Assembly: GCF_900169275.1 (NCBI RefSeq)
Contig: NZ_FXZC01000005.1
Location: forward strand, 62,001-126,000
Length of the DNA stretch: 64,000 nt
Origin: Brevibacterium casei CIP 102111
GTDB taxonomy: Bacteria; Actinomycetota; Actinomycetes; Actinomycetales; Brevibacteriaceae
Direction of reading: 5' to 3'
Part shown: piece after piece, positions 1-64,000 of the stretch
Layout of the letters: each line of letters opens with the position of its first letter
Position numbering within the stretch: position 1 is the stretch's first letter
The notes under the pieces: generated by a model
What the model was told of the DNA's origin: nothing
Database searches by the model: none
Seen by the model: the letters and a program-made list of their open reading frames with translations, nothing else
Translations under genes and position numbers: made by a program

Positions 1-548
1 AGGTCTTCGGCCGCGACCGCGACGTCGTCGACGAAGCCTTCCCCGGTGATGTCGTCGGCCTCGTCAACGCGAGCGCCCTGCGCGTCGGCGACTCCCTCTA
101 CCTGGACAAGAAGGTCGAGTTCCCCGGGATCCCGACGTTCTCGCCCGAGCACTTCATGGTCATCCGCGCGAAGGACTCCTCGAAGTACAAGCAGTTCCGC
201 CGCGGCATCGAACAGCTCGACCACGAAGGCGTCATCCAGGTTCTGCGCTCGGACCTGCGCGGTGACCAGGCACCCGTGCTCGGCGCGGTCGGACCGATGC
301 AGTTCGAAGTCGCCGAGGACCGGATGACGAACGAGTTCAACGCCCCCTGTTCGCTCGAACGACTCAACTTCTCCCTCGCCCGGCGCACGACACCCGAATG
401 CGTGCCGACGCTCGCCCGCGAACGCAACGTCGAGGTGCTCAGCCGCTCCGACGGCGAACTCCTCGCCCTGTTCTCCGATCGCTGGCGCCTCCAGGGCGTG
501 GAGAAGAACCATCCCGACCTCGTCCTCGAACCGCTCGTCGTCAGCTGA
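1..548 (+). CDS. prfC: Peptide chain release factor 3, C-terminal part (5' truncated by window)
   Basis: Reading frame open from base 3 to the TGA at 546-548 gives the last 181 residues of a translational GTPase. The stretch reading [20 protein letters not shown], then [12 protein letters not shown], matches the domain II/III region of RF3, the class II release factor that recycles RF1/RF2 from the ribosome with GTP hydrolysis. The ending with [16 protein letters not shown] is also typical of RF3 rather than EF-G. The GTPase domain lies outside the window. A terminator hairpin follows 6 bases after the stop, so this is probably the end of its transcript. Family call is firm from residues seen; the specific role is family knowledge. 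Confidence 0.93.
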
Positions 549-554
549 TCGAGG

Positions 555-580
555 ACCGCGGACGCCGACTCCGCGGTTTT
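555..580 (+). terminator. Rho-independent terminator after prfC
   Basis: An 8-bp perfect stem (ACCGCGGA / TCCGCGGT) with a 7-base loop is followed directly by TTTTG. It begins 6 bases after the prfC stop codon and precedes the ino1 promoter region. Confidence 0.8.
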
Positions 581-591
581 GACGAAGTCAC

Positions 592-597
592 TAAGAT
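592..597 (+). promoter_or_regulatory. Candidate -10 box (TAAGAT) for ino1
   Basis: TAAGAT fits the actinobacterial TANNNT -10 pattern and would start a transcript near base 604, giving a leader of about 76 nt before the GTG at 680. No good -35 hexamer is seen at the right distance. A TTGACA at 597-602 has no matching -10 box downstream. Weak evidence. Confidence 0.35.
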
Positions 598-679
598 TGA
601 CAATCGAGTCCGCGCGCACGCGGACACCGCCGGGCTCACCCGGCACCCGGGGAGACCCGAGAGGACTGAAGGAGAATTC

Positions 680-1765
680 GTGGGAACGAAGAAGATTCGA
701 GTCGCCATTGCCGGTCTCGGCAACTGTGCCTCGTCCCTGATCCAGGGTGTGGAGTACTACCGCGATGCGGCCCCGGGGACGAAGGTGCCCGGGCTCATGC
801 ACGTGGAATTCGGGGACTATCACGTCGGTGACATCGAATTCGTCGCGGCCTTCGACGTCGACGGCAAGAAGGTCGGCGCCGACATCGCTGAGGCGATCAC
901 GGCCAGTGAGAACAACACCATCACCCTCGCCGAGGTTCCCCCGACCGGTGTGTCCGTCCAGCGTGGTCCCACCCTCGACGGTCTCGGCCAGTACTACCGT
1001 GAGACCATCGTCGAATCCGACTCCGAGCCCGTCGACGTGGCGCAGGCGCTGCGTGACGCAGAGGCCGACGTCCTCGTCTGCTACCTGCCCGTCGGTTCGC
1101 AGGAGGCCACCGAGTACTACGCGCAGGCCGCGATCGACGCGAAGGTCGCCTTCGTCAACGCTCTCCCCGTCTTCATCGCCGGGACGAAGGAGTGGGACGA
1201 GAAGTTCCAGGCCGCGGGCGTGCCCATCGTCGGCGATGACATCAAGTCCCAGATCGGTGCGACGATCACCCACCGGGTGATGGCGAAGCTCTTCGAGGAC
1301 CGGGGCGTCGTCCTCGACCGCACCTACCAGCTCAACGTCGGCGGCAACATGGACTTCAAGAACATGCTCGAGCGCCAGCGCCTCGAGTCGAAGAAGATCT
1401 CGAAGACCCAGGCCGTGACCTCGAACACCGGCGCCGAGCTCTCAGCCCGCGACGTCCACATCGGACCGAGCGACTACGTCGAATGGCTCGACGACCGCAA
1501 GTGGGCGTTCGTCCGCCTCGAGGGCCGCAACTTCGGCGATGCCCCCGTCTCGCTCGAGTACAAGCTCGAGGTGTGGGATTCGCCGAACTCGGCAGGCGTC
1601 ATCATCGACGCAGTGCGTGCGGCGAAGATCGGCCTCGATCGCGGCATCGGCGGAGCGCTCATCTCCGCCTCCTCCTACTTCATGAAGTCCCCGCCCGAGC
1701 AGAAGAACGACGATGCCGCCCACGAGGCGGTCGAAGCGTTCATCCGCGGCGACATCGAACGCTGA
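680..1765 (+). CDS. ino1: Inositol-3-phosphate synthase (Ino1), actinobacterial type
   Basis: This 361-residue protein converts glucose 6-phosphate to myo-inositol 3-phosphate using NAD, the first step toward mycothiol and inositol phospholipids in actinobacteria. An N-terminal Rossmann motif ([12 protein letters not shown], about residues 8-19) binds NAD. Family signatures [24 protein letters not shown] and [13 protein letters not shown] follow in the catalytic half. Length matches the about 360-370 residue mycobacterial enzymes and is far shorter than the eukaryotic form. The GTG start at 680 is chosen because GAAGGAGAATTC lies just upstream; the open frame continues to 398 but that part reads through the end of prfC and has no family similarity. 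A strong terminator follows. Confidence 0.95.
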
Positions 1766-1796
1766 CCGCAGCCCCCGAAGGACGGGGCGCGAGGCC

Positions 1797-1829
1797 GAAG
1801 CCGGTCACACCACGGGTGTGGCCGGCTTC
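1797..1829 (+). terminator. Terminator hairpin after ino1
   Basis: GAAGCCGGTCACACC and GGTGTGGCCGGCTTC form a near-perfect 15-bp stem with a short loop 31 bases after the ino1 stop. No long T-run follows, as is common in high-GC actinobacteria. Confidence 0.75.
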
Positions 1830-2001
1830 GTCGTCTCAGCCCCGTCCACCCGCCATGCGAGACCCGGTGGGAACAACGGAAGCTGTCGGTGGGCTGGTAT
1901 CTTTCTCAGTGACCGCGATCACGTGGCCGACCGGCCGCCGATCACGGTAACCGACCGTGCGCACCCGCGCCGAGCACCGCCGACCGACCGAGGAGCACCC
2001 C

Positions 2002-3585
2002 ATGTCGACCACCACCGCCGACACCGGAAAGGCAGCCGGCAGCCCTGACCGCCTCAGCTGGCTGATGAAGGTCCTCGTCGTCATCGAGAAGGCCGGCAAC
2101 AAGCTCCCGCACCCGTTCTGGCTCTTCCTCTCGCTCGCCGTCATCGTCATGATCCTCTCCGCGATCTTCTCCGCGACCGGGCTGAACGCGGTCAACCCGG
2201 CAACCGGGGAGACGGTGACCGTGACGAACCTCTTCACCACGGAATCCCTGCGCGAGATCGTCGGGGGAGCGGTGATGAACTTCGTCACCTTCCCACCGCT
2301 GGGTCTCGTCATCATCGTCCTCCTCGGCGTCGCCGTCGCCGAGCAGTCCGGGCTCATCCCGGCGATGCTTCGCGGCACCATCGCCGGCGCCTCGCCGAGG
2401 TGGATCACCTTCATCGTCGCCCTGGCCGGCACCGCCTCGTCGATCGCCTCCGACGCCTCGTACATGATCATGATCCCGCTCGGCGGGCTCGCCTTCCGCG
2501 CCGTGGGCCGCAACCCGATGCTCGGCTGCATCGTCGCGTATGCCGCGACCTCCGGCGGGTACTCCGCGGCCCCGATGGTCAATGCCATGGACACCGTGCT
2601 CGGCGGTCTCTCCACCTCGGCGGCGCAGATCATCGACCCCGAGTACGTCGTCAGCCCGGTCGCGAACTTCTACTTCAACTTCATCTCGATGTTCGTCGTC
2701 GCCGGGGCGATCACCCTGGTCACCGAGCTCCTCCTGTCCAAGCGCGCCGACGCGATGGAGCTCGACCCCCTCGATGAGGACGATCCGGAGGCCTTCGATG
2801 TCAAGATGGCCCTCGACGCGAAGGAGAAGCGCGGTGTGCTCTTCGCCGTCATCACCATCGTCGTCTGCGCCGCGATCCTCTTCTTCCTCGCCCTGCCCGC
2901 CGATTCGTTCCTCCGCGACGAGGCAGGCGGCTTCGGACCCGAATCCGGGCTCATGGCAGGCATCGCCGCGATCATCGGCTTCGGCTTCTTCATCGTCGGC
3001 ATCGTCTACGGCTACGCGACCGGTTCGATCACGAAGATCACCGAGATCCCGGAGATGATGGGCAAGGGCCTGCTGCCCTTCGTCCCCGTCATCGTCCTCT
3101 TCTTCGCCGCCAGCCAGTTCCTCGCCCTGTTCAAGATGTCGAGCCTCGGCGAGATCCTCGCGATCCGCGGGGCGGACTTCTTCGGCTCGCTCGACACCTC
3201 GACGTTCGTCATCCTCCTCGGCGGCTGGCTTCTCGTCGCCCTCGGCGCCCTCTTCCTCACCTCCGGCTCCGGTCTGTGGACGCTCATGGCTCCCGTCCTC
3301 GTGCCGATGTTCATGCTCCTGTCGATCTCCCCGGAGACGACGCAGGCCCTCTACCGGATCGGCGATTCGACGACGAACATCATCTCCCCGATGTCGCCGT
3401 ACTTCGTCGTCGTCCTCGGCTTCATCCAGCGCTACAAGCGCGACGCCGGCATCGGCACGCTCCTGTCGTTCACGATCCCGCTCTCGTTCACGATGTTCCT
3501 CTTCTGGGGCCTGCTCTTCTTCCTCTGGTGGTTCACCGGCCTCCCATGGGGACCCGGTGCGGCCATGCACTACCAGATGAACTGA
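2002..3585 (+). CDS. AbgT-family transporter
   Basis: This 527-residue integral membrane protein belongs to the AbgT family, first described for p-aminobenzoyl-glutamate import in E. coli; some members export sulfonamides. It starts with a short cytosolic lead and KAGNKLPHPFWLF, a hallmark of the family, followed by about 10-12 hydrophobic segments. The conserved block ASSIASDASYMIMIPLGGLAF and the later GDSTTNIISPMSPYF (re-entrant loop and substrate region) are both present. ATG 2002 is preferred over GTG 1957 because GAGGAG sits at 1990-1995. No folate genes lie nearby, so the substrate is open. It appears to be a single-gene transcript between the ino1 terminator and the next promoter. Confidence 0.9.
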   Translation: MSTTTADTGKAAGSPDRLSWLMKVLVVIEKAGNKLPHPFWLFLSLAVIVMILSAIFSATGLNAVNPATGETVTVTNLFTTESLREIVGGAVMNFVTFPPLGLVIIVLLGVAVAEQSGLIPAMLRGTIAGASPRWITFIVALAGTASSIASDASYMIMIPLGGLAFRAVGRNPMLGCIVAYAATSGGYSAAPMVNAMDTVLGGLSTSAAQIIDPEYVVSPVANFYFNFISMFVVAGAITLVTELLLSKRADAMELDPLDEDDPEAFDVKMALDAKEKRGVLFAVITIVVCAAILFFLALPADSFLRDEAGGFGPESGLMAGIAAIIGFGFFIVGIVYGYATGSITKITEIPEMMGKGLLPFVPVIVLFFAASQFLALFKMSSLGEILAIRGADFFGSLDTSTFVILLGGWLLVALGALFLTSGSGLWTLMAPVLVPMFMLLSISPETTQALYRIGDSTTNIISPMSPYFVVVLGFIQRYKRDAGIGTLLSFTIPLSFTMFLFWGLLFFLWWFTGLPWGPGAAMHYQMN

Positions 3586-3698
3586 CGTCCCCCGCAGAGG
3601 GAGAAGTCGCGGAATACGGCCGAATCGCCCAGCGTTACAATCACACAACGCTCTGTCGCCCGACCCTGCGGTCACAGTTGCCATCCAGGTGTGACGGC

Positions 3699-3704
3699 TA
3701 GACT
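3699..3704 (+). promoter_or_regulatory. Candidate -10 box (TAGACT) for the Bax-inhibitor-1-like gene
   Basis: TAGACT with a TTGCCA at 3678-3683 (15-base spacer, short) lies about 70 bases before the GTG at 3777. Plausible but not certain. Confidence 0.35.
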
Positions 3705-3776
3705 TGAGCGTGATGTTCGATTCGCGCGACGACCGGTCTGCGCGACCCGCATACTCAGATCGAAAGGATCTCGACC

Positions 3777-4574
3777 GTGAGTAACCCCATGATGGACCGC
3801 ACCATCAGAGAAGGCGTCCAGGCGGGACGCAACCAGCAGCCCGTCATGACCGACCAGCAGCTCAACGACCTCTTCAACCAGCCGGCAGCGGAGAACCGCA
3901 ACACCGGCCGCCCCGTCGACGACCGGGCGATGACCTACGACGACGTCATGATGAAGACGGGTGTCCTCTTCGCCATCCTCCTCGCCGGCGCCGTCCTCGG
4001 CTGGTTCGTGCCCGTGCTCGCCTTCCCGGCGATGCTCATCGGCCTCGTCCTCGGCCTCGTCAACGCGTTCAAGCGCGAACCCAACAAGGGCCTCATCATC
4101 GGCTACGCCGCGTTCCAGGGAGTCTTCCTCGGCGGCATCTCGATGTTCTTCGAGACCCGGTACCCCGGCATCGTCCTTCAGGCGGTGCTCGCGACACTCT
4201 GCGTCTTCGGCGTCATGCTCGCCCTCTTCAAGTTCAAGGGCGTGCGCTACGGCTCGAAGATGATGAAGTTCATGATGATCGCCGTCGGCGGCTACGCGAT
4301 CTTCTCGCTCATCAACTTCGGCTTCGCGATGTTCACCGGCACCGGTGGTGCCCGGTCGATCGAGGTCTTCGGCATGCCCCTCGGTGTCGTCATCGGCATC
4401 GTCGCCACCATCCTCGCCGCGATGACCCTCATCGCCGACTTCCAGATGGTCGAAGAGGGCGTCAAGCAGCGCATTCCCGAGAAGTACTCGTGGCTGTGCG
4501 CGTTCTCCCTCATGACCACCCTCGTCTGGCTCTACATCGAGATCCTGCGCCTCATCTCCTACTTCAGGAACTGA
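3777..4574 (+). CDS. Bax inhibitor-1/YccA family membrane protein
   Basis: This 265-residue protein has an about 60-residue hydrophilic N-terminal arm rich in Gln/Asn followed by seven hydrophobic segments. The ending YSWLCAFSLMTTLVWLYIEILRLI and the conserved ADFQMVEEGV (with the family's buried acidic pair) are diagnostic of the actinobacterial Bax inhibitor-1/YccA group. These are thought to act as pH-sensitive calcium leak channels or protease modulators in the inner membrane; the role here is not known. The start is GTG with GAAAGGATC just upstream. A perfect hairpin that begins 46 bases after the stop may terminate this transcript as well as opening the next gene. Confidence 0.85.
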   Translation: MSNPMMDRTIREGVQAGRNQQPVMTDQQLNDLFNQPAAENRNTGRPVDDRAMTYDDVMMKTGVLFAILLAGAVLGWFVPVLAFPAMLIGLVLGLVNAFKREPNKGLIIGYAAFQGVFLGGISMFFETRYPGIVLQAVLATLCVFGVMLALFKFKGVRYGSKMMKFMMIAVGGYAIFSLINFGFAMFTGTGGARSIEVFGMPLGVVIGIVATILAAMTLIADFQMVEEGVKQRIPEKYSWLCAFSLMTTLVWLYIEILRLISYFRN

Positions 4575-4603
4575 CGCAGGGGCGTCGCAGTGCCTGCGGC
4601 GCC

Positions 4604-4609
4604 TATGAT
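4604..4609 (+). promoter_or_regulatory. Leaderless promoter -10 box (TATGAT)
   Basis: TATGAT is separated by exactly 6 bases from the ATG at 4616, so the transcript would begin at the start codon. There is no Shine-Dalgarno sequence before this ATG, which agrees with leaderless translation. Confidence 0.6.
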
Positions 4610-4615
4610 TGAGCC

Positions 4616-4945
4616 ATGAACACGCAGACGGCGGACCTCGACACCGAGGTCCGCCGTCTGCGTGTGCGCATCATCGGGCTCACCTCCGCCCAGCTCGCCG
4701 CGCCAGGGGAGAAGTCGACGACGTCGCGTCGGGACTCCATCGCCGCGGCGCTCGCCGAGTTCTCAGCGATCGGCTCGAATGGTCGCGCGGTTCCCGATCT
4801 CGGAGACCAGAGTCTCGCCGACCAGGTCGTCGTCCTCATCGAGACCGGCAGACGGCGAGCAGAGATGCTCGATTCCGCATCGCGCGAACAGCTGCTCGGC
4901 CGCCTCCTCGACGCCGCAGTGGACCTGCGCCGGAGACTGGCGTAG
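4616..4945 (+). CDS. Hypothetical 109-residue charged helical protein
   Basis: Not recognised. The product is a small soluble protein with predicted amphipathic helices: LDTEVRRLRVRIIGL near the start and a long Leu/Arg-rich helix in the last 45 residues. There are no cysteines and no membrane segment. Base composition and codon use match true coding sequence. It lies 3 bases ahead of the molybdoenzyme gene, so the two are probably co-transcribed. The start has a -10 box 6 bases upstream and no ribosome binding site (leaderless). Codons 2-17 form a perfect 20-bp hairpin in the mRNA, which is very unusual for a translated 5' end. Confidence 0.65.
   Translation: MNTQTADLDTEVRRLRVRIIGLTSAQLAAPGEKSTTSRRDSIAAALAEFSAIGSNGRAVPDLGDQSLADQVVVLIETGRRRAEMLDSASREQLLGRLLDAAVDLRRRLA
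4621..4664 (+). repeat. Perfect 20-bp inverted repeat at the 5' end of a coding region
   Basis: Bases 4621-4640 are the exact reverse complement of 4645-4664, with loop ACAC at 4641-4644. The hairpin starts 5 bases inside the ORF at 4616. It could terminate upstream transcription, gate translation of the leaderless mRNA, or both. No T-run follows. Confidence 0.9.
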
Positions 4946-4948
4946 GCC

Positions 4949-6595
4949 ATGACCGATCGCCGACCCTTCGTCTTCGCGCTGGCCGGAGCGGTCGCCGCGC
5001 TGACCTACTTCGGCTCCTCGGAATTCCTCGCCGGGATCCTCTCGCTCACCTCGGCGCCGCTGCTCGTCCTCGGGCAGACGGTCATCCCGCTCGTGCCCAC
5101 AGCCCTCATCAAAGCGGCCATCGCGCTCTTCGGGACGGGTGACAAACTCGCCCTCGTCATCACCATCGCCGTCGTCGGCGTCCTCCTCGGCGGTCTCATC
5201 GGGTGGCTCGGCGCGCACCATCGCAGCCTCTCCCTCATCCTCCTCATCGGGTTCGGAGCCCTGCCGGTCGTCCTGCAGCTCACCACCGGAGGGACGCTGG
5301 TCGGCGCGCTGCCTGCGCTCGTCGGGATCGGTCTCGGCTGTGCGACGTATCTCGGGTTGCTCCGCCTCGGCAGGGCGGACCACCGCACCGAACGGGTTTC
5401 TGTGCCTCCCGCCATGGTCCCGGCATCCGCGAAGACCGGTGGGCCCGCGGAGACCGTCGAGCGTACGGACACAGCCGAGGTTTCGGGGGCCGTCGAACAG
5501 GCGGACACGGCCGACGGTCCCGACCGGCGGCTGTTCCTCGGCATTGCCGCGGGGCTGAGCGCGATCGGGGTCGCGGCGATCGCGGCCGGACAGTCCGCAG
5601 CGGTCCTCGCGCGGAACGCGGCAGGTACGGTGGCGAACCTGGTGCTGCCACGACCGGCCGCCTCGGCGCCACCCATCCCCGCGGGAGCGGACCTCGAGAT
5701 CGACGATCTCGCCCCGATCGTCACACCCAACGCGGACTTCTACCGGATCGACACTGCGCTCGTCCCACCCGCCGTCGACGCGGCGACGTGGTCGCTGCGG
5801 ATCCACGGAATGGTCGAGCGGGAGGTGACGCTGACGATGGAGGAACTGCTCGCGCTGCCCCTCGAGGAGCACTACGTCACGCTCACCTGTGTGTCGAACG
5901 AGGTCGGCGGGGACCTCGTCGGCAACGCGAAGTGGCTCGGCTATCCGGTGCGCGAACTCCTCGCCCGGGCCCGGCCGAAGCAGGGGGCGGACATGGTGCT
6001 CTCGGGCTCCGACGACGGCTTCACCGCCTCGACGCCGCTCGAGTTGCTCACCGACGACCGCGCGGCGCTGCTCACCGTGGGGATGAACGGAAAGCCGCTG
6101 CCCCGCGACCACGGGTATCCCGCGCGCCTCGTCGTCCCCGGCCTCTACGGGTTCGTCTCGGCGACGAAGTGGGTGACGAGTCTCGAGGTCACCCGGTTCG
6201 CCGACAAGCAGGCGTACTGGACGACCCGGGGCTGGTCGACGCACGGGCCCGTGCTCGTCGCCTCCCGGGTCGACGTGCCGCGCGCCGGTGCCCGGGTGCC
6301 GGCGGGCAACGGGCAGGTCGTCACCGCGGGCATGGCCTGGGCCCAGCACACCGGGATCGGGCAGGTGCAGGTGCGTCTCGACAACGGCGATTGGCAGACG
6401 GCCGAGCTGAGCGAAGAGCTGAGCGTCGACACGTGGCGGCAGTGGCGGCACGTCTTCACCGACGTCGCACCCGGCAGCCACACGGTGACCGTGCGGGCCA
6501 TCGACAAGGACGGCACCGTGCAGATCTCCGACCGCAGGCCCGCGATCCCCGGCAGTGCGACGGGCCTCCACGACCGCGACTTCACCGTCGAGTGA
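4949..6595 (+). CDS. Membrane-anchored molybdopterin-dependent oxidoreductase (sulfite oxidase/YedY-like)
   Basis: This 548-residue protein has an N-terminal membrane domain with about four hydrophobic segments (residues 1-140), a Thr/Glu/Ala-rich linker, a further hydrophobic helix at about 180-205, and then an extracytoplasmic molybdenum-cofactor domain. The motif YVTLTCVSNEVGGD (about 308-321) contains the Cys that ligates molybdenum in the sulfite oxidase superfamily. GLYGFVSATKWVTSLEV and the C-terminal Ig-like dimerisation domain (AQHTGIGQVQVRLDNG onward) complete the architecture. It may oxidise sulfite or reduce oxidised sulfur groups outside the membrane; no heme or SOR-type partner gene is adjacent. 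The gene lies 3 bases after the small leaderless ORF. Confidence 0.9.
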   Translation: MTDRRPFVFALAGAVAALTYFGSSEFLAGILSLTSAPLLVLGQTVIPLVPTALIKAAIALFGTGDKLALVITIAVVGVLLGGLIGWLGAHHRSLSLILLIGFGALPVVLQLTTGGTLVGALPALVGIGLGCATYLGLLRLGRADHRTERVSVPPAMVPASAKTGGPAETVERTDTAEVSGAVEQADTADGPDRRLFLGIAAGLSAIGVAAIAAGQSAAVLARNAAGTVANLVLPRPAASAPPIPAGADLEIDDLAPIVTPNADFYRIDTALVPPAVDAATWSLRIHGMVEREVTLTMEELLALPLEEHYVTLTCVSNEVGGDLVGNAKWLGYPVRELLARARPKQGADMVLSGSDDGFTASTPLELLTDDRAALLTVGMNGKPLPRDHGYPARLVVPGLYGFVSATKWVTSLEVTRFADKQAYWTTRGWSTHGPVLVASRVDVPRAGARVPAGNGQVVTAGMAWAQHTGIGQVQVRLDNGDWQTAELSEELSVDTWRQWRHVFTDVAPGSHTVTVRAIDKDGTVQISDRRPAIPGSATGLHDRDFTVE

Positions 6596-6627
6596 GAGCG
6601 GCGGGCCGCGGGCGGGCCTCTTGGCAC

Positions 6628-6689
6628 CGACGCGGTGAACCGACAAAAACGCGGTTAGCACACCGCGTTTTTGTCGGTTCACCGCGTCG
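6628..6689. repeat. Perfect 28-bp inverted repeat (bidirectional terminator or genome repeat)
   Basis: Arms 6628-6655 and 6662-6689 are exact reverse complements around the 6-base loop TAGCAC. Each arm carries an A5/T5 tract flanked by GC-rich sequence. It lies 32 bases after the molybdoenzyme stop, so it could act as a terminator, but the length and perfection exceed a normal terminator. Confidence 0.9.
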
Positions 6690-6769
6690 ATGGCCGTCCT
6701 GCTACCGAAATCGTCGCCGAGGCAGTGGCGAAGCTTGCGGTCGGCCCCTCCGGCTTTCCCCGCCGCCTC

Positions 6770-6866
6770 GGCTGTATCCTCGGAGGGACAGCCCGACTCC
6801 GAAGCTGTCGAGCGGTACCCTGCCGGTCTGAGCGCTGGCGCTGAGAGTCACAGCGAGGTGATCTTC
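6770..6866 (+). ncRNA. Candidate structured 5' leader upstream of the symporter operon
   Basis: Bases 6770-6866 hold mutually exclusive pairings. GGCTGT (6770-6775) can pair with ACAGCC (6788-6793), and that ACAGC could instead pair with GCTGT (6804-6808), which in turn can pair with ACAGC (6850-6854) to close a multi-branch fold. TCGGAG/CTCCGA (6780-6785/6797-6802) and AGCG/CGCT (6831-6842) are further stems. This looks like a riboswitch or attenuator leader but fits no class recognised by eye. Confidence 0.35.
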
Positions 6867-7082
6867 ATGTTCGGCCTGCCGATGACCACGGTCGTCATCA
6901 TCTTCGGCATCCCCGCCCTCTGGGTCCTCTACACCCTAGTCTTCGTCTTCCTCTCTCGACGCTGGTCGGCGGAGGATATCGACGACCCGGGCGCTGCCTC
7001 GGCGAGCGGATCCGTAACCGGCACAGACCCCACCGCCGGACATGACCGCAGCGTGGGACCGGAGAACGGGGGACGGCCATGA
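6867..7082 (+). CDS. Small single-pass membrane protein of the symporter operon
   Basis: This 71-residue protein begins MFGLPMTTVVIIFGIPALWVLYTLVFVFLSR in outline: one long hydrophobic segment (about residues 5-30) and a polar acidic C-terminal tail. Small one-pass proteins encoded directly ahead of sodium/solute symporters are common in actinobacteria and are thought to be accessory subunits; this is inferred from position. Its stop overlaps the symporter ATG by 4 bases (ATGA), so translation is coupled. The ATG at 6867 is preferred because the longer open frame from 6690 would run from inside the 28-bp repeat through the structured leader, and GAGGTGATCTTC precedes 6867. Confidence 0.7.
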   Translation: MFGLPMTTVVIIFGIPALWVLYTLVFVFLSRRWSAEDIDDPGAASASGSVTGTDPTAGHDRSVGPENGGRP

Positions 7083-8617
7083 ACATCGAGACGTGGTTCC
7101 TCATCATCTACTTCGTCGCGATGGCCGGCATCGGCGTGTGGACGATGCGGATCGGCTCGCAGGGGTCAGAGGGCTACCTCCTCGGCGGACGCAGCCTCGG
7201 CCCCGCGGTCACCGCGCTGCGCCTTCAGTCCTCGTCGATGTCGGGGTACATGTTCCTCGGCGCCGGGTCGCTCGGCTACACGCAGGGGTACTTCTCGCTG
7301 TGGTACGCGATGGGCGACATCGGCGGCGGGGTCCTCAACCTCTCGATCCTCGGCCGGCGGATGCGCAAGCTCTCCCAGATCCTCGGCTCGCTCACCTCGA
7401 TCGGGTATCTCGAGCAGCGGTACCCGTCGAAGTGGATCCGGGCGATCGCCGCCCCGATCGCGCTCTTCTGCATCTTCTTCTACGTCATGAGCCAGTTCAT
7501 CGCAGGAGGTCGCGGCCTCGAAATGGTCACTGGCATCCCGTACGCGTGGGCGCTGCTCGTCGCCGTCGGGGTCATCGTCTTCTACACGTTCCTCGGCGGC
7601 TATCTCGCCGTCGCCTACACCGACTTCGTCCAGGCGATCATCATGTGCATCGGCATGGTGTGGATCCTCATCGGCACCCTCCAGGCCGTCGGCGGGTGGA
7701 CCGCCGGCAACGAGGCGGTCGGACAGATCAACCCGAACCTGCTGACCATGTGGGGTCCCGGAGGATTCGCCGACGTCCAGTGGGGCATCATCATCGGCGC
7801 CGTCCTCGTTTTCTCGATCGGCTACATGGGCTGGCCGCACGTCAACGTCAGCCACATGGCGATGCGGAAGCCGTCGGTGGCGAGGACGGCGAGCCTCTAC
7901 GCCACCGGGTTCAACCTCCTCTTCATCCCAGCCCCGTACATCGTCGGGATCATGGCGCTCATCATCCTGCCCAGCCTCGACAATCCCGAGCTCGCGGTCT
8001 TCCAGGTCGCCGACACTGTCCTGCCCGACTTCGCCGTCGGCATCGTCATGGCCGGCATCATGGCGGCGATCATGTCCACCGCCGACGCCCTGCTCCTCCA
8101 GTCCGGGACGATCGCCAGCCAGGACCTCTTCCAGCGCTTCGTCCGCCCGACCATGAGCGACCGGCAGTCGGTGTGGGTTTCCCGCTTCACCGTCCTCCTC
8201 CTCGCGATCATCGGCTACGTCGTCGCCGTGGGCGACCCGCCCGCCGTCGCCGAGGTGGTCATCTTCTCCACGACCGTCCTAGGCGCCGCCTTCGTCCCCG
8301 TCTACATCGCCGCCGCCTGGTGGAAGAAGGCGAACGTGCCCGGTGCGATCGCCTCGATGCTGCTCGGCACCGTCTCCTCGGTGGGATGGCAACTCAGCGG
8401 GCTTGTCGACGTCACCGCGATCGACCCCATGGGAGTCGGCATCGTCGCCTCAACCCTGGGAATCATCGTCGTCTCCCTCGCCACCCAGAAGTCCCACCCC
8501 GTGCCTGCGCACATCGTCGCAGCCCTCGAGGAGACGGCGAAGATCGGTCCGATCCCCGCGCGCATGCTCACCGGACAGAACGACGCGCTCGCCTCCCAGG
8601 TGCCCAAGGATGTCTGA
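7079..8617 (+). CDS. Sodium:solute symporter (SSS family)
   Basis: This 512-residue protein has about 13 hydrophobic segments in the PutP/PanF/ActP fold. Features of the family include GGRSLGPAVTALRLQSSSMSG in the first two helices, FLGGYLAVAYTDFVQAIIM (core helix with substrate and sodium contact residues) and GIMAAIMSTADALLLQSGT (helix 8 region with the Ser/Thr that bind sodium). The solute cannot be read from sequence; amino acids, monocarboxylates and pantothenate are options. It is translationally coupled to the small membrane protein upstream and overlaps the next gene, giving a three-gene operon behind a possible RNA leader. Confidence 0.9.
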   Translation: MNIETWFLIIYFVAMAGIGVWTMRIGSQGSEGYLLGGRSLGPAVTALRLQSSSMSGYMFLGAGSLGYTQGYFSLWYAMGDIGGGVLNLSILGRRMRKLSQILGSLTSIGYLEQRYPSKWIRAIAAPIALFCIFFYVMSQFIAGGRGLEMVTGIPYAWALLVAVGVIVFYTFLGGYLAVAYTDFVQAIIMCIGMVWILIGTLQAVGGWTAGNEAVGQINPNLLTMWGPGGFADVQWGIIIGAVLVFSIGYMGWPHVNVSHMAMRKPSVARTASLYATGFNLLFIPAPYIVGIMALIILPSLDNPELAVFQVADTVLPDFAVGIVMAGIMAAIMSTADALLLQSGTIASQDLFQRFVRPTMSDRQSVWVSRFTVLLLAIIGYVVAVGDPPAVAEVVIFSTTVLGAAFVPVYIAAAWWKKANVPGAIASMLLGTVSSVGWQLSGLVDVTAIDPMGVGIVASTLGIIVVSLATQKSHPVPAHIVAALEETAKIGPIPARMLTGQNDALASQVPKDV

Positions 8618-9191
8618 GCGCACGGGTCCCGACGCCGACCGCCGCCCCGCCGACCCGAGAAGGGAGTCGACCGTGGGGAGGTCGGAACAGCCCCCGGAGA
8701 TCCTCCGGCTCACCCCGCACATCACCCCCGCCGAGGCGGTCGCCGTGTTCGGACGCAAGCTTCCCGACGCTGCCGCGGAGGCGACGGAGGCACTCCACCC
8801 GTTCTGGTGGGTCGCCCTCGACGTGGAGACGAGCGGTCCGCTCCATCGGGGGACCGCTGCGTCGCGAGCCAACGTCCTCGTCGACGCGGCGACGGGGAAG
8901 GCGTCGATCGCCGACTTCGCACCGCGGGGCCTCACCGTCGATTCCGCCCGGTGGACCGGTCCGGCGACTCCGGATGACGCGGTGGTCCAATCGGCACGGG
9001 CGCTCGTGCGGACGAAGGCGATCCGGACGTTCCGGCTCGGCATGAGCGTGCGCGTGCGACAGGCCGGACCCGTGCGCGGTGTCCTCAAACCCAATTGGCT
9101 CGTCCGCGGGGAGAACCATCAGCATGCGGCGACGATCCTCGTCGACGGACTCGACGGCTCGCACTACGTCGTCAGGGTCGAGAAGGCCTGA
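8610..9191 (+). CDS. Hypothetical protein coupled to the symporter
   Basis: Not recognised. The 193-residue product is soluble, with a mixed alpha/beta look: a Pro/Arg-rich start, then PEILRLTPHITPAEAVAVF, and a C-terminal half with alternating hydrophobic strands ending in GSHYVVRVEKA. ATG 8610 overlaps the symporter stop by 8 bases, a strong sign of coupled translation; a GTG near 8671 with GGGGAGGT downstream is an alternative start giving a shorter protein. Position argues for a role linked to the transported solute, but there is no domain to support this. Confidence 0.7.
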   Translation: MSERTGPDADRRPADPRRESTVGRSEQPPEILRLTPHITPAEAVAVFGRKLPDAAAEATEALHPFWWVALDVETSGPLHRGTAASRANVLVDAATGKASIADFAPRGLTVDSARWTGPATPDDAVVQSARALVRTKAIRTFRLGMSVRVRQAGPVRGVLKPNWLVRGENHQHAATILVDGLDGSHYVVRVEKA

Positions 9192-9213
9192 AGCGGCCAG
9201 TGAGTAAAGATAG

Positions 9214-9246
9214 ATACGCCAAATACGGAAAATACGGTAATATACG
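9214..9246 (+). promoter_or_regulatory. Four phased ATACG repeats in the promoter of the AAA ATPase gene
   Basis: ATACG occurs at 9214, 9223, 9232 and 9242, a spacing of 9, 9 and 10 bases (about one helical turn), in an AT-rich pocket inside GC-rich DNA. A TAATAT at 9238-9243 could be the -10 box. The array resembles an operator or iteron for cooperative binding. Confidence 0.6.
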
Positions 9247-9270
9247 GAGTGCGGTCACGAACTCCCGACG

Positions 9271-10434
9271 ATGAGCAGGTCAGTCATGACGATCACCATC
9301 CCTCCCGCCTCGGCGAGCAGCGGCGAATCACCCTATCGCCCGGGGTTCGGGACGACGCCGCCCGTCGCCGTCGGACGCCAAGCTGAGGTCAACGCATTCG
9401 CCAGGGCGCTCGACCAGCGTGGGGGAGCGGGACGGACCGTGTTCGTCACCGGTCAGCGCGGAGTCGGCAAGACGGTGCTGCTCAACATCTTCGAGGACGT
9501 CGCCGAGTCGCGGCAGTGGCTCACGGTGCGCGAACAGGCCTCGCCCGGATTCGTCGGCAGGCTCACCGGGGCGAGGCTGCCTGAGGCGCTCGAGGCGCAC
9601 GATGCCCATGAGACGACGAAGTCCAAGGTCGTCGGCATCACCCTGCCGGCAGGGGCCGGGGGACTGACGACTCGGACCGAGACGACGAGCGCCCTGCAGC
9701 CGGACTTCCGGCACCACCTGATGAAGGTGCTCGAACTCCTCGACGCGCACGGCACCGGGCTCGTCATCTCCCTCGACGAGGTCCACCGCTCGAACCTCGA
9801 CGAGTTCCGCGCCGTCACCGATGCCGTCGCCTATGCTATGTCGCAGGAGGCGCCGCTCGCGTTCGTCGCCGCGGGCCTGCCGGCGAGCATCGACACTATC
9901 GTCAACGACGAGGTCTCGACCTTCCTCCGACGCGCGAGTCGGATCAACCTCGGCAGCTTCACTCCCGAGGAGACCGAGCTCGCCCTCCGCCTGCCGGCCG
10001 AGGAGTCGGGCAAGAGGTTCGACGCGCAGGCGCTCGCACTCGGCACCGAGGCCTCGCTCGGGTATCCGTACATGGTCCAGATCATCGGGGATCTGGCTTG
10101 GCGGGAGTCAGCCGACGCCGAGGTGATCACCGCCGACCACGTCGAGGCCATCATCGGCGAGGCCAAGGAGATTCTCATCCAACAGATCTACGAACCCACT
10201 CTGGCCGCCCTCACTCCGGGCGCCCGGCGCTATCTCAACGCGATGGCCGCCGACGACCGGATCTCTCACACCGGGGAGATCGCCGAACGGCTCGGGTCGA
10301 AGAAGCAGACGGCCAACGACTACCGGCGGATGCTGCTTGCGCACGGCGTCATCGAGTCTCCCGCCCACGGCCTCGTCCGCATCGTCATCCCGCACCTGCG
10401 CGACTACCTCCTCGAGCAGATTCGCGAGCACTGA
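9271..10434 (+). CDS. AAA/STAND-type ATPase with C-terminal winged helix
   Basis: This 387-residue protein has a P-loop GQRGVGKT at residues 61-68, a Walker B region LVISLDEVH (about 164-172), a sensor-like stretch FVAAGLPAS, and a C-terminal winged-helix domain (ISHTGEIAERLGSKKQTANDYRRML). This ORC1/Cdc6-like arrangement is found in many actinobacterial ATPases of unknown role annotated only as ATP-binding protein. The order ATPase then DNA-binding helix suggests action on DNA or as an ATP-dependent regulator. ATG 9271 is used; ATG 9286 is an equally possible start. The ATACG repeats directly upstream suggest autoregulation (inference). A hairpin follows the stop. Confidence 0.8.
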   Translation: MSRSVMTITIPPASASSGESPYRPGFGTTPPVAVGRQAEVNAFARALDQRGGAGRTVFVTGQRGVGKTVLLNIFEDVAESRQWLTVREQASPGFVGRLTGARLPEALEAHDAHETTKSKVVGITLPAGAGGLTTRTETTSALQPDFRHHLMKVLELLDAHGTGLVISLDEVHRSNLDEFRAVTDAVAYAMSQEAPLAFVAAGLPASIDTIVNDEVSTFLRRASRINLGSFTPEETELALRLPAEESGKRFDAQALALGTEASLGYPYMVQIIGDLAWRESADAEVITADHVEAIIGEAKEILIQQIYEPTLAALTPGARRYLNAMAADDRISHTGEIAERLGSKKQTANDYRRMLLAHGVIESPAHGLVRIVIPHLRDYLLEQIREH

Positions 10435-10468
10435 GCCCGCGCCGACCGAGGGAGTCGGCAGAGCGGGC
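10435..10468 (+). terminator. Hairpin between convergent ATPase and VOC genes
   Basis: An outer stem GCCCGC (10435-10440) / GCGGGC (10463-10468) encloses an inner stem GCCGAC / GTCGGC. It lies directly after the ATPase stop and between two convergent genes. Confidence 0.6.
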
Positions 10469-10497
10469 GGGCCGCCCCGGACCAGCGAAGTACCGAC

Positions 10498-10917
10498 CTA
10501 CTGCCAGTTCTTCGCGTCCGTGACGCAGAAGGGATGGCCGGCCGGGTCGATGAGGACCGTCCAGGTCTCGCCCGGCTGCGGTTCGGCGCGGGTGGCACCG
10601 AGTTCGACGCACCTGGCGACGGCGGTCTCGATGTCGTCGGCGGCGAGGTCGAGGTGGAACTGCTTGTGCCCGTCGTCGGGCCAGTCCGGTCGCTTGTAGT
10701 CGGGGATCGTTCCGATGCCCAGGGCGTGGCTCGGTCCCTTGAGCATCGCGTAGTTCTCGTCCGAGTAGACGATGGGCCAGCCGAGGACGGCGGTCCAGAA
10801 CTTCCCGAGCTCGGCGGCGTCGGGAGCGTCGAGGGTGACCATCGCGAGGCTGGCCACCGGTGAGGTCGAAGAATCGGAGGAGGCTGTGTCTGTCTGTGTG
10901 TCGGTCATGTCTGCCAT
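10498..10917 (-). CDS. VOC-family (glyoxalase/bleomycin-resistance-like) protein
   Basis: This 139-residue protein has a Ser/Thr-rich lead of about 25 residues and one pair of beta-alpha-beta-beta-beta modules of the vicinal oxygen chelate fold. Clear fold markers are LDAPDAAELGKFWTAVLGWPI near the start, KQFHLDLAADDIETAVARCVELGA in the middle and WTVLIDPAGHPFCVTD at the end. Many actinobacterial relatives have no known substrate. The start codon at 10917 or 10908 lies only 9 bases from that of the divergent AraC gene, so the two probably share control sequences. Confidence 0.8.
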   Translation of the reverse strand: MADMTDTQTDTASSDSSTSPVASLAMVTLDAPDAAELGKFWTAVLGWPIVYSDENYAMLKGPSHALGIGTIPDYKRPDWPDDGHKQFHLDLAADDIETAVARCVELGATRAEPQPGETWTVLIDPAGHPFCVTDAKNWQ

Positions 10918-10926
10918 TCTTGTGTC

Positions 10927-11856
10927 ATGGACGACGTCGCCGCTAGGAAAAACCCGCCAGGTGCGGAGGCCGGCGTCGGTGTCGCCGATCCCGGGCCGCC
11001 GGAGCACATGCTCGGTCGAGTGCTCCGGCCCAGTGAGTTGCTCGATCACGCGCGCTACCGCGTCGCCGATCCCGCCGAGGCGCTGCAGCCGTGGATCGAA
11101 CGCTACTGGTCGGTGAGGTGGGACCTCGAGCCGGGGGAGCGCTACCGTGCGGCGACGGTGTCCGAACCCGCAGTCAATCTCACCGCCGAATGGGGCGATC
11201 TGCGCCGAGCCGGCATCACCGGCCCGGGACTGTGGGTGACGGGGCCGGTGACGCGCACGCGCTTCGACGTCGAGCTCTCCGGTGTCGGAGGCGTCGTCGG
11301 GGTGAAGTTCCGCCTCGGCGGGACGCGTGCGTTCACGACCGGGCGGCCCGCCGATATCCGCGACTCGACCGTCGCAGCGGAGCGGTGGTTCCCCGGGATC
11401 GACGCGGAGCTCGCCGTCCCGCATGACCTCGATTCCGCCGCCGAGGTGCTCGATCGTTGGCTGCTCTCCCAGGCACCGGAGATGACGACGGGGTACGAAC
11501 GCGTGCGTCTGGCACTGGCGGCCATGTCCGATCGGGCGGTGACGAACCTGCGAGCACTCGCCGAGGCGGTCGCGATGAGCGAACGCGGCCTGCAGAGGCT
11601 CTTCCTCGACCACTGCGGGGTCGGGGTGAAGCGGATCCTCGTGCGCTCACGGGTCATCGACGCCGTCGCCGCCCTCGACCGCGGTTGGGACGGTTCGCTC
11701 GGGGACCTCGCGACCGGGTTGGGATGGTTCGACCAGTCCCATTTCACCGCCGACTTCCTCCGCGTCACCGGATACCGGCCCACCGAGTACCTGGCGCTGC
11801 GGAACCGAGCCCGAGCCGGCAGGAGCGGTTCGGATGCTCCAACAGTGGAACGGTGA
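10927..11856 (+). CDS. AraC-family transcriptional regulator
   Basis: This 309-residue protein has an N-terminal sensing domain of the type that begins PAEALQPWIERYWSVRWDL and a C-terminal AraC double helix-turn-helix (about 205-295, with LRALAEAVAMSERGLQRLF and LATGLGWFDQSHFTADFLRVTGYRPTEY). The second half matches the AraC consensus closely, including the GFxDQSHFxRxFRxxxGxxPxxY signature. ATG 10927 is used; ATG 11008 just after GGAGCAC would give a protein that begins nearer the sensing domain. It likely controls the divergent VOC gene. Confidence 0.85.
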   Translation: MDDVAARKNPPGAEAGVGVADPGPPEHMLGRVLRPSELLDHARYRVADPAEALQPWIERYWSVRWDLEPGERYRAATVSEPAVNLTAEWGDLRRAGITGPGLWVTGPVTRTRFDVELSGVGGVVGVKFRLGGTRAFTTGRPADIRDSTVAAERWFPGIDAELAVPHDLDSAAEVLDRWLLSQAPEMTTGYERVRLALAAMSDRAVTNLRALAEAVAMSERGLQRLFLDHCGVGVKRILVRSRVIDAVAALDRGWDGSLGDLATGLGWFDQSHFTADFLRVTGYRPTEYLALRNRARAGRSGSDAPTVER

Positions 11857-11930
11857 CTGCGACCGCGTTCCAGCGCCCAGTTCAGCCGCGATGTTCCTGC
11901 GTCAGTCCGGATTCTTCATACGCGAGAAGG

Positions 11931-12530
11931 TCAAGCGGGAGCCGCTCCGAGTCCGCTGGCCGCGGAGCGCATCGCGGCTTCGGCGTCCGCGACAGTGAGC
12001 AGGGAGTTGCCCGCAACGATGTGCAAACCGTAGGCATCTTCCAGTGCGACGAGATTGAGTGCGAGCTGCTCGATGCCGATGGCAGGGGAGAAGTCTCCTG
12101 AATCGGTGCCTGCGGTGAGGACCCTGCGATAGATGTCGAGCTGCCGGGTGAACATGTGTTCGACCATTTCGTCGTGAGCACTTGACGTGCCCGCGAGGAC
12201 ATCGAACTCATAGAGAAGCCGCATGAGCGCGTCGTCAGGACCGGTCGGCAGTCCTTCGCTGATCGCGGCGGAAAGCTGCCGACGGGGATCGTCGAGTGCA
12301 GCGATGACAGCTTCTCTGGCATCGCAGAATCGCTCGACGCCTGCGCGGTGCGTCTCGAGCAGCAGCGCATCGAGGTCATCGTAGTAGTAGAGGATCGCAC
12401 CCCGAGTCAGGCCTGCTCGCCGTGCCACATCAGCGAGCGAGACCGATCTCAGACCGGTTTCGCCGACCGTCTTCAGCGTCGCCGAGATGAGCGCGTCACG
12501 CCGTTGGGATTGGTTCTTGGTCCGTGCCAT
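11931..12530 (-). CDS. TetR-family repressor of the adjacent amidohydrolase/permease genes
   Basis: This 199-residue protein has an N-terminal TetR helix-turn-helix (about residues 10-56: RRDALISATLKTVGETGLRSVSLADVARRAGLTRGAILYYYDD in outline) and a helical ligand domain. It is divergent from the amidohydrolase gene, and a perfect 10+10 bp palindrome in between is the obvious operator. The start has no ribosome binding site; TAGTCT sits exactly 6 bases upstream, so the mRNA is likely leaderless. Base composition is less GC-rich than surrounding genes, as in its two partners. Confidence 0.88.
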   Translation of the reverse strand: MARTKNQSQRRDALISATLKTVGETGLRSVSLADVARRAGLTRGAILYYYDDLDALLLETHRAGVERFCDAREAVIAALDDPRRQLSAAISEGLPTGPDDALMRLLYEFDVLAGTSSAHDEMVEHMFTRQLDIYRRVLTAGTDSGDFSPAIGIEQLALNLVALEDAYGLHIVAGNSLLTVADAEAAMRSAASGLGAAPA

Positions 12531-12536
12531 GGGATG

Positions 12537-12542
12537 AGACTA
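12537..12542 (-). promoter_or_regulatory. Leaderless -10 box (TAGTCT) of the TetR gene
   Basis: On the minus strand TAGTCT is followed by 6 bases and then the ATG at 12530. Confidence 0.5.
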
Positions 12543-12591
12543 TCGCGTTCCGCTCTTGACATCGTCGGACCGCGGTGTGAGCCTGGAACCA

Positions 12592-12617
12592 ATTCTTTGA
12601 CACTAGCGTCAAAGAAT
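12592..12617. promoter_or_regulatory. TetR operator palindrome
   Basis: ATTCTTTGAC (12592-12601) and GTCAAAGAAT (12608-12617) are exact inverted repeats around ACTAGC. The left arm contains TTGACA (12597-12602), a likely -35 box, and TAGAAC follows the right arm, so a bound repressor would block the amidohydrolase promoter. Confidence 0.8.
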
Positions 12618-12657
12618 AGAACTGACCGTGCAACGATGCATCGAAACGGGGCCGCAC

Positions 12658-14349
12658 ATGCTTGACCTTCTGCTCACCGACGCCAAAGTCCGCACCTTCG
12701 ATCCGAATCTCCCCTGGGCGGAAGCCGTCGGGATTCTCGGTGGTCGAATCGCATTCGTCGGGGCAGCGGATGAGGCTCCGAAGGCGCGAGAGGTCAGGCA
12801 TCTCGAAGGGCGGTTGCTCACGCCGGGCATCATCGACAGCCATAATCACCTGCTGCTCGGGTTCGACCCAGACGCCGTCAGCCTTGAGGGTGCAGAGACG
12901 CTGTCGGAGGTTCGCCGTCGAATTCGCGAACTCGCCTCGCAGCGTCCGGAGCTGTCGTGGGTGTGTGCCGAGAACGCTGTCTACTCAGTGGTGGAGAACC
13001 GACGACCCAACGCGGCCGACCTTGCCGGCCTCACGGACCGACCGATCTTCGTCACCACCTACGATCAGCACTCAGTATGGCTCAATGACGCCGCGTTGGC
13101 AGCGCTCGGAATCAGCGATGGGCGCGACATCGCGTGGGGAAACCCCGAGTTCGGATCCGACGGGCGCCCAACCGGTTGGGTCACCGACTTCTATACCTCG
13201 GCGATGACCAGCGCAGGACTCGAAGCGCTGCAACGCGACATTCCCATGTACTCGCCCGATCGGCGGTACCGAAAGCTGCTCGGAAGCCTCGAGATGGCGA
13301 CACGGTCAGGCATCACCACCGTCGTCGAACCGCAGGTTCCTGTTGCGGAGATCGGGTTGTTCGAACGAGCACTGAGTGAGGACAGGCTCTCGTCGCGGGT
13401 CATCGCCGCTCTCTTCCACCCGGTCGGTGCCGCACCGGAATTTCGCCAGGACCTGAGAACCGCAGTCCACGATGCCCCACGAACTGACCGTCTCCGCTTC
13501 GGGCCGGTCAAGCTCTATGCCGATGATGTCATCGAGCCGCACACCGCGTGGATGCTGGACGACTACGCCAACCGGCCGGGCCACCGTGGACACCCCTCGG
13601 CACCGATCGGCGAACTGAGCAAGATCATCACGGAGCTCGACCGGCTCGGCTTCCAGACGCACACTCATGCCACTGGTGACGGAGGAGTCCGGCTCGCGCT
13701 CGACGCCATCGAAGCCGCCACGGTGGCCAATTCGACACAGGATCGTCGTCACGGAATCGTCCACGTCGAGTGCCTCCACTCAGACGATCTGTCTCGATTC
13801 GCGTCTCTTGGGGTGACAGCAGCGATGCAGCCGCGCCACGCCTCTCCCGATCTCATCGAGGGAACCTGGATGGAGAATGTCGGCGAGGCGAGATGGGACC
13901 GCGCCTGGAGAGTCCGGTCGCTCATGGATTCCGGTGCTCATGTCGCGCTCTCGAGCGACTGGCAGGTCGGGGAGATGGATCCGTTGGTCGGCATCTATTC
14001 TGCGCTCACCCGTGCAGGTCTCGACGGCAGGACGTCGTGGACGACTGCCGAGGCCATCACGCTCGATCGAGCGCTGGAAGGCTACACGCGGCAGGGCGCC
14101 TGGGCTTGGCATGAGGAGCAGAATCTCGGAGTGATCACGGTCGGGGCGAAGGCGGATCTGGTCAGCTGGTCTGCCGATCTCTACTCTCTCGATGCGGCGG
14201 GAATCCTTGAGCAGCGAGCCGACCTGACGATTGTCGGCGGCGCCATCGTCCACGACGCGGAGGGTCGATCCGCGTCCGATCTTCGCGTCGACGCCGCTGC
14301 CAAGACCCGAGGCAAGGAACTGAGCTGCTCTGGCCACGTACACGACTGA
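12658..14349 (+). CDS. Amidohydrolase family 3 (YtcJ-like) metal-dependent hydrolase
   Basis: This 563-residue enzyme begins with the usual small beta domain (LLLTDAKVRTFDPNLPWAE) and then shows the metal-binding HxH (DSHNHL, residues 62-64), later His and Glu positions (HTHATGDGG, HVECLHSDD) and the Asp of SSDWQVGEMDP. That is the amidohydrolase-3/YtcJ pattern, which hydrolyses exocyclic or cyclic amide bonds; natural substrates are mostly unknown. ATG 12658 is chosen because the protein then starts as other members do; GTG 12628, 6 bases after TAGAAC, would add ten residues and be leaderless. It is followed 38 bases later by an amino-acid/amine-type permease, so the pair likely imports and hydrolyses an amide or lactam compound. 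Confidence 0.85.
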   Translation: MLDLLLTDAKVRTFDPNLPWAEAVGILGGRIAFVGAADEAPKAREVRHLEGRLLTPGIIDSHNHLLLGFDPDAVSLEGAETLSEVRRRIRELASQRPELSWVCAENAVYSVVENRRPNAADLAGLTDRPIFVTTYDQHSVWLNDAALAALGISDGRDIAWGNPEFGSDGRPTGWVTDFYTSAMTSAGLEALQRDIPMYSPDRRYRKLLGSLEMATRSGITTVVEPQVPVAEIGLFERALSEDRLSSRVIAALFHPVGAAPEFRQDLRTAVHDAPRTDRLRFGPVKLYADDVIEPHTAWMLDDYANRPGHRGHPSAPIGELSKIITELDRLGFQTHTHATGDGGVRLALDAIEAATVANSTQDRRHGIVHVECLHSDDLSRFASLGVTAAMQPRHASPDLIEGTWMENVGEARWDRAWRVRSLMDSGAHVALSSDWQVGEMDPLVGIYSALTRAGLDGRTSWTTAEAITLDRALEGYTRQGAWAWHEEQNLGVITVGAKADLVSWSADLYSLDAAGILEQRADLTIVGGAIVHDAEGRSASDLRVDAAAKTRGKELSCSGHVHD

Positions 14350-14387
14350 CGAAGCTCCATCCGACGAATCATCTGGAAGGCAGAACA

Positions 14388-15800
14388 ATGCGAACCGATT
14401 CAACGAAGAACCGTTCGACGAACGCCGAAGAGTACGAACCCGGTGAGAGGAAAGAGATTGAAGCAGACGGTGCCCGCAGACTGCGCAGACGCCTGCGACT
14501 GCGACACATCGTCTTCCTCGGACTCGCGTACATGGCCCCTTTGGCAGTGTTCGACACTTTCGGCATCGTTGCCGAAGCGACCGACGGACGTGTGCCCTTG
14601 GCATACATCATCATCTTCGCCGCGGTGGTCGTCACTGCGCTGAGCTACGCGAAGATGTCGAAGTACTATCCGCGAGCCGGATCCGCATATACCTACGCCC
14701 GGGAGACGATCAATCCTCACGTTGGATTCATGGTGGGGTGGGCCGCTACGCTCGACTACCTTCTGCTGCCGATGCTCAACGCTCTCCTCGCTGCGATCTA
14801 CATGGGCGCTGTCCTGCCAGAGGTGCCGTCGTGGATCTGGGTGATCTCGACAATCGTGATCTGCACGATCCTCAACGTCGTCGGAGTCAAACTCGCGGCC
14901 CAGGTCAATGTCATCCTCGTCGTCGTTCAGCTCGTTGTCGCTGCCGCATTCGTCTTCTTCGCCGTCCGGAACATCATCGTGGGTGCTGGAGGAAGCGAGC
15001 TGAGTCTGATGCCCTTCGATCCCAGCGGAGTGCCGACCGGAGCCCTTCTGGGAGGCGCATCTCTGCTCGCTCTGTCGTTCCTCGGGTTCGATGCGGTGAC
15101 CACGATGTCAGAGGAAGCGGTCAGACCCACGGTCGACATTCCTCGCGCGATCATTGTCATCGTCATCTCTGCCGGCGTGTTCTTCGTCGTGGTCACCTAC
15201 ACCATGCAGGTGCTCTTCCCTGATGTGTCGACGGTCGGTGACATCGTCGGTGCATCGCCGGAGATCGCGAAGTACATCGGTGGTGCGGCGTTCCAGGCGC
15301 TGTTCGTCGGCGGGTACATGTTCGCAGTCCTCGGCTGCGGGCTGACCCAACAGATGAGTGCGGCCCGCCTTCTCTACGCCATGGGACGAGACGGGACCTT
15401 GCCGGAGCGGGTGTTCGGACGGATCAATCGCAGGTCAGGAGTTCCTGTGGTCAATATCGTCATCATCGCCGTGCTCGCCTCCACGGCAATGTTCCTCGAC
15501 CTGGAATCGGCGGCCTCGCTGATCAACTTCGGTGCCTACGTTGCCTTCGGAGCGGTCAACCTCTCGCTGATCCTGGCCACGTTCAAGTATCTGCGACCCG
15601 CAGGAAGAATCGGCGTGTGGGCAGGATATGTTCTTCCCGGAGTCGGCCTCGTCATCAATGTCGCCTTGTGGCTGAGTCTTGACGCGAACGCGAAGATCGT
15701 CGGTGTTGTCTGGGCCCTGGGTGGCTTCGTCTTCCTGCTTGTGCGCACCCGCGCCTTCAGAGTCTCGGCACCGACGATGGCCGAGCCGGAACTCGACTGA
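14388..15800 (+). CDS. APC-family amino acid/amine permease
   Basis: This 470-residue protein has about 12 hydrophobic segments of the amino acid-polyamine-organocation superfamily. The opening GLAYMAPLAVFDTFGIVAEAT and the motif LSFLGFDAVTTMSEEAVRP (helix 6 with substrate contacts) are typical. The start has AATCATCTGGAAGGCAGAACA upstream, with GGAAGG as ribosome binding site. It is probably co-transcribed with the amidohydrolase and under the same TetR repressor. Its last 44 bases overlap the 3' end of mqo on the other strand. Confidence 0.88.
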   Translation: MRTDSTKNRSTNAEEYEPGERKEIEADGARRLRRRLRLRHIVFLGLAYMAPLAVFDTFGIVAEATDGRVPLAYIIIFAAVVVTALSYAKMSKYYPRAGSAYTYARETINPHVGFMVGWAATLDYLLLPMLNALLAAIYMGAVLPEVPSWIWVISTIVICTILNVVGVKLAAQVNVILVVVQLVVAAAFVFFAVRNIIVGAGGSELSLMPFDPSGVPTGALLGGASLLALSFLGFDAVTTMSEEAVRPTVDIPRAIIVIVISAGVFFVVVTYTMQVLFPDVSTVGDIVGASPEIAKYIGGAAFQALFVGGYMFAVLGCGLTQQMSAARLLYAMGRDGTLPERVFGRINRRSGVPVVNIVIIAVLASTAMFLDLESAASLINFGAYVAFGAVNLSLILATFKYLRPAGRIGVWAGYVLPGVGLVINVALWLSLDANAKIVGVVWALGGFVFLLVRTRAFRVSAPTMAEPELD

Positions 15801-17325
15801 ACGCTTCGGACTCTCCGGCGGCAGATGCTTCGTCTCGGCCGAGCCCGAGTGCTCGGTCAGTGCGGACCTCACTCGCCGCTACCGCCTCGGCGCTCCAGTC
15901 CTGCCGGGCGAGGTCGGGCACGGCGTCGATCATGCGCTCCTCCCAGGACCGACGCCACTGGGCTGGGAACGACCGCCGCAGCAGGTCGACCATGATCGGC
16001 ACTGCGGTCGAGGCACCGGGGGAGGCGCCGAGGAGACCGGCGATCGATCCGTCGGCGGAGACGACGAGCTCGGTGCCCTGCTGCAGGACTCCGACCCGCT
16101 TCGGATCGGGGGTGACGAGCTGCGCCCTCTGGCCGGCGGGAATGAGCTCCCATTCGTTCGGTCGTGCATTCGGGTAGTACCTGCGCAGCTGTGCGAACTT
16201 CTTCGCTGGGCTCGCAGCGAGCTCGCCGATGAGGTAGCGGACGAGGCTGAGATTCTGCAGGCCCGCAGCGGCGACGACGTGGAGGTTGCCCGGTCGCAGG
16301 GTGGTGAAGAAGTCGCTGAGGCGACCGCGCTTGAGCAGCTTCGTGCTGAAGGTCGCGAACGGTCCGAAGAGGAGATGCTCCTCATCGTCGACGACACGCT
16401 TGTCGAGATGCGGCACCGACATCGGGGGAGCGCCGACATCGGCCTGCCCGTAGACCTTGGCATTGTGGCGTCTCACCACGGCGGGGACAGAACACCGGTA
16501 GAACGCGGCACCGACCGGCAGCACCGCATAGCCCTTGACCTCAGGAACACGGGCCTTCTGCAGCAGCCGCAGCGCGAAGCCGCCCGCGCCGACGAACACC
16601 GTTCCCGCCCGGATCGCGAACCGGCTGCCACCGGTCGCAGGCGTCTCGCCGATCGTCCCCGTGACCATCCAGCCGTCACCGTCTCGACTCAGACCGGTGA
16701 CGGTGTGCCCCGTGAGCACCTCGCCCCCGCCTTCAGCGGTGATGACCGACGTCAATGCCCGGGTGAGGGCACCGAAGTCGACGTCCGTGCCACGGCGGAC
16801 CCGAGAGGCCGCGACCGAGCCGTCGGGCCCTCTGCCCTCCATCGTCAGCGGTGCCCACGCGGCGATCTCCTCGGCATCCTCCGAGTACTCCATATCGGCG
16901 AAGAGCGGATCGGTCCGCAGCGTATCCACTCGCCGGCGCAAGTAGGCGACGTCGCGGTCGCTGAAGACGAGATTCATGTGCGCCGTGCGGTGGACGAACG
17001 TTGAGGGATTGATGAGTCCCGCCTCGGCGAGATGCGACCACCACTGTCGGCTGAGCTGGAACTGCCGGGCGATGGCGGCCGGCTTCGTCCCGTCGTTCGG
17101 ATCGGGCATGTAGTTGAGTTCGCAGAACCCCGAGTGACCGGTGCCGGCGTTGTTCCAGGGGTCGCTGCTCTCGGAGGCGAGGTCGCCGGACTTCTCGAGC
17201 ACGACGATCCGCCACGACGGTTCGAGGACGGCGAGCAACGACCCGAGGGTCGCTGACATGATGCCGCCGCCGATGAGCACGACATCGGCATAGGGGAGAG
17301 TCTCGGTTCGCGGTGTGCGGGGCAT
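15757..17325 (-). CDS. mqo: Malate:quinone oxidoreductase
   Basis: This 522-residue peripheral membrane flavoprotein oxidises malate to oxaloacetate and passes electrons to quinone, replacing or supplementing NAD malate dehydrogenase. Evidence is the FAD motif LIGGGIMSATLG (about 17-28), LEKSGDLASESSDPWNNAGTGH, CELNYMPD and the C-terminal GASPGASTAVPIM, all Mqo signatures. ATG 17325 is chosen because GGAGGACACC precedes it; the first ATG at 17337 has no such site. The last about 14 codons (after SEAFSRV) lie inside the convergent permease gene and look like a non-homologous extension, possibly created when the neighbouring cassette arrived. Confidence 0.95.
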   Translation of the reverse strand: MPRTPRTETLPYADVVLIGGGIMSATLGSLLAVLEPSWRIVVLEKSGDLASESSDPWNNAGTGHSGFCELNYMPDPNDGTKPAAIARQFQLSRQWWSHLAEAGLINPSTFVHRTAHMNLVFSDRDVAYLRRRVDTLRTDPLFADMEYSEDAEEIAAWAPLTMEGRGPDGSVAASRVRRGTDVDFGALTRALTSVITAEGGGEVLTGHTVTGLSRDGDGWMVTGTIGETPATGGSRFAIRAGTVFVGAGGFALRLLQKARVPEVKGYAVLPVGAAFYRCSVPAVVRRHNAKVYGQADVGAPPMSVPHLDKRVVDDEEHLLFGPFATFSTKLLKRGRLSDFFTTLRPGNLHVVAAAGLQNLSLVRYLIGELAASPAKKFAQLRRYYPNARPNEWELIPAGQRAQLVTPDPKRVGVLQQGTELVVSADGSIAGLLGASPGASTAVPIMVDLLRRSFPAQWRRSWEERMIDAVPDLARQDWSAEAVAASEVRTDRALGLGRDEASAAGESEAFSRVPARPSSVPRL

Positions 17326-17426
17326 GGTGTCCTCCATGTCGGATGCAGGTCACGGGCGGGTGTTCCAGGCCCGTACCACCACGATCCTCCCGAGCGAATC
17401 ATCCGTCCAATGAGTGGATCGATGAG

Positions 17427-17432
17427 TATGAT
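17427..17432 (+). promoter_or_regulatory. Leaderless -10 box (TATGAT) of the first LysR gene
   Basis: TATGAT is followed by 6 bases and the ATG at 17439; no ribosome binding site is present. Confidence 0.55.
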
Positions 17433-17438
17433 CCGAAT

Positions 17439-18344
17439 ATGGATGAAAATCTCGACGCCCTCGTCCCGCATCTCAGGGCACTCGTCGAACTCGCCGATCA
17501 GGACGGTCATATGACCGACGCGGCCGCGGTCCTCGGCATCCCCCAATCGACGATGAGTCGACGCATTCACGGCCTCGAGGACCACCTCGGCGTCCCGATG
17601 GTCGTCCCGCGGGGGCGCACGGTCGGTCTCACTCAGCAGGCCAGGGACCTCGTCGCGGAGATCCGGGCTCCGCTGCGGGAGATCGGGATCGCGATCTCCG
17701 ACCTCGCCGAGGCGGCCGATCCCGATCGCGGCGTCATCCGCTTCGGCTTCCCCCTGACGATGGGCGCCGGGGTCATCCCCGATCTTCTCGCCGCCTTCAG
17801 CGACGCCCATCCCGGGATCCGCCTCGACCTCAAACAGGCCCACGGCGCCGTCCTCGTCGACGACCTGCGGGCGGGTCTGCTCGACCTCGCGATCATCATC
17901 CCGCCGCCGACGGAGCTCGCGCACGAGGTCCTTGCACGTCAGACCGTCGTCGCGACGGTCCCGGCCGACCACCGGTTGGCCCGGCGCCGAATGATCTCCT
18001 TGGCCGAACTCGCCGACGAACGGTTCATCGCCAACCCCGAGCCGTACAACCTGCGCACCCTCACCGACGCGTGGTGCCTGGCCGCCGGATTCGTCCCCGA
18101 GGTGAAGACCGAGGTGACGGAGTTCTCGACGATCCGCGAATTCGTCAGTCGGGGCATGGGCATCGCCCTCATCCCGCGCAGCGTCCGCCCCATCGAGGGC
18201 CTCACCGAGGTGGAGCTGAAGGGAACGTACGTCCGGGAGATCGCGCTCGTCTCCGCCGTCCGCCGGCCCAGCCGGGTCGTCGCGCGGCTGCGCGACTACA
18301 TCACCGAGGCGGCAGAGGAGTGGGGAGAGGGGTCTGCGTCCTAG
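17439..18344 (+). CDS. LysR-family regulator divergent from mqo
   Basis: This 301-residue protein has an N-terminal winged helix (HMTDAAAVLGIPQSTMSRRIHGLEDHLGVPMV, about 25-57) and a periplasmic-binding-protein-like effector domain (from RGVIRFGFPLTMG). The gene starts 113 bases from mqo on the opposite strand, the classic layout for a LysR protein acting on its divergent neighbour, so mqo or carbon flow through malate is a candidate target. The start is probably leaderless. Its 3' end overlaps the next, convergent LysR gene by 4 bases. Confidence 0.85.
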   Translation: MDENLDALVPHLRALVELADQDGHMTDAAAVLGIPQSTMSRRIHGLEDHLGVPMVVPRGRTVGLTQQARDLVAEIRAPLREIGIAISDLAEAADPDRGVIRFGFPLTMGAGVIPDLLAAFSDAHPGIRLDLKQAHGAVLVDDLRAGLLDLAIIIPPPTELAHEVLARQTVVATVPADHRLARRRMISLAELADERFIANPEPYNLRTLTDAWCLAAGFVPEVKTEVTEFSTIREFVSRGMGIALIPRSVRPIEGLTEVELKGTYVREIALVSAVRRPSRVVARLRDYITEAAEEWGEGSAS

Positions 18345-19261
18345 CCCCGCCACTCCTTCGCCGCGCTCACGGTGCGGAAGGACCGGACGAGGGCGAGAGT
18401 GGCAGGGGATTGAACGCGTTCAGCGAGTTTGGCGAGGAGGATCCGCCGCGGTGCCGGATTGCCGCGGATCGCGACGACCCTGACGTCGGGTCCGTGCGCG
18501 CGCACCGCCAGCCGCGGGGCGACTGCGACGCCGAGACCTGCCGAGACCATGCCGAGCAGCTCCGGGTAGTCGTTGGCCTCGAAGACGATGTCCGGGTCGA
18601 ACCCGGCATCCCGGCAGATCCGCTCGAGCACTGAGGCGACCGGGTGCGAGGATCGGGTGATCCATCGGTCGTCGGCGACCTCCTCGAGATCGACGATGCG
18701 TCGGCGCGCCAGACGGTGCCCGGCCGGCAGCAGGAGCATCGTCGGCTCCTTGAGCAGTGTGGTCTGCACGGGGATGTCCTGTCCGATCGGCGCCCACGGA
18801 TAGTCCCAGAGTGTCGCGAGGTCGACCTCCCGGCGCTCGAGTGCCTCCCCGATGCGGTCGAGGCGGTAGCTGCGCACGGTGACCTCGACATCGGGGTGGA
18901 GGTCATGGAAGTGGAGGAGGACCTTCGGCATCACCGAGGCGGCGAAGGTCGGGAACGTCGCGATCCGCACTTCGCCGCGGTCGAGCTGTGCGAAGGCCTC
19001 CATGTCGTTGCAGGCGGCTGCGAGTGCGTTGTCGATCGTCATCGCGTGCGCGGCGAGCTTGAGACCCGCATCGGTCAGGCGCATCCCCTTCGGGTGCCGG
19101 ACGACGAGCGGAAGGCCGACTTCGCGTTCGAGCTTGCTCATCTGCTGCGACACCGCCGAGGTGGAGAGCGCGAGCTCATCGGCGGCCGCGGAGAGGCTGC
19201 CTGTCCGAAACACGAGAAGCAGGAGGAGGAGTCGATCGACGCTGTACGGCGCTGAACTCAT
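18341..19261 (-). CDS. LysR-family regulator of the PrpF/MatC genes
   Basis: This 306-residue protein has a LysR winged helix at the N-terminus (FRTGSLSAAADELALSTSAVSQQMSKLEREVG) and an effector-binding domain starting near DRGEVRIATFPTF. It is divergent from the PrpF-type isomerase gene with 113 bases between start codons. A perfect palindrome TAAGC-ATA-GCTTA overlaps its own -10 box, which fits LysR autorepression. The start codon lacks a ribosome binding site and follows TATGCT by 6 bases. Confidence 0.86.
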   Translation of the reverse strand: MSSAPYSVDRLLLLLLVFRTGSLSAAADELALSTSAVSQQMSKLEREVGLPLVVRHPKGMRLTDAGLKLAAHAMTIDNALAAACNDMEAFAQLDRGEVRIATFPTFAASVMPKVLLHFHDLHPDVEVTVRSYRLDRIGEALERREVDLATLWDYPWAPIGQDIPVQTTLLKEPTMLLLPAGHRLARRRIVDLEEVADDRWITRSSHPVASVLERICRDAGFDPDIVFEANDYPELLGMVSAGLGVAVAPRLAVRAHGPDVRVVAIRGNPAPRRILLAKLAERVQSPATLALVRSFRTVSAAKEWRG

Positions 19262-19265
19262 GGTT

Positions 19266-19278
19266 TAAGCATAGCTTA
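19266..19278. promoter_or_regulatory. LysR-type operator palindrome
   Basis: TAAGC-ATA-GCTTA is a perfect inverted repeat of the T-N11-A kind in the divergent LysR/PrpF region. A second AT-rich half-like element (TTGAACTTAATC) lies around 19300-19312. Confidence 0.6.
19268..19273 (-). promoter_or_regulatory. Leaderless -10 box (TATGCT) of the second LysR gene
   Basis: On the minus strand TATGCT is followed by 6 bases and ATG at 19261. It lies inside the operator palindrome. Confidence 0.5.
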
Positions 19279-19374
19279 GATCGAGGTAACAAAGTGTTGA
19301 TTGAACTTAATCATGCTGCGTGACACCGTGAATCGAAAGCCGCATCACCGCGGCGTCGGATTCAGGAGACACAC

Positions 19375-20523
19375 GTGAACGGTCAACTCCACGGACAGTG
19401 GTATCGGGGCGGCACATCGAAGTGCTGGCTCTTCATGGGCGATGAGATGCCCGCGGATCGAGCCCAGATCGCGACCGCCCTCGCGGCGGCCTTCGGGTCG
19501 GGCGACGACCGGCAGCTCAATGGGGTCGGGGGTGCCTCCTCGACGACGTCGAAGGCGGCGATCATCTCGCCCTCGGCGATCCCGGGCATCGACATCAGCT
19601 ATCTCTTCGCCCAGGTCGGGATCGGGCAGACCGCGGTCGAGTTCACGTCGAACTGCGGCAACTGCGCCTCGGCCGTCGCGCTCTTCGCGATCCAGAACGG
19701 GCTCGTCCGTGCTGGCGGAGACGTAACCGAGGTGAGGATGATCAACGAGAACACCCGATCCGTCCTCGTCGCCGAGGTGGCCACCCCTGGCCGGGCGATC
19801 CCCACCGACGGCGACGAGACGATCCCCGGCAGCGCCATGCCCGGGGTGCCCGTCAACGTCTTCTTCGAGAACGTCGACGGCACCTCGACCGGGGAGCTTC
19901 TGCCCACGGGTGCGGCGACGACGGTGCTCAGTGCCGCCGGGCGCACGGTCACCGTGAGCGCCATCGACGCCGGAGCTCCCGCATGCTTCGTCTCCGCAGC
20001 CGACCTCGGGATGACCGGCAGCGACACCCTTCCCGAGGTGCGCCTGCGCCTGCCCGAACTCCTCGCCATCCGCGAGTCGGCGTCCCAGGCGATGGGGCTG
20101 ACCCTGCCCGGCGAGGACCCCAGCCCCGCCGTTCCGAAGGTCGGCATCATCGGTCCTGCCGAGGACTTCACGACGACGACGGGAGAGCGGGTCGCCGCCG
20201 CCTCCTACGACCTCTCGGTGCGGATGGTCTCGATGTTCGACCCGCACCCGGCGATCGGCCTCACCGCGGCGATCGCCCTCGCCCGGGCGGCATTCGTCGA
20301 CGGCAGCCTCGTCCGCTCACTCATCGGCCCGGACCGACTCCTCTCGCGCGGCGGCGAGGTGAGCATCCGCATCGGCACTCCCGCCGGGGTCATCACCTGC
20401 GAAGTGCAGCTCGACCCCGCCGGCGACGTCGCCCGACTCGGGGTCAGGCGCGTGGCCAGGCGCATCGCCGCCGCCGACATCGATCTTCCGCACGCCGACA
20501 CCGCACTGCAGCTCGTCGGCTGA
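19375..20523 (+). CDS. PrpF-family carboxylate isomerase (4-oxalomesaconate tautomerase-like)
   Basis: This 382-residue protein belongs to the PrpF fold (diaminopimelate-epimerase-like double domain). It opens with YRGGTSKCWLFM, the conserved GGTSK with the active lysine, and has GGASSTTSKAAIISPS and EFTSNCGNCASAV, all typical of the family. Known members isomerise 2-methylaconitate, cis/trans-aconitate or 4-oxalomesaconate. There are no propionate-cycle genes nearby, so a tricarboxylate or aromatic-derived acid is more likely. The GTG start has AGGAGACACAC upstream. A dicarboxylate-type transporter gene follows after 87 bases, giving an uptake-isomerisation pair under the divergent LysR regulator. 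Confidence 0.85.
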   Translation: MNGQLHGQWYRGGTSKCWLFMGDEMPADRAQIATALAAAFGSGDDRQLNGVGGASSTTSKAAIISPSAIPGIDISYLFAQVGIGQTAVEFTSNCGNCASAVALFAIQNGLVRAGGDVTEVRMINENTRSVLVAEVATPGRAIPTDGDETIPGSAMPGVPVNVFFENVDGTSTGELLPTGAATTVLSAAGRTVTVSAIDAGAPACFVSAADLGMTGSDTLPEVRLRLPELLAIRESASQAMGLTLPGEDPSPAVPKVGIIGPAEDFTTTTGERVAAASYDLSVRMVSMFDPHPAIGLTAAIALARAAFVDGSLVRSLIGPDRLLSRGGEVSIRIGTPAGVITCEVQLDPAGDVARLGVRRVARRIAAADIDLPHADTALQLVG

Positions 20524-20610
20524 CCCCACCCGCTCGGTCATCGGACCGGACGGCACCACGCACCCGCAATCAGAGACAATCACACTGACAATGAAGTTGG
20601 AGGACCTCCC

Positions 20611-22008
20611 ATGACCCTCGTCCAGATTCTCATCCTGGTGGTACTGGTGGTGATGTTCATCGCCGCCACAAAGTGGCCGATCAACATCGGCATCATGGGG
20701 TTCGTCGGAGCGTTCCTCTTCGGCACCTTCGTCTTCGGCATGGACGACAAGGAGATCCTCGAGGAGTTCCCCGCGAGCATCGTCCTCACCATCGTCGGAG
20801 TGACGTTCTTCTTCAGCATGGCCCAGCGCAACGGGACCATCAAGATGCTCGTCGACCTCGCCGTGCGCGCCGTGCGCGGACGCCTCGGCATCGTCCCGTG
20901 GATCTTCTTCGTCATCGCCTCGATCCTCACCTCCCTCGGCACGTTCTCCCCGGCGGCCGTCGCCCTGCTGGCTCCCGCAGCGATGGGCTTCAGTGCCGCC
21001 TCGGGCTACAGCGGCGTGGTCATGGGCGCGATGATCATCAACGGCGCCCACGCCGGAGCGTTCTCACCGATCTCCGTCTCGGGCATCATCGTCCGCGACA
21101 TCGCCGCGGAGAACGGCTTCGACATCGACCAGGGCGCCCTCTTCGCCGCCTCGTATGCGATCAACGTCATCGTCACGATCCTCACCGTCGCCGTGATGCG
21201 GGTCTTCGGTCGTCTGCGCACCACACCGGAACCCGAGGCCGTGGATGAGGACGACGGCCCCACCGAGGCGACACCCTCGAGCGGTGCGGGCGCGCCCGCG
21301 GGCCGCCTCGGCGGGACGGCGGCCCCCGCGGGCACCGGGACGTCGTGGGGCAAGGGCGGAACGACACTCGCGGACCCGGCACCCGCCTCGGCGCCGGTGG
21401 GACGCTCCGTCCTCACCCCGCAGGTGTGGCTGACGCTCTCCCTCATCGCGGTCATGGTCATCGGTGCGGTCGGCTTCGAGCTGCCGATCGGGTTCCTCGG
21501 TCTCACCTGCGGTCTCGTCCTCGCGTTCACCTCGATGAAGCACTCGGACACGTTCGTCTCGGGGATCTCGTGGTCGACGGTGCTCCTCGTCTCGGGCATG
21601 ATCGTCTACATCTCCCTGCTCACGAAGGCGGGCGTCATCGATTCGCTCTCGACGATGGCCGTCTCGATCGGCATCCCGCTCCTCGTCGCCGTCGTCCTCT
21701 GCTACGTCATCGGCATCAGCTCCGCCTTCGCCTCGTCGACGGCGCTGCTCACCGCGTTCATCCCGCTCTCGATCCCGTTGCTCGAGCAGAGCGAGCTCAG
21801 CGCGACCGCGGTCATGGCCGCACTCGCGATCTCGGCGACGATCGTCGACGTCTCCCCGTTCTCGACGAACGGCGCCCTCATCATCGCCAACGCGAAGGGC
21901 AGTGCGGCGAAGACGATCTGGCGCGACCTCATCATCTACGGTGCGATCGTCGTTCTCCTCGCCCCGCTTCTCACGTGGCTGCTCCTCGTCGTCTCGGGCA
22001 TCATGTGA
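20611..22008 (+). CDS. MatC-type (SLC13-like) dicarboxylate/tricarboxylate carrier
   Basis: This 465-residue membrane protein has two hydrophobic halves of about five segments each. They are separated by a long hydrophilic loop rich in Gly, Ala, Thr and Pro (about residues 205-275). The N-terminal half (GFVGAFLFGTFVFGMDDKEILEEFPASIVLTI) matches the MatC N-terminal domain known from malonate/dicarboxylate carriers. The repeat pairs ILTSLGTFSPAAVALLAP and ISATIVDVSPFSTNGAL resemble the SNT-type substrate loops of SLC13 transporters. TTGGAGGACCTCCC precedes the ATG. Substrate inferred to be the PrpF substrate. Confidence 0.82.
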   Translation: MTLVQILILVVLVVMFIAATKWPINIGIMGFVGAFLFGTFVFGMDDKEILEEFPASIVLTIVGVTFFFSMAQRNGTIKMLVDLAVRAVRGRLGIVPWIFFVIASILTSLGTFSPAAVALLAPAAMGFSAASGYSGVVMGAMIINGAHAGAFSPISVSGIIVRDIAAENGFDIDQGALFAASYAINVIVTILTVAVMRVFGRLRTTPEPEAVDEDDGPTEATPSSGAGAPAGRLGGTAAPAGTGTSWGKGGTTLADPAPASAPVGRSVLTPQVWLTLSLIAVMVIGAVGFELPIGFLGLTCGLVLAFTSMKHSDTFVSGISWSTVLLVSGMIVYISLLTKAGVIDSLSTMAVSIGIPLLVAVVLCYVIGISSAFASSTALLTAFIPLSIPLLEQSELSATAVMAALAISATIVDVSPFSTNGALIIANAKGSAAKTIWRDLIIYGAIVVLLAPLLTWLLLVVSGIM

Positions 22009-22022
22009 CGACGTGACAGACG

Positions 22023-22056
22023 CGGGTGGGCCCCTCCGAACGGAGGGGCCCACCCG
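22023..22056. terminator. Strong bidirectional terminator hairpin
   Basis: CGGGTGGGCCCCTCCG and CGGAGGGGCCCACCCG are perfect complements with only AA between them. It lies between the convergent MatC gene and iron permease gene and can serve both. Confidence 0.85.
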
Positions 22057-22095
22057 TTGTCATGTGCCGGCCGTCCTCGCCGAGGCGGTCGTCCC

Positions 22096-24219
22096 CTAGG
22101 CCCGTGACCGCGCGAGCAGCCACACGAAGTAGGGAGCGCCGATGAGGGCGACGATGAGGCCGGCGGGGATCTGTGCGGGGGCGATGACGGTGCGCCCGAG
22201 GGCGTCGGCGACGACGAGCCCGAGGCCGCCGAGGAGCATCGCGACGGGGATGACCCGGGAATGGCGGCTGCCGACGAGGGCGCGGGCCGCGTGCGGGGCG
22301 ACGAGCCCGACGAAGCCGACGACGCCGACCGCGGAGACGCTCACCGCTGCCAGGACGGCCGCGGTGATGAGCACACCGAGGCGGACGGGTTCGCGGGCGA
22401 CTCCGACGAGCCTCGGCGTGTCGTCGTCGAGGGCGAGGAGGTCGAGCTCCCGACTCCACACCGCGGCGAGCGGGATGGCGATGACGAGGACGAGGACGAC
22501 GGGTGCGACATCGGCCCACACGCGCCCGTACGTCGACCCGGACAGCCACGTGAAGATCGCCGGGGTGTCCCACGGATTCGCGCGGATGAGGAAGAGCGTG
22601 GTCAGAGCCGTGAAGCCGTACCACAGGCCGATGCCGATGAGGACGAGGCGGTCGGTGTTCATCCCGCCCCGCCACGACAGGCCGTAGACGATCGCGAAGG
22701 CGACGAGTGCCCCGATGATGCCGACGGTGGAGATGAGGACGACCGTGGCGCCGGGAACGAGGGTGACGACGATGACGGCGCCGAGCCCGGCCCCGCCGGT
22801 GATGCCGAGAAGCCCGGGCTCGGCGAGCGGATTGCGCGCACTGGCCTGGACGAACGTGCCCGAGAGGGCGAGCGCGGCACCGGCGAGGAGGGCAGCGGCG
22901 ACCCGCGGTGCCCGGGAGTCGAAGGCGAAGCCGATCACCGGGGCCGCCTGATCGCGCAGCCACAGGGCGACGTCGCCGAGGAGGTAGAACCGTTCCCCGG
23001 TGAGCAGGGCGAGGACGGTGGCGACGAGGATGCCGACGGTGAGGGCAGTGATGACGAGCGCGGCGCGACGGCCACCGTGCACCGTGCTCCGCGCTGCCGA
23101 GGTCGGCTGTGCCGGACCCGTGGTGCGCATCCGGCGGGCGAGCAGGACGAGGATGATCGCGCCGAGGATGGTCGTCGTCACCCCGGACGGCAGGGTGATC
23201 GCGGCCGTGGCTCCGACGATCGCGCGGAGCACGGCGTCGGCGAGGACGACGATGATCGCCCCGATGAGTGCGGTCGCGGGGATCATCACGACATGTTTGG
23301 CGAGCACCGGGACGAACCGCGCGAGCAGGCGGGTGATCACCGGCGCGGCGAGGCCGACGAAGCCGATCGGCCCGGCCAGCGTCACTGCGGTGGCGGTGAG
23401 GAGGACAGCGAGGATGACGCCGATGGCCCGCGTCGAGCGGATCGGAACGCCGAGCACCGCAGCCGTGTCGTCGCCGAGGCTGAGCAGATCGAGGCGGCGG
23501 GCGAGCAGGAGGGCCGCTGCGACGATGACGGCGATGACCGGGGCGCTGCGCAGGGCTGCCGAGCCGTCGAGCTGATTGAGAGTGCCGGAGCCCCAGGAGA
23601 AGAGGCTCGTCGTCTCCTCGGCGAAGAGGATGAGCAGCGTCGACGTGCCCGCCTGCAGGGCCAGCGCCGTGGCGGTGCCGGCGAGGACGAGCCTCGTCGT
23701 CGACGCCGCGGCCCCGCCGGCGAGTCCGAGGACGAGCGCGGCGGCGAGGAGGCCGCCGGCGAACGCGACACCACCGGAGGCCCACACCGGGACGGCGAGC
23801 CCGAAGGCGGTGACGAGGGTGACGGCGAAGTAGGCCCCGCCGGTGACCGCGAGCGTGTCCGGGGAGGCGAGCGGGTTGCGGGCCAGCGATTGGAAGAGGG
23901 CGCCGGCGACGCCGAGGGAGATGCCGACGAGGACGGCGGCACTCACGCGCGGCAGCCGCGATCCGATGAGGATGTCGCGGACACTGGGACCCGCCTCGGC
24001 GCGGGAGGCGGCACCGGTGAGCGCTCCGAGGAGGTCGCGCAGACCGATCCCCGAGGTGCCCTGCGTGATGTGCCACGCCGAGAGCACGAGGAGGACGACG
24101 GCGAGACCGACGAGGACCCCGGTGGCCGTGAGCGCACCGAGGAGGCCGACGCCCCGGGACGGCGCCGCGGCACCGTCCCGGACGTCGGTCTCAGCGGCGT
24201 CGGTGGACGTCTGGGTCAC
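22096..24219 (-). CDS. Fused iron-siderophore ABC transporter permease (two FecCD domains)
   Basis: This 707-residue protein is a head-to-tail fusion of two FecCD/BtuC-type permease domains, each with about nine to ten hydrophobic segments, as in FhuB. The repeated motif RLPRVSAAVLVGISLGVAGALFQSLARNPLASP in the first half and SRAPRVAAALLAGAALALSGTFVQASARNPLAEP in the second (described in outline) marks the two copies. Each has a GLAAPVITR/GLVAPHAAR coupling loop for the ATPase. It would replace the two separate permease subunits. Its ATG overlaps the stop of the binding-protein gene by 4 bases. It is the last gene of the iron operon. Confidence 0.92.
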   Translation of the reverse strand: MTQTSTDAAETDVRDGAAAPSRGVGLLGALTATGVLVGLAVVLLVLSAWHITQGTSGIGLRDLLGALTGAASRAEAGPSVRDILIGSRLPRVSAAVLVGISLGVAGALFQSLARNPLASPDTLAVTGGAYFAVTLVTAFGLAVPVWASGGVAFAGGLLAAALVLGLAGGAAASTTRLVLAGTATALALQAGTSTLLILFAEETTSLFSWGSGTLNQLDGSAALRSAPVIAVIVAAALLLARRLDLLSLGDDTAAVLGVPIRSTRAIGVILAVLLTATAVTLAGPIGFVGLAAPVITRLLARFVPVLAKHVVMIPATALIGAIIVVLADAVLRAIVGATAAITLPSGVTTTILGAIILVLLARRMRTTGPAQPTSAARSTVHGGRRAALVITALTVGILVATVLALLTGERFYLLGDVALWLRDQAAPVIGFAFDSRAPRVAAALLAGAALALSGTFVQASARNPLAEPGLLGITGGAGLGAVIVVTLVPGATVVLISTVGIIGALVAFAIVYGLSWRGGMNTDRLVLIGIGLWYGFTALTTLFLIRANPWDTPAIFTWLSGSTYGRVWADVAPVVLVLVIAIPLAAVWSRELDLLALDDDTPRLVGVAREPVRLGVLITAAVLAAVSVSAVGVVGFVGLVAPHAARALVGSRHSRVIPVAMLLGGLGLVVADALGRTVIAPAQIPAGLIVALIGAPYFVWLLARSRA

Positions 24220-25253
24220 TTCGTCAGGGCGCCGACGTAGGCGTCGAGGGCCTGTGCGGAGGACTTCGGGCCGCCGAAGGTCCAGATGCCGGCAGGGAAC
24301 GGTGTGGCCCTGTCCTCCTTGACGGCGGGGATGTTCGCCCAGATGTCGTTCTTCTTCAGCAGTTCGACGTAGTCCTCGGACTCGGGATCCTCGGTGCCGG
24401 TGTAGTAGAAGTTCGCGTCGCCGACCTTGGAGAGGCCCTCAATGTCGGTCTGGCCGAGCCCGTAGGCGGGGTCGACCTCACCGGTCCAGACGTTGGTCAG
24501 CCCGATCGTCTCCCCGAGCTCACCGATGAGCGAGCCCTGACCGAAGGGTCGGATGGCGACGTTCGAGCCGTTGACCCAGCCGTCGAAGTAGACGAAGTCC
24601 GTCGTTTCGGGCTTCGCATCGGCGATGGCCTGCTTCGACTCCTCGACCTTCGCGTCGAAGTCCTCGAGCACCGTCTGAGCGCGTTCGCTGCGTCCCGTGG
24701 CCTGGGCGACGAGGGAGAACGTGTCCTTCATATAGGCGATCGGATCCTTCGCATCGGCGCCGGTCATGACCATGACGGGCACGCCCTGGTCTTCGATCTG
24801 CTGGATGACCTTGTCGTCGCGCGATTCCTTCTCGATGATGACGAGGTCGGGGTTCGCCGAGAGGATCGACTCGACGTTGGGCTCCTGACGGGTGCCGACG
24901 TCGGTCGTCGTCTCCGGCAGCTTCTCAGCGGTGTCCCACGCGGTGTAGCCCTTGACGTCGGCGGCGGCGACCGGGTCGACGCAGAGGGAGAGCAGGTCCT
25001 CGGTGTACTGCCATTCGAGGGAGACGACCTTCGCCGCGGGCTTGTCGAGTTCGATGGTCGTGCCCGTGTCGTCGGTGACCGAGACCGGGTCCGTCGAGGT
25101 CGCGGTCTGGTCGTCGGCGCACGACGCCGAGGTCGACTTCTGTGCGGCGTCATCCGCCGAGGCGTCGGTGTCGGTGGTCCCGCACGCGGAGAGTGCGAGG
25201 GCGCAGATCGCGCTCGCCGAGGCGAGGGCGAAGGTGCGTGGCAGTGTGGCCAT
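24216..25253 (-). CDS. Iron-siderophore substrate-binding lipoprotein
   Basis: This 345-residue protein has a lipoprotein signal peptide ending in LSAC (Cys 24) and a linker rich in Asp/Ser/Thr, followed by a type III (FepB/FhuD-like) binding domain. EPNVESILSANPDLVIIEKESRDDKVIQQIEDQGVPV is characteristic of this class. It captures a ferric siderophore and hands it to the fused permease. The start ATG 25253 is set by the signal peptide; the longer open frame is not coding. Middle gene of the operon ATPase, lipoprotein, permease. Confidence 0.92.
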   Translation of the reverse strand: MATLPRTFALASASAICALALSACGTTDTDASADDAAQKSTSASCADDQTATSTDPVSVTDDTGTTIELDKPAAKVVSLEWQYTEDLLSLCVDPVAAADVKGYTAWDTAEKLPETTTDVGTRQEPNVESILSANPDLVIIEKESRDDKVIQQIEDQGVPVMVMTGADAKDPIAYMKDTFSLVAQATGRSERAQTVLEDFDAKVEESKQAIADAKPETTDFVYFDGWVNGSNVAIRPFGQGSLIGELGETIGLTNVWTGEVDPAYGLGQTDIEGLSKVGDANFYYTGTEDPESEDYVELLKKNDIWANIPAVKEDRATPFPAGIWTFGGPKSSAQALDAYVGALTK

Positions 25254-25324
25254 GGGTGGGTCTTCCTTCTCGTGGGCGCACTCCGGGGACGAGTGCCGGC
25301 TGTGACAGGGCGGGGGAGAGCGAT

Positions 25325-26230
25325 TCAGGGGGCGGGGGTGACCGCGGTCGGCTGCGCCGATGATCGCTGCGATCGGGGCGCGGCGGGTCGGCGCCGTCGG
25401 CGCGGCAGAGCCTCGACGCGCACGAGGCCTGTGTCCTCGTCGGTGGTGACGGTGATCGGCAGGCCGTAGACCTCGGTGAGCATCTCGGCGGTGAACACCT
25501 CTTCGCAGGTCCCGACCGCGCGCGCTCGTCCCGCATCGAGGAGGATGACGTGGTCGGCGACGGCGGCGGCGTGGCCGAGGTCGTGGAGGACGACCCCGAT
25601 CGCCGTGTCGTGGTCGTCGGCGAGTTCGCGCATGAGGTCGAGGATCTCGGCCTGGTAGCGCAGGTCGAGGTGGTTGGTCGGTTCGTCGAGGAGGAGGACC
25701 CCGGTGTCCTGGGCCAGGCAGGTGGCCAGCCACACGCGCTGGAGTTCCCCGCCGGAGAGCTGGTCGACGGGACGCTCGGCCATGTGCGCGGTGCCGGTGA
25801 GGGCAAGCGCCTTGTCGATCGCCGCGTGGTCGGTCTCGGTGAGCGCGGCGAAGCGCTTGCGGTGCGGGTGCCTGCCGTAGACGACGACGTCGTGGACGCT
25901 CACCCCTGAGGGGTGCGGGCGCGACTGCGAGAGCAGGGTGACGACCGTGGCGAACTCCCGCGAGGACAGCGCCGAGGACGGTGTCGTCGACCCGCCCGCC
26001 GTGATCGAGACGGCACCTGAGTCGATGGGGTGGAGGCGGGCCAGGGACCGCAGGACGGTCGACTTGCCGCTGCCGTTGGGCCCGACGAGCGCAGTGACCC
26101 GTCCGGAGGCGATCGAGAGCGAGACGTCGTCGACGACCGTACGGCGTTCGTAGCCGAGACGGAGGCGGGCCGCGTTGAGCGTCGCCCCGTCGTGCGCATC
26201 GAGGACGGACGGCTGCGTCTGAGCTGTCAT
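25325..26230 (-). CDS. Iron-siderophore ABC transporter ATPase
   Basis: This 301-residue protein has Walker A GPNGSGKST (50-58), a Q-loop near LLSQSRPHPSG, the signature LSGGELQR (about 155-162), Walker B VLLLDEPTNHLD and the H-loop VLHDLGHA, as in FecE/FepC. ATG 26230 is preferred because the iron box lies 8 bases upstream. The C-terminal 35 residues are an Arg/Pro/Ala-rich tail not seen in the core family. First gene of the operon. Confidence 0.92.
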   Translation of the reverse strand: MTAQTQPSVLDAHDGATLNAARLRLGYERRTVVDDVSLSIASGRVTALVGPNGSGKSTVLRSLARLHPIDSGAVSITAGGSTTPSSALSSREFATVVTLLSQSRPHPSGVSVHDVVVYGRHPHRKRFAALTETDHAAIDKALALTGTAHMAERPVDQLSGGELQRVWLATCLAQDTGVLLLDEPTNHLDLRYQAEILDLMRELADDHDTAIGVVLHDLGHAAAVADHVILLDAGRARAVGTCEEVFTAEMLTEVYGLPITVTTDEDTGLVRVEALPRRRRRPAAPRSQRSSAQPTAVTPAP

Positions 26231-26237
26231 CTTCACA

Positions 26238-26256
26238 ATTGCATAGCCTAACCTAA
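26238..26256 (-). promoter_or_regulatory. DtxR/IdeR-type iron box
   Basis: The minus strand reads TTAGGTTAGGCTATGCAAT. The first 13 bases equal the consensus TTAGGTTAGGCTAACCTAA and the right half is degenerate. It lies 8 bases before the ATPase start codon, so iron-loaded repressor would shut the siderophore operon off. Confidence 0.85.
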
Positions 26257-26352
26257 GTTCCTGGGCGGCGGCGCGAATCGACCGCAATCCGCGCAGATAT
26301 GGCGAGCATCACAGGCCGTGTCCGTGCCGACTCGTACTCTGGGGCCCATACA

Positions 26353-26358
26353 TAGGAT
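26353..26358 (+). promoter_or_regulatory. Candidate -10 box (TAGGAT) of the nuclease/ATPase operon
   Basis: TAGGAT lies 24 bases before ATG 26383, leaving an about 18-nt leader that holds the ribosome binding site GAGGAGG. Confidence 0.45.
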
Positions 26359-26382
26359 GGTGACGACGTGAGGAGGGCACCG

Positions 26383-27507
26383 ATGAGATTCATCGCCACC
26401 GGAGACTGGCAGCTGGGCATGACCGCGCACTTCCTCAGCGCCGAGGCCAGGCCCCGCTTCCACCGGGCCAGGCTCGACGCGATCCGCCGGATCGGGGAGC
26501 TCGCCGAGGAGCGGGGCGCGGAGTTCGTCCTCGTCTGCGGGGACGTCTTCGAGTCGAACCAGCTCGATCGTGCGATCGTCTCCCGGACCTTCGAGGTCCT
26601 CTCAGCCTTCACCGTGCCTGTCGTCCTCCTGCCGGGCAATCACGATCCGCTCGATGCCGCGTCGATCTACGACTCCCCGGCCTTCACGTCCCGGCAGCCA
26701 GAGCACGTCCGGGTTCTCCGCGACTCCGCTCCCGTCGAGGTGGTGCCGGGCACCGAGGTCGTCGGAGCTCCGTGGTTCTCGAAGCGCCCCCTCCACGACC
26801 TCGTCGCGGCCGCCACGGATCACCTCGCAGAGGTGGCTCCCGGCCGGATCCGCATCATCGCCGGACACGGGGCGGTGAGCAGCCTCGATCCCGACCGGGA
26901 GTCAGTGGCGACGATCGACGAGGCGCATCTGCGCCGCGTCCTCGACGCGGACCGCGCGCAGTTCGTCGCCCTCGGCGACAGGCACGCGACCTTCGAGGTC
27001 GCCGAGCGCATCTGGTATCCGGGCGCGCCCGAAGTGACCTCGCGGCGCGAGGACGATCCGGGCAACGTCCTCGTCGTCGACATCGACCCACAGACCCATG
27101 CTCTCGATGTCGAGAAGGTAGCGGTGGGCCAGTGGTCGTTCGTCGTCGTCGAGGAGGACATCGACTCTGCTGAAGACGTCACCGCGCTCGAGTCCCGGCT
27201 TGCGGCGATCGCCGACAAGGACCGCACCGCGCTCTGGCTCATCCTCCGCGGCACCCTCTCGACGGCGGCCAAGGCGAGGCTCGACGAGATCCTCGACCAC
27301 GCGGGGGACCTCTTCGCCCTCGTCTCCCTGTGGGAGCGGCACACCGACGTGGCCGTCATCGCCGCCGATGAGGACTTCGCCGGTCTCGGGCTGAGCGGGT
27401 ACCTCCAGGAGTCCCTCGACGACCTCGCCGAGCGGGCCGCCGGCGACGACGCCGCCGCACAGGATGCCCTGGGCCTCCTCTACCGATTCGCGAGGAGCGG
27501 GACATGA
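26383..27507 (+). CDS. SbcD/YhaO-like metallophosphoesterase (DNA repair nuclease)
   Basis: This 374-residue protein carries the calcineurin-type phosphoesterase motifs: GDWQLGM (motif I, with Gln where most members have the His of DxH), GDVFESN, GNHDPL, AGHGAV and LGDRHATF. The DWQ and GDRH forms recur in an actinobacterial subgroup as far as I recall. It should be the Mn-dependent nuclease subunit paired with the large coiled-coil ATPase whose ATG overlaps its stop by 4 bases. ATG 26383 is chosen over GTG 26368 because GAGGAGGGCACC precedes it. The C-terminal about 100 residues would dock on the ATPase. Confidence 0.85.
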   Translation: MRFIATGDWQLGMTAHFLSAEARPRFHRARLDAIRRIGELAEERGAEFVLVCGDVFESNQLDRAIVSRTFEVLSAFTVPVVLLPGNHDPLDAASIYDSPAFTSRQPEHVRVLRDSAPVEVVPGTEVVGAPWFSKRPLHDLVAAATDHLAEVAPGRIRIIAGHGAVSSLDPDRESVATIDEAHLRRVLDADRAQFVALGDRHATFEVAERIWYPGAPEVTSRREDDPGNVLVVDIDPQTHALDVEKVAVGQWSFVVVEEDIDSAEDVTALESRLAAIADKDRTALWLILRGTLSTAAKARLDEILDHAGDLFALVSLWERHTDVAVIAADEDFAGLGLSGYLQESLDDLAERAAGDDAAAQDALGLLYRFARSGT

Positions 27508-30182
27508 GACTGCATTCGATCCGCCTGCAGAACTACCGCGGCATTGTCGATGCCACCGTCGACTTCGCCGACGGGGTGACCATCGTCGAGGGTCCCAACG
27601 AAGTGGGGAAGTCCTCGATCCACGAGGCGATCGCCCACCTGCGAGAGGACAAATCGAGTTCGAAGAAGGCGAGCGTCAAGGACACTCAGCCGATCGGCGT
27701 CGACGAAGGACCCGAGGTCTCCCTTCACCTCACGACCGGCGACATCGAGCTCAGATATGCGAAGCGGTGGCTGCGCGGACAGTACACCACTCTGGAGATC
27801 CTCCGGCCGCGCCCCGAGCAGCTGAGCGGAGACGAGGCCCACGAGCGTTTCCTCTCCGTCCTCGCCGACACCGTCGACGTCGACCTCCTCGTCGCCCTCG
27901 ATGTCGCGCAGGGCGAGAGCCTCGCCCAGGCTCCGATGGCGCAGATCAGCGCGCTCCAGTCCGCGCTCAGCGAGACCGGGGCGGAGGTCGCCGATCACGA
28001 TGCGTTCCTCGACCGGGTCGAGGAGGAGTACCTGAAGTACTTCACGAAGTCGGGCAGGCCGACGGGGGAGTACCGGGACATCGGCGCCGAGGTCACGGCG
28101 GCCCAGGAGGCCCACCGTGAGCTCACCGTGCGCAGCACGGAGATGGACGACCTCGTCGAGAGGCATGCTCGGGCCTCTGCCCGACTCGAGTCCGTGCGCG
28201 AGCAGCTGACTGCCGCAGTCGCGGACAAGGATGCCGCTGAGGAGGAGTTCGCGGCGCTGAACGCACTCAAGTCCGCGCTCACCGACGCCGAGCAGCGCGC
28301 CGAGGCGATCGCCCGCGACGTCTCGCTGGCCGAGGAAGCGCGGAAGCGACGGACTGCCCTCGTCGACGATGCCGATGCTGCGGCACAGACGGTGATCACC
28401 GCGAGCGAGCGTGCCCACGACCTCGAGACTTCGCAGGCGGAGAAGGACGAGTCCTTCGCGCAGGCACAGCGTGAGGTCACCGCTGCCCGTGAGGTGCTCG
28501 AGGCGGCTCGGGCGGAGGCCAAGCGTACGGCGCAGCGTCTCTCCCGGACACGGGCGCGCGGTGACTATGCCGACCTCCGGCGTCGCCTCGGTGAGATCCG
28601 GGTGCAGGAGGAGCGGCGGGCCACTGCTGCGGCGACGGTGCGGTCGATCGCCGTCACCGCCGCCGATGTCGACCGTCTCATCTCGCTTGAGACCGACGTG
28701 CGCATCGCCGAGAGCGCGAAGACCTCCGCTGCGGCGCAGATCGTCGCCCGCCGCCTCGGTGAGACTCCGGTCCGCATCGAGGGCGCGGAGCTCGAAGAGA
28801 CGAGTGAGACCGAGCTCGCCGTGGTCAGCGATGTGCGCATCGTCGTCGACGGGGTCGCCGACATCACCGTGCGCCCCGGCGCCTCCCCGGTCGAACTCGA
28901 CCGGGCGCTCGAGGCCGCGCAGTCGGCGCTTTCGGCAGAGCTCGAGCGCCTGCAGGTCGATTCGGTCGCTCAGGCACGGGAGCGGGCACACCGCCGCGCG
29001 GACGCCGAGGCTGAGGCAGCGGAGGCCGTATCGACGCTGACAGCCCTGCTCGGAGCGGACGGGCGCGAGGACCTCGAAGCGGCGTTCGCGCGGGCCGAGG
29101 CGCTCATCGCCGGCAGCGGAGACGACCGGGAGTCCGGTGACGAAGCATCGGGCAACGAAGAGTCGGCGGACGGCGCGCGGACGGACGGCGCGGGCAACGA
29201 CGACGATTCTGCTGAGACGGTCGCCGATCTCGAAACGGCTCTTGCCGACGCTGACACGGCCGTCGATGATGCCCAGGCGCACATGGACGAGGCGACTGCG
29301 CGACTCGAGACCGCGCGAGCGAACCGCGACGACGCTCGCGTCGAGACCGTCCGCGCGCAGACCACCCTGCAGGAGGCGCGGACGCAGGCCGAACGTCTGG
29401 AGAAGGCGCTCGCCGAGGCCAGGGCGGCAGAGTCGGACGAAGCGCTCGGGTCGGCGGTGAGTGCCGCGACCGAACAGGCACGTGCTGCCGAGGCGCGAGT
29501 GGCCGAGGCCCGGTCCGCCTATGACGCCGCCGATCCGCAGACGCTGGAGATGAAGGTCAACAACGTCCGGCAGCTCGTCGTGAGCAAGGAGGCGCAGCGG
29601 GAGAAGGAACGGCAGGAGGTCGATCGACTCACCGCGCTCATTGACGACCGGGCCGGTGAGGGCATCTACGAGAAGCTCACGAGCGCCGAGGAAGCACTCG
29701 AGACAGCGCAGAGGAGACGAGCTCGTCTCGAGCGCAGTGCGCGGGCGATCGATCTGCTCCGCTCGACGGTGCTCGCGCATCGCGATGAGGCCCAACGGAA
29801 GTACGTCGCGCCGTTCAAGGCGCAGATCGAGCGTCTCGGGCGACCGATCTTCGGTCCCGATCTCTCGGTCGAGGTGTCCGAGGATCTCGCGATAGCCTCA
29901 CGGACACTCGACGGGACAACGGTGCCGTTCGAATCGCTCTCGGGCGGAACTCGGGAGCAGTTGGCCCTCATCGGTCGGCTCGCCGTCGCCGCCCTCGTCG
30001 ACCCGTCGGCGGGTGCCCCGGTCATCCTCGACGATGCCTTCGGCTTCGCCGACCCCGAGCGCTTGGTCGCCCTCAACGTCGTTCTCGGCACCATCGGCGA
30101 GTCCGCGCAGGTCATCCTGCTCACCTGTCAGCCCGAGCGCTTCGCCTCCGTCGGCGGTGCGACCACCGTGAGCTTGGGATAG
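27504..30182 (+). CDS. SbcC/YhaN-like coiled-coil ATPase
   Basis: This 892-residue ABC/SMC-type ATPase has Walker A GPNEVGKSS at 30-38, an ABC signature LSGGTREQLALI at about 812-823 and Walker B VILDDAFGFADPER near 840. The two ATP lobes are separated by long Ala/Glu/Arg coiled coils. In the middle is a small beta-rich module (RIEGAELEETSETELAVVSDVRI in outline, about 425-465), and at about 534-575 a low-complexity Asp/Glu/Gly/Ser linker. The only cysteine is near the C-terminus, so there is no CxxC zinc hook, which separates it from true SbcC/Rad50. With the upstream phosphoesterase it forms a two-subunit DNA-end processing complex (family knowledge). Confidence 0.88.
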   Translation: MRLHSIRLQNYRGIVDATVDFADGVTIVEGPNEVGKSSIHEAIAHLREDKSSSKKASVKDTQPIGVDEGPEVSLHLTTGDIELRYAKRWLRGQYTTLEILRPRPEQLSGDEAHERFLSVLADTVDVDLLVALDVAQGESLAQAPMAQISALQSALSETGAEVADHDAFLDRVEEEYLKYFTKSGRPTGEYRDIGAEVTAAQEAHRELTVRSTEMDDLVERHARASARLESVREQLTAAVADKDAAEEEFAALNALKSALTDAEQRAEAIARDVSLAEEARKRRTALVDDADAAAQTVITASERAHDLETSQAEKDESFAQAQREVTAAREVLEAARAEAKRTAQRLSRTRARGDYADLRRRLGEIRVQEERRATAAATVRSIAVTAADVDRLISLETDVRIAESAKTSAAAQIVARRLGETPVRIEGAELEETSETELAVVSDVRIVVDGVADITVRPGASPVELDRALEAAQSALSAELERLQVDSVAQARERAHRRADAEAEAAEAVSTLTALLGADGREDLEAAFARAEALIAGSGDDRESGDEASGNEESADGARTDGAGNDDDSAETVADLETALADADTAVDDAQAHMDEATARLETARANRDDARVETVRAQTTLQEARTQAERLEKALAEARAAESDEALGSAVSAATEQARAAEARVAEARSAYDAADPQTLEMKVNNVRQLVVSKEAQREKERQEVDRLTALIDDRAGEGIYEKLTSAEEALETAQRRRARLERSARAIDLLRSTVLAHRDEAQRKYVAPFKAQIERLGRPIFGPDLSVEVSEDLAIASRTLDGTTVPFESLSGGTREQLALIGRLAVAALVDPSAGAPVILDDAFGFADPERLVALNVVLGTIGESAQVILLTCQPERFASVGGATTVSLG

Positions 30183-30199
30183 CTGAAGGGAGTCAGGAA

Positions 30200-31378
30200 A
30201 TGTCCCTGCGTTCGGCAACGGATACGAGCCGCCAGAAGGAAGACAATAGATTCGACCGTCCTCGACGCGGATTCCTTAAAGATTTTGCATTGATCCTCAT
30301 CGCTATTTCGATTGTAACACTTTCAATTACGTCAATACCGCCGTTTCTGTACTCCGTCTTTTCCGGCAAATTCTTCCTCGCAACTCTGTTCGACTGGAAC
30401 GTGTTTATTTCCAGCCCTTTTAGGGCTGAAGGCGACGGATTTCAAGGAGTCTCTGCCGTAGTCCTTGCCGCTGGTTTAACATTATTTGCTGTGGCGGTGA
30501 AGCAATCCGAGAGGCAACTCCAAGGCGAAGTGCTGGAGACGGAGAGTATTACTAAATGTGCACGAGTGATTAACTCGTGCTTTTCTTTCTTTTTTCTGTT
30601 GCAATTGCTGGCAGTGTTAATGCTTAAAATTCTCGGCGCGTCGTTTGAGGTTAATCCTAATTCGTTGATTGTGGGTATTTTTGGATTTCTAGTTTCCGCG
30701 GCGGTGGCGAGCTTGTTGAGCGCAGGACGCGCCCGGGTTAGGGACTCGCTGGTATACAACAAGAACTATAGAAGCGAGCTGGTGGCAATGGAGGCCGGAA
30801 GGAAATCGGTGTATCGTGCCAGCAACCCATATCCCGCGGTAGTCGGTCAGATCCTAATTTCCACCGCCGTGGTCGGGTCTATTGCAGTGATGGCCGGTGT
30901 CCCGGTTTATGCAGTGCTGGTTGGGGCTATCTTAACTGTTACTTACGGCGCTTTTTCTTTATGTCTGTTTGTTCGAAATGGGATATCGAAGTGGTCAACT
31001 TCCACCTTTTCAAAGTTGAATCGAGGAAACTTCTATTTTTTAAGTGTGCTGTTGTGGTTGGCCACCGTTTTGACGCCTGCTGTGATTGTATCCGAACTTT
31101 CTTTAAACTTAGGTTCTTATAGCAAGTCCAGCGCAGCGACGGCTGTTACCGTTATGGTAATTGTCATTCTATCGGCTTCGGCGATTTACATTAGGAGGTC
31201 TGGTCGGTTCGGTGACCTCGTTTACGCGCGACAGGGTAGACAGATCTCCGAAGCTATCGTTGGGCTAGACAAAGCCATTGGTGGCCAGAGAAACTGGTTG
31301 AGTCCAGTCGGCGGCGGTCGAGTTTGTGAGTTGGATCGCAAGCGGCTAAGCACTACGAAGGTTTGGCGATCATGTTGA
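30200..31378 (+). CDS. Unknown eight-segment membrane protein on a low-GC insert
   Basis: Not recognised. The 392-residue product has a 25-residue basic lead and about eight hydrophobic segments (approximately 28-50, 84-101, 126-147, 155-176, 213-233, 236-256, 278-300, 312-332), with a soluble C-terminal tail of 60 residues. Base composition drops sharply compared with both neighbours, with many A/T-ending codons, so it was acquired separately. It starts 17 bases after the SbcC-like gene with TCAGGAAATG as weak ribosome binding site and could be read from the same transcript. No transposase or integrase lies next to it. The extra low-GC stretch ends near 31456. Confidence 0.7.
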   Translation: MSLRSATDTSRQKEDNRFDRPRRGFLKDFALILIAISIVTLSITSIPPFLYSVFSGKFFLATLFDWNVFISSPFRAEGDGFQGVSAVVLAAGLTLFAVAVKQSERQLQGEVLETESITKCARVINSCFSFFFLLQLLAVLMLKILGASFEVNPNSLIVGIFGFLVSAAVASLLSAGRARVRDSLVYNKNYRSELVAMEAGRKSVYRASNPYPAVVGQILISTAVVGSIAVMAGVPVYAVLVGAILTVTYGAFSLCLFVRNGISKWSTSTFSKLNRGNFYFLSVLLWLATVLTPAVIVSELSLNLGSYSKSSAATAVTVMVIVILSASAIYIRRSGRFGDLVYARQGRQISEAIVGLDKAIGGQRNWLSPVGGGRVCELDRKRLSTTKVWRSC

Positions 31379-31456
31379 TATCGACCTTACCCTCAAGCGC
31401 TTGCTAACCGTTGTTGATAGTTTTGATAATTGTATGTGACTTGGTGTCTGGGCTAT

Positions 31457-33181
31457 TCACCCGAGTTTGTTCCGCGCCGCTGCGGCGGCCTCCGCCGCCT
31501 CCGCGCGGATCGTGCGGCGTAGGATCTTGCCCGAACTCGTCTTCGGCAACTCGTCGATGAACGCCACCTGGTGGGGTGCCTTGAAGGAGGCGAGCCGCTC
31601 GCGGCAGTAGGCGATGATCTCCTCGGCGGTCGCCTCGGCGCCGGGTTGCAGGGTGACGAATGCGGCGACGTCCTCCCCGCGATACTCGTCGGGGATCCCG
31701 ACGACCGCAGCCTCCTGGACGGCCGGATGGGTATAGAGGACATCCTCGACCTCACGCGGCCACACCTTGTAGCCCGAGGCGTTGATCATGTCCTTCTTCC
31801 GGTCGACGATGAAGAGCCAGCCGTGCTCGTTCATGTATCCGACGTCGCCGGTGCGCAGCTCGCCGCCGGGCAGGTTCTCGTCGGTGGCCGCAGGATTGTT
31901 GATGTATTCCGACACGACCTCCGGACCCGAGATCGCGACCTCACCGACCTCCCCGGGGCCGACTGGGTTGCCGAAGTCATCGAGGATGCGGATCATCGTG
32001 TCCGGCTGGGGCAGACCGCACGAGAGGTTCCCGCTGTCGGGATCGACAGGAGCCTGCAGACCCGCAGGCACAGCGGCCGCCTGACCGACCGTCTCCGTGA
32101 GGCCGTACCCCTGACCGATGGCGACCCCGAATCTCTCCTCGAACTTCCGCACGAGCCCCTCAGGCAGGGGCGCGCCGCCGGACATCACACGCTTGAACGA
32201 AGCGAAGTGGTCCGGTGTGACCGCCGGGTGGGCGAGCATCGCCGTGAACACCGTGGCGGGCCCGGCCATGTACGTCGGCCGTTCATTGACGAGCAGGTCG
32301 AGGAACGACGAGGGCTCGAACCGATAGTTGGGGATGAGCCTCGCGCCCCCTGAGACGCCGGCGATGAAGAGGCAGATGAACCCGGTGATGTGGAAGACCG
32401 GGGCGAGGGTGAGGTAGCCGTCGCCGGGCTCGAAGAGCGGATTGCGAACGTTGTAGCGCGAGTTGCTCGACACCGACGCGTGCGACCCCGACGCCCCCTT
32501 CGACCGACCCGAGGTGCCCGAGGTGTAGACGACGATCGACTCGTCCTCCGGAGCCGGATCAGCGGGGATGACGCCGGTGGCGAGATGCGTTTCGACGACC
32601 GCCTGGAAATCGGGGCCGCCGAGGTCGTCGCCGGCCTCCGGATCCCCGCTCACCCCAGGCGTTCCAGGAAGTCCGTCGAACATTCCGAAGATCGACTCCG
32701 GGCCGGTGACCTGGTAGCCGCGGTCGTCGGCGAGGACGACCGTGGGGATCGACTCCGCATACGGCTTCACCCGATCGAGGTAGGCCGCCTTCGAGACGAC
32801 GAGGGCCTGGATATCGGCATCGGCGAAGACGTGCTCGAGCTCCCCGCGGTACATCGGGTTGAGGGGAACGACGACACCGCCGGCCTTCCAGATCCCGTAG
32901 GTCGCGATCATGAACGCCGGCGTGTTCTGGTCGTAGATCCCGACCCGGTCCCCGCGCCCGATGCCCTGCTCGGACAGATACGCGGCGAACGCCGTCGAGT
33001 CCCGATCGAAGTCGTTCCATGTCGGCTCGTAGCCGTAGTAGCTCACCGCGGTCTTCTCGCCGCGGGCGGCGACGGTCGCCGCGAGGTCTCGCAAAGGTGT
33101 CGAGGTCTCCAGGGTGTGGGGTATCGGGGCGATGTCGCCCCACGTCTGCAGCCACGGGCGGGCGTCGAACCATGAGCTCAT
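31457..33181 (-). CDS. AMP-forming acyl-CoA synthetase
   Basis: This 574-residue enzyme of the ANL superfamily activates a carboxylic acid to its CoA thioester with ATP. It has the P-loop YTSGTSGRSKG (about 216-226), GQGYGLTETVGQ, the Asp of TGDVGYM and RKKDMINASGYKVWPREVE, and the C-terminal catalytic lysine in SSGKILRR. Chain-length preference cannot be told. The start has GGAGGAAGTGACGCA upstream. Its promoter region carries an 18-bp palindrome that is shared with the acyl-CoA dehydrogenase gene upstream, so the two are one regulon. Confidence 0.92.
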   Translation of the reverse strand: MSSWFDARPWLQTWGDIAPIPHTLETSTPLRDLAATVAARGEKTAVSYYGYEPTWNDFDRDSTAFAAYLSEQGIGRGDRVGIYDQNTPAFMIATYGIWKAGGVVVPLNPMYRGELEHVFADADIQALVVSKAAYLDRVKPYAESIPTVVLADDRGYQVTGPESIFGMFDGLPGTPGVSGDPEAGDDLGGPDFQAVVETHLATGVIPADPAPEDESIVVYTSGTSGRSKGASGSHASVSSNSRYNVRNPLFEPGDGYLTLAPVFHITGFICLFIAGVSGGARLIPNYRFEPSSFLDLLVNERPTYMAGPATVFTAMLAHPAVTPDHFASFKRVMSGGAPLPEGLVRKFEERFGVAIGQGYGLTETVGQAAAVPAGLQAPVDPDSGNLSCGLPQPDTMIRILDDFGNPVGPGEVGEVAISGPEVVSEYINNPAATDENLPGGELRTGDVGYMNEHGWLFIVDRKKDMINASGYKVWPREVEDVLYTHPAVQEAAVVGIPDEYRGEDVAAFVTLQPGAEATAEEIIAYCRERLASFKAPHQVAFIDELPKTSSGKILRRTIRAEAAEAAAAARNKLG

Positions 33182-33245
33182 TGCGTCACTTCCTCCAGCG
33201 TCGTCGGTGGGGGTGCGTCGTCGGGAAGTCTGCGCTGACCCTCCG

Positions 33246-33263
33246 AGTGAACATTCGTTCAGT
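33246..33263. promoter_or_regulatory. Operator palindrome upstream of the acyl-CoA synthetase (copy 1)
   Basis: AGTGAACATTCGTTCAGT is an imperfect palindrome with TGAAC/GTTCA arms. A sequence nearly the same lies at 34531-34548 before the acyl-CoA dehydrogenase gene. TetR-type fatty-acid regulators bind sites of this look. Confidence 0.7.
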
Positions 33264-33295
33264 GGTTCTCACCCTATTCACCCGGGGCGAGGGAG

Positions 33296-34462
33296 TCAAC
33301 GGTGTCGGTGCCGCTGAGCGATGTCGCGCCCGATGAGCTCCTTCATCACCTCATTGGCGCCGCCGAAGATCGCCTGGATCCGGTTGTCCTTGAAGGCGCG
33401 GGCGATGGGGTATTCGAGCATGTAGCCGTAGCCTCCGAAGAGCTGCAGGCATCGGTCGATGACCTCGATCGAGAGGTCGGAGCCGAGGTACTTCGCCTTC
33501 GCCGCATCGACCGCGGTGAGCTCGCCGGCGTTGAGGGCGAGTGCGCAGCGATCGACGAAGGCTTCGAGGGCGTCGACGCGGGTCTCGAGCTCGGCGAGTT
33601 CGAACCGGGTGTTCTGGAAGTCGCCGATCGTCTGCCCGAAGGCCGGGCGCGAGAAGACGTACTCGCCGGTCCATTCGAGGGCCGCGCGTGCCGTGGCGAG
33701 CGTTCCCGACCCGATGAGGAGGCGCTCGGTGGGCAGGTTGACCATGAGGTGGACGAAGCCCCCGTCGAGCTCCCCGAGCAGTTCATCGGCGGGGACACGG
33801 ACATCGGTGAAGGAGAGCTCCGCGGTGTCCTGGGCCTCGAGGCCGAGCTTCGCCAGCTTGCGTCCGCGCTCGAATCCCTGGGTGTCGGCGTCGACGATGA
33901 ACAGCGAAGTCCCGCGCGCGGCCTTGACGTCGGGGTTCGTGCGAGCGACGACGATGACGAAGTCGGCGTGGTGGCCGTTGGTGATGAACGTCTTCGCGCC
34001 GTTGATCACCCATTCGTCACCGTCGCGGACCGCCTTCGTCGTGATCCCCTGGAGGTCGGAGCCGGCGCCAGGCTCGGTCATCGCGATCGCCCCGATCATC
34101 GCCCCCGAGGCCAGACCGGTGAGGTACTTCTCCTTCTGGGCCTGCGTCCCGAAGGCCATGAGGTAGCCGGGGACGATGCCGTCGGAGACGCCCCATCCGC
34201 CGGTCACCCCGCCGACGCCTCGGCGGGCGATCTCCTCGGACCGAACCATCTCGAACCGGAAGTCCGCTACTCCGGCACCCCCGAACTCCTCGGGGATGGC
34301 CAGGCCGATGACGCCCGCCTCGGCGGCCTTGACCCACATCCCACGATCGACGAGGTGGTTCTCCTCCCACTCCTCGACGTGGGGGACGACCTCACGGTCG
34401 AGGAAAGCCGCGACGGTCGCGCGGAAGGCTTCGTGGTCGTCGTCGTACAGGTTCCGCTTCAC
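33296..34462 (-). CDS. Acyl-CoA dehydrogenase
   Basis: This 388-residue flavoenzyme catalyses alpha,beta-dehydrogenation of an acyl-CoA. Signatures are AIAMTEPGAGSDLQGI (FAD/substrate), WVINGAKTFITNG and the C-terminal LQLFGGYGYMLEYPIARAFKDNRI, where the Glu of LEYP is the likely catalytic base. The start is GTG 34462 with CGGAGGAC upstream. A copy of the shared operator lies 69 bases before the start. With the synthetase downstream it gives the first two steps of a beta-oxidation-like route; hydratase and thiolase genes are not in the window. Confidence 0.93.
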   Translation of the reverse strand: MKRNLYDDDHEAFRATVAAFLDREVVPHVEEWEENHLVDRGMWVKAAEAGVIGLAIPEEFGGAGVADFRFEMVRSEEIARRGVGGVTGGWGVSDGIVPGYLMAFGTQAQKEKYLTGLASGAMIGAIAMTEPGAGSDLQGITTKAVRDGDEWVINGAKTFITNGHHADFVIVVARTNPDVKAARGTSLFIVDADTQGFERGRKLAKLGLEAQDTAELSFTDVRVPADELLGELDGGFVHLMVNLPTERLLIGSGTLATARAALEWTGEYVFSRPAFGQTIGDFQNTRFELAELETRVDALEAFVDRCALALNAGELTAVDAAKAKYLGSDLSIEVIDRCLQLFGGYGYMLEYPIARAFKDNRIQAIFGGANEVMKELIGRDIAQRHRHR

Positions 34463-34530
34463 TGAGTCCGTCCTCCGAGGGTGCCGGATCGCAGGCCTTC
34501 GGCATCCTCGCCGAGGCGGTGACCGCGATC

Positions 34531-34548
34531 ACTGATCGTTCGTTCAGT
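34531..34548. promoter_or_regulatory. Operator palindrome upstream of the acyl-CoA dehydrogenase (copy 2)
   Basis: ACTGATCGTTCGTTCAGT matches copy 1 (33246-33263) at most positions in the right arm (CGTTCAGT identical). Confidence 0.7.
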
Positions 34549-34582
34549 CTCGCACCGGGGTCGGGGACGGTCAAGCGGCGGC

Positions 34583-35425
34583 TCAGCCGGTGAATTCCTG
34601 CCGGATCTCACCGATGCCCTCGATCGTGGAGACGAGGACCTGACCGGGCTGAAGGAGCTTCGGCGGTTCGCGGGTGAACCCGACGCCCGAGGGGGTGCCG
34701 GAGTAGATGACATCGCCGGGGGAGAGGGTGAGGATGCGGGAGAGGCTCTCGACGAGGGCGGGGACGTCGAAGATCATCTGGCTCGTGCGGCCGGACTGGA
34801 CGACCTCATCGTCGAGCGTGCAGGTGATCGCGAGGTCGTCGCGATCGGGCAGCTCGTCGGGCGTGACGAGCCACGGCCCCTGCGGTGAGTAACCGGGGAA
34901 AGACTTGCCGAGACCGAACTGCGGGGCCGGACCCTCAAGCTGGGTGGTCCGTTCGGAGATGTCCTGGCCGACGGTGACACCGGCGACGTAGTCCCAGCCG
35001 GTGCCCGTCGGGATGTCATGGGCTTCGCGCCCGATGACGATGACGAGTTCGGCCTCCCAGTCGTTGCGGCCCTCGGGCACGAGGGCCACCGTCGTGTACG
35101 GCCCGGTGATCGAGGACTGGAACTTCGGGAACACCGGCGGCAGCGAGTCGGGTCGGTCGAAGCCGCTCTCAGTCACGTGTTCGTCGTAGTTGAGGCCGAC
35201 CCCCATCGACTGCAGGGGTCTTGGCGAGACCGCCCCGAGCTGCTTGGGGTCGATTCTCACGGTCTCCCCGGCGGCATCGGGTGCCCAGGCGAGGAAGTCG
35301 TCCCACTGGTCGTAGACGTCCTGGATGTCGGGGCCGAAGCGGCCCTCGCTGGCGGTCGCGACGTCGATGCCCTCACTGTCGGAGGTGAGGATGACGGCGC
35401 GGGAGCTGTGATTGGCGAGTCTCAT
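34583..35425 (-). CDS. Fumarylacetoacetate hydrolase-family protein
   Basis: This 280-residue protein has the FAH fold: GVGLNYDEHVTESG, then the metal ligands in DWEAELVIVIGREAHDIP, VTVGQDISER and the closing SPGDVIYSGTPSGVGFTREPP. Such proteins hydrate or hydrolyse 2-keto acids formed after ring cleavage. The gene lies 44 bases downstream of the extradiol dioxygenase gene on the same strand, which supports a role in the lower part of that meta-cleavage route. An AAGGACAACC site precedes ATG 35425. Confidence 0.87.
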   Translation of the reverse strand: MRLANHSSRAVILTSDSEGIDVATASEGRFGPDIQDVYDQWDDFLAWAPDAAGETVRIDPKQLGAVSPRPLQSMGVGLNYDEHVTESGFDRPDSLPPVFPKFQSSITGPYTTVALVPEGRNDWEAELVIVIGREAHDIPTGTGWDYVAGVTVGQDISERTTQLEGPAPQFGLGKSFPGYSPQGPWLVTPDELPDRDDLAITCTLDDEVVQSGRTSQMIFDVPALVESLSRILTLSPGDVIYSGTPSGVGFTREPPKLLQPGQVLVSTIEGIGEIRQEFTG

Positions 35426-35469
35426 GGTTGTCCTTGTCTGTCAGTGGTGGGGTGGGTGGGAGGAGGGCC

Positions 35470-36348
35470 TCAGCGGTCGACGTTGGCGACCCCGTGATCG
35501 AGGATGCCGGGAGGCACCTGGCCGTCCCACTGGTTGATCCAGTAGAGGTCGTCGGGATCCCAGTGCCTGGCCGGCCGGCCCTTGTCGCGGATCGTCTCCA
35601 TGTCGCAGTAGTACTCGATGACCGTGCCGTTGGGTTCGACGTAGTAGACGGCGACGTTGTCGCCGGCACCATGGCGCACCGGTCCCCATGCCAGCCGGGC
35701 ACCGCGACGTGCCAGGCGATCGCCGAGGCGCATGAGGTCGAAGACGTTGCCTGCCTGCCAGGCGTGGTGGTGGATCCCGGTCTTGTTCGAGGTGAAGATC
35801 GCGATGCCGTGGTGATCGTTGTTGCAGCGCATGAAGAAGTTCTCATTGCCGATCTGGTCGGAGACGACGAAGCCGAAGACGTCGTGGAGGAAGTCGCGCT
35901 GCGTGAGGGCATCCCGAACCTGGATGTTCGTGTGTCCGAGGCGGTCCGGAGCGCTCGATCCGCGCTTGAGCATGCTGTAGTCGAGCTTCTCGGTGTAGAT
36001 CTGCCATGTGAAGCCCTCAGGGCCGACGAAGGCGAAGCCCTCTTCGATGTGGTCTTCGATCGGCTGCTCGGAGATGACCTGGTAGCCGCCGCGGGCGACC
36101 TTCTCGCGGATCGCCTCGAGTTCGGCGGTGCTGTCGACGATGAGCCCGGTGTGGTCGAGGGCGTCCTTGTCCGACTGGGTGTAGACGATCTCGTGGTGTT
36201 TGTTCTGTGCCGTGAGGAACGCCTTCTTCCCCGACGAATCCGACTCGACGAGCCCGAAGACGTCGATCGCGTTCGTCAGTGTTGCGCCGAGGTCGCGGGT
36301 GTGCAGGGAGACGTACCCGATCTCCGAGACTGATCCTTCTGCCGACAT
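35470..36348 (-). CDS. Type I extradiol ring-cleavage dioxygenase (VOC fold)
   Basis: This 292-residue protein is a two-module vicinal oxygen chelate enzyme like catechol 2,3-dioxygenase. Iron ligands can be placed as the His in RLGHTNIQV, a His in GIHHHAWQ and the Glu of GTVIEYYCDME, which is the 2-His-1-Glu set of the family. It cleaves a catechol next to its hydroxyls. GAAGAGGAGTGGACC precedes the ATG. It is the first gene of a two-gene unit with the FAH hydrolase, and is transcribed toward it from a promoter region with an AATCAT-A-ATGATT palindrome. Confidence 0.88.
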   Translation of the reverse strand: MSAEGSVSEIGYVSLHTRDLGATLTNAIDVFGLVESDSSGKKAFLTAQNKHHEIVYTQSDKDALDHTGLIVDSTAELEAIREKVARGGYQVISEQPIEDHIEEGFAFVGPEGFTWQIYTEKLDYSMLKRGSSAPDRLGHTNIQVRDALTQRDFLHDVFGFVVSDQIGNENFFMRCNNDHHGIAIFTSNKTGIHHHAWQAGNVFDLMRLGDRLARRGARLAWGPVRHGAGDNVAVYYVEPNGTVIEYYCDMETIRDKGRPARHWDPDDLYWINQWDGQVPPGILDHGVANVDR

Positions 36349-36372
36349 GGTCCACTCCTCTTCGAGTCAATA

Positions 36373-36385
36373 AATCATAATGATT
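36373..36385. promoter_or_regulatory. Palindrome in the extradiol dioxygenase promoter
   Basis: AATCAT-A-ATGATT is a perfect 13-base inverted repeat 24 bases before the dioxygenase start and downstream of the AraC gene. Likely operator for a regulator of the ring-cleavage genes. Confidence 0.5.
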
Positions 36386-36454
36386 ATGCTCAATACGATA
36401 GCAGTGAATCCCGGACAATCAAGGGTGCGGTTGCGGATGTGCTCGAACTCGACG

Positions 36455-37429
36455 TTACGAAGGCAGGCTGACCAGGGCTTTCCGGTCCCGCAGAGGGCTT
36501 GAGCCGAAGCGGTGCCGGTAGCTGCGGGAGAACTGCGCCTGCGAGCGGAATCCGCTGGCAGCGGCGACCTCGGCCATGCTCATCTCCTGGGCACGTGGGT
36601 CGGCGAGCAGGTCCCGAGCCGTCTCGAGTCGGTAGGTGAGCACTGTCTGCGGCACGCTGTGGCCCGCCTCGGCGAAGAGTCGTGAGAGGTGGCGTTCGGA
36701 GAGTCCAACGCGCCGGGCGATCCGGGAGGCCGTGAGTCCGGGATCGCGGTGGTGCTCGCTGATGAGCGCTCGCGCCTCGTCGAGAGCTCCGGCGTCTCCC
36801 GTGGCATCGGTGAGCAGGGTGGCGAGCAGGTCGAGCATCCGCTCGTCGAGGCGGGAGCCTCCGCGCAGTCCGCGGGCCGCCAGGGCATCGGCGATGTGGG
36901 CGAACTCGCGGCCTGCGGCATCGCGGGGCGACTCGTGCCCGGTGACGAGCGGGGTCGGTCGACGCCACGAGGCCGCGCCGGTGAGCTCGAGGAGCGATTC
37001 GCGGGGAAGCCTGACGACGATCTCATCGACTCCGGTGCTCAGTTCGCGGGTGAACGAAGTGTCTCCGCTCACGACGACACCGCGCCCGGGGCCGATCTCG
37101 AGCCGTCCGAAGCGGTGGGAGAATCTGCTCGACCCGGTCAGCGGCAGGTAGACGAGTGCCCCGGAGACCGGGTGGGCGGCGATGTCGGCCGACTCCCGCC
37201 GGACCGTATGCGGGCTTCCCGTGACCCTGGCGATGCGCATCCGCGGCAGCTCGAGCGTCGAGGTCTGCGCGCGGAACCGCGCGCCCACAGCGTGTTCGGT
37301 GCGCAGGCCCACGAGCGTCGAGGCGTGGTACGCCTCCCAGCCCTCGACCCGCTGGTGCGCAGGCACGGACCCGGTCGAGAACCGTGCGAGCACGCTCCCT
37401 GTCTCAGCTCCTGCAGACATGGACACCAT
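36455..37429 (-). CDS. AraC-family regulator (AraC-binding-like sensor domain)
   Basis: This 324-residue protein has an N-terminal sensing domain like that of NahR/AlkS-type AraC activators of aromatic genes (VEGWEAYHASTLVGL... onward) and a C-terminal AraC helix-turn-helix pair (LTASRIARRVGLSERHLSRLFAEAG and AEVAAASGFRSQAQFSRSYRHRFGSSP). It lies between the extradiol unit and the divergent hydroxyquinol operon and could control either. The start is ATG 37429 or ATG 37420. Confidence 0.87.
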   Translation of the reverse strand: MVSMSAGAETGSVLARFSTGSVPAHQRVEGWEAYHASTLVGLRTEHAVGARFRAQTSTLELPRMRIARVTGSPHTVRRESADIAAHPVSGALVYLPLTGSSRFSHRFGRLEIGPGRGVVVSGDTSFTRELSTGVDEIVVRLPRESLLELTGAASWRRPTPLVTGHESPRDAAGREFAHIADALAARGLRGGSRLDERMLDLLATLLTDATGDAGALDEARALISEHHRDPGLTASRIARRVGLSERHLSRLFAEAGHSVPQTVLTYRLETARDLLADPRAQEMSMAEVAAASGFRSQAQFSRSYRHRFGSSPLRDRKALVSLPS

Positions 37430-37575
37430 GGTAGACGCCGGAGTGTGACGCCGCTCTCACGTTTTTGACGATTTCGGCCACGATCGCCTCGGCGGGGTGA
37501 CGGGGAGCACCCCACCTGCCACGCTCGGTCTCAGTTGTCCTGTTCCACCGCAGCAGCAAGACAAGGAGCACCATC

Positions 37576-39465
37576 ATGGTCATCTTCAACGACGGCGTCG
37601 CAGAGACCGCGACCCCCGACGGCGATGCCGTCGACACCGACGTCCTCATCGTCGGCTCGGGACCGGCCGGAGCCTCCGCCGCACTCTTCCTCTCGACCCT
37701 CGGCGTCGACAACGTCATGATCACGAAGTACCGCTGGACGGCGAACACCCCACGCGCCCACATCACCAATCAGCGGACGATGGAGATCTTCCGCGACGTC
37801 GGCATCGAGGATCAGGTGCTCGCCGAGGCGACCCCGTACGAGATGATCGGCGACACCGTCTTCTGCACCTCGATCGCCGGGGAGGAGATCGGACGCATCC
37901 TCACGTGGGGCAACCATCCGGCCCGGCACGCCGACTACGAACTCGCCTCGCCCTCCCTCAACTGCGACATCCCGCAGACCTACCTCGAGCCGATCCTCGT
38001 GAAGAACGCGACGATGCGAGGGACGCAGACCCGCTTCTCCACCGAGTACCTCTCCCACGTCCAGCATCCCGACCACGTCGACGTCACCGTCCTCGACCGA
38101 CTGACCGGTCGCACCCAGCTCATCCGCGCGAAGTACCTCATCGGCGCCGACGGAGCCCGGTCGAAGGTCGCCGCCGACATCGACCTGCCGATGGTCGGGG
38201 AGATGGACATCGCCGGGTCGATGAACATCACGTTCACAGCCGACCTCGAGAAGCTCGTCGGTCACCGTCCCTCTGTCCTCTACTGGGTGATCCAACCCGG
38301 CTCGAACATCGGCGGGATCGGTGCGGGGCTCGTGCGCATGGTCAGGCCGTGGAACGAATGGCTCATCGTCTGGGGCTTCGACATCACCCAGGGGGTGCCG
38401 GAGGTCACCGAGGCCGACGCCCTCGAGATCGTGCGCAACCTCATCGGCGACCCCGAACTCGACGCCGAGATCACCGGCATCTCCCTGTGGGGAAACAACG
38501 AGCAGTGCGCCTCCCGCCTGCAGTCGGGGCGCGTCTTCTGCGCCGGCGACGCCGTGCACAAGCACCCGCCGTCGAACGGCTTGGGATCGAACACCTCGAT
38601 CCAGGACTCCTACAACCTCGCATGGAAGCTCGCGGCGGTGCTGCGCGGCACGGCGGGGGAGGAGCTGCTCGAGACCTACTCGAGCGAACGGGCTCCGGTG
38701 GCCCAGCAGATCGTCACCCGCGCCAACCAGTCCGGGCGTGAGTTCGGTGAGCTCTTCGCAGCCCTCGGCCTCGAACCGGGACAGTCCGAGGAGGAGATGA
38801 CCGCGGCGATCGCCTCCCGCAAGGACGCGACCCCTGCCGGTGCCGAGCGCCGCCGACAGGTCAAAGCGGCGATGGAGCTGAAGAACTACGAGTTCAACGC
38901 CCACGGGGTCGAACTCGGGCAGCGCTACGCCTCGACCGCCGTCGTCGCCGACGGGCGCGCGCAGACCCCCAACCCGCGCGACCCCGAGCTCTACTACGAA
39001 GCGTGCACGGACCCCGGGGTCCGTCTGCCGCGCGCGTGGGTGGGCAACTGGATCGAGAAGCACTCGACCCACGACCTCGCGCCCTACTCCCGCTTCACCC
39101 TCATCACCGGCACCACGGGCGCGGCCTGGGAGGATGCGGCACGTGAGGTGAGCGAGCGCCTCGGCGTCGACGTCGAGACCGTCGTCATCGGACCCGACCG
39201 CGACATCACCGACCTCTACTTCGACTGGGACCGGGTGCGCGGCACCGCCGAGGACGGCGCGATCCTCGTCCGTCCCGACAAGCACATCGCGTGGCGGGTC
39301 GAGAGCCTTCCCGCCGACCCCGCCGCCGACCTCGAGGCGGCACTCACCGCCGTCCTCTCCCGCAGCGGAAGCTCAGTGCGCACGAGTGCCGCGGACGCCG
39401 GTGCTCCGGAGGCGGCAGAGTCTGCCGCCGCCGAACAGCTCGAGAAGCAGGAGGAACCGGCATGA
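37576..39465 (+). CDS. FAD-dependent aromatic monooxygenase (phenol/resorcinol hydroxylase type)
   Basis: This 629-residue flavin monooxygenase has the FAD motif GSGPAG at 27-32, a DG motif in LIGADGARSKVA, GDAVHKHPPSNGLGSNTSIQD (about 323-343, ribityl-binding GD motif) and the thioredoxin-like C-terminal domain of the phenol hydroxylase/TfdB group. It would add a hydroxyl to a phenolic ring with NAD(P)H and oxygen. The next two genes are maleylacetate reductase and hydroxyquinol 1,2-dioxygenase, so resorcinol to hydroxyquinol, or a related (chloro)phenol, is the likely reaction. AAGGAGCACCATC precedes the ATG. Confidence 0.88.
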   Translation: MVIFNDGVAETATPDGDAVDTDVLIVGSGPAGASAALFLSTLGVDNVMITKYRWTANTPRAHITNQRTMEIFRDVGIEDQVLAEATPYEMIGDTVFCTSIAGEEIGRILTWGNHPARHADYELASPSLNCDIPQTYLEPILVKNATMRGTQTRFSTEYLSHVQHPDHVDVTVLDRLTGRTQLIRAKYLIGADGARSKVAADIDLPMVGEMDIAGSMNITFTADLEKLVGHRPSVLYWVIQPGSNIGGIGAGLVRMVRPWNEWLIVWGFDITQGVPEVTEADALEIVRNLIGDPELDAEITGISLWGNNEQCASRLQSGRVFCAGDAVHKHPPSNGLGSNTSIQDSYNLAWKLAAVLRGTAGEELLETYSSERAPVAQQIVTRANQSGREFGELFAALGLEPGQSEEEMTAAIASRKDATPAGAERRRQVKAAMELKNYEFNAHGVELGQRYASTAVVADGRAQTPNPRDPELYYEACTDPGVRLPRAWVGNWIEKHSTHDLAPYSRFTLITGTTGAAWEDAAREVSERLGVDVETVVIGPDRDITDLYFDWDRVRGTAEDGAILVRPDKHIAWRVESLPADPAADLEAALTAVLSRSGSSVRTSAADAGAPEAAESAAAEQLEKQEEPA

Positions 39466-40541
39466 GCCTCGACTTCACCCACACGACGCTCGGCCAGCGC
39501 GTCGTCTTCGCCCCCGGACAGGCCGCGGCCCGGATCGCCGAGGAGATCGAGCGCCTCGGTGCCGAACGCATCATGGTCATCGTCTCCGGATCCGCCGCCG
39601 ACAAGGTGAGCGACTTCTCCTCCCACTTCCCAGTCGCGCTGTGGCACCGCGAGGTCGTCATGCACGTCCCCGCCGAGGTGGCCGACCGGGCCGTGGCCGC
39701 CGCCCAGGCGGCCGAAATCGACCTCGTCGTCAGCGTCGGCGGGGGATCGGCGACCGGGCTGGCCAAGGCGGTCGCCCTCGAGACCCGGATCCCCATCATC
39801 GCCGTGCCCACGACCTTCGCCGGTTCCGAGGCGACGAACGTGTGGGGGAGGACGGAGAACGCCCGCAAACGCACGGGCACCGACGACGCCGTGCTGCCGA
39901 GAACCGTCGTCTACGATGCCACCCTGCTCGCCGATCTGCCCCACGACCTCGCCGTGGCCTCCGGGCTCAACGCGCTCGCCCACTGCATCGACTCGATGTG
40001 GGCCCCGCGAGCCGACCCGATCAACCGTGCGCTCGCCCTCGAGGGAATCCGGGCACTGACCCTCGGGCTTCCCCAACTCGACCCCGACGGCGAGGACCTC
40101 ACCGGCCTCGAGGACACCCTCTACGGTGCCTACCTCGCCGCCGTGGCCTTCGCCTCGGCGGGGTCGGGCATGCACCACAAGATCGCCCACGTCCTCGGCG
40201 GCACCTTCGACCTCCCTCATGCCCAGACCCATGCCACCCTGCTTCCCTACGTCCTCGCCTTCAACGCCCCGGCCGTCCCCGAGGCCGAGACCCGCATGGC
40301 CAAGGCCTTCGGGGCGCCGACCGCCGTCGCCGGACTCGAACGCCTCCGTGAGGCCGTCGGTGCCCCGCGGGCCCTGTCCGGGCTCGGCTTCACCGAGGCC
40401 GACATCGCCGAGGCGGTCGATCTGTCCCTGGACGCGATCCCCGAGGACAACCCGCGGGCAGTGACGAAGGAGAACCTCACCGCCCTGCTCACCGCGGCCC
40501 TCCGCGGTGACGAACCGACGTCCGCTGCGAAGAGAGCCTGA
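39462..40541 (+). CDS. Maleylacetate reductase
   Basis: This 359-residue member of the iron-type alcohol dehydrogenase fold reduces maleylacetate to 3-oxoadipate with NAD(P)H. Features are [14 protein letters not shown] (about 93-106, nucleotide site), [14 protein letters not shown] and [24 protein letters not shown] with the family's conserved His residues. ATG 39462 overlaps the monooxygenase stop by 4 bases, so the two are translated together. Confidence 0.92.
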
Positions 40542-40596
40542 TGCGAACCCGCTGCGGCGCACAGCACGAGCGCCGCCGAAACGAAGGAGCGACACC

Positions 40597-41493
40597 ATGA
40601 CCAGCACCACCCCTTCGAACCTCACTCCCGAAGAGGTCGAGCAGCGCCTGACCGAGACGGTCATCGCCTCGTTCTCAGGCACCTCCGACGAGCGGCTCAA
40701 GGAGCTCATGACCTCCCTCGTCACCCACCTCCACGGCTTCATCCGCGACGTGCGGCTGACCGAGGAGGAATGGAACCAGGCGATCGCCTTCCTCACCGCC
40801 GTCGGCCATATCACCGATGACCGCAGGCAGGAATTCATCCTCCTCTCCGACGTCCTCGGGGCGTCGATGCAGACGATCAACGTGAGCAACACTCCGTACA
40901 AGGACGCGACCGAGGCCACGGTGTTCGGCCCGTTCTTCGTCGACGACGCCCCGCGCATCGACAACGGCGGCGACATCGCCGGCGGGGGAGTGGGGCAGCC
41001 GGCCTGGGTCGAGGGCGTCGTCCGGGACACGGACGGCAACCCGGTGCCAGGAGCGCGGATCGAGGTGTGGGAGGCCGACGAGGACGGCCTCTACGACGTC
41101 CAGCACGATGACGAGCGCGTCTACGGACGCGCCCATCTCTTCTCCGAGGACGACGGATCGTTCCGGTTCTGGGGACTCACCCCCACCCCGTATCCCATCC
41201 CCGACGACGGCCCGGTCGGCGCACTGCTGGCGGCCACCGGCCGGTCGCCGATGCGCGCGAGTCACCTCCACTTCATGGTCACCGCCCCCGGACTGCGCAC
41301 ACTCGTCACCCACATCTTCGTCACCGGCGACGAACTGCTCGCCACCGACTCGGTGTTCGGCGTCAAGGAGTCGCTCATCAAGGACTTCGAACAGCAGGAG
41401 CCGGGGACGCCGACGCCCGACGGGCGCGATCTCGGCGACGCCTCATGGTCGCGGGCCCGCTTCGACATCGTCCTCGCCCCCGAAGGAGCGTGA
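40597..41493 (+). CDS. Hydroxyquinol 1,2-dioxygenase (intradiol)
   Basis: This 298-residue enzyme cleaves hydroxyquinol between its vicinal hydroxyls to maleylacetate. Non-heme iron ligands of the intradiol class are visible: Tyr in DGLYDVQ (about 166), Tyr in PTPYPIP (about 198) and two His in RASHLHFMV (about 222 and 224). The N-terminal helical dimer domain (about 1-100) matches the hydroxyquinol/catechol dioxygenase family. ATG 40597 has AAGGAGCGACACC upstream. The product feeds the maleylacetate reductase encoded just before it. Confidence 0.93.
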
Positions 41494-41571
41494 CCCGGCA
41501 CGTGGGGTTGCCAGGGAGGCCGCGAGCGCGAATACTGCGAGGCACGGTGACTCGGCGACAGAGGAGCGGTG

Positions 41572-42483
41572 ATGGGCGAGACGGTGCGGATCGCACAGGT
41601 GAGGATCGACCACGCGGACAAGGTGCTCTTCGGCCCTGACGGCCCACCGGTGACGAAGGCCGATCTCGCCCGGTACTGTGCCGACATCGCCGAGGCGATG
41701 CTGCCTCACACCCGGGGCCGGCCGATCTCGATGGAGCGCTTCCCCCACGGCATCGACGGGGAATCGTTCTTTGAGAAGCGGGCACCCGCGTACCTCCCTG
41801 ACTTCGTCCACCGGGTGCGGGTCGATGTCGAGACCGAGCACCGCAGCCAGGACCAGGTGGCCATCGACAACACGCAGACGCTCGTCTATCTTGCCGACCA
41901 GGCGTGCCTGACTCCGCACACGTGGCTCTCGACCGCGGCCGACCTCGAGCGGCCCGACCAGCTCCTCGTCGACCTCGACCCGACTGTGCCGGGACTTGAG
42001 GCGGTGCGCCGGGCGACGACGATGGTCGGGAACCTCTGCGAGGACCTCGGACTCACGGCCTTCGTCAAGACGACCGGGTCCCGCGGCTACCACGCCATGA
42101 TTCCCCTGCGCCCCGACCACGACTTCGACGCCGTCCGCGACTTCGCCCACCGCTTCGCCGAGGTCCTCGTCGCCCGCGACCGCGACCTGCTCACCACAGC
42201 GGCGCGCAAAGCGAAGCGGGGTGACCGGGTCTACCTCGACGTCGCCCGCAACGCGTACGCGCAGACGGCCGTGCCGCCCTTCGCGGTGCGCGCGCGTCCG
42301 GGAGCGCCGGTGTCGATGCCGATCACCTGGGACGAGGTGGACACCGTCGCACCGCAGGAGTTCACGATCGCCTCCGCCGCCCGGCGCGTGAAGACCCACG
42401 GCGATCCGTGGGCGGGCATCGCCCGGCACCGGCAGGGCCTGAGCAGGGCGATGGAAAGGCTCGAGCGGCTGAGCGGCACCTGA
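41572..42483 (+). CDS. Stand-alone LigD-type polymerase/primase domain protein
   Basis: This 303-residue protein corresponds to the polymerase (PolDom, archaeo-eukaryotic primase) module of bacterial LigD without the ligase and nuclease domains. Evidence: VRIDHADKVLFG, TKADLARYCADIAEAMLPH, NGKS-like and the metal-binding LLVDLDP (Asp-x-Asp), TTGSRGYHAMIPL, and the end with DPWAGI. It adds ribonucleotides during non-homologous end joining. Ku and the ligase are not in the window. ATG 41572 with GAGGAGCGGTG upstream; a GTG directly ahead is an alternative. Confidence 0.88.
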   Translation: MGETVRIAQVRIDHADKVLFGPDGPPVTKADLARYCADIAEAMLPHTRGRPISMERFPHGIDGESFFEKRAPAYLPDFVHRVRVDVETEHRSQDQVAIDNTQTLVYLADQACLTPHTWLSTAADLERPDQLLVDLDPTVPGLEAVRRATTMVGNLCEDLGLTAFVKTTGSRGYHAMIPLRPDHDFDAVRDFAHRFAEVLVARDRDLLTTAARKAKRGDRVYLDVARNAYAQTAVPPFAVRARPGAPVSMPITWDEVDTVAPQEFTIASAARRVKTHGDPWAGIARHRQGLSRAMERLERLSGT

Positions 42484-42489
42484 GCCCCC

Positions 42490-43215
42490 TCAGCCGGTCG
42501 TGCCTCCACCCGTCTCGTCGATCCAGATCCATCCTGCGGGCATCGGTGCCCACGCTGCGACCTCACGGCGGTCCTTCGACGAGTCGGCGAGGACGACGAC
42601 CTGCCGGGCGCGTTCGGCGATGAGCTCCTTCGTCCGCGCTTCGGCCAGAGTTGGCTCACCGAGGCCGACGGCCGGGTCGACGGCGTCGGCGCCGAGGAAG
42701 GCGAAGTCGACGTGGATCCGGGACAGGGCATGGTCGGAGAGCGCTCCCGTCGTGCCGTGCGACATCGTCGAGACCTCGCCGCCGACCATGACGACCGTCG
42801 GGCCCTCGGGGTGGGCGAGGGTGAGGGCGATCTCAAGCCCGCGGGTGATGACGGTGAGGTCGCTGCGATCGCGGATGCGCTCGGCCAGGCGCACCGTCGT
42901 CGACCCAGCGTCGAGGAAGACCGTGCGCACGCTCGGGTCGGTGAGACGGTCCGCCGCGGCCGCCGCGATCACGTCCTTCGCCTCGGCGTTGAGTTCCATC
43001 CGCTCACCGAGAGGAGGTTCGACGTAGCCGGCGGCAGCAGCTCCGCCGATCGTGCGGATGACCTCTCCGGCCTCGGCCATCTCCCGCAGGTCCCGCCGGA
43101 TCGTCGACTCCGAGGTCCTGAGTTCGGCGGCCAGGCGCGGAATCGACCAGGACCCGGTCTTGAGCAGGGACATGATGTCGTCACGTCGCCGCTGCGTGCC
43201 CGTGCGGATCGCCAT
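42490..43215 (-). CDS. DeoR-family regulator of the threonate-type catabolic genes
   Basis: This 241-residue protein has a DeoR winged helix (RRRDDIMSLLKTGSWSIPRLAAELRTSESTIRRDLREM, residues about 9-47) and a sugar-phosphate isomerase-like effector domain with DAGSTTVRLAERI and FLGADAVDPAVG. DeoR proteins bind phosphorylated sugars. It is in the same direction as and 65 bases after the PdxA-like gene, so it probably represses this operon in response to an acid-sugar phosphate. Confidence 0.9.
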   Translation of the reverse strand: MAIRTGTQRRRDDIMSLLKTGSWSIPRLAAELRTSESTIRRDLREMAEAGEVIRTIGGAAAAGYVEPPLGERMELNAEAKDVIAAAAADRLTDPSVRTVFLDAGSTTVRLAERIRDRSDLTVITRGLEIALTLAHPEGPTVVMVGGEVSTMSHGTTGALSDHALSRIHVDFAFLGADAVDPAVGLGEPTLAEARTKELIAERARQVVVLADSSKDRREVAAWAPMPAGWIWIDETGGGTTG

Positions 43216-43280
43216 CGCGCACCCCTCCCTTCTCGTTCGCCCTCACCTCGGCAGGTCGGTGAAACCTGCCGCGGACTCTG

Positions 43281-44327
43281 TCACTTCGGCAGGTACTCCG
43301 CGCGGATCCCGTCGACGAAGGGAGCGTAGCCGATCGCTGCCCGGTAGGCCGAGCGCATCGTGCCCGCGTCGGCCAGTCCCTGCCCGGCGATGTCGAATGC
43401 GGTGCCGTGATCGACCGAGGTGCGCAGGATCGGCAGGCCCACGGTGACCGAGATCGTCCCGTCGAAGTCGTAGGTCTTCGCGGCGATGTGGCCCTGATCG
43501 TGGTACTGCGAGAGGATCCCGTCGAAGCGTCCGCTCAGCCCCTGATGGAAGACGGAGTCGGCGGGGATGGGGCCGGCGACGTCGAAGCCGCGGGAGGCGT
43601 TGACCGCCTCGACGGCGGGGCGGAGGATCTCGATCTCCTCATCCCCGAACGCCCCGTTCTCCCCGCCGTGCGGGTTGAGGGCGGCGACGGCGAGCCGGGG
43701 CTCGGTCACCCCGTAGAGCTGAAGGGCGCGGTGGGCGCGTTCGATCGAGTCGACCTGCGTCTCGACCGTGAGCGCGTCGATGGCCCGCCGCAGGGACATG
43801 TGCCGCGTGGCGAAGAAGATCTGGAGCCTGTGATCGGGGATCTTCGTGTCCTCGACGACGAACATCGTGTCCTGCTTCGTCACCCCGGTGAGCTCACCGA
43901 GCATCTCCGTGTGCCCGAGGTGGACCGACCCCGACTCCCACACGGCCTCCTTGTTGATCGGGCCGGTGACGATGCCGGCGATCTCCTCGTCCATCGCCGC
44001 CTTCGTCGCGACTTCGATCGCCGTCACCGCCGCTCGTCCCGCGCGGGCGTCGACGACGCCCCAGTCGGGCAGATCGTCACCGAGGACGCCTAAGTCGAAG
44101 ACGTCGATGACGCCTTCCCCCGCCGAGGCGGTCGACCAGTCGCTCACGGCCCGCAGTTCGACGTCGAGTCCGAGGACGTCGACGGCGCGCCGCATGACCG
44201 CGAGGTCGGCGACGGCGATGCCGTGCTGGTCGCCCTGCCCGGCGAATTCGGCGAGCACCTGTGCGGTGATCTCGGGACCGATCCCGACGGGGTCTCCGAC
44301 GGTGACGGCGAGGACGGGTGCGGACAT
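43281..44327 (-). CDS. pdxA2: PdxA2-type 4-phospho-D-threonate dehydrogenase
   Basis: This 348-residue protein belongs to the PdxA family (4-hydroxythreonine-4-phosphate dehydrogenase) with GDPVGIGPEITAQ at the start, GHTEMLGELTG, NPHGGENG and YHDQGHIAAKTYDFDG. PdxA2 proteins that sit next to DUF1537 kinases oxidise and decarboxylate 4-phospho-D-threonate (or 4-phosphoerythronate) to dihydroxyacetone phosphate rather than making vitamin B6. ATG 44327 is set by GAAGGAGCATGAC upstream. Assignment to threonate use rests on the neighbouring kinase and transporter. Confidence 0.85.
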   Translation of the reverse strand: MSAPVLAVTVGDPVGIGPEITAQVLAEFAGQGDQHGIAVADLAVMRRAVDVLGLDVELRAVSDWSTASAGEGVIDVFDLGVLGDDLPDWGVVDARAGRAAVTAIEVATKAAMDEEIAGIVTGPINKEAVWESGSVHLGHTEMLGELTGVTKQDTMFVVEDTKIPDHRLQIFFATRHMSLRRAIDALTVETQVDSIERAHRALQLYGVTEPRLAVAALNPHGGENGAFGDEEIEILRPAVEAVNASRGFDVAGPIPADSVFHQGLSGRFDGILSQYHDQGHIAAKTYDFDGTISVTVGLPILRTSVDHGTAFDIAGQGLADAGTMRSAYRAAIGYAPFVDGIRAEYLPK

Positions 44328-44380
44328 GTCATGCTCCTTCTCTGGGGGCGAAAGGGGTGAGAGGTCGGGTGGACGGGGTC

Positions 44381-45769
44381 TCATCCCGCACCGACCCGCG
44401 AGGTCGCCATGAGGTAGTCGAGGCAGAGCGCGGCCGTGCCGGAGTCGCCGATGAGCCCGCCCTTGGTGACGATGGGCATTCCGTCGGCACGGCCTCCGAC
44501 GAGGCGACCGCCGACGGCGAGGGGGATGATCTCCTTCTCGATCTCCATCCCCACCGCCCCGACTGCGGACATCACCGCGGCGGTGACGTCCCCGCCGGTG
44601 GTGTAGAGGCCGGTGACCTCGGGGGCCTCCATGACGATCCCCGCGATCTCAGCCAGCCTGCGCGTCGTCTCCTCCGCCGCGGCATCGGTGAGGTCGACGA
44701 CGTCGGAGGCCTCGGTGACGGTGGCGACGACGATCGCCTTCGCCGAGGTGACCGACCCGATCCGTGCCAGTGTGGCCTCGACGTCGGGTAGGCCCTCGCC
44801 GTCGAGGACCGTGCGGACCACGCAGACGGACGGATCCTCGCTCAGGGTCGCCAGCTGTGCCCGGGTGACCTCGGTCGCCGACCCGGAGATCCCGAAGACG
44901 ACCCCGCGGGAACGGGTGGGCAGCAGGGACCTGGCGAGCGCGAGGCTGCCGGGACCGGGATCGATCGTCACCCAGTCGAGGACCTCGCCGTGGCGCAGAT
45001 TCGCGTGGAGCCGAGCGTGCTCGCCGGGGGCGTCTGCGGGGATGTCCGCGATCTCGCGTGTCACCGAGGCGACGACGGACCCGACGAGCTCGATGTGTTC
45101 GGTGGTCAGGGCATCGACGACGATGACGTCGGCACCGGAGGAGATGCCGGAGATCACCCCGGCGCGAACGGACCGTCGGCCCTGCAGGACCCGGGAGAGC
45201 TCGATGAGGTGGCATTCGAGGTCGGTGCCGTCCTCGAGGATCCGGTCGACCTCCGAGGTCCGCATCGGCGAGCGCACGTCTCGGGCGAGCTCGGTGTGCT
45301 CGAGCAGCGTGCCGTCGAGGAGCTGGAGGCCCTGGACCGTGGTGCGTCCGGCGGCAGGGAAGGCGGGCACGCACAGACCGATGACCCGGCGGGGCACCCC
45401 GCCGGCCGCCTGAGCCAGCTGTCGGCGGGCCTCGAGCGCCGCCTCGGCGGTGACGCCGACGTTGCCGCGCAGGGTCGTGTCGATCCGGCACGCGAGGAGG
45501 TCGACGTCGCCGGCGACGCGGATGAGGGCATCGGTGAGTTCGGCGGCCTTTCGGGCGGGAAGGTGCCTCGAGTCGGCGTTGAGGACGACGGCGTCGTAGT
45601 CGTCGAGGAGGACGTCGAGGTCGACCCTCTCGTGCGGACTCGTCCCCGTCACGGTGATCGTGCGCAGCCCCGCCTCGGCGAAGAGGGCACCGCACGCGTT
45701 CCCACCGGTGAGGTCGTCGGCGACGATGAGGATCCGGGCATGCTCCGGTTCGATCGGGTCGCTGTTCAT
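44381..45769 (-). CDS. dtnK: Four-carbon acid sugar kinase (DUF1537 family, DtnK-like)
   Basis: This 462-residue kinase has an N-terminal substrate-binding domain (ILIVADDLTGGNACGALFAEAGL, acidic DD at start) and a C-terminal nucleotide-binding domain ending KGGLIGDSGTAALCLDYL. This is the DUF1537 layout shown to phosphorylate D-threonate, D-erythronate or related acids. Its ATG overlaps the transporter stop by 4 bases. The set has DtnK and PdxA2 but no 2-dehydrogenase, isomerase or aldolase, which favours D-threonate as substrate (inference). Confidence 0.86.
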   Translation of the reverse strand: MNSDPIEPEHARILIVADDLTGGNACGALFAEAGLRTITVTGTSPHERVDLDVLLDDYDAVVLNADSRHLPARKAAELTDALIRVAGDVDLLACRIDTTLRGNVGVTAEAALEARRQLAQAAGGVPRRVIGLCVPAFPAAGRTTVQGLQLLDGTLLEHTELARDVRSPMRTSEVDRILEDGTDLECHLIELSRVLQGRRSVRAGVISGISSGADVIVVDALTTEHIELVGSVVASVTREIADIPADAPGEHARLHANLRHGEVLDWVTIDPGPGSLALARSLLPTRSRGVVFGISGSATEVTRAQLATLSEDPSVCVVRTVLDGEGLPDVEATLARIGSVTSAKAIVVATVTEASDVVDLTDAAAEETTRRLAEIAGIVMEAPEVTGLYTTGGDVTAAVMSAVGAVGMEIEKEIIPLAVGGRLVGGRADGMPIVTKGGLIGDSGTAALCLDYLMATSRVGAG

Positions 45770-47229
45770 ACGACCAAGTCGAGCACGAAGAGCAGCGGAA
45801 TGGAACCGAGCCACACGGCGGTCGTGATCCCCGACCAGCCCTTGATCGCCTGGATGCCGTCGAGCCCGGCGAAGCGGGTGACGACCCAGAAGTACGAGTC
45901 GTTGAAGTAGGAGAAGACCATCGACCCGGCCGTGCACGCCATGACCGCGACGAGCGGGCTGAGCCCGAGAGGCTCGATGAGCGGGGCGGTGACGGAGGCG
46001 GCGGTGATCATCGCGACCGTACCCGACCCCTGGGCCAGGCGGACGAGGGAGGCGATGATGAACGGGACGAGGAGCGCGGGCAGGCTGATCGAGGCGATCG
46101 CCTCGGCCAGGGCGTCGCCGACGCCCGACTCGCGCAGCACCATGCCGAAGCTGCCGCCGGCACCGGTGATGAGGAGGATGAGGCCGGCCGAGGCGGCGGC
46201 GTCGGCGAGCCAGCTCTGGACCTGCGAGCGCGGGGTGAACCGCGGCAGCAGGGTGTAGACGGCGAGGACGAGGCCGATGATGAGGGCGACGACGGGGTTG
46301 CCGATGAATGCGAGCGGAGCGACCCAGCTCGAGGGTTCGTAGTCATCCCCGGAGAGCACGCCCTGGGCGTTGCGGTCGATCGCCGTCGAGACGGTGTTCG
46401 CGACGATGAGGAGGAGGGGGATGATGAGGGGGAGGAAGCCGAGGAACGCCCCGGGCTTCTTCCCGCCGGCCGCGGTTGCGGGAGTCTCCGTCGTCGTCTC
46501 CTCGGTGACCGTCACCTCGTCCCCGGTGACCGTGTCGACGGTGGTCGCCGAGGCGGTCGCCGCTCCGACGCCGGCCGTTGCGTAGACGTCGCGGCTGACC
46601 TTGGCGTTGAGGTACGGCTCGAGCTTCGGGCCGATCCAGCGCGCGTAGATGACGACGACGGGCAGGAGGAGGACGGTGAAGACGAGGCCGGTGAGGATGA
46701 CTCCGCCGATGTCGGCACCGAGGATGCCGGTCGCAGCGAGCGGGCCCGGGGTGGGCGGAACCATGTGGTGGGTGAGCGTCATGCCGGCACCGAGGGCAAG
46801 AGCGAGCGTGATGTAGCCGCCGCGCTTGACGCGGGCGATCGACCGGGCGAGCGGATTCATGATGACGTACCCGGAGTCGCAGAAGACGGGGATCGACACG
46901 AGCGAGCCGACCGATCCCATCGCCCACGGTTCGCGTCCCTTGCCGAAGGCGCGGAGGAACGCGCGGGCGAGGGAGTCGGCGGCTCCGGAGACCTCGAGGA
47001 TCTTGCCGATGCCCACGCCGAGGCCGATGACGATGCCGATGCTCGCGAGCGTGGTGCCGAAGCCCGTTGTCACCGCGTCGATGAGGGAGAGCAGGTCCTG
47101 ACCGGCGACGACGCCGGTGACGAGAGCGGCGATGAGCAGGGCGATGAAGGCGTCGAGGCGGGTCGCGAGAACGATGATGACGATCGTCGCGATCCCGGCG
47201 ACGAGTGCCGCGATGAGCTGCAGGTCCAT
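45766..47229 (-). CDS. GntP-family acid sugar:proton symporter
   Basis: This 487-residue protein has about 13 hydrophobic segments of the GntP (gluconate permease) family. GGYITLALALGAGMTLTHHMVPPTPGPLA and TGAGGSFGMVLRESGVG are family motifs. A Thr/Val/Glu-rich cytosolic loop (about 200-250) separates the halves. ATG 47229 is preferred because GGAGGAACCC precedes it. First gene of the four-gene operon transporter, kinase, dehydrogenase, DeoR. Confidence 0.9.
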   Translation of the reverse strand: MDLQLIAALVAGIATIVIIVLATRLDAFIALLIAALVTGVVAGQDLLSLIDAVTTGFGTTLASIGIVIGLGVGIGKILEVSGAADSLARAFLRAFGKGREPWAMGSVGSLVSIPVFCDSGYVIMNPLARSIARVKRGGYITLALALGAGMTLTHHMVPPTPGPLAATGILGADIGGVILTGLVFTVLLLPVVVIYARWIGPKLEPYLNAKVSRDVYATAGVGAATASATTVDTVTGDEVTVTEETTTETPATAAGGKKPGAFLGFLPLIIPLLLIVANTVSTAIDRNAQGVLSGDDYEPSSWVAPLAFIGNPVVALIIGLVLAVYTLLPRFTPRSQVQSWLADAAASAGLILLITGAGGSFGMVLRESGVGDALAEAIASISLPALLVPFIIASLVRLAQGSGTVAMITAASVTAPLIEPLGLSPLVAVMACTAGSMVFSYFNDSYFWVVTRFAGLDGIQAIKGWSGITTAVWLGSIPLLFVLDLVV

Positions 47230-47300
47230 GGGTTCCTCCACGTTGAGGCTGGCCGGGGGATCCGGTCAGGGAGCCGACTGAACCGGCTCAGAAGTTGCAC

Positions 47301-47319
47301 AGTATGAGCAAGTATGGGC
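47301..47319. promoter_or_regulatory. Direct repeats AGTATGAGC/AGTATGGGC, candidate DeoR operator
   Basis: AGTATGAGC at 47301-47309 and AGTATGGGC at 47311-47319 are 10 bases apart, upstream of the GntP transporter. DeoR-family operators are often such tandem or inverted half-sites. Confidence 0.45.
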
Positions 47320-47380
47320 CATAGATGCGCATGAAAGCAAAGAAAATTTCTCGAGATCACCTCGGATTGGCCCTTGAATA

Positions 47381-47397
47381 ATACCCGTGGGGGGTAT
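47381..47397. promoter_or_regulatory. CsoR-like operator of the copper ATPase gene
   Basis: ATACCCGTGGGGGGTAT has perfect ATACCC/GGGTAT arms around a G-rich centre, as in CsoR-family metal repressor sites. Its last base is the first base of the -10 box. Confidence 0.7.
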
Positions 47398-47402
47398 ATG
47401 TT
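47397..47402 (+). promoter_or_regulatory. Leaderless -10 box (TATGTT) of the copper ATPase gene
   Basis: TATGTT is followed by 6 bases and the ATG at 47409; it abuts the CsoR-like operator. Confidence 0.5.
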
Positions 47403-47408
47403 CGAGGT

Positions 47409-49616
47409 ATGGACACACAGCGCGAGGACAACACGGGCACCGATGTGCACGCCGGTCACGAGCACATGGACCACGCTCCGACGGACCACGGCGAGGACCA
47501 TTCGCACATGGACCACTCCGGTATGGAACACGGCGATCATGGCGACCACGCCAGCCATGGCGATCATTCCGATCACGCGGGCCATGGCGAGCACGCCGGC
47601 CACGGCGACCACTCCGGCCACGGTGGTCACGGCGGGCACGCCGCGGTGTTCGGCCGCCTCTTCGTCGTCAATCTCATCATCGCCGTCCCCGTCGTCGCGT
47701 TCAGCCCGATGTTCGGCCACCTCGTCGGCTACATGGTGCCCGAGTCGGGACCGTGGGGTTGGCTGCGCTGGATCGCGCCGATCCTCGGCACCGTCATGTA
47801 CGTCTGGGGCGGTCGGCCCTTCCTCACCGGCGGGCTGAGCGAGCTGCGGTCGCGCAAGCCGGGCATGATGCTCCTCATCGCGCTCGCGATCACTGTCGCC
47901 TTCCTCGCCTCATGGGGTTCGTCGCTCGGACTCCTCGACCCCGAGCTCGACTTCTGGTGGGAGCTCGCCCTCCTCATCGTCATCATGCTCGCCGGCCATT
48001 GGCTCGAGATGCGCTCGCTCGCGCAGACCACCTCGGCGCTCGACAGCCTCGCAGCCCTCCTGCCCGACGAGGCGGTCAAGGTCGTCGACGGGCAGATGGT
48101 CACGGTCTCACCCGAGGACCTCGTCGTCGGCGACATCGTCGTCGTCCGTCCCGGCTCCGCGGTTCCCGCCGACGGCCGCATCGTCGACGGCACCGCGGAG
48201 ATGGACGAGTCGATGATCACCGGCGAGTCCCGCCCGGTGCGCCGCGGCGTCGGCGACACCGTCGTCGCCGGCACCGTCGCCACGGACTCCGGGGTGCGCA
48301 TCGAGATCACCGCGACCGGTGACGACACCGCCCTCGCCGGCATCCGCAAGCTCGTCGCCGACGCGCAGAACTCCTCGTCCCGCGCGCAGCGCCTGGCCGA
48401 CCGGGCCGCCGCCTGGCTGTTCTGGTTCGCCCTCGGCGCCGCTGTCATCACCGCGATCGTCTGGACGCTCGTGGGCATGCCCGACACCGCCGTGGTCCGC
48501 ACGATCACCGTCCTCGTCATCGCCTGCCCCCATGCGCTCGGTCTGGCGATCCCGCTCGTCGTCTCGATCGCCACGGAGCGCGCCGCCCGCGCCGGCGTCC
48601 TCATCAAGGACCGTCTCGCGCTCGAGACGATGCGCACCGTCGACGCCGTCCTCTTCGACAAGACCGGCACCCTGACCAAGGGCGAGCCGACCGTCACCGC
48701 CGTCGAGACCACGGGAGAGCGCGGCCAGGACGAGGTGCTCGCCCTGGCAGCAGCGGCCGAGACCGACAGTGAGCACCCGCTCGCCCGCGCCATCGTTCGG
48801 GCCGCCCGGGACCGGGGGCTGCGCGTGCCGAGCGCGCAGAACTTCTCCTCGTCTCCGGCCGTGGGCGTGCGCGCCGAGGTCGACGGGTCCGTCGTCGAGG
48901 TCGGCGGACCGCATCTGCTCACCGAACGCGGAGCCGCCGAGGCGCAGGTCGCCGAGAAGTGGCGCAGCGAGGGCGCGATCATCCTCCACGTCCTCGTCGA
49001 CGGCTCCGTCGTCGGTGCCCTGCGCCTGGCCGACGAGATCCGGCAGGAGTCACGGGAGGCAATCGACGCACTCCACCACCAGGGGATCGAGGTCGTCATG
49101 ATCACCGGTGACGCCGAGGCGGTCGCCCGGTCCGTGGCCCGTGACCTCGGCATCGACCGGGTCTTCGCGGGAGTCCGTCCCGCGGACAAGGCCGCGAAGG
49201 TCTCCGAACTCCAGGCGGAGGGCAAGACGGTGGCGATGGTCGGCGACGGCGTCAACGACGCCCCGGCGCTCGCGCAGGCCGATGTCGGCATCGCGATCGG
49301 CGCCGGCACGGATGTCGCGATCGGCTCGGCCGGCGTCATCCTCGCCTCCGACGATCCGCGGTCCGTCCTCTCCGTCCTCGAGCTCTCCCGGGCCAGCTAC
49401 CGGAAGATGAAGCAGAACCTCTGGTGGGCGGCGGGATACAACCTCATCGCGGTGCCGCTGGCCGCGGGCATCCTCGCCCCGATCGGCTTCGTCCTGCCGA
49501 TGAGCGTCGGCGCGATCCTCATGTCCGCCTCGACGATCGTCGTCGCCCTCAACGCGCAGCTGCTGCGTCGCCTCGACCTCAGCCCCGAGGCCGCGGTCGC
49601 CGCCGCGGAGCGGTGA
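47409..49616 (+). CDS. copB: CopB-type heavy metal P-type ATPase (copper export)
   Basis: This 735-residue P1B ATPase has an N-terminal tail extremely rich in His (about residues 15-78, with HGDH/HAGH repeats) instead of a CxxC domain, and a CPH motif (ACPHALG, about 372) in the sixth membrane helix. CPH together with a His-rich tail is the CopB (P1B-3) class that exports copper. Other motifs are TGES (about 272), DKTGT (417-421, Asp 417 phosphorylated) and GDGVND (about 612). The gene is preceded by a CsoR-like operator and appears leaderless. No chaperone or csoR gene is adjacent. Confidence 0.93.
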   Translation: MDTQREDNTGTDVHAGHEHMDHAPTDHGEDHSHMDHSGMEHGDHGDHASHGDHSDHAGHGEHAGHGDHSGHGGHGGHAAVFGRLFVVNLIIAVPVVAFSPMFGHLVGYMVPESGPWGWLRWIAPILGTVMYVWGGRPFLTGGLSELRSRKPGMMLLIALAITVAFLASWGSSLGLLDPELDFWWELALLIVIMLAGHWLEMRSLAQTTSALDSLAALLPDEAVKVVDGQMVTVSPEDLVVGDIVVVRPGSAVPADGRIVDGTAEMDESMITGESRPVRRGVGDTVVAGTVATDSGVRIEITATGDDTALAGIRKLVADAQNSSSRAQRLADRAAAWLFWFALGAAVITAIVWTLVGMPDTAVVRTITVLVIACPHALGLAIPLVVSIATERAARAGVLIKDRLALETMRTVDAVLFDKTGTLTKGEPTVTAVETTGERGQDEVLALAAAAETDSEHPLARAIVRAARDRGLRVPSAQNFSSSPAVGVRAEVDGSVVEVGGPHLLTERGAAEAQVAEKWRSEGAIILHVLVDGSVVGALRLADEIRQESREAIDALHHQGIEVVMITGDAEAVARSVARDLGIDRVFAGVRPADKAAKVSELQAEGKTVAMVGDGVNDAPALAQADVGIAIGAGTDVAIGSAGVILASDDPRSVLSVLELSRASYRKMKQNLWWAAGYNLIAVPLAAGILAPIGFVLPMSVGAILMSASTIVVALNAQLLRRLDLSPEAAVAAAER

Positions 49617-49641
49617 ACCGCCCGGCCCCAGCGCTCGGGCC

Positions 49642-50562
49642 TCAGCGCTCGAGCACCTCGTCGAGCGCACTCGCTCCGGCGGCGACCGTGACCTGGGTGC
49701 CCCACGGGTCGGTGAGGCGCAGGGAGCGTCCGTCGTCGGCGAAGTCGAGGGAGTGGCGACGCAGACGCTGCCCGAGGGCGTCGAGGTCATCGCGGCCCGG
49801 CACGGTGATCGCGAGGTCCCCGAGGCCGAGGCTCGCCGCCCGCGGTCCGGCGCCGAGGCTGTTCCACGTGTTCATCGCGACATGGTGGTGGTAGCCGCCC
49901 GCGCCGGCGAAGAGCGCCCCGGGCATCGTCGAGTGCGTGACGCCGAACCCGAGGGCATCGACGTAGAAGGCCCGCGCCCTCTCGATGTCGCCGACCTGGA
50001 GATGGACGTGCCCGACGGTGCCTGCGAGTTCCGAGGTGTGCGCGAGGGCGTCGGTCGTCAGGTGCTCACGGAGGAACGCGTCGGGGTCGAACCGGATCGA
50101 ATCCATCTCGACCTCACCGTCGGGGGAGTGGCCCCACGTGGCGCGATCGCGGTCGACGTAGAGTTCGATGCCGTTGCCCTCCGGATCGGTGAAGTAGAAG
50201 GCCTGGCTGACGAGGTGGTCCTGGGAGGCGACGAAGCGGCTGCGCGTGTTCTCCGCGGCGTGGGCGACGGTCGCGGCCAACGACTCCGGTGTCTCGAAGA
50301 GGAACGCGGTGTGGAAGAGCCCCGCCTGCCGAGGGTCGACACCGGGCAGACCGGGCGTCGCGACGAACTTGACCATGGGCGTCCTGCCGCGCCCGAGCGC
50401 CCGGTGGACCTCACGCCCCCGGCTCGACTCCTCGAGCGGTTCGAGGGCGAGTGCGTCGGCGTAGTAGTCGGTCATCGTCTCGAGGTCGCCGACGCGCAGG
50501 GTGACGGCGTCCATGCCGAGATCGGCGCTGAGCGCCGTCTCGGAGGTGGGATCGGTGGACAT
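49642..50562 (-). CDS. VOC-family protein, catechol 2,3-dioxygenase-like (CatE type)
   Basis: This 306-residue protein has two VOC modules. The N-terminal one begins LGMDAVTLRVGDLETMTDYYADALALEPLE and has FYFTDPEGNGIELYVDRDR, while the second has VGHVHLQVGDIERARAFYVDALGFGVT and HHHVAMNTWNS. This is the CatE/YfiE type found in Firmicutes and actinobacteria. The usual iron ligands appear to be kept (HTAF, GIELY, HVHLQ regions), but a catechol substrate is not shown by context. It converges with copB and is single. Confidence 0.8.
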   Translation of the reverse strand: MSTDPTSETALSADLGMDAVTLRVGDLETMTDYYADALALEPLEESSRGREVHRALGRGRTPMVKFVATPGLPGVDPRQAGLFHTAFLFETPESLAATVAHAAENTRSRFVASQDHLVSQAFYFTDPEGNGIELYVDRDRATWGHSPDGEVEMDSIRFDPDAFLREHLTTDALAHTSELAGTVGHVHLQVGDIERARAFYVDALGFGVTHSTMPGALFAGAGGYHHHVAMNTWNSLGAGPRAASLGLGDLAITVPGRDDLDALGQRLRRHSLDFADDGRSLRLTDPWGTQVTVAAGASALDEVLER

Positions 50563-50744
50563 GGCCTGCTCCTTGCTGTCTCCGGCGGACTCCGCTGTGC
50601 CCGAGGTGCTGACGTCGCCCGAGGCGCTGAAGTCTCATCGTAGTCCCGCAGGGCGAGAGGGGTCCCATCGCAGACGGGTCACGCCCGGGGTAGGGGAGCG
50701 TGCGCATCCTTGCCGGGCCTGCGAGGGGAGACGATGATGGGGAC

Positions 50745-51467
50745 ATGACAGCGCAACGGCAGCCCCATCCCCACGAACCCCACGAGCGCGGCACCGGTCA
50801 GAAGCTCAACTGGCTGCGCGCGGGCGTGCTCGGTGCCAACGACGGCATCGTCTCGACCGCCGGTGTCGTCATCGGTGTCGCCGCAGCGACACCGGACAAC
50901 ATCGCCGCGATCGCCACCGCCGGCGTCGCGGCCCTCGTCGCCGGCGCGTTCTCGATGGCCGGGGGAGAGTACGTGTCGGTGAGCACGCAGCGCGACACCG
51001 AGAAGGCGCTCATCGCCAAGGAGAAGCAGGAGCTCACGGAGATGCCCGACGACGAGCTCGCCGAGCTCGCCGGCTTCTACCAGGAGAAGGGGCTCTCGCC
51101 GGAGCTCGCCCGCGAAGTCGCCGTGGAGCTGACGAAGCGGGATGCGCTGGCCGCCCACGCCGAGGTCGAGCTCGGCATCGATCCAGAGCAGTTCACGAAT
51201 CCGTGGGCGGCGGCGGCGTCCTCGTTCGTCTCGTTCACCGCCGGCGCCCTCATCCCGCTCGTCCTCATCCTCCTGCCCGTCGGCGCCCACCGTGTGTGGG
51301 TGGCGGCCGCGGCCGTCGTCGTCGGTCTCTTCCTCACCGGGTGGATCAGTGCGGGCCTCGGACGGGCACCGAGGCGGCCCGCCGTCATTCGCAACGTCCT
51401 CATGGGATCGGCGACGATGGTCGCGACCTACCTCATCGGCCTGCTCTTCGGAGTCGCGACGGGCTGA
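50745..51467 (+). CDS. VIT1/CCC1-family metal transporter-like protein
   Basis: This 240-residue protein begins with a His/Pro-rich lead and the conserved NWLRAGVLGANDGIVSTAGVVIGVAAA, then SMAGGEYVSVSTQRDTE and a helical cytosolic region, and three C-terminal hydrophobic segments. That is the vacuolar iron transporter (VIT1/CCC1) family, which moves Fe(II) or Mn(II) across membranes; bacterial forms are membrane-bound iron/manganese exporters or stores. The start has no clear ribosome binding site; GATGAT lies 6 bases upstream, a near match to the leaderless pattern. Confidence 0.86.
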   Translation: MTAQRQPHPHEPHERGTGQKLNWLRAGVLGANDGIVSTAGVVIGVAAATPDNIAAIATAGVAALVAGAFSMAGGEYVSVSTQRDTEKALIAKEKQELTEMPDDELAELAGFYQEKGLSPELAREVAVELTKRDALAAHAEVELGIDPEQFTNPWAAAASSFVSFTAGALIPLVLILLPVGAHRVWVAAAAVVVGLFLTGWISAGLGRAPRRPAVIRNVLMGSATMVATYLIGLLFGVATG

Positions 51468-51579
51468 CTCCCTTGTCCGGCAAGTCATCCAATGTATTGA
51501 AGGTAATTCTCATATCGGATGGGAAACGTTTGGCGAAGATTCTTGTCATTGACGATCGAGGCATCTAGTCTGAACTACA

Positions 51580-51594
51580 GACATAGGATGTCTT
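51580..51594. promoter_or_regulatory. Fucose-regulon operator 1 (AGACATAGGATGTCT)
   Basis: AGACAT-AGG-ATGTCT is a 15-base inverted repeat with perfect 6-base arms. TAGGAT (51585-51590) inside it is a fitting -10 box for the ABC operon at 51621, so binding would block transcription. The core ACATAGGATGT recurs at 63001-63011. Confidence 0.75.
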
Positions 51595-51620
51595 AGGTAT
51601 TCAATGAGGAGTCCCGCCAG

Positions 51621-53144
51621 ATGTCAGATACCGCGAGCACCCCGCTGCTCGACATCCGCGGCGCCGGGAAGTCGTTCCCCGGCGTCCGCGCCCTTGCCGA
51701 TGTCGATCTCGATCTCCGCCCCGGCGAAGTCCTCGGACTCGTCGGGGAGAACGGAGCCGGGAAGTCGACGCTGATGAAGCTGCTCTCCGGGGTCTACACG
51801 CCCGACACCGGAGAGTTCCGCATCGACGGGAAGCCGGTGTGCATCGGATCGACGACCGAGGCCGAACGCCTCGGCATCGCGATCATCCACCAGGAGTTCA
51901 ACCTCGTCGACGACCTCACCGTCGCCCAGAACATCTACCTCGGCCGGGAACCGCGGATCGGTCCCTTCATCAGCGAACGTCGGCTCAACCGGGATGCCGC
52001 GGCGCTCCTGGCAAGGCTCGGTCTCACCCTCGACCCGAAGGCGGTCGTCGGTCGCCTCACCGTGGCTGCGCAGCAGATGGTCGAGATCGCCAAAGCGCTC
52101 AACCAGGACGCGCGGATCCTCATCATGGACGAGCCGACCGCCGCCCTCAACGATGAGGAGGTCGAGATCCTCCACGGCCTCATCCGCCGCTTCGTCACGC
52201 CCGAGACCGGGGTCATCTACATCTCCCACCGAATGCCCGAGCTCAAGGCGATCACTCAGCGCATCACCGTCATCCGCGACGGAGAGAAGATCGGAACCGT
52301 GCCCACAGCGACGACGGACATGCCCGAAGTCATCCGGATGATGGTCGGACGCGAACTCGACGCCGTCACCGAGGTCCCGAGCTATCAGGGCACCGCCGAG
52401 GTGGTCCTCGAGGTCCGCGACCTGGCGACGAAGGCGAAACTCAAGGGCATCAGCTTCGGCCTGCGGCGCGGAGAGATCCTCGGTCTGGCCGGGCTCATGG
52501 GCGCCGGGCGGACGGAGACGGCGCGGGCGATCATCGGTGCCGACCCGCTTTCGGCGGGCGAGATCCGCTTCGGAGGCAGGCGCGTGCGCATCCCCAATCC
52601 CGCCGCCGCGGCACGGATGGGCATCTGCTATCTCTCCGAGGACCGCAAGCAGCTCGGCGTCCTCACCGGACAGAGCGTGCGCGACAACATCGCCCTGCCG
52701 AGTCTGCGCCGCTTCAGCCGCGCCGGCTTCACCGACGAACGGCGGATCGACGCCGCTGCCCGTGACTTTGTCTCCACCCTGAAGATCCGGACCCCGTCGA
52801 TCCAGCAGATCCTCGAGCGGCTCTCCGGCGGCAACCAGCAGAAGGTCGCGATCGCCAAATGGCTCGTGCGCGACTGCGACGTCTTCATCTTCGACGAACC
52901 CACCCGCGGCATCGACGTCGGGGCGAAGGCGGAGATCTACGCGCTCCTGCGCGAACTCAGCCGGCAGGGCAAGTCGATCATCGTCATCTCCTCCGAACTG
53001 CCCGAGGTCCTCCTGCTCTCCCACCGCATCGCGGTGCTCAGCGAAGGCCACCTCACCGGCATCCTCGACGCCGCCGAGGCGACGCAGGACTCGATCATGG
53101 AACTCGCCACCCGGTACACCGAATCGATGGGAATCGTGGCCTGA
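51621..53144 (+). CDS. Sugar ABC transporter ATPase, RbsA/MglA type (probable L-fucose importer)
   Basis: This 507-residue protein has two ABC domains. The first has a full Walker A GENGAGKST and DEPTAAL; the second has a degenerate Walker A (GLMGAGRTE), a full signature LSGGNQQKV and FDEPTRGIDVGAK, the usual asymmetry for the CUT2 sugar family. GAGGAGTCCCGCCAG precedes ATG 51621. It is the first gene of a three-gene importer unit with the operator palindrome overlapping its -10 box. Confidence 0.93.
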   Translation: MSDTASTPLLDIRGAGKSFPGVRALADVDLDLRPGEVLGLVGENGAGKSTLMKLLSGVYTPDTGEFRIDGKPVCIGSTTEAERLGIAIIHQEFNLVDDLTVAQNIYLGREPRIGPFISERRLNRDAAALLARLGLTLDPKAVVGRLTVAAQQMVEIAKALNQDARILIMDEPTAALNDEEVEILHGLIRRFVTPETGVIYISHRMPELKAITQRITVIRDGEKIGTVPTATTDMPEVIRMMVGRELDAVTEVPSYQGTAEVVLEVRDLATKAKLKGISFGLRRGEILGLAGLMGAGRTETARAIIGADPLSAGEIRFGGRRVRIPNPAAAARMGICYLSEDRKQLGVLTGQSVRDNIALPSLRRFSRAGFTDERRIDAAARDFVSTLKIRTPSIQQILERLSGGNQQKVAIAKWLVRDCDVFIFDEPTRGIDVGAKAEIYALLRELSRQGKSIIVISSELPEVLLLSHRIAVLSEGHLTGILDAAEATQDSIMELATRYTESMGIVA

Positions 53145-54191
53145 ATGAACACCGAACTCGCCTCCGCCCCCGCGTCGCAGACGACCGCAGCGTCGTCGCC
53201 GAGTCGGCCGGCGGGCACCCGCAGCCGGTGGCGCAACTCGCTGCAGCAGCTGCTCGCCGTCGCCAGTCTCGTCATCATCGTCATCGTCTTCGCGATCATC
53301 AATCCCGACTCGTTCCTCACCCTGACCAACCTCTCGACGATCCTCACCACGGTGACGACGGTCGGGCTGCTCGCCCTCGGCGTCACGTTCATCATCATCA
53401 CCGGCGGCATCGACCTCTCGGTGGGAACGGGCATGATCCTCTGCGGAGTCATGGCCGGGGTCTTCATCACGAACATGGGCCTGCCGCTGCCCGTCGGCAT
53501 CGCCCTGACGATCGGCTTCGGCGGGCTCATCGGGCTCATCAACGGATTCAACGTCGCCGTCCTCGGGCTCCCGTCCTTCATCGCCACACTCGGGATGATG
53601 ATGGTCACGCAGGGGCTCTCCCTCGTCATCAGCGGCACGAAGCCGATCTACTTCACCGAAGAGCCGGGGTTCGGGGCGATCATGAATGCCTCGCTCGTGC
53701 CGGGGATGCGCCTGCCCCTGGGCACCGTGCTCTTCCTCGTCCTCATCGTCGTCTCCGTGATCATCCTGCAGCGCACCCTCATCGGACGCACGGCCTTCGC
53801 GATCGGATCGAATGAGCGGGCCACCCGGCTCTCGGGCGTCAACGTCCGGGCGTGGCTCATCTCCGTCTACGTCCTCTGCGGCCTCTTCGTCGGCCTCGCC
53901 GGGGTGCTCTCGGCCTCCCGTCTCAGCTCGGCTCAGCCCACCGGCGGCGCCGGCATCGAGCTGCAGGCGATCGCCGCGGTGATCATCGGCGGCACCTCGC
54001 TCGCCGGCGGCCGGGGGTCGATGATCGGCACGGTCATCGGCGCGCTCATCATGGCCGTCCTCGACAACGGCCTGCGGATGGCAGGGGTCGCCCAGGAATG
54101 GCAGCAGGTCGCCATCGGCGTCGTCGTCCTCCTCGCCGTCTACCTCGACATCGTCCGGAAGAAGAACTCGGCGAGCGGGTCCTCGACCTAG
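53145..54191 (+). CDS. Sugar ABC transporter permease, RbsC type
   Basis: This 348-residue membrane protein has about eight to ten hydrophobic segments and the CUT2 permease motifs GLLALGVTFIIITGGIDLSVG and GGTSLAGGRGSMIGTVIGAL. The ATG directly follows the TGA of the ATPase gene without a gap. It forms the homodimeric channel for the importer. Confidence 0.92.
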   Translation: MNTELASAPASQTTAASSPSRPAGTRSRWRNSLQQLLAVASLVIIVIVFAIINPDSFLTLTNLSTILTTVTTVGLLALGVTFIIITGGIDLSVGTGMILCGVMAGVFITNMGLPLPVGIALTIGFGGLIGLINGFNVAVLGLPSFIATLGMMMVTQGLSLVISGTKPIYFTEEPGFGAIMNASLVPGMRLPLGTVLFLVLIVVSVIILQRTLIGRTAFAIGSNERATRLSGVNVRAWLISVYVLCGLFVGLAGVLSASRLSSAQPTGGAGIELQAIAAVIIGGTSLAGGRGSMIGTVIGALIMAVLDNGLRMAGVAQEWQQVAIGVVVLLAVYLDIVRKKNSASGSST

Positions 54192-54261
54192 GAAGGCCCA
54201 CCGTCCCATCACGTTCCACCACGGCACCCACACACCGCCTCATCATTCGAAGGAGAACACC

Positions 54262-55230
54262 ATGAGGACCAGCAAGCTGCTCACCTCGCTCGCGGCTCTC
54301 TCTGCCGCAGCGCTCATCGCCACCGGCTGCGGGTCGGGCGGATCAGGTGGGGGAGGTGAGGGCGAACGGACCATCGCGATCATCTCCAAGGGCTACCAGC
54401 ACCAGTTCTGGCAGACCGTGAAGAAGGGCGCCGAGGAGAAGGCGAAGGAGCTCGGGGTGACCGTGACCTTCGAGGGCCCCGACAGCGAGACCGACGTCGA
54501 ACAGCAGGTCACCCAGCTGCAGGGAGCCCTCGACAAGCAGCCCGACGCCGTCGCCATCGCCGCGCTCGACAGCAAGGCCGTCATCCCTCTGCTCCAGCAG
54601 GCGCAGTCGAGTGACATCCCCGTCATCGCCTTCGACTCCGGCGTCGACAGCGACATCCCGCTCACCACGGTCGCCACCGACAACAAGGCGGCCGCGGCCG
54701 AGGATGCGAAGAAGCTCGCCGAAGCCCTCGACGGGAAGGGCAAGGTCGGCATCGTCACCCATTCGGAGACCGCGCAGACCGGTGTCGACCGGCGCGACGG
54801 CTTCGTCGAGTACCTCGAGGCCAACGAACCGGGCATCGAGATCGTCGCGGAGCAGAACGCCGACGGCGACCAGGCGAAGTCCGCGGATGCGACGAAGGCG
54901 ATGCTCCAGTCGAACAAGGACCTCGCCGGCCTCTACGGCACGAACGAAGGCGCGGCGATCGGCGTCGTCCAGGGCGTCAAGGAGCTCGGGAACACCGATG
55001 TCACCGTCGTCGGATTCGACTCCGGCAAGGCGCAGATCGATGCGATCAAGGACGGCTCGATGCTCGGAGCGGTGACGCAGAGCCCGCTCGACATCGGCGG
55101 AAAGACCGTCCAGGCCGCCGTCGACGCCATCGACGGCAAAGAGCTCGAGAAGGAGATCCCGACGAGCTTCTACTGGTACGACAAGTCGAACATCGGGGAC
55201 CCGAAGATCGCCGAGCTGCTCTACGAATGA
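54262..55230 (+). CDS. Sugar-binding lipoprotein of the ABC importer
   Basis: This 322-residue protein has a lipoprotein signal (TGC at Cys 23) followed by a Gly/Ser linker and a type I periplasmic-binding domain: ISKGYQHQFWQTVKKGAEEKAKELGV, PDAVAIAALDSKAVIPLL and DVTVVGFDSGKAQIDAIKDG. This is the RbsB/LacI-like ligand-binding fold used by CUT2 systems. Binding L-fucose is inferred from the regulon. AAGGAGAACACC precedes the ATG. Confidence 0.9.
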   Translation: MRTSKLLTSLAALSAAALIATGCGSGGSGGGGEGERTIAIISKGYQHQFWQTVKKGAEEKAKELGVTVTFEGPDSETDVEQQVTQLQGALDKQPDAVAIAALDSKAVIPLLQQAQSSDIPVIAFDSGVDSDIPLTTVATDNKAAAAEDAKKLAEALDGKGKVGIVTHSETAQTGVDRRDGFVEYLEANEPGIEIVAEQNADGDQAKSADATKAMLQSNKDLAGLYGTNEGAAIGVVQGVKELGNTDVTVVGFDSGKAQIDAIKDGSMLGAVTQSPLDIGGKTVQAAVDAIDGKELEKEIPTSFYWYDKSNIGDPKIAELLYE

Positions 55231-55248
55231 TCCGCTCGGAGGACGGCG

Positions 55249-55313
55249 CGACCGCCTCGGCGAGGACGGACTCCCACCTCGCCGGGGTGCGGTCGTCTCC
55301 GCCGAGGCGGTCG
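55249..55313 (+). terminator. Long inverted repeat between the importer and its regulator
   Basis: CGACCGCCTCGGCG and CGCCGAGGCGGTCG (55249-55262 and 55300-55313) are exact complements with a 37-base loop. It lies after the binding-protein gene and ends 5 bases before the -10 box of the regulator gene. Confidence 0.65.
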
Positions 55314-55318
55314 TGTAC

Positions 55319-55324
55319 TAGGTT
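55319..55324 (+). promoter_or_regulatory. Leaderless -10 box (TAGGTT) of the GntR-family gene
   Basis: TAGGTT is followed by 6 bases and the ATG at 55331, with no ribosome binding site. Confidence 0.5.
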
Positions 55325-55330
55325 GGGGCC

Positions 55331-56038
55331 ATGGCACTGACGGACGACGCGCTCGACAAGATCAAGGACCTCATCGTCTCCGGCGAGCTTCGGCCCGGCG
55401 ACCGACTGCCGCCGGAGGCCGAGCTCGCTGAACGCCTCGGCCTGTCACGGAACTCGCTGCGCGAGGCGGTCAAGGCCCTCGACTTCATCAACGTCCTCGA
55501 CGTCCGCCGGGGATCGGGCACCTACGTCACCTCGCTCTCGGCCGAAGACCTCACCGAGGCGGTGTCCTTCCTCGTCGACGTCCACGCCTCCGGGTCGCTC
55601 AAGGAGATCCTCGAGGTCCGTCGGATCTTCGAGGCCGAGACCGCGTATCGGGCGGCCGAGCGGATCGACGAGGAGGGTCTCGCTCAGCTGCGGCAGACGA
55701 TCAGCGACACGGATCCCGCCTCGGTCGAGTCCCTCGTCGCCCACGACTTCGAGTTCCATTCGACGATCGCGAAGCATTCGGGCAACGCCTACCTGGCGGC
55801 GATGCTCGAGGCCGTGTCGATGAAGACGACCCGGGCCAGGACGTGGCGGGGGATGACCGAGGCCGGAGCCGTCGAGCGCACGCTCGAGGAGCATCGGCTC
55901 ATCATCGATGCGCTCGCCGCCGGGGACGCCAGGCTGGCCCAGTCGATCATGATCCTTCACGTCTCCGGCGTCCAGCGCTGGGTCGACCACGTCGATGTCG
56001 TCACCGAGGAGGATCTCGACGACATCGCCGAAGCCTGA
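55331..56038 (+). CDS. FadR-type GntR-family regulator of the L-fucose genes
   Basis: This 235-residue protein has a GntR winged helix (LIVSGELRPGDRLPPEAELAERLGLSRNSLREAVKAL, about 15-52) and a C-terminal FCD domain with the Asp/His metal pattern (about 90-220). FCD proteins bind organic or sugar acids. It sits between the importer operon and the divergent-facing catabolic genes, and both sets carry the same palindromic operator type, so it is the best candidate for their repressor. The protein ends 10 bases before the convergent SDR gene. Confidence 0.88.
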   Translation: MALTDDALDKIKDLIVSGELRPGDRLPPEAELAERLGLSRNSLREAVKALDFINVLDVRRGSGTYVTSLSAEDLTEAVSFLVDVHASGSLKEILEVRRIFEAETAYRAAERIDEEGLAQLRQTISDTDPASVESLVAHDFEFHSTIAKHSGNAYLAAMLEAVSMKTTRARTWRGMTEAGAVERTLEEHRLIIDALAAGDARLAQSIMILHVSGVQRWVDHVDVVTEEDLDDIAEA

Positions 56039-56048
56039 GGAAGCCGTC

Positions 56049-56810
56049 TCATTCGGGACGCAGACGCAGTCCCTGCATGCCACCGTCGACGGCGACGGCC
56101 GTGCCCGTCGTCGATCCCTGGAGGGGACTGGCGAGGAAGACGATCGTGCGCGCCACCTCCTCGGGTTCGACGAGGCGACCGTGCGGCTGGCGGGCGTTGA
56201 GCGCCCGCAGCTCCGCCTCGGGGTCCTCGGCCCTGGCCATCAGCCCGGTCATCACCCACGGGGTGTTCGCGGTGCCCGGGCACACGGCGTTGACGCGGAT
56301 GCCCTCACGGACGTGGTCGGCGGCCATGGCCAGCGTCATCGAGTAGATCGCTCCCTTGCTCGCCGAGTAGAGGACACGGTCGGGCAGTCCCGCAGTGGCG
56401 GCGACCGACGAGGTGTTGACGATCGCTGCGTGCTCCGAGCGGCGCAGGTAGGGCAGGGCGGCGGCGGTGACCCGGGCGACGGAGACGACGTTGACGCTGA
56501 GCACACGCTCCCATTCGGCATCGTCGTTGGCATCGACCTGCCCCTGTGCCCCGATCCCCGCGTTGTTGACGACGATGTCGATGCCGCCGAACTCCGCGGC
56601 CGCCGCCTCGACGGCGGCCGCGACGGAGGCACGGTCGGAGACGTCGCAGGCGAGCCCGAGTGCGCCGTCCGGAGCGCCTGCGGGGTTGAGGTCGAGGACG
56701 GCGACGTTCGCCCCGCCGTCGAGAAGGAGCTCGGTCACGGCCCTGCCGATGCCCGATGCGCCACCGGTGACGAGGGCGGTGAGACCGGCGAATTCCGATA
56801 TGGTGCTCAT
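56049..56810 (-). CDS. SDR-family dehydrogenase (probable 2-keto-3-deoxy-L-fuconate dehydrogenase)
   Basis: This 253-residue short-chain dehydrogenase has TGGASGIGRAV (NAD site), NNAGIG, the catalytic Ser in VNTSS, YSASKGA (Tyr-x3-Lys) and a PGTANTPWV loop. In the non-phosphorylating fucose route an SDR oxidises 2-keto-3-deoxy-L-fuconate to 2,4-diketo-3-deoxy-L-fuconate. This gene is next to the FAH hydrolase that would use the product. The assignment comes from context; L-fucose dehydrogenase is the main alternative. Confidence 0.83.
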   Translation of the reverse strand: MSTISEFAGLTALVTGGASGIGRAVTELLLDGGANVAVLDLNPAGAPDGALGLACDVSDRASVAAAVEAAAAEFGGIDIVVNNAGIGAQGQVDANDDAEWERVLSVNVVSVARVTAAALPYLRRSEHAAIVNTSSVAATAGLPDRVLYSASKGAIYSMTLAMAADHVREGIRVNAVCPGTANTPWVMTGLMARAEDPEAELRALNARQPHGRLVEPEEVARTIVFLASPLQGSTTGTAVAVDGGMQGLRLRPE

Positions 56811-56878
56811 GCTGTGCAGCTTTCTCTCTGGAGTCGGATGGTGGAGGTCGACGTCACAGGCCGATGGACGTCGGCCGG

Positions 56879-57760
56879 TCAGTCGAGGAGGAGGTCGGCG
56901 CCGGTCCCGGCGGGAGCGTCGACCCGGAAGTAGGCCTGCCGCTGACGACCGAGTCCCTCGATCTCGACCTCGGAGACATCCCCGGGTTCGAGATAGGGGA
57001 AGCGGCCGGAGAGGGCGACGCCCTGCGGGGTCCCGGTGGAGATGACGTCGCCGGGCTCGAGCTGCATGTACTGGCTCAGCCGCCAGACGATGTCCTCGAC
57101 GGGGAAGATCATGTCAGAGGTGTTCGAGTCCTGCCGGGGCTCCCCGTTGACCCAGCTGGCGAGCCGGAGCCGGTGCGGGTCGATCGCGTCGGCGGTGACG
57201 AGGCAGGGTCCCAGCGGCATCGAGTCCTTGACGACCTTGCCCTTCGACCACTGCCCTCCCGAATGCACCGTCTGGTAGTCGCGTTCGGAGAGGTCGTTGG
57301 CGACGAGGTAGCCGCCGATGACCTCGGCGGCGGCCTCCGGGCTCTCGAGGTAGGCGGCCCGGGCGCCGATGACGACGCCGAGCTCGACCTCCCAGTCGAA
57401 CGTCGTCGCACGCGGCGGGATGCCGATCGGATCATAGGGTCCGGTGATCGTGTTCGGGGTCTTGAGGAAGATGATCGGCTGGGTCGGTGCCGCGGCACCG
57501 GATTCGGCGGCGTGCGCGGCGTAGTTCTGGCCGATGCAGATGACGGCCGAAGGCCGGGCGATCGGTGCGCCGATACGCTGCCCGCTGATGTCGATCTCCG
57601 GCAGGGTGCCGGCCTCGAGCGCCGCGGCCACCTCGGCGGGACCGTCGGGCCAGAACGTCGGGTCGATGTCGGTGACGATGGCGCTGAGGTCGAAGTGTCG
57701 GCCGTCGACGTCGACGACGGGGGTCTCGGCATCGCGGTCGCCGATTCTCATGAGTCTCAT
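56879..57760 (-). CDS. FAH-family hydrolase (probable 2,4-diketo-3-deoxy-L-fuconate hydrolase)
   Basis: This 293-residue protein has FAH motifs IGQNYAAHAAESG, FDWEVELGVVIG (metal ligands), VANDLSERDYQ and LEPGDVISTGTPQGVAL. It would hydrolyse 2,4-diketo-3-deoxy-L-fuconate to pyruvate and L-lactate, the last step of the route. ATG 57760 has AGAGGAGTTGCGA upstream; the frame opens one codon pair earlier with TTG. It differs clearly from the other FAH gene of this window (34583-35425). Confidence 0.85.
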   Translation of the reverse strand: MRLMRIGDRDAETPVVDVDGRHFDLSAIVTDIDPTFWPDGPAEVAAALEAGTLPEIDISGQRIGAPIARPSAVICIGQNYAAHAAESGAAAPTQPIIFLKTPNTITGPYDPIGIPPRATTFDWEVELGVVIGARAAYLESPEAAAEVIGGYLVANDLSERDYQTVHSGGQWSKGKVVKDSMPLGPCLVTADAIDPHRLRLASWVNGEPRQDSNTSDMIFPVEDIVWRLSQYMQLEPGDVISTGTPQGVALSGRFPYLEPGDVSEVEIEGLGRQRQAYFRVDAPAGTGADLLLD

Positions 57761-57823
57761 TCGCAACTCCTCTGTGCTGTCAGGGTCGGGTCGAGTGGAT
57801 GGGCGGTCGGTGGTCGCGGGGCC

Positions 57824-58816
57824 TCACGGGCCCAGCGTCGCAGGGTCGGCGGTGAGGAGTCCCGCGGCGACCGCGCGGGCCCAGAAGTCCTCGGGCGCGG
57901 GGTGGGCGGCGAGCTCGACATTGCGTCTGACCTGGTCAGGTGTGCGCATGCCGAGGGTGACGTTGGTGATCGCGGGGTCCCGGAGGCTGAATTGGACGGC
58001 TGCCGCCGGCAGCGTCGTCCCGCACTCCGCGGCCAATGCTGCGAGCGCCTCGGCCTTGTCGAGGACCTCTCGGGGTGCGTCCTCGTAGTTGTACTTCGCC
58101 TGCCTGCCCGGGTCGGCGTTGGCGAGGATTCCGGAGTTGAAGACGCCGACGTTGACGATACCGACCCCGCGGGAGGCGCACGCCGGGATGAGGTCCTCGC
58201 GACCTCCCTGTTCGAGGAGCGTGTACCGGCCCGCCTGCATGACGACGTCGATGTCGGTCTCGGTGACGAAGCGGGTGAGCATCTCAGCCTGGTTCATCCC
58301 GGCACCCCACGCGCCGATGATCCCCTCGTCGCGCAGGCGTGCGAGTTCGGGCACGGCCCCGTCGATCGCCTCGGTCCAGTGGTCGTCGGGGTCGTGGATG
58401 TAGACGATGTCGATGCGGTCGAGGCCCAGCCTCTCGAGGGACTCCTCGAGGGAGCGGCGGATGCCGTCCGGGGAGTAGTCGCGCACACGGGCCTGGTCGC
58501 CGGGCACGGCGAAGCCCTCGTCGTCCCACTCCTGCGGGTCCTCTGCGGGGCGGATGAGCCGACCGACCTTCGTCGAGACGAGGTACTCCTCACGGGGCTT
58601 GGTCCGCAGCACGTCGCCGAGGCGGCGCTCGCTCAGCCCGAGACCGTAGTGGGGTGCGGTGTCGTAGTACCGGATTCCCAGTGACCAGGCTTCCTCGATC
58701 GCTGAATGGGCGGTCTCGTCGTCGATCTGCCGGTAGAGGTTTCCGATCGGGGCGCCTCCGAATCCGAGCGTGCGCATGTCGTGCAGGCGCTGCACGACGG
58801 AGTTCCTCAGAGTCAT
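57824..58816 (-). CDS. Aldo/keto reductase (probable L-fucose 1-dehydrogenase)
   Basis: This 330-residue AKR has the D-threo-aldose/L-fucose dehydrogenase look: GFGGAPIGNLYRQIDDETAHSAIEEAW, the catalytic Tyr and Lys of YYDTAPHYGLGLSERRLG and YLVSTKVGRL. It would oxidise L-fucose to fucono-1,5-lactone. GGAGGAGCGA precedes the ATG. The start overlaps the lactonase stop by 4 bases, so the two are translated together, consistent with consecutive steps. Confidence 0.85.
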   Translation of the reverse strand: MTLRNSVVQRLHDMRTLGFGGAPIGNLYRQIDDETAHSAIEEAWSLGIRYYDTAPHYGLGLSERRLGDVLRTKPREEYLVSTKVGRLIRPAEDPQEWDDEGFAVPGDQARVRDYSPDGIRRSLEESLERLGLDRIDIVYIHDPDDHWTEAIDGAVPELARLRDEGIIGAWGAGMNQAEMLTRFVTETDIDVVMQAGRYTLLEQGGREDLIPACASRGVGIVNVGVFNSGILANADPGRQAKYNYEDAPREVLDKAEALAALAAECGTTLPAAAVQFSLRDPAITNVTLGMRTPDQVRRNVELAAHPAPEDFWARAVAAGLLTADPATLGP

Positions 58817-59706
58817 TCGCTCCTCCTTGAGAGATAGAAGTCGGCGGCGGTCCCGCCCAGGACGGCGGCGAGGTCCGCCTCGTCGAGGACGGTGCGCAGC
58901 GCGGAGGTCGCAGCCTCCTCCCACACGGGCAGTCCGAGACCGTGGCCGGTCGTCGAGACGGGGTGGTCCGAGCCGTACATCGTCCGGGCCGGACCGAAGG
59001 CCGCGAGAGTGTCGGCCGCATAACGTGCGGCGAGGGCGTTCGCGGCCTCGTCGCTCACCCACCCGGGCACCTGACCGGGGAGTCCGGAGAACTTCACGTG
59101 GAGGCCGGGGTGCAGGGCGAGCGAAGCCATCGCCGCTGCCCAGACGCCGTGCGCGAAGGCCCGATCGGCGGGCAGGGGCTTGCCGAGGTGGTCGATGACG
59201 ACCCGGTCGGCCGAGCCGCGGGCGCTGGCGATCGCGGAGACGAATGTCTCGAGTTCGCTCAGCTGCTCTGCGCGCACGCAGAGGTCGATGCTCAGCCCCG
59301 CGTCGAGGGCGGTCAGGGTTCCGGCGAGCAGCGTGTCGGCGGTCTCCGAGGCTCCGACGGCGAGGTCGCCTGGGGGCCGACCCTCGAAATTGTCCCTCAC
59401 CCCGACGACGAGGGGGTGGGAGCGGAGCCGGTCGACCGCCTCGGCGAGGCCCGGATCGGTGCAGTCGACGGCGGCGACGATGCCGCGGATGAGCGGGGAC
59501 CCGGAGGCGATCCGGGTCAGCCATTCCACCTCGGCGAAGGCCTCATCACGGGCGGCGCCGGCTTCGATGACGATCGCCCCGGTCGCCGCCGTTTCGAGCT
59601 CGCCGGGCCGGGAGGTGTGCGGCAGGTCCGGCAGGCCGGCCATCCACGGGTAGGTGAAGCGGTCGCGGTGCCAGAGGTGGAGATGGGAGTCGATGAGCTC
59701 TGTCAT
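58813..59706 (-). CDS. Amidohydrolase-2 family lactonase (probable L-fuconolactonase)
   Basis: This 297-residue protein of the amidohydrolase superfamily begins IDSHLHLW (HxH metal site at about 8-10), has RGIVAAVDCTDPGLAEA, VIDHLGKPLPA with a His, and YGSDHPVS with the catalytic Asp. These match the fuconolactonase/COG3618 family. It would open the fuconolactone made by the AKR to L-fuconate. ATG 59706 overlaps the FucU stop by 4 bases. Confidence 0.87.
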   Translation of the reverse strand: MTELIDSHLHLWHRDRFTYPWMAGLPDLPHTSRPGELETAATGAIVIEAGAARDEAFAEVEWLTRIASGSPLIRGIVAAVDCTDPGLAEAVDRLRSHPLVVGVRDNFEGRPPGDLAVGASETADTLLAGTLTALDAGLSIDLCVRAEQLSELETFVSAIASARGSADRVVIDHLGKPLPADRAFAHGVWAAAMASLALHPGLHVKFSGLPGQVPGWVSDEAANALAARYAADTLAAFGPARTMYGSDHPVSTTGHGLGLPVWEEAATSALRTVLDEADLAAVLGGTAADFYLSRRSE

Positions 59707-60119
59707 GGCACGACGACTCCGACCGTGAGGAGGAGGTTCGCGTACTGGCGCTGGTCCCCGGTCGCGATGACGAGGCCGAGGTCCCGGCTGCGGGCGAGGT
59801 CGTAGAAGGCGAAGCGCTCGTGCCCGGTGAAGGGCACGTCCGGCAGGATCTCCGTATAGCCGACCACTGCGGGAGCGGTGCCGGCCTCGGCGGTGAGCAT
59901 GAACGCGCATGCTTCGATCGGGATCGTCTGTGCCAGCGGGGCGAGGATCTGGTCGACGGTGAGGAGGCCGGGGGCGACGTTGAGGGCGATCCGGGTCGCG
60001 CCCTCCGCTGAGCCGGTGAGGTGGGGATAGTTGCCGTCGGCGAGGAGGATCGTCGTCCCGTGACCGCACCGGGCGAGGGCGGCGAGGAGTTCGGGGTGGG
60101 TGATCGGGGTGGTGAGCAT
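59703..60119 (-). CDS. fucU: RbsD/FucU-family L-fucose mutarotase
   Basis: This 138-residue protein has the FucU/RbsD pattern: LLAALARCGHGTTILLADGNYP near the start and the C-terminal RFAFYDLARSRDLGLVIATGDQRQYANLLLTVGVV. It speeds alpha/beta conversion of fucose so that the dehydrogenase gets the correct anomer. It is the first of four tightly coupled genes (mutarotase, lactonase, AKR, hydrolase). Confidence 0.9.
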   Translation of the reverse strand: MLTTPITHPELLAALARCGHGTTILLADGNYPHLTGSAEGATRIALNVAPGLLTVDQILAPLAQTIPIEACAFMLTAEAGTAPAVVGYTEILPDVPFTGHERFAFYDLARSRDLGLVIATGDQRQYANLLLTVGVVVP

Positions 60120-60145
60120 GGGCTCTCCTCTGCGTCGGTGCGGGG

Positions 60146-61549
60146 TCAGTCCTGGTCGGTCGCCGAGGCGGATGCCCCTCTCGTCCTCCAGTATGCTTCG
60201 ATCTCCTCGAGGGAGCGCCCCGACGTCTCGGGGACGCGGGTGAGGACGAACCACAGGGCGGCGGCCGAGAGCAGCGCGAAGACGAGGAAGACGAGCGGAC
60301 CGATCGCGTCGAGGGCGACGGGGAAGGCCCAGGCGAACGTTGCGTTGAAGAGGTACTGGGTGAAGGTGATGACGCCGGTGCCGATGGCGCGCACGGACAG
60401 GGGGAGGACCTCGGGGACGAGGAGCCAGAAGACCGGCCCCATGCCGATGCCGAAGGCGAATGTGTAGGCGAAGACGGCAGCGATGGACACCCAGCCGGCG
60501 TCGGGCAGGAGCCAGAGGGCGATCATCGCCACGGTCTGCCCGAGCATGGAGATCGCGAGCAGGCGGACGCGGCCGAGCCGGTCGATGATCGGCAGGGCGA
60601 TGGCCGTGGAGACGACGAGGGCGATGCCGACGCCGTAGTTCGCGTAGCTTCCGGCGCGATCGCCCATGCCCGACTGGGCGAAGATGATCGGGGCATAGTA
60701 GACGACGGCGTTGATGCCGGTGAAGACCTGGAAGAACGTGAGGACGAGCAGGACGATCATGGGGCGGCGGGCCGAGGTCGTCAGTCCGCGCAGTCCGGCC
60801 TCCTGCTGGGCGAGGCTGTCTTTGATGTCGGTGAACTCGAGGCGGGCGATCTCCTCGGTTCCGCGCAGGGCGCCGAGCACCCTGAGCGCGTCGGCGTCGC
60901 GTCCGCGGGTGATGAGCCAGCGCGGACTGGCGGGGGAGAGGACCATGCCGACGAAGAAGACGACGGCGGGGATCGCTCCGACGCCGAGGATCCACTGCCA
61001 CAGACCCGACGCCTGGAAGGCATCGCCGACGATGTAGGCGGCGAGGATGCCGAAGTTCACGGCGAGCTGGTAGAGCCCGGTGAGCAGTCCGCGGATGCGA
61101 GTGGGGGAGAGTTCGGAGAGGTAGATGAGGCCGAACATGTTGGCGATCCCGACGCCGAGGCCGAGGAAGAAGCGGGCGGCCCCGAGGACCGCGGGTGTCG
61201 GTGCGAAGGCGCAGGCGAGCGAGCCGACGAAGAAGATGACGGCGGCGACGATGAGGAGGTGGCGGCGGTCGAAGCGGCGGGCGGCGAGCGTGGCCCCGAT
61301 GATCGAGGGCAGGGCGCCCCAGAGGAGGAGAGAGGTGATGAGCCCCTGCTCGCCGGCGTCGAGGTCCATCTGGTCGATGAGCAGCGGCAGGGCGCCGGAG
61401 ATCGCACCCGAGTCGTAGCCGTAGAGGAGACCGGAGAATCCGGCGAGGACGGCGATGAGGATGATCCGGCGGGGGATCGGCTCACTGTCGTGGCTGCGGG
61501 TGAGCGGGGTGTCGGTGGTGGTGCGGTCGGTCACGTCGTCGATCCTCAT
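60146..61549 (-). CDS. MFS sugar porter (second probable fucose transporter)
   Basis: This 467-residue protein has 12 hydrophobic segments and sugar-porter signatures: GFSGLLYGYDSGAISGALPLL, RFFLGLGVGIANMFG, ELSPTRIRGLLTGLYQLAVNFG, FFQVFTGINAVVYYAP (QxxxGxNxxxYY) and PETSGRSLEEIE. It is a proton symporter of monosaccharides in family terms. ATG 61549 lacks a clear ribosome binding site; GTG 61534 preceded by AGGATCGACGAC is an alternative. It lies between fucU and the dehydratase gene in one direction. Confidence 0.9.
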   Translation of the reverse strand: MRIDDVTDRTTTDTPLTRSHDSEPIPRRIILIAVLAGFSGLLYGYDSGAISGALPLLIDQMDLDAGEQGLITSLLLWGALPSIIGATLAARRFDRRHLLIVAAVIFFVGSLACAFAPTPAVLGAARFFLGLGVGIANMFGLIYLSELSPTRIRGLLTGLYQLAVNFGILAAYIVGDAFQASGLWQWILGVGAIPAVVFFVGMVLSPASPRWLITRGRDADALRVLGALRGTEEIARLEFTDIKDSLAQQEAGLRGLTTSARRPMIVLLVLTFFQVFTGINAVVYYAPIIFAQSGMGDRAGSYANYGVGIALVVSTAIALPIIDRLGRVRLLAISMLGQTVAMIALWLLPDAGWVSIAAVFAYTFAFGIGMGPVFWLLVPEVLPLSVRAIGTGVITFTQYLFNATFAWAFPVALDAIGPLVFLVFALLSAAALWFVLTRVPETSGRSLEEIEAYWRTRGASASATDQD

Positions 61550-61597
61550 TGTTCGGTTTCGGTGCTCGGAGTCTGTGCGCCGGGACGCGGGCTGCGG

Positions 61598-62908
61598 TCA
61601 GGCGATCTCGCGTGCGTGCCACACAGGACCGCCGGGGAACGCGTAGTCGGAGAGCGTCCGCCGGTGGATCTCGGCGCCGGCACCGGGTGCCGTGGGCGGC
61701 CAGTAGCGACCGTCGTGGACGTCGACGGGGGTGAGGAAGTGCTCGTGGAGGTGGTCGACGAACTCGATGCAGCGGTCGTCCATGGTCGCGGAGACGGCGA
61801 CGAAGTCGAACATGGAGAGGTGCTGGACGAGTTCGCACAGCCCCACGCCCCCGGCGTGCGGGCAGACGGGGACCTCCGCGTGAGCGGCGAGGAGGAGGTT
61901 GGCGATGTTCTCGTTCACCCCGGCGACCCGGGTGGCGTCGATCTGCATGACCCGCAGTGCGTCGGCCTGGAGCATCTGCTTGAAGACGATCCGGTTCTGG
62001 CAGTGCTCACCCGTGGCGACGGGGGTCGGGGCGATGTGCTTCTGGATGTGGGCGTGGGCGAGGATGTCGTCCGGCGAGGTCGGCTCCTCGACCCAGCGGA
62101 GACCGAACGGAGCGAGGTCGTCGATCCAGTCGACCGCCTCGGCGGCGTCCCAGTGCTGGTTGGCATCGACGGCGATGGGGAAGTCAGGCCCGCAGATCTC
62201 CCGGGCGATGCCGAGGCGGCGGATGTCGTCGTCCCGGTCGGCTCCGACCTTGAGCTTGATCTGGTCGAAGCCCTCGGCGATGGCCTCCCGGCACAGCCGC
62301 GCGAGCTTCTCGTCGGAGTAGCCGAGCCACCCGGGTGTCGTCGTGTACGCCATGTATCCGGTCTCGCGGAGCTCGGCGATCCGCTCGGCCCGACCGGGTT
62401 CTGCGCGTTCGAGGATCGCGAGCGCGTCGTCCCTGGTCATGAAGTCCGAGAGGTAGCGGAAGTCGATGAGGTCGAGGATCTCTGCCGGGCTCATGGCGGA
62501 GAGCAGCTCCCACAGCGGCAGGCCCGCCCGCTTCGCCTTGAGGTCCCAGAGGGCGTTGACGACGGCGCCGATGGCCATATGGCTCACGCCCTTCTCGGGT
62601 CCGAGCCAGCGCAGCTGCGAGTCGTGGACGAGTTCGCGCCAGAAGCCGCCCATGTCCTCGAGGATCGGTTCGACCTCGCGGCCGATGAGGGTCTCGGCGA
62701 TGACGCGCACGGCTTCGGTCTCGATGTCGTTGCCGCGCCCGATCGTGAAGACGAACCCGTGTCCCTCATGGCCGTCGGCTGAGTCGGTGGAGACGATGAG
62801 GTAGGCCGCGGAGTAGTCGGGGTCCGGATTCATCGCGTCGGAGCCGTCGAGGCTCGCCGAGGTGGGGAATCGCAGGTCGACGACGTCGATCGAGGAGATG
62901 GTAGACAT
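61598..62908 (-). CDS. fucD: L-fuconate dehydratase (enolase superfamily)
   Basis: This 436-residue enzyme has all catalytic residues of fuconate dehydratase at the positions known for the Xanthomonas enzyme: Lys 218 and Lys 220 in KLKVG, metal ligands Asp 248 (DANQ), Glu 274 (VEEP) and Glu 301 (GEH), and His 351 (CPHAGG). The agreement of numbering supports both start and function. It dehydrates L-fuconate to 2-keto-3-deoxy-L-fuconate. GAAAGGACGCA precedes the ATG. It is the first gene of the catabolic run, 89 bases downstream of an operator palindrome. Confidence 0.95.
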
Positions 62909-62920
62909 TGCGTCCTTTCA

Positions 62921-62938
62921 CACAACTGCGGTGTTGTG
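62921..62938. repeat. Inverted repeat CACAAC-N6-GTTGTG before fucD
   Basis: CACAAC (62921-62926) and GTTGTG (62933-62938) are exact complements, 13 bases upstream of the fucD start and just before its ribosome binding site. Either a second operator or a leader hairpin. Confidence 0.5.
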
Positions 62939-62950
62939 ATCGGATGTCTG
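62937..62950 (+). repeat. Direct repeat TGATCGGATGTCTG, copy 1
   Basis: The 14-base sequence occurs again at 63086-63099. It contains GGATGTCT, the right half of operator 1 at 51580. Confidence 0.7.
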
Positions 62951-62997
62951 AACGGGGCGATCGTCCAGATACTCGGTCACGCTCATCAACTCGAGTG

Positions 62998-63014
62998 TAA
63001 ACATAGGATGTTTA
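62998..63014. promoter_or_regulatory. Fucose-regulon operator 2 (TAAACATAGGATGTTTA)
   Basis: TAAACAT-AGG-ATGTTTA is an inverted repeat with perfect 7-base arms. It shares the 11-base core ACATAGGATGT with operator 1. TATGTT on the minus strand (63000-63005) could be the fucD -10 box. Confidence 0.75.
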
Positions 63015-63085
63015 GGTGGTCAAGGGTGAGGATGGTGTGGTTGCGGCCGATGAGCAGGGGAGCGGGCAGTGACCGCAGTGACGAG

Positions 63086-63099
63086 TGATCGGATGTCTG
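63086..63099 (+). repeat. Direct repeat TGATCGGATGTCTG, copy 2
   Basis: Second copy of the 14-base repeat of 62937-62950, in the same orientation; the two flank the operator palindrome at 62998-63014 by 47 and 71 bases. Confidence 0.7.
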
Positions 63100-63185
63100 C
63101 GCGCGAGGTCACGACTGTACGATCGGACCGGCCGGTGCGATGAGCCACTGAGCGACCTCGGCCGGGCCTCCGGGACACGGCTGAG

Positions 63186-63653
63186 TCAGCGTTCGACGAC
63201 GACTCCGTCGGCATCGGCGAAGACCATCGCTCCGGGACGGATCGTCGCCCCGCCGAACTCGACGACGACGTCCTGCTCGCCAGCGCCCGTCTTCCCGCTC
63301 TTGCGCGGATTGCTCGCCAGGGCCTTGACGCCGAGGTCGAGGGTCGCGAGGACCTCACGGTCGCGGACGGCGCCGTTGATGACGACGCCGACCCACCCGT
63401 TGCTCAGCGCGAGTTCGGCGATCATGTCGCCCATGAGCGCGGTTGCGATCGATCCGCCGCCGTCGACGATGAGGACGGAGCCGTCGCCCGGGCCCGAGAG
63501 GACCGACCTCACGAGCGCGTTGTCCTCGAAGCAGCGGACGGTGCGGGCCGGCCCCGAGAACGCGACCTTGTCTCCGAAGTCGGTGAAGTTGAGCGCGATG
63601 GAATGGAGTTCGGGACCTCGTTCGTCCCAGAGGTCGGCGGTCGAGACGGTCAC
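63186..63653 (-). CDS. RraA-family protein
   Basis: This 155-residue protein has the RraA/HMG-aldolase-like fold: [63 protein letters not shown] (core glycines and Arg-Asp of the metal/oxaloacetate site), ending [14 protein letters not shown]. Members either inhibit RNase E or act as 4-hydroxy-4-methyl-2-oxoglutarate-type aldolases and oxaloacetate decarboxylases. GTG 63653 is chosen since GGAGGACAT precedes it and the family length is about 155. It follows a VOC gene by 13 bases. Confidence 0.88.
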
Positions 63654-63666
63654 ATGTCCTCCACAG

Positions 63667-64000
63667 TCATTCGGCGGCGCGGGCGGTCTGCTCATTGCTC
63701 ACGAGCTCCCAGACGTGACCGTCGGGATCGTGGATGTAGGCGGTGTGCGACCCATCGAGGTCGACCGGCGGGTCGGCGCGACCACCGGCGGCTGCCGCCC
63801 GCTGGGCGACGACATCGACCTCGCCGGGGGAGGTGATCGCGCACGAGACGATGACCGCACCGGGAGCGGGGACGGCCGCGGTGCCGACACCCGCACGATC
63901 GAGGTAGGTGCGGTACTCCGCCTCGGCGATGAGGAAGAGGGAGAGGTGGGGGAGTTCGAAGGCGACGATGATGTCGTCGGCGTCGGAGGGCTCGAGGTCG
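63667..64000 (-). CDS. VOC-family protein, C-terminal part (cut by window end)
   Basis: The minus strand is open from 63999 to the TGA at 63667-63669, giving the last 111 residues. The pattern [43 protein letters not shown] and [15 protein letters not shown] is that of a glyoxalase-like VOC protein; the Glu of WELV is a usual metal ligand. The N-terminus lies outside the window. It is directly upstream of and probably co-transcribed with the RraA-family gene. Confidence 0.8.

Follow-up and report, generated by a model that had tools for sequence, protein, structure and literature searches.

The baxI locus and the stem in the first codons of the small ORF

The DNA analysed here, called the window, is a stretch of 64,000 nucleotides of Brevibacterium casei CIP 102111. 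On its forward strand lies a gene of the Bax inhibitor-1 family (baxI-like, positions 3777-4574, 265 aa; Pfam BaxI_1, E 1.5e-76), whose stop codon occupies 4572-4574 and is followed after 41 nt by a small ORF on the same strand (4616-4945, 109 aa, predicted to be leaderless) and then, 3' of the ORF, by a molybdopterin-domain gene (4949-6595). The spacer carries a putative -10 box of a leaderless promoter, TATGAT, at 4604-4609, separated from ATG 4616 by 6 bases exactly as the preliminary description had it. It also carries a hairpin absent from that description, at 4580-4604 on the forward strand, with 11 bp including one G-U pair and a loop of 3 (best 45-nt intergenic MFE -21.3), and the 3' arm of this weaker hairpin extends to the first base of the -10 box. 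The small ORF belongs to a family without a name and matched nothing in Pfam or NCBIfam. When 13 members of A4 were compared with Pfam, five families each matched a single member, with E values of 0.0027-0.093 (DUF3323 best), and none of these identities was used. The ORF is present in 56 of the 57 genomes of the genus, and an order-wide profile search found it in 99 of 396 genomes and 28 of 109 genera, with 64 matches outside the genus.

The first codons of the small ORF form a perfect inverted repeat in which positions 4620-4640 pair with 4645-4665 around a loop at 4641-4644. A perfect stem with a 4-base loop had been described here before, and this holds, except that its length is 21 bp rather than 20. 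The stem begins 5 nt into the predicted leaderless message, and codons 3-8 pair one to one with codons 16-11. The RNA of positions 4596-4690 (95 nt) has an MFE of -61.4 kcal/mol compared with a shuffled mean of -33.3 (z -8.5), and 0 of 200 shuffles were as stable. The stem ranks third among the listed inverted repeats of the 64-kb window, and it is the longest fully complementary repeat in the best 25 of the 29 found there. Synonymous recodings of the same 14 residues, drawn from codon tables built by pooling small samples within a genus or family, had a mean of -18.1 for the stem region compared with the actual -41.8, and none of 1000 was as stable (p=0.001). Among the 45 gene starts that a simple gene caller predicted in the window, this one also had the lowest codon-controlled z, -4.8, while the next value was -2.9 and the mean of the starts was 0.18.

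The longest inverted repeat of the window lies at 6625-6692, with arms of 31 nt (97%). Its inner GC stem stands between an A-run and a T-run, and the repeat, which comes 3' of the molybdopterin-domain gene, has the appearance of a two-way terminator. Next to it, a small ORF with a hydrophobic stretch (6690-7082) overlaps by its 3' end the start of a sodium:solute symporter gene (7079-8617), and it may presumably encode a symporter accessory protein. Elsewhere in the window, a perfect hairpin of 16 bp (22023-22056, loop of 2 nt) lies between two converging predicted genes, 20611-22008 (+) and 22096-24219 (-).

With respect to baxI, the stem in the first codons lies 46-91 nt 3' of the stop codon. 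It shares with canonical intrinsic terminators a stable GC-rich hairpin 3' of a stop codon; the U-tract of such terminators was not found, as the 10 nt that follow the stem contain 2 T, and a terminator scan found 0. A stable stem without a U-tract after a gene is how the I-shaped actinobacterial terminator is defined in part of the text of PMC5335608, and this is the arrangement observed. A search of Rfam over 3500-7200 gave no match at the gathering score; matches were sub-threshold only, of miRNA type at the stem.

The leaderless start assumed in the preliminary description was supported by comparison with 54 usable orthologous loci in Brevibacterium. The motif TANNNT is found 12 nt 5' of the ATG in 35 of them and 13 nt 5' in one more, so that 36 of 54 orthologs have a conserved -10 hexamer a short way 5' of the start codon. 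A single supported clade of the BaxI tree (36 rows) consists of 35 of these 36 box-bearing genomes together with G074, whose ORF start is not on the contig; the 36th, G005, has no BaxI to place in the tree. The remaining 18 orthologs carry no box at that place, and in these the distance from the baxI stop to the ORF start is 1-115 nt. Judged from these sequences, the start of the small ORF is very probably leaderless in the clade of the window.

Adjacency of baxI and the coding hairpin in Brevibacterium

We classified the Brevibacterium loci by the position of baxI. In 30 of the 54, baxI lies directly 5' of the small ORF on the same strand, with 31-151 nt from its stop to codon 11 of the ORF (adjacent), and in 23 it lies further off, from 152 nt to about 6 kb (separated). 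The cut at 151/152 nt was our own choice: G032 (151 nt) was scored as adjacent, while the separated group includes G072 (152 nt) and G066 (291 nt), in which a spacer with a dedicated hairpin, and not several genes, lies in between. G005, in which no baxI was found, was counted apart, and three genomes were dropped before counting, namely G074 (ORF cut by the contig end), G036 (Ns) and G075 (no ORF found).

A codon-controlled hairpin excess at p<=0.05 was found in 29 of the 30 adjacent genomes compared with 3 of the 23 separated ones; at p<=0.01, the counts were 22/30 and 0/23. The lone adjacent genome short of the first threshold was G014 (0.083), and the separated genomes with an excess were G001 (0.012), G008 (0.017) and G022 (0.030). 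Moving G072 to the adjacent side changed the counts to 29/31 and 3/22. In G005, where the search found no baxI and a different gene lies upstream, the coding hairpin is nevertheless strong (p=0.001).

The stem follows baxI and not the leaderless start, because box-bearing orthologs separated from baxI have largely lost it and box-less orthologs keep it. The excess is largely missing from the 23 separated orthologs, all of which retain the -10 box at the same distance from the ATG (3/23 at p<=0.05), whereas 17 of the 18 orthologs without the box show it at that level, although in two of the latter, G004 and G026, the hairpin reaches only -16.5 and -18.7 kcal/mol.

Where baxI is separated from the small ORF, it is followed by a hairpin of its own. 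A strong intergenic hairpin was found within 120 nt after baxI in all 24 genomes inspected (the 23 separated ones and G074), with best 45-nt MFE values of -32.2 to -38.7, which none of 40 shuffles reached in any genome, and a core that is mostly GGGCGGA..TCCGCCC. A strict either-or between intergenic and coding hairpins in Brevibacterium was nevertheless rejected, as an intergenic hairpin of some kind (-13.5 to -31.2) is present in every one of the 15 adjacent genomes whose spacer measures at least 36 nt, among them that of the window, while the strong coding stem persists in 14 of them. The exception is G076, in which baxI is adjacent and is followed by an intergenic hairpin of the GGGCGGA..TCCGCCC type, and the coding stem is weaker (-20.8, p=0.031).

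Several observations concern what lies between the two genes. In several separated species (L075-L093, L099), an aldehyde-dehydrogenase-like gene seems, as judged by eye, to end shortly 5' of the ORF; G005 likewise has an aldehyde-dehydrogenase-like ORF upstream, with a LysR-like ORF, also named by eye, between it and the small ORF. Going by these sequences, an insert between baxI and the small ORF may recur across separated species. In G006 (L004), the baxI-ORF region occurs three times: one contig carries a copy on each strand, and the third copy, whose baxI has three in-frame TGA codons, is on a different contig; this is either a duplication or an assembly artefact.

To count independent events, a clade tree of 36 rows was built from baxI, the ORF minus the stem, and the next gene. 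With the trait defined as adjacency without a dedicated hairpin (G076 being grouped with the separated genomes) and a strong hairpin defined by a cut-off of MFE -28 or lower set post hoc, the trait changed 3 times and the coding hairpin agreed in 3 of 3 cases (sign test p=0.25). With only 3 independent contrasts showing a hairpin difference, significance is out of reach for the sign test. When bare adjacency was taken as the trait, there were 4 contrasts, of which 3 agreed and 1 showed no difference, and counting G072 as adjacent gave 5, of which 3 agreed and 2 showed no difference. Other scorings also gave 3 agreeing contrasts, 0 against and 0-2 without a difference, and when G005 was scored as separated, 3 agreeing contrasts were obtained in 195 of 200 pairings.

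Covariation of paired bases and coding stems in other families

Covariation was examined in a register of 18 pairs. The adjacent set comprised 22 distinct sequences from 29 genomes (G076 and G005 were left out), and its covariation score was reached by 0 of 500 shuffles, which, like all of the covariation shuffles, did not control for relatedness. At pair 6-35, the 22 adjacent sequences have GC in 10, AU in 7, GU in 5 and none unpaired; at pair 14-27, they have CG in 11, UA in 5, UG in 3 and an unpaired or other combination in 3. The number of covarying pairs alone, 4, was not above the shuffles (170/500). In the separated set (20 distinct sequences from 23 genomes), the score was reached by 431 of 500 shuffles; base-pair covariation is thus confined to the adjacent set. 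The check proposed in the preliminary description, an alignment of orthologs, accordingly showed paired positions covarying while the protein changes. Together with the recoding result, this bears out the earlier view that the stretch is under constraint both as codons and as RNA: the two marks of a selected RNA structure within a coding sequence, a stability beyond what the protein accounts for and covarying paired sites, were both found.

In other families of the order, 53 loci, which are not mutually independent, were examined among the 64 other-genus genomes with an ORF match. The small ORF follows baxI in 44 of them; in 41 of these, the frame is open from near the baxI stop, and in 3 (G040, G058 and G345) an intergenic hairpin precedes the ORF start. 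Over the first 90 nt of the 41 adjacent loci, the mean codon-controlled z was -1.88, and 20 of the 41 fell below -2 compared with 5 of 147 control windows. The proportion below -2 varied among families, being 9/9 in f14, 8/12 in f7, 1/2 in f5, 2/13 in f17, 0/3 in f18, 0/1 in f2 and 0/1 in f16; f17, all 13 loci of which are adjacent, and f18 illustrate that adjacency is not always accompanied by a coding stem. None of the 9 f15 loci with baxI elsewhere and none of the 3 loci with an intergenic hairpin before the ORF fell below -2. A BaxI was detected in 12 of the 13 f15 genomes, its gene not adjoining the small ORF, and an intergenic hairpin of -31.8 or better follows 11 of these 12 baxI genes, with 10 of the 12 beating all 40 shuffles.

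An alternative run with guessed starts pointed in the same direction, with a mean z of -1.93 and 52% below -2 in the 44 adjacent loci, compared with a mean of +0.17 and none below -2 in the 9 separated ones. This run missed N-terminal extensions in G274, G049 and G194 and placed the start of G303 inside its stem; G037 and G051 fell below -2 with guessed starts (75 nt) and not with the 90-nt windows. The sequence of the stem and its position in the ORF vary from family to family. Two loci, L162 (G303) and L170 (G274), have perfect stems of 16-17 bp in their first codons with sequence unrelated to that of Brevibacterium, and in both, the GTG start of the ORF may overlap the baxI stop (GTGA).

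The 3' end of baxI and the start of the next gene

The explanation that we favour, with moderate confidence, is that the coding hairpin is a 3'-boundary element of the baxI-like transcript, acting as a U-poor terminator, a block to 3' exonucleases or both, and lying in the first codons of the next gene. This is the simplest account of a stem that follows baxI and not the leaderless start, and that has an intergenic counterpart instead where baxI lies away from the ORF. As RNA polymerase leaves baxI, ribosomes would drop off at the stop codon 4572-4574, so that the stretch 3' of it would be free of ribosomes and the stem 4620-4665 would fold behind the polymerase, where it would either halt transcription or set the 3' end of the baxI RNA. 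Messages of the small ORF would begin at their own AUG, and a ribosome on the first codons would hold the stem unfolded and allow passage. The element would thus end the baxI RNA, by whichever biochemistry, and translation would mask it. The preliminary description had suggested, as one option, a terminator of the Bax-inhibitor-like gene shared with the next coding sequence; what stands of this is a terminator-like element linked to baxI (29/30 vs. 3/23), while termination itself we only infer. Several observations count against the 3'-boundary reading: the stem has no U-tract, G005 is an exception, some intergenic hairpin is present in the 15 adjacent genomes with the longer spacers, the tree contrasts are few (p=0.25), coding stems are scarce in f17 and absent from the 3 loci of f18, and the number of covarying pairs does not exceed that of shuffles.

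A broader form of this reading, which we put forward tentatively and regard as possible but doubtful, is a gene boundary gated by ribosomes in several families, in which the stem would end the baxI RNA and be opened by ribosomes loading at the ORF's own start. That start would be leaderless in one Brevibacterium clade and would coincide with a stop-start overlap or near-overlap in other groups, and one stretch of codons would let its own message pass and end that of its neighbour.

The alternatives differ in what the stem would serve. It might be a translational insulator or stoichiometry valve, in which a stem after the ORF start blocks or limits re-initiation by baxI ribosomes on read-through mRNA, so that little ORF protein is made. 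The same link with baxI adjacency fits this proposal; coupling is likely in the many relatives whose ORF overlaps the baxI stop or begins 1-30 nt past it; and internal stem-loops are reported, in the available parts of PMC9045158 and PMC10311766, to set operon stoichiometry. However, separated baxI genes have hairpins of their own (24/24 in Brevibacterium, 11/12 in f15), which suggests that the need lies at the end of baxI and not at the start of the ORF, and the position of the stem within the ORF differs among families. We regard an insulator as unlikely.

The preliminary description had put first a built-in off switch or a shield against degradation, in which a stem at the 5' end of the leaderless message regulates the small ORF, either by interfering with 70S binding or by protecting that end. 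The conservation of the leaderless box in 36 of 54 orthologs and the beginning of the stem 5 nt into the message speak for it, but the box is kept in separated genomes of which only 3/23 have the excess, and the excess is present in 17/18 orthologs without the box. Close relatives thus keep the ORF without a hairpin excess, a finding that the preliminary description itself had named as a refutation of its proposal and that applies here to the switch. As the main function of the stem, we reject a leaderless off switch, and we consider this reading improbable, although a secondary, switch-like effect may exist in baxI-adjacent leaderless species.

Little probability also attaches to a site for RNase III or other processing that would split the baxI and ORF messages: uninterrupted duplexes of 21-22 bp do occur in G000, G016 and G032, but these are the only adjacent orthologs that pair unbroken over all 18 positions of the fixed register, the others having at most 14 pairs from the loop. 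Finally, it is very improbable that the stem is a by-product of encoding a charged amphipathic helix (ADLxTEVRRLR) in a GC-rich genome, since, although the residues favour codon-codon pairing (randomised codons give a mean of 12.7/18 pairs in G000), the stem differs from synonymous recodings (p=0.001), nearly the same residues separated from baxI show no excess (G060, G067 and G078, p 0.175-0.462) and the covariation involves synonymous sites, so that helix coding as the sole cause is contradicted by the codon and covariation tests unless the codon model, with its small usage samples, is badly wrong.

Returning to the 3'-boundary reading, the locus would be a case, with natural experiments, in which the transcript end of one gene is apparently written into the coding start of the next, and in which the coding stem is apparently replaced by an intergenic one where baxI and the ORF lie apart. 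It makes two questions testable, namely whether U-less stems end actinobacterial transcripts and whether a terminator lying only a few nucleotides from the transcription start can be masked by leaderless ribosomes. In addition, the codon usage and N-terminal residues of such ORFs would reflect selection on RNA as well as on protein.

The closest known systems are the U-poor terminators of GC-rich actinobacteria (the I-shaped type, and those of Streptomyces in the TERMITe atlas), which resemble the stem of the window in having a very stable GC-rich hairpin with few U past a stop codon and in showing covariation. According to part of the text of PMC12207403, the hairpins of Streptomyces terminators are very stable and show covariation, 3-4 U occur in 10 nt, and the distance from CDS to end has a median of 66-76 nt; the 3' base of the stem in the window, 91 nt after the stop, lies somewhat beyond this median. 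The stem differs from these terminators in lying within the first codons of the next gene, in a sequence constrained by the protein, and in having 2 U in 10 nt, and its termination would be inferred only. For Mycobacterium tuberculosis, an I-shaped element is described in the accessible portion of PMC5335608, where such hairpins are stated to be common in mycobacteria and active in vivo, and where Czyz 2014 is cited as reporting that M. bovis RNA polymerase needs a U-tract in vitro; termination by U-less stems in actinobacteria is disputed.

Translating ribosomes suppress intrinsic terminators, as reported in the parts of PMC4824070 and PMC5021804 at hand, and by analogy a ribosome over the stem of the window should block it; the difference is that the ribosome would here come from a predicted leaderless start 4 nt before the stem. 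The internal terminators and stem-loops that set operon stoichiometry in Clostridia likewise lie between operon genes, but their embedding in the codons at the start of the next gene is not described in the portions of PMC9045158 and PMC10311766 available. Leaderless genes of Mycobacterium share a -10 box just before the ATG and the absence of a Shine-Dalgarno sequence, whereas the corresponding portion of PMC4633059 describes no conserved stem at the start. Our search of the open-access literature, with most subscription papers outside its scope, found no description of a codon-embedded, relocatable baxI end. The component parts are known from these systems, and the arrangement at baxI is a variant of them.
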